Source: a candidate division WOR-3 bacterium
GTDB taxonomy: Bacteria > SDB-A
Length of the DNA: 11,003 bases
NCBI GenBank assembly: GCA_016926475.1
Contig: JAFGON010000028.1
Coordinates: 1 to 11,003 of the forward strand
Reading direction: 5' to 3'
Positions 1 through 11,003 of this stretch are shown in pieces. Within the stretch, counting starts at the first letter, position 1. Every line of letters starts with the position of its first letter. The position numbers were made by a program, and so were the translations under genes. Under the pieces are notes generated by a model. The model had not been told where the DNA came from. It saw only the letters and a program-made list of their open reading frames with translations, and ran no database searches.

Positions 1-16
1 AATTTCTACCACGAAG

Positions 17-45
17 TTATAAAATTTGTGATACAAATTTTATAA
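17..45. repeat. Hairpin, 13-bp arms
   Basis: The arms TTATAAAATTTGT (17-29) and ACAAATTTTATAA (33-45) are exact reverse complements around a 3-base loop. A CCACGAAG core at 9-16 lies directly to the left. This makes it a variable hairpin of the same family as those further right, in the inverted orientation. The left end of this module is probably cut by the window edge. Confidence 0.75.
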
Positions 46-61
46 AGAAATATTTCTTTAT
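42..61. repeat. Perfect 20-bp palindrome
   Basis: ATAAAGAAATATTTCTTTAT reads the same on both strands with no spacer. It overlaps the right arm of the preceding hairpin by four bases. It could form a cruciform or bind a dimeric protein. Because it is AT-only apart from one G and one C, chance in AT-rich DNA is a partial explanation. Confidence 0.6.
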
Positions 62-71
62 GATTTTCTTC

Positions 72-182
72 ACTTCGTGAAGGAAAATTGTATTCAATTT
101 TCCCTTCGTGGAGGTGTAAAGCAGAGTTTTCCACCCTTCGTGGTTGATATCTTTTTTATCTTTTATTTTCAATTTATTCAAA
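72..182 (+). repeat. Hairpin module, forward orientation, left copy
   Basis: Three TTCGTG cores begin at 74, 105 and 137. Between the first two lies the hairpin GGAAAATTG/CAATTTTCC (82-103, 9-bp arms, 4-base loop). Between the second and third is an imperfect hairpin (113-135, GGTGTAAA against TTTTCCACC). A GTTGATATC plus T-rich spacer follows, matching the spacer in the right-hand tandem copies. The right end is ill-defined because the spacer fades into ordinary AT-rich sequence. Confidence 0.75.
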
Positions 183-200
183 GACCAAATACAATTATTA

Positions 201-285
201 CCACGAAGGCTGGCTTATTTGCATATGGCAAATAAGCCAGCTACACGAAGGAGTAAATCATAAATGATTTACTCTACACGAAGTT
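201..285 (-). repeat. Hairpin module, inverted orientation
   Basis: Three CACGAA cores (reverse of TTCGTG) start at 202, 244 and 277. Between them are two perfect hairpins. One has 14-bp arms, GCTGGCTTATTTGC/GCAAATAAGCCAGC (209-241, loop ATATG). The other has 11-bp arms, GAGTAAATCAT/ATGATTTACTC (251-274, loop AA). It is the mirror image of the module starting at 721, so the nuclease-like gene between them is bracketed symmetrically. Confidence 0.8.
274..285. repeat. Left terminal inverted repeat of GxxExxY cassette
   Basis: CTACACGAAGTT here is the exact reverse complement of AACTTCGTGTAG at 721-732 on the other side of the GxxExxY gene. It is made of the innermost core of the inverted module plus two extra bases. 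The two copies delimit a segment of about 460 bp holding a single gene. Confidence 0.75.
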
Positions 286-312
286 GAGAGTATAAATTTT
301 TAAGAGAAAATC

Positions 313-684
313 ATGATTTTTGACGAGTTATCAAATAAAGTTATTAATTGTGCTATCGAAGTTCATAAAAATTTAGGTCCTGGATTATTAGAATCAGCTT
401 ATGAACAATGTATGTCTTTTGAATTAAATCAAAGGGGTATTCCTTTTAAAATTCAATACACATTACCAATAGAATATAAAAAAATAAAAATTGATTGTGG
501 TTACAGAATTGATATTTTAGTTGACGATAAAATAATCATCGAATTAAAAAGTGTAGATAAAATATTATCAATTCACAAAGCTCAACTTTTAACATATATG
601 AAACTTGCAAAAATAAATATTGGATTACTTATTAATTTCAATGTGAGTAAAATAAAAGATGGCATTATAAGATTTGTAATTTAG
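313..684 (+). CDS. GxxExxY family protein (PD-(D/E)xK nuclease-like)
   Basis: This 123-residue protein carries the defining GxxExxY motif (G24, E27, Y30, following the usual HKNLGPG stretch). A PD-(D/E)xK-like core follows: D67 in YRIDILV, then E77 and K79 in IELKS. A conserved HKAQLLTYM segment lies at 88-96. The length is that of a complete family member. Family function is not established; the fold suggests a metal-dependent nuclease, but activity is inference. The ATG at 313 has a weak AAGAG site at 302-306. The gene stands alone, is much more AT-rich than the genes from 1233 onward, and is bracketed by inverted hairpin modules. This suggests horizontal acquisition or a mobile cassette. 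The nearest gene, fprA, converges on it from the right. Confidence 0.88.
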   Translation: MIFDELSNKVINCAIEVHKNLGPGLLESAYEQCMSFELNQRGIPFKIQYTLPIEYKKIKIDCGYRIDILVDDKIIIELKSVDKILSIHKAQLLTYMKLAKINIGLLINFNVSKIKDGIIRFVI

Positions 685-720
685 CTTAAGTCTATAAAGA
701 TTTTTACCTTTATTATTTTT

Positions 721-732
721 AACTTCGTGTAG
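721..732. repeat. Right terminal inverted repeat of GxxExxY cassette
   Basis: AACTTCGTGTAG is the exact reverse complement of 274-285. It forms the first core of the right-hand tandem array and begins 36 bp after the stop codon of the GxxExxY gene. Confidence 0.75.
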
Positions 733-842
733 GACAAATCAATTTTGATTTGTCCCTTCGTGCAGGTGGGAAGCTATGCTCCCCACCCTTCGTAGTTGAT
801 ATTCTTTTCTTTTATTTCTCTTAGACTTTTTTCTTATCCATC
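721..842 (+). repeat. Tandem hairpin module A
   Basis: Cores start at 724, 757 and 789 (the last is TTCGTA). Hairpin 1 is GGACAAATCA/TGATTTGTCC (732-755, loop ATTT). Hairpin 2 is GGTGGGAAGC/GCTCCCCACC (765-787, loop TAT), with one A-C mismatch that would be a G-U pair in the other-strand transcript. A T-rich spacer beginning GTTGATATTC fills the rest. This is the first of four copies with a period of 120-123 bp. Confidence 0.85.
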
Positions 843-963
843 AACTTTCGTGTAGGACAAATGTAATCATTTGTCCCTTCGTGCAGGTGGGAAGCTATGC
901 TTCCCACCCTTCGTGGTTAATATTCTTTTCTTTTATTTCTCATAGACTATTTTCTTATCCATT
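843..963 (+). repeat. Tandem hairpin module B
   Basis: Cores start at 847, 878 and 910. Hairpin 1 is GGACAAATG/CATTTGTCC (855-876, loop TAAT). Hairpin 2 is the perfect GGTGGGAAGC/GCTTCCCACC (886-908, loop TAT). The spacer closely matches module A. Compared with A, hairpin 1 has changed on both arms together, keeping the pairing. Confidence 0.85.
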
Positions 964-1083
964 AACCTTCGTGTAGGACAAATGTAATCATTTGTCCCTT
1001 CGTGTAGAAAAAATGTTTACATTTTTTCCTTCGTAGTTGATATTCTTTTCTTTAATTTCTCATAGATTTATATCTTATCTATT
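964..1083 (+). repeat. Tandem hairpin module C
   Basis: Cores start at 968, 999 and 1030 (the last is TTCGTA). Hairpin 1 is identical to that of module B (976-997). Hairpin 2 is unrelated in sequence: GAAAAAATGT/ACATTTTTTC (1007-1028, loop TT). So a whole hairpin has been swapped while cores and spacer are retained. Confidence 0.85.
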
Positions 1084-1188
1084 AACCTTCGTGTAGATGA
1101 ATTGCTTGCAATTCATCCTTAGTGCAGAAAAAATGTTCACATTTTTTCCTTCGTGGTGGATATTCATTTTATTTTTCTCTTATCTTTT
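1084..1188 (+). repeat. Tandem hairpin module D
   Basis: Cores start at 1088, 1119 (mutated to TTAGTG) and 1150. Hairpin 1 is new: GATGAATTGC/GCAATTCATC (1096-1117, loop TT). Hairpin 2 (1127-1148) has the same arms as in module C with loop TC. The spacer is shorter and more diverged than in A to C. Confidence 0.85.
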
Positions 1189-1222
1189 AACCGCAGTGAA
1201 TATTCTTTCTTTAATTTTTATT
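1189..1222 (+). repeat. Collapsed remnant of a fifth module
   Basis: AACC at 1189 followed by GCAGTG, AATATTCTTTCTTT and a T-rich run resembles the module entry (AACC plus core) joined directly to the spacer (TTAATATTCTTTTCTTT). Both hairpins are missing. It lies 10 bp downstream of the fprA stop codon on the opposite strand. I read it as a deletion remnant, with moderate confidence. Confidence 0.45.
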
Positions 1223-1232
1223 TGACCTAATA

Positions 1233-2423
1233 TCAGTTCAAACGCTCGTTTATCTTTTTCCCCAAATCCCTACCGGCTTCGAAGCATTTTTCCAATATTT
1301 CATCATCCGGTTTGTAAGCCGCTTTTATTTCCGAGATCACTTCAATGGACATGGATTCGAGAAAAGCCTTCAGCTGTCCCGTCGCTTCTCCGCTCCAACC
1401 GTGTGATCCGAACACAATTCCGTATGGCACGCTGAATTTCAGGCCTTTTGCATAGGAAAGAGAATCAAAAAGAGAAGGGAAGGCATTGTTGTTTATTGTA
1501 GGTGAACCGGCCAGAAGAGCAGAAGATTCGAGGAGTTCAGCCGCAACATCGCTTCTGTTGCTCGACTGGAGATTTAAAACCACGGTGTGAATGTTTTCGG
1601 ATCTGAGTCCGTCCTCGAGATGTTTAGCCATCATTTCCGTGCTCTTCCACATGGTTTCGTAGATGATTACAGCTTTTTTCTTTTTTTTGAGCCGTGCCCA
1701 TTCCGAATACATTGACAGTACTTCGGAGAAATGTTTTTTGTCTCTCCAAATCGGTCCGTGATCCGGAGCGACGAGCGAAAAATCCATGCCGGCGAGTTTG
1801 TTCAGAGAAGCGGTCACCTGTTTTCCGTAGGGTGTGATTATGTTAGAGTAATACTCTGAAATCCTGTTTTTCAGAGTTTCCCAGGACAGTTCGTCGTCGA
1901 ATCTCTCGGAGGACGCCAGATGCATTCCAAAAGCGTCCTGAGAAAAGAGGATTTTCTCGGGTAAAAGATAGGACACCATGCTGTCGGGCCAGTGAAGCAT
2001 TGGTGTAACAAAAAAATCGAGCGAGGAATTTTTAAGGTCAATTCTCTCTCCGTCCTTGATTTCCGTTGTTTCAAGACCAGGGAAATATTTTTTTAGAGTT
2101 TTCACTCCGTTTGGAGACGCGAATATCTTTTCCGGAAGGACTTTTCGCGCAGTTTCAACTAGCGAGCCGGAATGGTCGGGTTCGGAATGGTTTGACACTA
2201 TGTAGTCTATCTTTTCAGGATCGACGACGTATTTTATCCTCGACATCATCTCTTCTTCGAATCCTTTTTTAACAGTGTCTATCAGCGTAATTTTATCTGC
2301 GAGTATTAGATAGGCGTTGTAGGTCGTTCCGAAATTCGTACTGTAACCGTGAAAATATCTGAGTCCCCAGTCAATCGCTCCGACCCAGAAAACTTTTTCT
2401 GAAATTTGTACGGATTTGTGCAT
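1233..2423 (-). CDS. fprA: A-type flavoprotein (flavodiiron O2/NO reductase)
   Basis: Cytoplasmic flavodiiron protein that reduces O2 to water or NO to N2O with electrons from a rubredoxin-like donor. The 396 residues match the two-domain family. A metallo-beta-lactamase-like domain (about 1-245) carries the diiron ligands H79, E81, D83 (NHSEPDH), H144 (LHWPD), D163 (SQDAFG) and H222 (APDHGPIW). A lysine-rich linker (246-250) leads to a flavodoxin domain (about 250-396) with an FMN phosphate loop (YETMWKST) and the AGSPTINNN and GSHGWSGEA segments. No rubredoxin domain is fused, so an external donor is needed. The ATG at 2423 has an AAAGGAA site about 6 bases upstream. It is the last gene of the perR-rbr-fprA run, 15 bp after rbr. 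Whether O2 or NO is preferred cannot be read from the sequence. Confidence 0.95.
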   Translation of the reverse strand: MHKSVQISEKVFWVGAIDWGLRYFHGYSTNFGTTYNAYLILADKITLIDTVKKGFEEEMMSRIKYVVDPEKIDYIVSNHSEPDHSGSLVETARKVLPEKIFASPNGVKTLKKYFPGLETTEIKDGERIDLKNSSLDFFVTPMLHWPDSMVSYLLPEKILFSQDAFGMHLASSERFDDELSWETLKNRISEYYSNIITPYGKQVTASLNKLAGMDFSLVAPDHGPIWRDKKHFSEVLSMYSEWARLKKKKKAVIIYETMWKSTEMMAKHLEDGLRSENIHTVVLNLQSSNRSDVAAELLESSALLAGSPTINNNAFPSLFDSLSYAKGLKFSVPYGIVFGSHGWSGEATGQLKAFLESMSIEVISEIKAAYKPDDEILEKCFEAGRDLGKKINERLN

Positions 2424-2438
2424 TTTGTTTCCTTTATT

Positions 2439-2993
2439 TCATAGCTTTTCGAACCATGCCTGAGGATGGTCGCACGCAGGGCATTTTTGAGGTGCTTCTT
2501 TTCCTTCGTGAATAAATCCGCAGTTCAGACACCTCCACTCCACTTTCTCGGGTTTGCAGAACATTTTGTCTATGTCTGAATGGAGCTGTCTGTATCTTTT
2601 TTCGTGGAATTTTTCCGCGACTGAAATGTTCTTCCAGACCAGGGCGATTTCATTGAAGCCCTCTTTTTCAGCTGTTCCGGCAAATTCCGGATATAGAATT
2701 GAATGTTCTTCGAGTTCGCCTTCCGCCGACAACAGAAGGTTTTCTTTAGTCGTGCCTATTTTACCGGCGGGAAATATTGCGGTAATTTCAAGGGGACCGC
2801 CTTCGAGGAATTTGAAAAATCTTTTCGCGTGCTCTTTTTCCTGGCGGGCGGTCTCTTCGAATATTGCCGCTATTTTTTCAAAGCCTTCTTTCTTGGCCTG
2901 TTTTGAAAAAAAATCGTAACGATTACGGGCCTGAGATTCTCCGGCAAAAGATTTCAAAAGGTTGATTTCCGTTTTAGTTCCTTTGACTCTCAC
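2439..2993 (-). CDS. rbr: Rubrerythrin
   Basis: Cytoplasmic non-haem diiron peroxidase that reduces hydrogen peroxide to water in anaerobes. The 184 residues hold an N-terminal ferritin-like four-helix domain (about 1-145). Its diiron ligands are E19 (AGES), E52 and H55 (QEKEH), E93 and E96 (GELEEH), and E127 and H130 (AEKFH). A C-terminal rubredoxin domain follows, with C155, C158 (RCLNCG) and C171, C174 (CPAC) as the Fe(SCys)4 site. All expected ligands are present, so it looks functional. The GTG start at 2993 is fixed by an AGGAGG at 2998-3003 with four bases of spacing. It follows perR by 20 bp and precedes fprA by 15 bp. This places it in one transcript, likely derepressed by peroxide through PerR. 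Confidence 0.96.
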   Translation of the reverse strand: MRVKGTKTEINLLKSFAGESQARNRYDFFSKQAKKEGFEKIAAIFEETARQEKEHAKRFFKFLEGGPLEITAIFPAGKIGTTKENLLLSAEGELEEHSILYPEFAGTAEKEGFNEIALVWKNISVAEKFHEKRYRQLHSDIDKMFCKPEKVEWRCLNCGFIHEGKEAPQKCPACDHPQAWFEKL

Positions 2994-3013
2994 TTTTCCT
3001 CCTTTGGTTTAAA

Positions 3014-3400
3014 TCATTCTTCTTTTTCAGACATGGAACAGACCGGGCAATAGCCCTCTGCGAGAACAGAGCGTCTTTTGATTTTATAATTGTTTTTTAT
3101 GTCAGAAAAAATTTCATTGTTGGGACTGATATTAAAATCGATTATGGACCCGCATTTCAGGCATACGAAATGACCGTGAGGAAAATTGTTTCCGTCGTAC
3201 CTTTCAGAACCGTCCAATGCCTTGATTTTTAGTATGTCGCCGCTTTCAACAAGATAATCGAGATTTCTGTAAACTGAAGCAAGACTGAGTTTTTTATAGA
3301 AAGGTTTTAAAAGAGTGTAAATTTCTTTTGCCGATGGATGAAAATCTGTTTTACTCAACAAATCCAACAATATATTTGAATAGCTTCTTTTTCTTCCCAC
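3014..3400 (-). CDS. perR: PerR-type peroxide-sensing Fur family repressor
   Basis: Fur-family metal-dependent DNA-binding repressor of 128 residues. The winged-helix part contains HPSAKEIY and the recognition-helix segment LSLASVYRNLDYL. The structural zinc site is C80, C83 (HFVCLKCG) and C118, C121 (YCPVC). Aligned by eye to Bacillus PerR, the five regulatory-metal ligands are all present: H21, D69, H75, H77 and D88. The Asp (not Glu) at the last position favours a peroxide sensor over an iron sensor. The GTG at 3400 is the only reasonable start, since the upstream frame is open to a stop near 3457 but has no ATG, GTG or TTG. No Shine-Dalgarno is visible. The protein is about 16 residues shorter at the N-terminus than Bacillus PerR. 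It heads the operon with rbr and fprA and probably controls itself through the adjacent operator. Confidence 0.9.
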   Translation of the reverse strand: MGRKRSYSNILLDLLSKTDFHPSAKEIYTLLKPFYKKLSLASVYRNLDYLVESGDILKIKALDGSERYDGNNFPHGHFVCLKCGSIIDFNISPNNEIFSDIKNNYKIKRRSVLAEGYCPVCSMSEKEE

Positions 3401-3402
3401 AA

Positions 3403-3421
3403 GATAATGGTAATCTTTATC
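3403..3421. promoter_or_regulatory. Fur/PerR-type operator
   Basis: GATAATGGTAATCTTTATC matches the classical 19-bp Fur box (GATAATGATAATCATTATC) at 17 of 19 positions and is itself a partial palindrome (14 of 19). It ends 2 bp upstream of the perR GTG start. On the minus strand a TATGAT (3424-3419) overlaps it and could be the -10 element, which would give a near-leaderless perR transcript. A dimer bound here would block perR-rbr-fprA transcription. It lies well upstream of the divergent kamA promoter, so an effect there is possible but less direct. Confidence 0.72.
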
Positions 3422-3453
3422 ATAAAAAAAGCAAGCGGAAAATAAAATAACTC

Positions 3454-3481
3454 TTTACTTTTTACTAAAAAGTATTATATA
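3454..3481 (+). promoter_or_regulatory. Putative sigma-70-like promoter for the kamA operon
   Basis: TTTACT (3454-3459) and TATATA (3476-3481) are separated by 16 bases. They lie about 30 bp upstream of the ribosome binding site in a very AT-rich divergent intergenic region. AT-richness makes chance matches likely, so confidence is modest. Confidence 0.4.
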
Positions 3482-3495
3482 TGCTCTAAATTTTT

Positions 3496-3502
3496 AAAGG
3501 AG
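3496..3502 (+). promoter_or_regulatory. Ribosome binding site deciding the kamA start
   Basis: AAAGGAG lies 7 bases before GTG at 3510 but only 1 base before the in-frame TTG at 3504. The spacing therefore selects the GTG as the start. Confidence 0.75.
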
Positions 3503-3509
3503 TTTGAAA

Positions 3510-4805
3510 GTGGAAAAAGAAACAAGAGTTGCGGAAGAAACAGAACCTCCCAATTCGCAGAAAGAGACTTTACAAAATGAAGAGACCGAACCTCCCTCGC
3601 AAAAAACACGGGAAGACTACGGTTATTACGGCGTAGACGAGTATCTGACCGCTCTTGCGGCCTATTCCAAGAAAGAGCACGGATACGGAAGAATACCTTC
3701 CAAAAGACTTAAATTCATAAAAAATTATTTCCCCGATATCAGCATCTCTGAATGGAACGACTGGAAATGGCAGATCAAAAACAGCGTTAAATCTGCCGAA
3801 GAGCTTTCTAAATTCGTCAATCTGACGGAAGAGGAATTCGCATTCATAGAAAAAAATCAGAGCATTTTACCCCTGAGAGTAACGCCTTATTACGCGAGCC
3901 TTCTTGCGGGAACAACATTGGCCAACCCTTTGACCCGCTCTGTGGTGCCGATCGCCGACGAAACTGTTTTCTCTCCGGACGAGGAGAACGATCCGCTTTC
4001 CGAGGAACTTCAGAGTCCTGTCGAAAACCTGGTTCACAGGTATCCTGACAGGGTTTTGTTTCTCGTTACCGGTTTCTGTTCGACATACTGCAGGTACTGT
4101 ACGAGATCGAGATATGTCGGAGAAAACCACAAATGCGAAAACAGGAACAGGACCCACGAAAATGCTTTTGAATACATAAAAAATCACAAAGAGATCAGGG
4201 ACGTCATAATATCCGGCGGAGATCCGCTGACGTTGCCCGACGAGACGCTTGAAAAAATTGTGTCAAGAATAAGACAGATTCCTCACGTCGAGATAATCAG
4301 AATCGGGACAAAAGTGCCCGCTGTTCTTCCTCAGAGGATTACGTCAAATCTGATAAAGACGCTGAAAAAATTCAATCCTCTTTACATAAACATTCACTTC
4401 ACTCATCCGGAAGAGATTACTGAGGAGACTGCAGCTGCATGCAGACGCCTTGCAGACGGCGGATTTCCTTTGGGAAGTCAGACGGTTTTGCTGAAGGGTA
4501 TCAATGACTCGCCTCTCATACTTAAGGAGCTCTTTCACAAACTTCTCGCCGCAAGGGTCAGGCCTTACTATCTCTACCAATGTGACAAGGTTTTGGGAAC
4601 CTCTCATTTCAGAACTGAAATAGAAGAAGGTATTGAAATCATTAAACAGCTCAGAGGCTTCACGAGCGGTTTGGCTATGCCGAATTATATAGTCGATTTG
4701 CCTAAAGGCGGCGGAAAAATTGCCCTTCTGCCGAATTACGTCAAAAAGGAAGAAAAAGGCAATTACACATTCTGTAATTTCAAGGGCGATACATACGGGT
4801 ACTGA
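3510..4805 (+). CDS. kamA: KamA family radical SAM aminomutase (lysine 2,3-aminomutase-like)
   Basis: Cytoplasmic [4Fe-4S]/SAM- and PLP-dependent enzyme that shifts the alpha-amino group of L-lysine to the beta carbon. The GTG start gives 431 residues; a TTG six bases upstream is poorly spaced from the binding site. Visible features are the radical-SAM motif C190, C194, C197 (CSTYCRYC), the SAM-binding SGGDPL (about 235-240), and the PLP lysine K403 in KGGGK. Positions equivalent to the clostridial substrate-binding Asp293 and Asp330 are kept as D359 (YQCD) and D396 (VDLP), which favours a lysine substrate. Two things are odd. A charged N-terminal extension contains EETEPP twice (9-14, 24-29). 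The C-terminus stops at the TYGY segment, lacking the cysteine-rich zinc tail of clostridial enzymes, although the partner-position Cys (C311) remains. It heads a run with the ATP-grasp gene 6 bp downstream. EpmB is unlikely because of the Asp pattern and context. Confidence 0.88.
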   Translation: MEKETRVAEETEPPNSQKETLQNEETEPPSQKTREDYGYYGVDEYLTALAAYSKKEHGYGRIPSKRLKFIKNYFPDISISEWNDWKWQIKNSVKSAEELSKFVNLTEEEFAFIEKNQSILPLRVTPYYASLLAGTTLANPLTRSVVPIADETVFSPDEENDPLSEELQSPVENLVHRYPDRVLFLVTGFCSTYCRYCTRSRYVGENHKCENRNRTHENAFEYIKNHKEIRDVIISGGDPLTLPDETLEKIVSRIRQIPHVEIIRIGTKVPAVLPQRITSNLIKTLKKFNPLYINIHFTHPEEITEETAAACRRLADGGFPLGSQTVLLKGINDSPLILKELFHKLLAARVRPYYLYQCDKVLGTSHFRTEIEEGIEIIKQLRGFTSGLAMPNYIVDLPKGGGKIALLPNYVKKEEKGNYTFCNFKGDTYGY

Positions 4806-4811
4806 TTTTCT

Positions 4812-5807
4812 ATGATTGTAGGCATGACTTACGATCTAAGGGATGAATACCTTGCTGAAGGCTATTCTCCTGAGGACACTGCTGAACTCGACAGTCAAGT
4901 GACGATAACGGGTATTGAAAATGCCCTCAAATTGCCGGGTCACGAAGTAAGACGCATAGGCAGTGTTAAAAAACTTATAAAAGCTCTCTCAAACGGCGAG
5001 ACATGGGACATTGTGTTCAATATCTCGGAAGGCATAAAAGGAACAGGCAGAGAGGCTTTGGTGCCCGCCATTCTCGATCACTTCCAGATCCCTTACACAT
5101 TTTCCGGGCCGCTCGTGATGACGACAACACTCGACAAACCAACGGCAAAAATAATCGCCCAAAAAGCTTCGATTCCGACGCCGGATTTTTTTGTCGTCCA
5201 GGATGAAAAAGATATCTTGGATAAGGCTGGAAAATTGAAATACCCTTTGTTCGTCAAACCTGCGGCAGAGGGCTCTGGTAAAGGCGTGTCCGTCACATCT
5301 ATCGTCAGAAACCGCGAAGAACTTCTGAATGAATGTTCGAGGCTGAAAAATCTTTTCAGACAGCCCGTCCTTGTGGAAGAGTATTTGAGCGGAAGAGAAT
5401 ACACCACCGCGGTAGTTGACGGACCACAGGGCATTGAAATAATAGGCACCGCAGAAGTGATTTTCAATGAAAACGCCGAAGGCGGCATTTATTCATATTC
5501 TAACAAGGAAAAATACGAGACCAGAGTCAGTTACGAAATCCAAACGGGCGAAAAGGAAAGAGAATGCGCTGAACTCGCTAAAAAAGTCTGGGACGCTTTT
5601 TCGTGCATGGATTGCGCGAGGATTGATTTCAGGGAGAACGAAAACGGGAAAATCGAATTTTTAGAGATAAATCCCTTGCCCGGCCTGAATCCCATGCGTT
5701 CTGATCTGCCCATAATTGCAGGAAAAGTTAATTTGGATTATAATGACTTGATAGTTAAAATATTGGATAGCGCAATAAACAGAACTTTTAAAAAGGAACA
5801 AAAATGA
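4812..5807 (+). CDS. D-Ala-D-Ala ligase-like ATP-grasp protein, non-canonical
   Basis: An ATP-grasp carboxylate-amine ligase of 331 residues, related to D-alanine-D-alanine ligase (COG1181 type). It should be cytoplasmic, activating a carboxylate with ATP and joining it to an amine. Recognisable parts are SEGIKGTGRE (72-81), the ATP-binding KPAAEGSGKGVS (149-160), VEEYLSGREYT (188-198), and the Mg/ATP residues D272 (ARIDFRE), E285 and N287 (LEINPLPGL). The N-terminal GGxSxE motif that contacts the first D-Ala in Ddl enzymes is absent and replaced by MTYDLRDEYLAEGYSP. The usual EGSS is EGSG, and the omega loop differs (YSYSNKEKYE). A role in peptidoglycan D-Ala-D-Ala synthesis is therefore doubtful. 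It lies 6 bp after kamA without a clear binding site, suggesting coupled translation, and overlaps the next gene by ATGA. Ligation of a beta-amino acid is plausible but unproven. Confidence 0.85.
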   Translation: MIVGMTYDLRDEYLAEGYSPEDTAELDSQVTITGIENALKLPGHEVRRIGSVKKLIKALSNGETWDIVFNISEGIKGTGREALVPAILDHFQIPYTFSGPLVMTTTLDKPTAKIIAQKASIPTPDFFVVQDEKDILDKAGKLKYPLFVKPAAEGSGKGVSVTSIVRNREELLNECSRLKNLFRQPVLVEEYLSGREYTTAVVDGPQGIEIIGTAEVIFNENAEGGIYSYSNKEKYETRVSYEIQTGEKERECAELAKKVWDAFSCMDCARIDFRENENGKIEFLEINPLPGLNPMRSDLPIIAGKVNLDYNDLIVKILDSAINRTFKKEQK

Positions 5808-7153
5808 AAATCTGTCGCCTGACATTTGTATTTACGATTCTTTCGTTAATTTTTTCCTGTTCCAAAAAGCCTGTCGAAACAGAGACAAAAGACCTGCAAA
5901 AATTCGCCATCGAACTCGTCGAATTCGTCGATGCTGGCGATTACGAAAATGCATCGGCGATGTTCGATTCTGCGATGACTGAAGTATTCCATGAAGAAAT
6001 GATGAACCAGTCCTGGCAAGTAATTGAAGCCAAATTCGGGGAAATCGGAGAACTCATCGAATCGAGAACGGAATCCGTTGACGGATACGACATTGTTTTT
6101 CTGATATACAATTTCACAAAATCAAAGGTTGAAGTAAAGGTCGTTTTCGATTCCGAACAAAAAGTTGCCGGATTTTTCGCATATCCTTTGGAGGTTTCGG
6201 CTATAAAGCCTCTGCCAGCCTACATAGACACGTCAGCGTTCACTGAAAAATTAATTGAAATAGGCGAAGGGGAGTGGGTTTTGCCCGGAACCTACACGAT
6301 TCCGAAAAACACAGAGAAATTCCCGGTTGTCATTCTCGTTCACGGCTCTGGACCCAACGACAGGAACGAGACGATGGGACCAAACAAACCTTTCAGGGAC
6401 ATAGCGTGGGGTCTCGCGTCAGCCGGTATAGGCGTTTTGAGATACGACAAGAGGACTTATATCTATCCTGAAAAAGTGATTGAAATGTACGACGAATTGA
6501 CTCTGGAAGATGAAACGATTGACGACGCCTTGTCTGCCGTCGGGTATCTTTTAAAAAACACATGGATAGATTCTTCTTCGATTTATATTGCCGGACACAG
6601 TCTCGGAGCGATGGCAATCCCCGCCATAGCATCCAGGGTGCCAAACCTCGGTGGATTCATAATTATGGCCGGCAATACGAGAAAGCTTGAAGAACTGACA
6701 CTCGAGCAGGTGAACTACATATTCGGACTCGATTCTTTCACTAAAGAAGAAAGCCTGTACATTGACACTCTTAAAGCAAAAATAGCCAATATCAAAATGG
6801 TTTCCGAAGACACTGTAATATCGCCGGAGGATTTGCCTTTCGGCGTTTCTCAGGTTTATTGGGCTTATCTGGAGAATTACGATCAGTTGGCCGAAGCCGG
6901 AAAAATAAAAAAGCCGGTACTCGTAATCCAGGGCGAAAGGGATTATCAGGTTACGATGGTGGATTTTGCCGGCTGGAAGTCAAAACTCGGGCATCTCGGG
7001 AATTTTTCTTTCAAATCATATCCTTATCTCAACCACCTTTTCATGGAAGGTGAAGGCAGGAGCACACCTGAGGAATATATGATTCCGAATTACGTTTCAG
7101 GCGAAGTCATTTCTGATATAATTGACTGGATAAAGACAATAGAGCAAAAATAA
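5804..7153 (+). CDS. Lipoprotein with DUF3887 and alpha/beta hydrolase domains
   Basis: A 449-residue secreted lipid-anchored hydrolase. The N-terminus is a lipoprotein signal (KICR, hydrophobic stretch, IFSC with lipidated C19). Residues about 30-130 resemble DUF3887, an NTF2-like domain often placed before hydrolases. Residues about 155-449 form an alpha/beta hydrolase: oxyanion region HGSGPNDRNE (180-189), nucleophile elbow GHSLG (S266), acid D380 (GERDYQV) and H411 (LNHLF). The triad is complete, so an esterase or peptidase-like activity outside the inner membrane is expected; the substrate is unknown. The ATG at 5804 overlaps the previous stop as ATGA and has AAAAGGAA upstream, so translation is coupled to the ATP-grasp gene. 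DUF4126 follows after 14 bp. Confidence 0.88.
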   Translation: MKICRLTFVFTILSLIFSCSKKPVETETKDLQKFAIELVEFVDAGDYENASAMFDSAMTEVFHEEMMNQSWQVIEAKFGEIGELIESRTESVDGYDIVFLIYNFTKSKVEVKVVFDSEQKVAGFFAYPLEVSAIKPLPAYIDTSAFTEKLIEIGEGEWVLPGTYTIPKNTEKFPVVILVHGSGPNDRNETMGPNKPFRDIAWGLASAGIGVLRYDKRTYIYPEKVIEMYDELTLEDETIDDALSAVGYLLKNTWIDSSSIYIAGHSLGAMAIPAIASRVPNLGGFIIMAGNTRKLEELTLEQVNYIFGLDSFTKEESLYIDTLKAKIANIKMVSEDTVISPEDLPFGVSQVYWAYLENYDQLAEAGKIKKPVLVIQGERDYQVTMVDFAGWKSKLGHLGNFSFKSYPYLNHLFMEGEGRSTPEEYMIPNYVSGEVISDIIDWIKTIEQK

Positions 7154-7156
7154 AAA

Positions 7157-7162
7157 AAGAGG
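7157..7162 (+). promoter_or_regulatory. Ribosome binding site deciding the DUF4126 start
   Basis: AAGAGG lies 5 bases before TTG at 7168. The in-frame GTG at 7162 overlaps this site and so could not use it. Confidence 0.6.
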
Positions 7163-7167
7163 TGAAT

Positions 7168-7758
7168 TTGCACATTGTTTTGGGTGTTCTGATAGGCATA
7201 GGTCTCAGCGCTTCCTGCGGTTTCAGGGTTTTCGTGCCTTTTCTTGTGATGAGCATAGCTGCCAAAGCCGGTTTTCTTACTCTGTCGCCGGGATTTGTCT
7301 GGGTTTCTTCGACCCCGGCTTTGATCGCTTTTGCGGTGGCGACTGTACTTGAGATAGCGGCGTATTACGTTCCTGTTATTGACAACATTCTCGACTCGGC
7401 GGCAATGCCGATTTCATTCGTCGCGGGAGCCGTGGTGACGGCATCGTGCGCTGTCGAAGTTCATCCGTTTTTAAAATGGACAATGGCCGTCATAGCCGGA
7501 GGCGGAGCCGCGCTTACGATTTCAGCGGCGACTTCTTTCATAAGAGGGGTTTCGACTACGGTCACAGGAGGATCCGCCAACGCCGTTATCAACACTGGCG
7601 AAACGGTTTTCTCCGCCGTGATGTCTGTTCTGTCAATAGTGATGCCTGTATTCGCTCTTGCGACTCTTATGGTTCTCGTCATAGTAGCCGTGGCAATAAT
7701 AAAAAGAAGACGGAGTAAAAACGAAAAAAAATGTGAAGAGTCGCTAATCAAACTTTGA
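7168..7758 (+). CDS. DUF4126 family membrane protein
   Basis: Small hydrophobic protein of 196 residues with several membrane segments and a short basic tail (KRRRSKNEKK). The N-terminal stretch GVLIGIGLSASCGFRVFVPFLVMS is the conserved start of DUF4126 proteins, which favours the TTG at 7168 over the GTG at 7162 that would add two residues. Glycine- and alanine-rich segments (IAGGGAAL, TVTGGSANAVINTGE) are also typical. The family has no established function that I know of. It closes the plus-strand run begun by kamA and converges on the GlsB-type gene only 11 bp away. No terminator hairpin is visible between the two. Confidence 0.85.
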   Translation: MHIVLGVLIGIGLSASCGFRVFVPFLVMSIAAKAGFLTLSPGFVWVSSTPALIAFAVATVLEIAAYYVPVIDNILDSAAMPISFVAGAVVTASCAVEVHPFLKWTMAVIAGGGAALTISAATSFIRGVSTTVTGGSANAVINTGETVFSAVMSVLSIVMPVFALATLMVLVIVAVAIIKRRRSKNEKKCEESLIKL

Positions 7759-7769
7759 ATTTTGAGTCT

Positions 7770-8024
7770 TTATTTGCCCTTTCTTCCTATTCCGACCAAA
7801 ATAAGAAGCACGAGAGATCCTATTACTGCGACTCCGAAGCTTTTTAAGCTGAAACTGAAAGAAAACACGTCACCAGTGATAAATTTCATTATGAAACCGC
7901 CGATGAAAGCGCCGAGAACGCCGACGATAATGTTTATCAGGCATCCCTGTTTTTTATTTCCCATTATGAGACTTGCAATCCAGCCGGCTATCCCGCCAAA
8001 AATTACCCACACAATGAAGTTCAT
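7770..8024 (-). CDS. GlsB/YeaQ/YmgE family membrane protein
   Basis: An 84-residue inner-membrane protein of the transglycosylase-associated family (PF04226). It has three predicted membrane segments: about 3-22, 30-48 and 62-80. It also has the glycine-rich family signatures FGGIAGWIASLIMG and GVLGAFIGGF. Family members are linked to general stress responses; biochemical function is unknown. The ATG at 8024 is supported by an AGGAGGA at 8031-8037 with a 6-base spacer. It is transcribed alone, from a strong-looking promoter at 8071-8099, divergently from the epimerase gene. Confidence 0.9.
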   Translation of the reverse strand: MNFIVWVIFGGIAGWIASLIMGNKKQGCLINIIVGVLGAFIGGFIMKFITGDVFSFSFSLKSFGVAVIGSLVLLILVGIGRKGK

Positions 8025-8048
8025 TTTAAATCCTCCTTAAAATTTGTG

Positions 8049-8077
8049 TTGTCAGACTTATAGAGTATATATTATAG
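8049..8077 (+). promoter_or_regulatory. Putative promoter for epimerase/glycosyltransferase genes
   Basis: TTGTCA (8049-8054) is followed by the AT-rich TATATATTATAG (8066-8077). The best-looking -10, TATTAT at 8070-8075, has a short 15-base spacer, so it may be weak or need an activator. Its -10 region overlaps that of the opposite promoter. Its position between 8044 and 8116 argues that translation starts at 8116. Confidence 0.45.
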
Positions 8078-8099
8078 AAAATAAAAGCTTTTCAGACAA
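8071..8099 (-). promoter_or_regulatory. Sigma-70-like promoter for the GlsB-type gene
   Basis: On the minus strand TTGTCT (8099-8094) and a perfect TATAAT (8076-8071) are separated by exactly 17 bases. The predicted transcript would start near 8064, about 40 bases before the GlsB-type ATG. This is the best promoter match seen in the window. Confidence 0.65.
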
Positions 8100-8115
8100 T
8101 AGGGAGATTAATAGG

Positions 8116-9084
8116 TTGAAAAACATTCTTCTGACAGGCGCGGCTGGTTTTATTGGAATGGAAACGGCAAAAAAACTTCTCGGCGAAGGATTTTCTGTCG
8201 TTGGCATAGACAACCTAAACGATTATTACGACGTAAGACTTAAAACAAAACGACTGGAAGAGCTCGCCGGCAATAAAAATTTTGTCTTTTACAAGATCGA
8301 CATAGAAAATTTTCAAGACCTAAAAAATTTGTTTTCAGAGAACAAGTTCGACGCAGTCATAAATTTAGCGGCGAGAGCCGGAGTCCGGTACAGCATCGAA
8401 AATCCTTTTATCTACGTGACGACAAACACTTTGGGAAACACAAATCTTCTCGAGCTCTCCAAGCATTACGGAGTGAGTAAATTCGTTTTGGCTTCGACTT
8501 CATCTCTTTACGCGGGACAGAAAATGCCTTTTGTCGAGACACTCGAGGTAAACACTCCGATATCCCCATACGCTGCGTCAAAAAAAGGCGCGGAAATGAT
8601 GTGTTATACCTACCATTATCTTTTCGGCCTAGACACGACAATACTTCGTTTTTTCACGGTTTACGGACCATATGGGAGACCCGACATGAGTGTCTTCAAA
8701 TTTTTCAAATGGATAACTGAAGATAAACCAGTAGAAATATACGGCGACGGATCACAGAGCAGGGATTTCACGTACGTAGAGGACATAGCAAGAGGAGTCG
8801 TATCGGGCTTGAAACCTCTCGGATTTGAGATAATAAACTTTGGAAACAACTCCCCCCATAAATTATCCGAAATGCTTGAATTAATAGAAAAATTCACGGG
8901 AAAAAAGTCGGTAAAAGAATATTCGGAGTTCAGAAAAGAAGACATGATGGCTACTTATGCAGACATAACTAAAGCAAAAAAGCTTCTTGACTGGTCTCCG
9001 GAGTATTCACTTGAACAGGGCATTGAAGAAACGGCTAAGTGGTGGAGAGAAAACCAGAACTGGCTCGCGGATATTAAAATTTGA
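8116..9084 (+). CDS. NAD-dependent epimerase, UDP-glucuronate 4-epimerase-like
   Basis: Extended SDR nucleotide-sugar epimerase, cytoplasmic, probably interconverting UDP-glucuronate and UDP-galacturonate or a related sugar. With the TTG start at 8116 it has 322 residues. The Rossmann motif GAAGFIG (8-14) lies at the extreme N-terminus. The catalytic set is STSS (127-130) with Y152 and K156 (YAASK). LNDYYDVRLK and LAARAGVRYSIENP are characteristic of the UDP-glucuronate epimerase branch. SRDFTYVEDIARG is the usual sugar-nucleotide epimerase signature. A longer reading frame from 8044 exists but covers a promoter and adds 24 non-conserved residues. AGGGAG at 8101-8106 suits the TTG. The stop overlaps the next start as TTGA, so the glycosyltransferase is coupled. 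Related 4,6-dehydratase-like activities cannot be excluded. Confidence 0.9.
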   Translation: MKNILLTGAAGFIGMETAKKLLGEGFSVVGIDNLNDYYDVRLKTKRLEELAGNKNFVFYKIDIENFQDLKNLFSENKFDAVINLAARAGVRYSIENPFIYVTTNTLGNTNLLELSKHYGVSKFVLASTSSLYAGQKMPFVETLEVNTPISPYAASKKGAEMMCYTYHYLFGLDTTILRFFTVYGPYGRPDMSVFKFFKWITEDKPVEIYGDGSQSRDFTYVEDIARGVVSGLKPLGFEIINFGNNSPHKLSEMLELIEKFTGKKSVKEYSEFRKEDMMATYADITKAKKLLDWSPEYSLEQGIEETAKWWRENQNWLADIKI

Positions 9085-10358
9085 CCCATTGGTTTTATCC
9101 TGAAAAATTATTTTACCCCTTAAAAAACAGATATTTTTTTCTGTTGATTGTAATTTCAATAATTACATTTACAGCGAGAGTTTTCTATGTTTTGAAGATC
9201 GGGGAGATTACGAGCTCTGAAGACTTCAGAATCGCAATAAACATATCAGAGGGAAATGGGTTTATTTTCAATCAGGATGTCGGTCCGACAGCCTTAAAAG
9301 CTCCTCTATATCCTTATTTTCTGTCTTTAATTATGATTCTTTTCGGCTCAAAGGCTCTTTTATCAGCTGTTCTTATACAGCACGTCATTTTTTCTTTGAC
9401 CCCTTTTATAATCTATAAATCAGGAGAATTGCTCGAAAACAAAAAATTTGGTTTTGTTTGCGCTACAGTTTTCGCTTTGTATCCCGCTTTTATCAGCTAT
9501 CCGAACACAATAGAAGTGGCGAGTATATCTATACCTTTTGGTGTTCTTACTCTTTATTTAATCCTGCTGTCGGTAAAAAGAAAACCTAAGGTCGTAATCC
9601 TTTCAGTTCTATGCTCTGCATTATTATGCCTTTTACAGCCCATGTTTTTTATCATACTTATACTTTTGTATACTTTTTTGCTCATCAAAAGAAAAACAAA
9701 GCTTGAGTTCTGGGCTTTTATGATTTTTTTATTGACTGTTTCTCCATGGGTAATCAGAAATTATGTCACTTTCAATAAGTTCATATTCATAAAATCCCCT
9801 TTTTGGCAGAATGTATACACAGGTTATATGCCCGACTATCATAGGAAAGAAGAATTCGACATCGTCCCCGACAGTGTTAAGAAAAACATAGATGAGGACA
9901 GAAAAATCTACAACGACGTGGAAATGGAAGAAAGATACAAAAACGCGGTCCTGCCCATAATCCGTTCTAATATTGGTTTGTATATAAAAAAATCTTTTTC
10001 CCAACTATTCTGGCTCTGGTGGTCTCCTCCGAAATACAGCGGCAACATATCTTTTGCCGTTTTTCGCATGTTTCCGCTCTCTCTCATATATATTTTTTCT
10101 ATTTTTGGGCTTAAAAGGATTTTCTCAAAAGAAAACAGAAAATTTTACACTGCAATTTTATTCACAATGGTTTATTTTTCGGTTGTCTATGCCCTGACTT
10201 TCGCTTTAAATGTCAGGTTCAAACTTGAATTCGAATGGTTGCTGTTTTTTGTTGCGGCGCAGGGATTTATTTTATTACAGCGACTGAGTCGCCCGGAAAA
10301 AGATTCGAAATCTCATTGCCAGGTTCAATCCCAATTGTCTGAATCCCGCCGTCCGTGA
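9081..10358 (+). CDS. GT39/ArnT-type membrane glycosyltransferase
   Basis: Multi-pass inner-membrane protein of 425 residues resembling the dolichyl-phosphate-mannose/ArnT (GT-C) superfamily, which uses lipid-linked sugars. The first membrane helix (about 18-38) is followed by an extracytoplasmic loop with acidic E47 and D48, the candidate catalytic position. SEGNG and PTALKAPLYPYFLSL follow as in this family. SPWVIRN (221-227) and NVRFKLEFEWLLF (377-389) are further typical segments. The start is a TTG overlapping the epimerase stop by 4 bases with only a weak binding site, so translation probably depends on coupling; later starts would cut the first helix. The last 30 codons (396-425) overlap the opposing gene, and their hydrophilic sequence is unlike a family C-terminus. 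The donor and acceptor sugars are unknown. Confidence 0.8.
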   Translation: MTHWFYPEKLFYPLKNRYFFLLIVISIITFTARVFYVLKIGEITSSEDFRIAINISEGNGFIFNQDVGPTALKAPLYPYFLSLIMILFGSKALLSAVLIQHVIFSLTPFIIYKSGELLENKKFGFVCATVFALYPAFISYPNTIEVASISIPFGVLTLYLILLSVKRKPKVVILSVLCSALLCLLQPMFFIILILLYTFLLIKRKTKLEFWAFMIFLLTVSPWVIRNYVTFNKFIFIKSPFWQNVYTGYMPDYHRKEEFDIVPDSVKKNIDEDRKIYNDVEMEERYKNAVLPIIRSNIGLYIKKSFSQLFWLWWSPPKYSGNISFAVFRMFPLSLIYIFSIFGLKRIFSKENRKFYTAILFTMVYFSVVYALTFALNVRFKLEFEWLLFFVAAQGFILLQRLSRPEKDSKSHCQVQSQLSESRRP

Positions 10359-11003
10359 GAAGATAACCTAAGACATCAGATCCGTTTCTGAAAGCATAAG
10401 CTCCGCCAATGTTGTCTTTGATATCGAGGATATAAATCTTTTCTACCTCGGGTTTCGCTTCATATATCTCCAAGACTTCGTCGGATATTCTCTTTGTATA
10501 ATCAGAGGTTTCAATCCAGGGAATCTGTGATTTTATCAGAAAAAAGAGCAGGAAGAAGGGATATAAAATCCTTAAAATCATTAACTTTTTCGGCAACTGG
10601 AATAAAACAATAGATGTGGTGACTGAAAAAAAGACCAGGGGCAAAAACAGAAACCTCTGACCACTGCTGAACATCGTTAAAACAGGAAGAAATGATATTA
10701 GAGTAAGGGCTATATAGACTCGGGTATTTTTGATTTTAATGAAAACAAATCCAAATATTAAATATCCCAGCGCTATCAGGATTGATAAAAAAGGATTGGC
10801 TAAAAGAAATTTTATCACTCCGTGAGTTCTCATGTTTATGAGAATGGAATTGTAGTCCAGAGGAAATAGAAGCCCGTTGAGCAAATAAGTGAAATTCTTG
10901 ACGATATTGAATCCAATTTTCAACTGGTAAATTTCATTTGCCGGCATAAGCAAACCGCGATTTCTCAGACATAAATACAGAAATAAAATTATTGAAAAAT
11001 GCA
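10267..11003 (-). CDS. Partial membrane protein, possibly glycosyltransferase-related
   Basis: The frame is open to the right edge, so the start lies outside the window; about 245 residues are visible. An in-frame TTG at 10953 exists, but the codons upstream encode another hydrophobic stretch (HFSIILFLYLCLRNRG) that looks like real protein. About five or six membrane segments are followed by a soluble C-terminal domain (roughly the last 85 residues) containing VEKIYILDIKDNIGG and FPGDSVAVIK. SSGQRFLFLPLVFFS resembles the RY/RF-L-x-LP segment late in GT-C glycosyltransferases, so a polysaccharide-related role is plausible. I do not recognise the family firmly. The end overlaps the opposing GT39-type gene by 92 bp. 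Confidence 0.7.
   Translation of the reverse strand, partial: HFSIILFLYLCLRNRGLLMPANEIYQLKIGFNIVKNFTYLLNGLLFPLDYNSILINMRTHGVIKFLLANPFLSILIALGYLIFGFVFIKIKNTRVYIALTLISFLPVLTMFSSGQRFLFLPLVFFSVTTSIVLFQLPKKLMILRILYPFFLLFFLIKSQIPWIETSDYTKRISDEVLEIYEAKPEVEKIYILDIKDNIGGAYAFRNGSDVLGYLLTDGGIQTIGIEPGNEISNLFPGDSVAVIK

What the first reader, a model, noticed from the sequence alone, without database searches (positions are those of the whole stretch)
721..1188. Array of constant cores separated by interchangeable hairpins
Four tandem modules share a TTCGTG core in triplicate and a T-rich spacer, yet the hairpins between cores differ: GGACAAATCA, GGACAAATG and GATGAATTGC in slot 1; GGTGGGAAGC and GAAAAAATGT in slot 2. 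Both arms always change together, so pairing is retained while sequence turns over. This is the reverse of a CRISPR layout: short constant joints and variable palindromes. It suggests either selection on structure with rapid stem exchange, or hairpin cassettes inserted at core sites. I know of no named repeat class with this arrangement.
Basis: seen in the sequence. Interest (0 to 1): 0.78.

Follow-up and report, generated by a model that had tools for sequence, protein, structure and literature searches.

The report
Inverted-repeat element with swappable hairpins
A family of repeated DNA elements in an uncultured bacterial genus keeps its short joints fixed while the hairpins between them are swapped and rewritten on both sides at once; in this window one copy surrounds a small nuclease-like gene, a pairing also seen in other bacteria, which hints at an undescribed kind of mobile DNA.

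Summary
721-1188 holds four 120-121 bp modules, each three CTTCGTG-type cores with a palindrome at both joints. Unbiased pattern searches find the same layout at about 27 contig places in the window's genome and two congeners, with 74 distinct inserts, nearly all palindromic; chance matches elsewhere are not.

The array is not free-standing. It is the tandemly multiplied right end (RE) of an inverted-repeat element, left end (LE) - interior - RE. LE cores are the reverse complement of RE cores, so complete copies are predicted to fold into a tree with hairpins at the joints. Here the interior carries a GxxExxY (PD-(D/E)XK nuclease-like) gene. In other phyla, GxxExxY genes are flanked by plain, hairpin-less core repeats in the same convergent layout (49/154 flanks versus 10/773 control windows).

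Hairpins are interchangeable: one identical hairpin occupies slot 2 here and slot 1 elsewhere, and orthologous sites carry different module numbers and hairpins. An unrelated genome has hairpins at the joints of CTCTGTG cores.

Most likely mechanism: module recombination plus arm-to-arm template-switch correction, in a MITE-like element possibly moved by GxxExxY. Exchange is shown; template switching, nuclease role and mobility are inferred. No named family matched.

The parts
1..43 (-). Left end (LE) of a first element, cut by the contig start: one core (CCACGAAG, 9-16) and the interior hairpin ATAAAATTTG-TGATA-CAAATTTTAT (19-43), followed by a second palindrome AAAGAAATATTTCTTT (44-59)
   Evidence: same interior hairpin in G000:C49, G001:C10, C19, G002:C12
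73..142 (+). Right end (RE) of the first element: three cores (73, 104, 136), hairpins 82-103 and 113-135
202..283 (-). LE of the second element: cores 277-283, 244-250, 202-208 on the minus strand; hairpins 251-274 (GAGTAAATCATTTATGATTTACTC) and 209-241 (GCTGGCTTATTTG..CAAATAAGCCAGC)
313..684 (+). GxxExxY gene, 123 aa, PD-(D/E)XK nuclease superfamily, single copy in the genome, sitting between LE and RE
   Evidence: PF13366 149 bits, TIGR04256 152.7 bits, single match in genome
723..794 (+). RE module 1: cores 723-729, 756-762, 788-794 (TTCGTA); hairpins 732-755 (GGACAAATCA) and 765-787 (GGTGGGAAGC, one A.C mismatch)
846..915 (+). RE module 2: cores 846, 877, 909; hairpins 855-876 (GGACAAATG) and 886-908 (GGTGGGAAGC)
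967..1035 (+). RE module 3: cores 967, 998, 1029 (TTCGTA); hairpins 976-997 (GGACAAATG) and 1007-1028 (GAAAAAATGT)
1087..1155 (+). RE module 4: cores 1087, 1118 (TTAGTG), 1149; hairpins 1096-1117 (GATGAATTGC) and 1127-1148 (GAAAAAATGT)
795..845 (+). T-rich outer flank of RE that becomes the spacer between tandem modules (GTTGATATTCTTTTC..; further copies 916-966, 1036-1086, 1156-1188)
   Evidence: the same RE outer flank GTTGATATCTTTT at G000:C81 and in G001, G002

Best explanation
The array is the fourfold-duplicated right end of a dispersed, intergenic, MITE-like element. The basic element has two ends built of three 7-nt cores about 2 nt apart (LE: ACCACGAAG nn CACGAAG nn CACGAAG; RE: CTTCGTG nn CTTCGTG nn CTTCGTGGT) around an interior that is either a short hairpin-rich stretch or, as here, a GxxExxY nuclease-like gene. 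In this genus each joint can also carry a hairpin, starting after the 2-nt linker and usually ending at the next core. As a single strand the LE cores would pair with the RE cores, giving a stem with hairpin side arms at two successive junctions; folding the hairpins away restores the plain 9-nt core spacing. SHOWN from sequence: anatomy, dispersal over three related genomes, whole-hairpin exchange between slots and copies, module gain or loss at an orthologous site, and association of GxxExxY with the plain form of the ends in many phyla. INFERRED: stems turn over because (a) recombination between near-identical modules moves hairpins as units and (b) template switching copies one arm onto the other, so new mutations appear on both sides; and the element is, or was, mobile DNA whose folded ends are recognised by GxxExxY or another nuclease.
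For: Catalogue in G000-G002: 82 slots, 74 distinct inserts, 5' linker of 2 nt in 55 of 70 scored, 3' linker of 0 nt in 47 of 70, 91% of arm positions paired. Covariation in 17 aligned RE hairpins: 98.7% of cells paired against 80.4% shuffled, score 0.544 against 0.187, 0/500 shuffles. Whole-element DNA folds: z -6.8 to -15.5 in eight copies, outer nine LE bases fully paired with RE in six. Exchange: GAAAAAATGTTTACATTTTTTC is in slot 2 at window 1007-1028 but slot 1 at G000:C81 and G001:C61; GGTGGGAAGC hairpins are combined with four different slot-1 hairpins. Empty slot beside a filled one: G000:C65, CTTCGTG-ta-hairpin-gg-CTTCGTG-tc-CTTCGTG. Orthologous sites: G001:C19 has about 500 bp of tandem modules where G002:C135 has one stripped element and G000:C68 a third layout, with the interior hairpin repeated at the junctions; the LE-outer hairpin differs between G001:C73 and G002:C100; the last RE hairpin differs between the window and G002:C122. 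DNA rather than RNA level: mismatches GT+TG 12 against AC+CA 9, no wobble excess, and many A-T to T-A flips. GxxExxY: core tandems within 300 nt in 49 of 154 flanks against 10 of 773 control windows, Fisher p about 8e-32, orientation convergent 21:5 and 22:7, cores CACGAAG, CACAGAG, CACGGAG or CACAAAG depending on host. The template-switch mechanism and its ability to create and maintain stems are published (PMC8794818).
Against: G001 and G002 have the elements but no GxxExxY gene, so it is not needed to keep them and may be only a passenger. No target-site duplication or clean empty site was found; the orthologous sites differ by recombination-like module changes rather than a simple insertion. 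Template switching was not observed directly, and several near-identical hairpins differ on one side only (64 one-sided against 184 two-sided base-pair differences among close pairs, which are not independent), so ordinary compensatory substitution under selection remains possible. The window's own RE modules lack a matching set of LE modules, so only part of the array can form the tree. All genomes are draft assemblies and several arrays lie at contig ends.
Confidence: 0.55

Rival explanations
1. REP/REPIN-type palindromes moved by a RAYT (Y1 HUH) transposase: each hairpin with its G-N-A-G foot is a mobile REP.
For: The hairpin foot reads GTAG, GCAG or GAAG in most slots (TAG 31, AAG 19, CAG 15 of 82). 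Each of the three congeneric genomes and G003 has exactly one Y1_Tnp gene of about 300 aa.
Against: GTAG itself is in only 31/82, while published GTAG families keep it in over 90% of members of most families and leave it unpaired (PMC3733652); here the last G usually pairs. No core-hairpin arrays were seen in the several kb fetched around the Y1_Tnp genes, except a single array about 4 kb away in G001, and the genes of G000 and G002 appear to have lost the HUH histidines (SFQ and SFH instead of HFH).
Confidence: 0.08
2. A structured non-coding RNA or mRNA element: hairpins are kept paired by selection on the transcript, ordinary compensatory evolution, no mobility now.
For: Strong covariation, very stable folds, intergenic location with few divergent promoters nearby (tandem 13, convergent 5, divergent 2).
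Against: No G-U excess, frequent transversional pair flips, whole-hairpin swaps between slots, no Rfam match, highly variable module number.
Confidence: 0.2
3. Transcription terminators or mRNA 3' stabilisers multiplied by tandem duplication.
For: Located at gene 3' ends in many cases.
Against: The terminator scan finds none of the array hairpins (one match, at 64-86, in the first element); hairpins are followed by CTTCGTG, not a U tract.
Confidence: 0.07
4. Assembly or amplification artefact producing chimeric palindromes.
For: Draft metagenome-type contigs, several arrays at contig ends.
Against: The same families recur in three separate assemblies and inside long contigs (e.g. G001:C19, 71 kb), with fixed linker lengths; a similar slot hairpin is in a 2.78 Mb contig of an unrelated genome.
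Confidence: 0.02

Closest known systems
GTAG-tagged REP palindromes / REPINs / BIMEs (RAYT-associated)
   Same: Dispersed intergenic palindromes, dimers and tandem clusters, complementary stem changes between families, G-N-A-G-like foot
   Different: Here the constant part is a 7-nt core triplet outside the hairpin, GTAG is not conserved, stems rather than feet are variable within one genome, and no RAYT is linked
MITEs (miniature inverted-repeat transposable elements)
   Same: Short AT-rich element with terminal inverted repeats, gene-less copies beside a copy with a nuclease-like gene
   Different: Terminal repeats are triple 7-mers with hairpin side arms; no target-site duplication shown; GxxExxY is not a known transposase
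Mitochondrial double-hairpin / repetitive hairpin-forming elements (fungi, sponges; PMC2800124)
   Same: Two neighbouring hairpins with a constant linker, multiple-hairpin tandem forms, complementary substitutions in stems
   Different: Bacterial chromosome, three fixed cores, paired left and right ends, associated gene; a resemblance only
Template-switch / quasipalindrome mutation (PMC8794818)
   Same: A mutational process that keeps both arms of a stem matched while sequence changes
   Different: A process, not a repeat family; it does not explain cores, slots or the two-ended layout
CRISPR arrays
   Same: Alternation of constant and variable units
   Different: Variable units are self-complementary, constant units are not repeats with spacers from outside, no cas genes in the window

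Membership tests
GTAG REP / RAYT-mobilised palindrome | GTAG tetranucleotide at one foot in most copies | tested here: not met
   31 of 82 slots; criterion from PMC3733652
GTAG REP / RAYT-mobilised palindrome | Linked active RAYT gene flanked by the repeats | tested here: not met
   Single Y1_Tnp per genome, not flanked by arrays, HUH lost in G000 and G002
MITE | Terminal inverted repeats | tested here: met
   LE and RE core triplets are reverse complements and pair in folds
MITE | Target-site duplication and an element-free allele | tested here: inconclusive
   Three orthologous layouts at one locus, all with remnants, none empty
MITE | Related autonomous element sharing the ends and encoding the transposase | tested here: inconclusive
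   GxxExxY lies between such ends in the window and many phyla, but its activity is unknown and G001/G002 lack it
GxxExxY (TIGR04256 / PF13366) | Score above the curated cut-off | tested here: met
   152.7 bits (cut-off 35) and 149.4 bits (cut-off 22)
Rfam structured RNA | Match to a curated family | tested here: not met
   0 matches at gathering threshold
CRISPR | Non-palindromic, unique spacers between near-identical repeats | tested here: not met
   Inserts are palindromes and recur
Mitochondrial double-hairpin element | Common descent with fungal or sponge elements | not tested
   Resemblance in layout only

The most novel reading that the evidence does not exclude
GxxExxY proteins are the nucleases of an undescribed, phylum-spanning class of mobile element whose ends are triple-core inverted repeats recognised as folded DNA, and the joint hairpins are swappable side arms added to this structure; gene-less copies are its non-autonomous derivatives.
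Probability: 0.2. Interest if true: 0.85.

Novelty: new variant of a known kind. Interest (0 to 1): 0.62.

Why it matters
It gives a natural test case for how DNA palindromes stay perfect while their sequence changes: tens of related hairpins in fixed slots, in three genomes, with swaps, empty slots and intermediates. It also ties the widespread but functionally unknown GxxExxY family to a specific, two-ended repeat structure across many phyla, which makes a nuclease-substrate hypothesis directly testable.

Tried and rejected
RAYT-driven REP model: checked foot motif and Y1_Tnp genes, rejected. 23S rRNA intervening-sequence protein (PF05635) as an alternative interior gene: one hit in G003, no core repeats seen beside it, and one sub-threshold hit in G000. 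Rfam, tRNA and terminator scans: nothing in the array. Hairpin inserts near the 78 GxxExxY loci of other phyla: none found. Viral contigs: the pattern matches are chance, used as a control. Literature searches for the core sequences, GxxExxY, PDDEXK_3 and related terms found no description of these repeats; the library lacks most subscription papers, so absence of a name is not proven.

Full report
OBSERVATION. The window is the whole of contig C28 of a 2.15 Mb draft genome. At 721-1188 there are four modules with a period of 121, 120 and 120 bp. Each module is core - 2 nt - hairpin - core - 2 nt - hairpin - core - GTTGATATTC..., followed by a T-rich spacer. Nine of twelve cores are exact TTCGTG. 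One hairpin arm (765-787) carries a single uncompensated mismatch, so 'always change together' is nearly but not strictly true.

EXTENT. Two more arrays of the same kind lie upstream, at 73-142 (+) and 202-283 (-), with a gene at 313-684 between the minus-strand array and the finding. The gene encodes a 123-aa GxxExxY protein of the PD-(D/E)XK superfamily, with a weak sequence resemblance to Cas4 nucleases, no relative of solved structure by sequence, and a single copy in the genome.

GENUS-WIDE FAMILY. A pattern with no palindrome built in (CTTCGTGYAG, 14-44 nt, CTTCGTG) hits 11, 13 and 8 times in the window's genome and two congeners, and at most once in each of 95 other genomes. All genus inserts are palindromic by eye (a few imperfect), and the outside ones are not. 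In 123 chance matches from viral contigs no insert has a comparable stem (best score 5). A relaxed search yields 82 slots at 27 contig places and 74 distinct inserts; this set was filtered for having a stem. The hairpin nearly always starts 2 nt after the core and ends 0-2 nt before the next one, and 688 of 757 arm positions are Watson-Crick pairs.

TWO ENDS. Copies come as a left end (outer flank GTAGAAATTGTATTTGG, longer hairpins) and a right end (outer flank GTTGATATCTTTTC, shorter hairpins) in inverted orientation. The interior between them is about 55-60 nt and itself contains the hairpin ATAAAATTTG...CAAATTTTAT. The LE cores are the reverse complement of the RE cores. In DNA and RNA folds the cores of the two ends pair and the hairpins project at the joints; the clearest case is G001:C10, where all three core pairs and four side hairpins form. 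DNA fold z-scores are -6.8 to -15.5 for eight copies, and the outer nine bases pair fully in six of them. In the window the second element has LE at 202-283, the gene in the interior, and RE at 723 onward, with RE repeated four times. The finding is therefore a tandem multiplication of one end, not a whole system.

EXCHANGE AND TURNOVER. One identical hairpin (GAAAAAATGTTTACATTTTTTC) occupies slot 2 in the window and slot 1 at G000:C81 and G001:C61; the GGTGGGAAGC hairpin is combined with four different partners. G000:C65 has one filled and one empty joint. At an orthologous intergenic site G001 has about 500 bp of tandem modules, G002 one stripped element and G000 a third layout; the interior hairpin is repeated at the junctions, which fits gain or loss by recombination between repeats. 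Other orthologous sites show different hairpins (G001:C73 and G002:C100; window and G002:C122). Within one hairpin family, 17 aligned members show 98.7% pairing against 80.4% in shuffles and a covariation score of 0.544 against 0.187, with changes such as A-T to T-A.

WHY BOTH ARMS CHANGE. Mismatches show no G.U-type excess (GT+TG 12, AC+CA 9; split by end 9:6 and 2:2). Small numbers, but this gives no sign of selection on RNA. Swapping whole hairpins explains abrupt changes. For gradual two-sided changes, template switching during replication, which can create and maintain stems (PMC8794818), needs no selection at all. Ordinary compensatory evolution is not excluded: one-sided intermediates exist.

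THE PLAIN FORM. In 78 GxxExxY loci from other genomes, core tandems of the form CACRRAG-nn-CACRRAG lie within 300 nt upstream in 23 of 78 and downstream in 26 of 76, against 10 of 773 control windows from the same contigs (Fisher p about 8e-32), mostly convergent (21:5 and 22:7). The core differs by host: CACGAAG, CACAGAG, CACGGAG, CACAAAG. In the same family as the window, G003's GxxExxY gene is flanked by TCTGTG-type core triplets. None of the 78 loci has hairpins at the joints. Gene-less inverted pairs occur beside gene-bearing ones (L014, L015). G001 and G002 have the elements without the gene.

BEYOND THE GENUS. In 386 genomes, palindromic inserts between CTTCGTG cores were seen only in this genus (judged by eye on the listed matches). 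With the core CTCTGTG, an unrelated genome (G246) has about 37 matches, and seven fetched sites carry hairpins such as GGCGTC..GACGCC, GGTGTC..GACACC and GCGGTC..GACCGC at a joint. G042 has a left end with a hairpin (CCTCGGCC..GGCCGAAGG) and a plain right end. Hairpins at core joints have therefore probably arisen more than once.

KNOWN KINDS. The element shares terminal inverted repeats with MITEs, but target-site duplication and an empty allele were not shown. It fails the tests for RAYT-linked GTAG REPs: GTAG in 31 of 82, Y1_Tnp not linked and degenerate in two genomes. It resembles mitochondrial double-hairpin elements in layout only. No paper in the held library names these repeats. I therefore file it as a new variant of a known kind (composite palindromic, MITE-like repeat), with the possibility that GxxExxY defines a new mobile-element class left open.

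Noticed in passing
window 313-684 and loci L013-L090: GxxExxY genes across many phyla are flanked by convergent triple-core repeats whose core sequence differs by host; the function of the family is unknown.
   Followed up: partly
L321-L327 (genome G246, contig C1): An unrelated genome has about 37 CTCTGTG-core matches, with hairpins at one joint in the seven sites read; stem variants differ by compensated changes.
   Followed up: partly
L160:478-514, L171, L172, L175, L177: A second, hairpin-less repeat family with ATTCGCG/ATTCGTG cores at about 10-nt spacing (ATTCGCGTTCATTCGTGTCAATTCGTGGTT) coexists in the same genus.
   Followed up: no
L162:1853-2737, L183:2014-2880: Y1_Tnp (RAYT-like) genes that appear to have lost the HUH histidines (SFQ, SFH) while the G001 copy keeps HFH.
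   Followed up: no
G000:C5, C65, C88; G001:C32, C58, C61, C73, C76; G002:C100, C122, C133: Many arrays lie at contig ends, suggesting the repeats break assemblies and that their true number is underestimated.
   Followed up: no
window 313-684: Weak similarity of the GxxExxY protein to Cas4 nucleases (PADLOC Cas4 models, E 1.6e-4).
   Followed up: no
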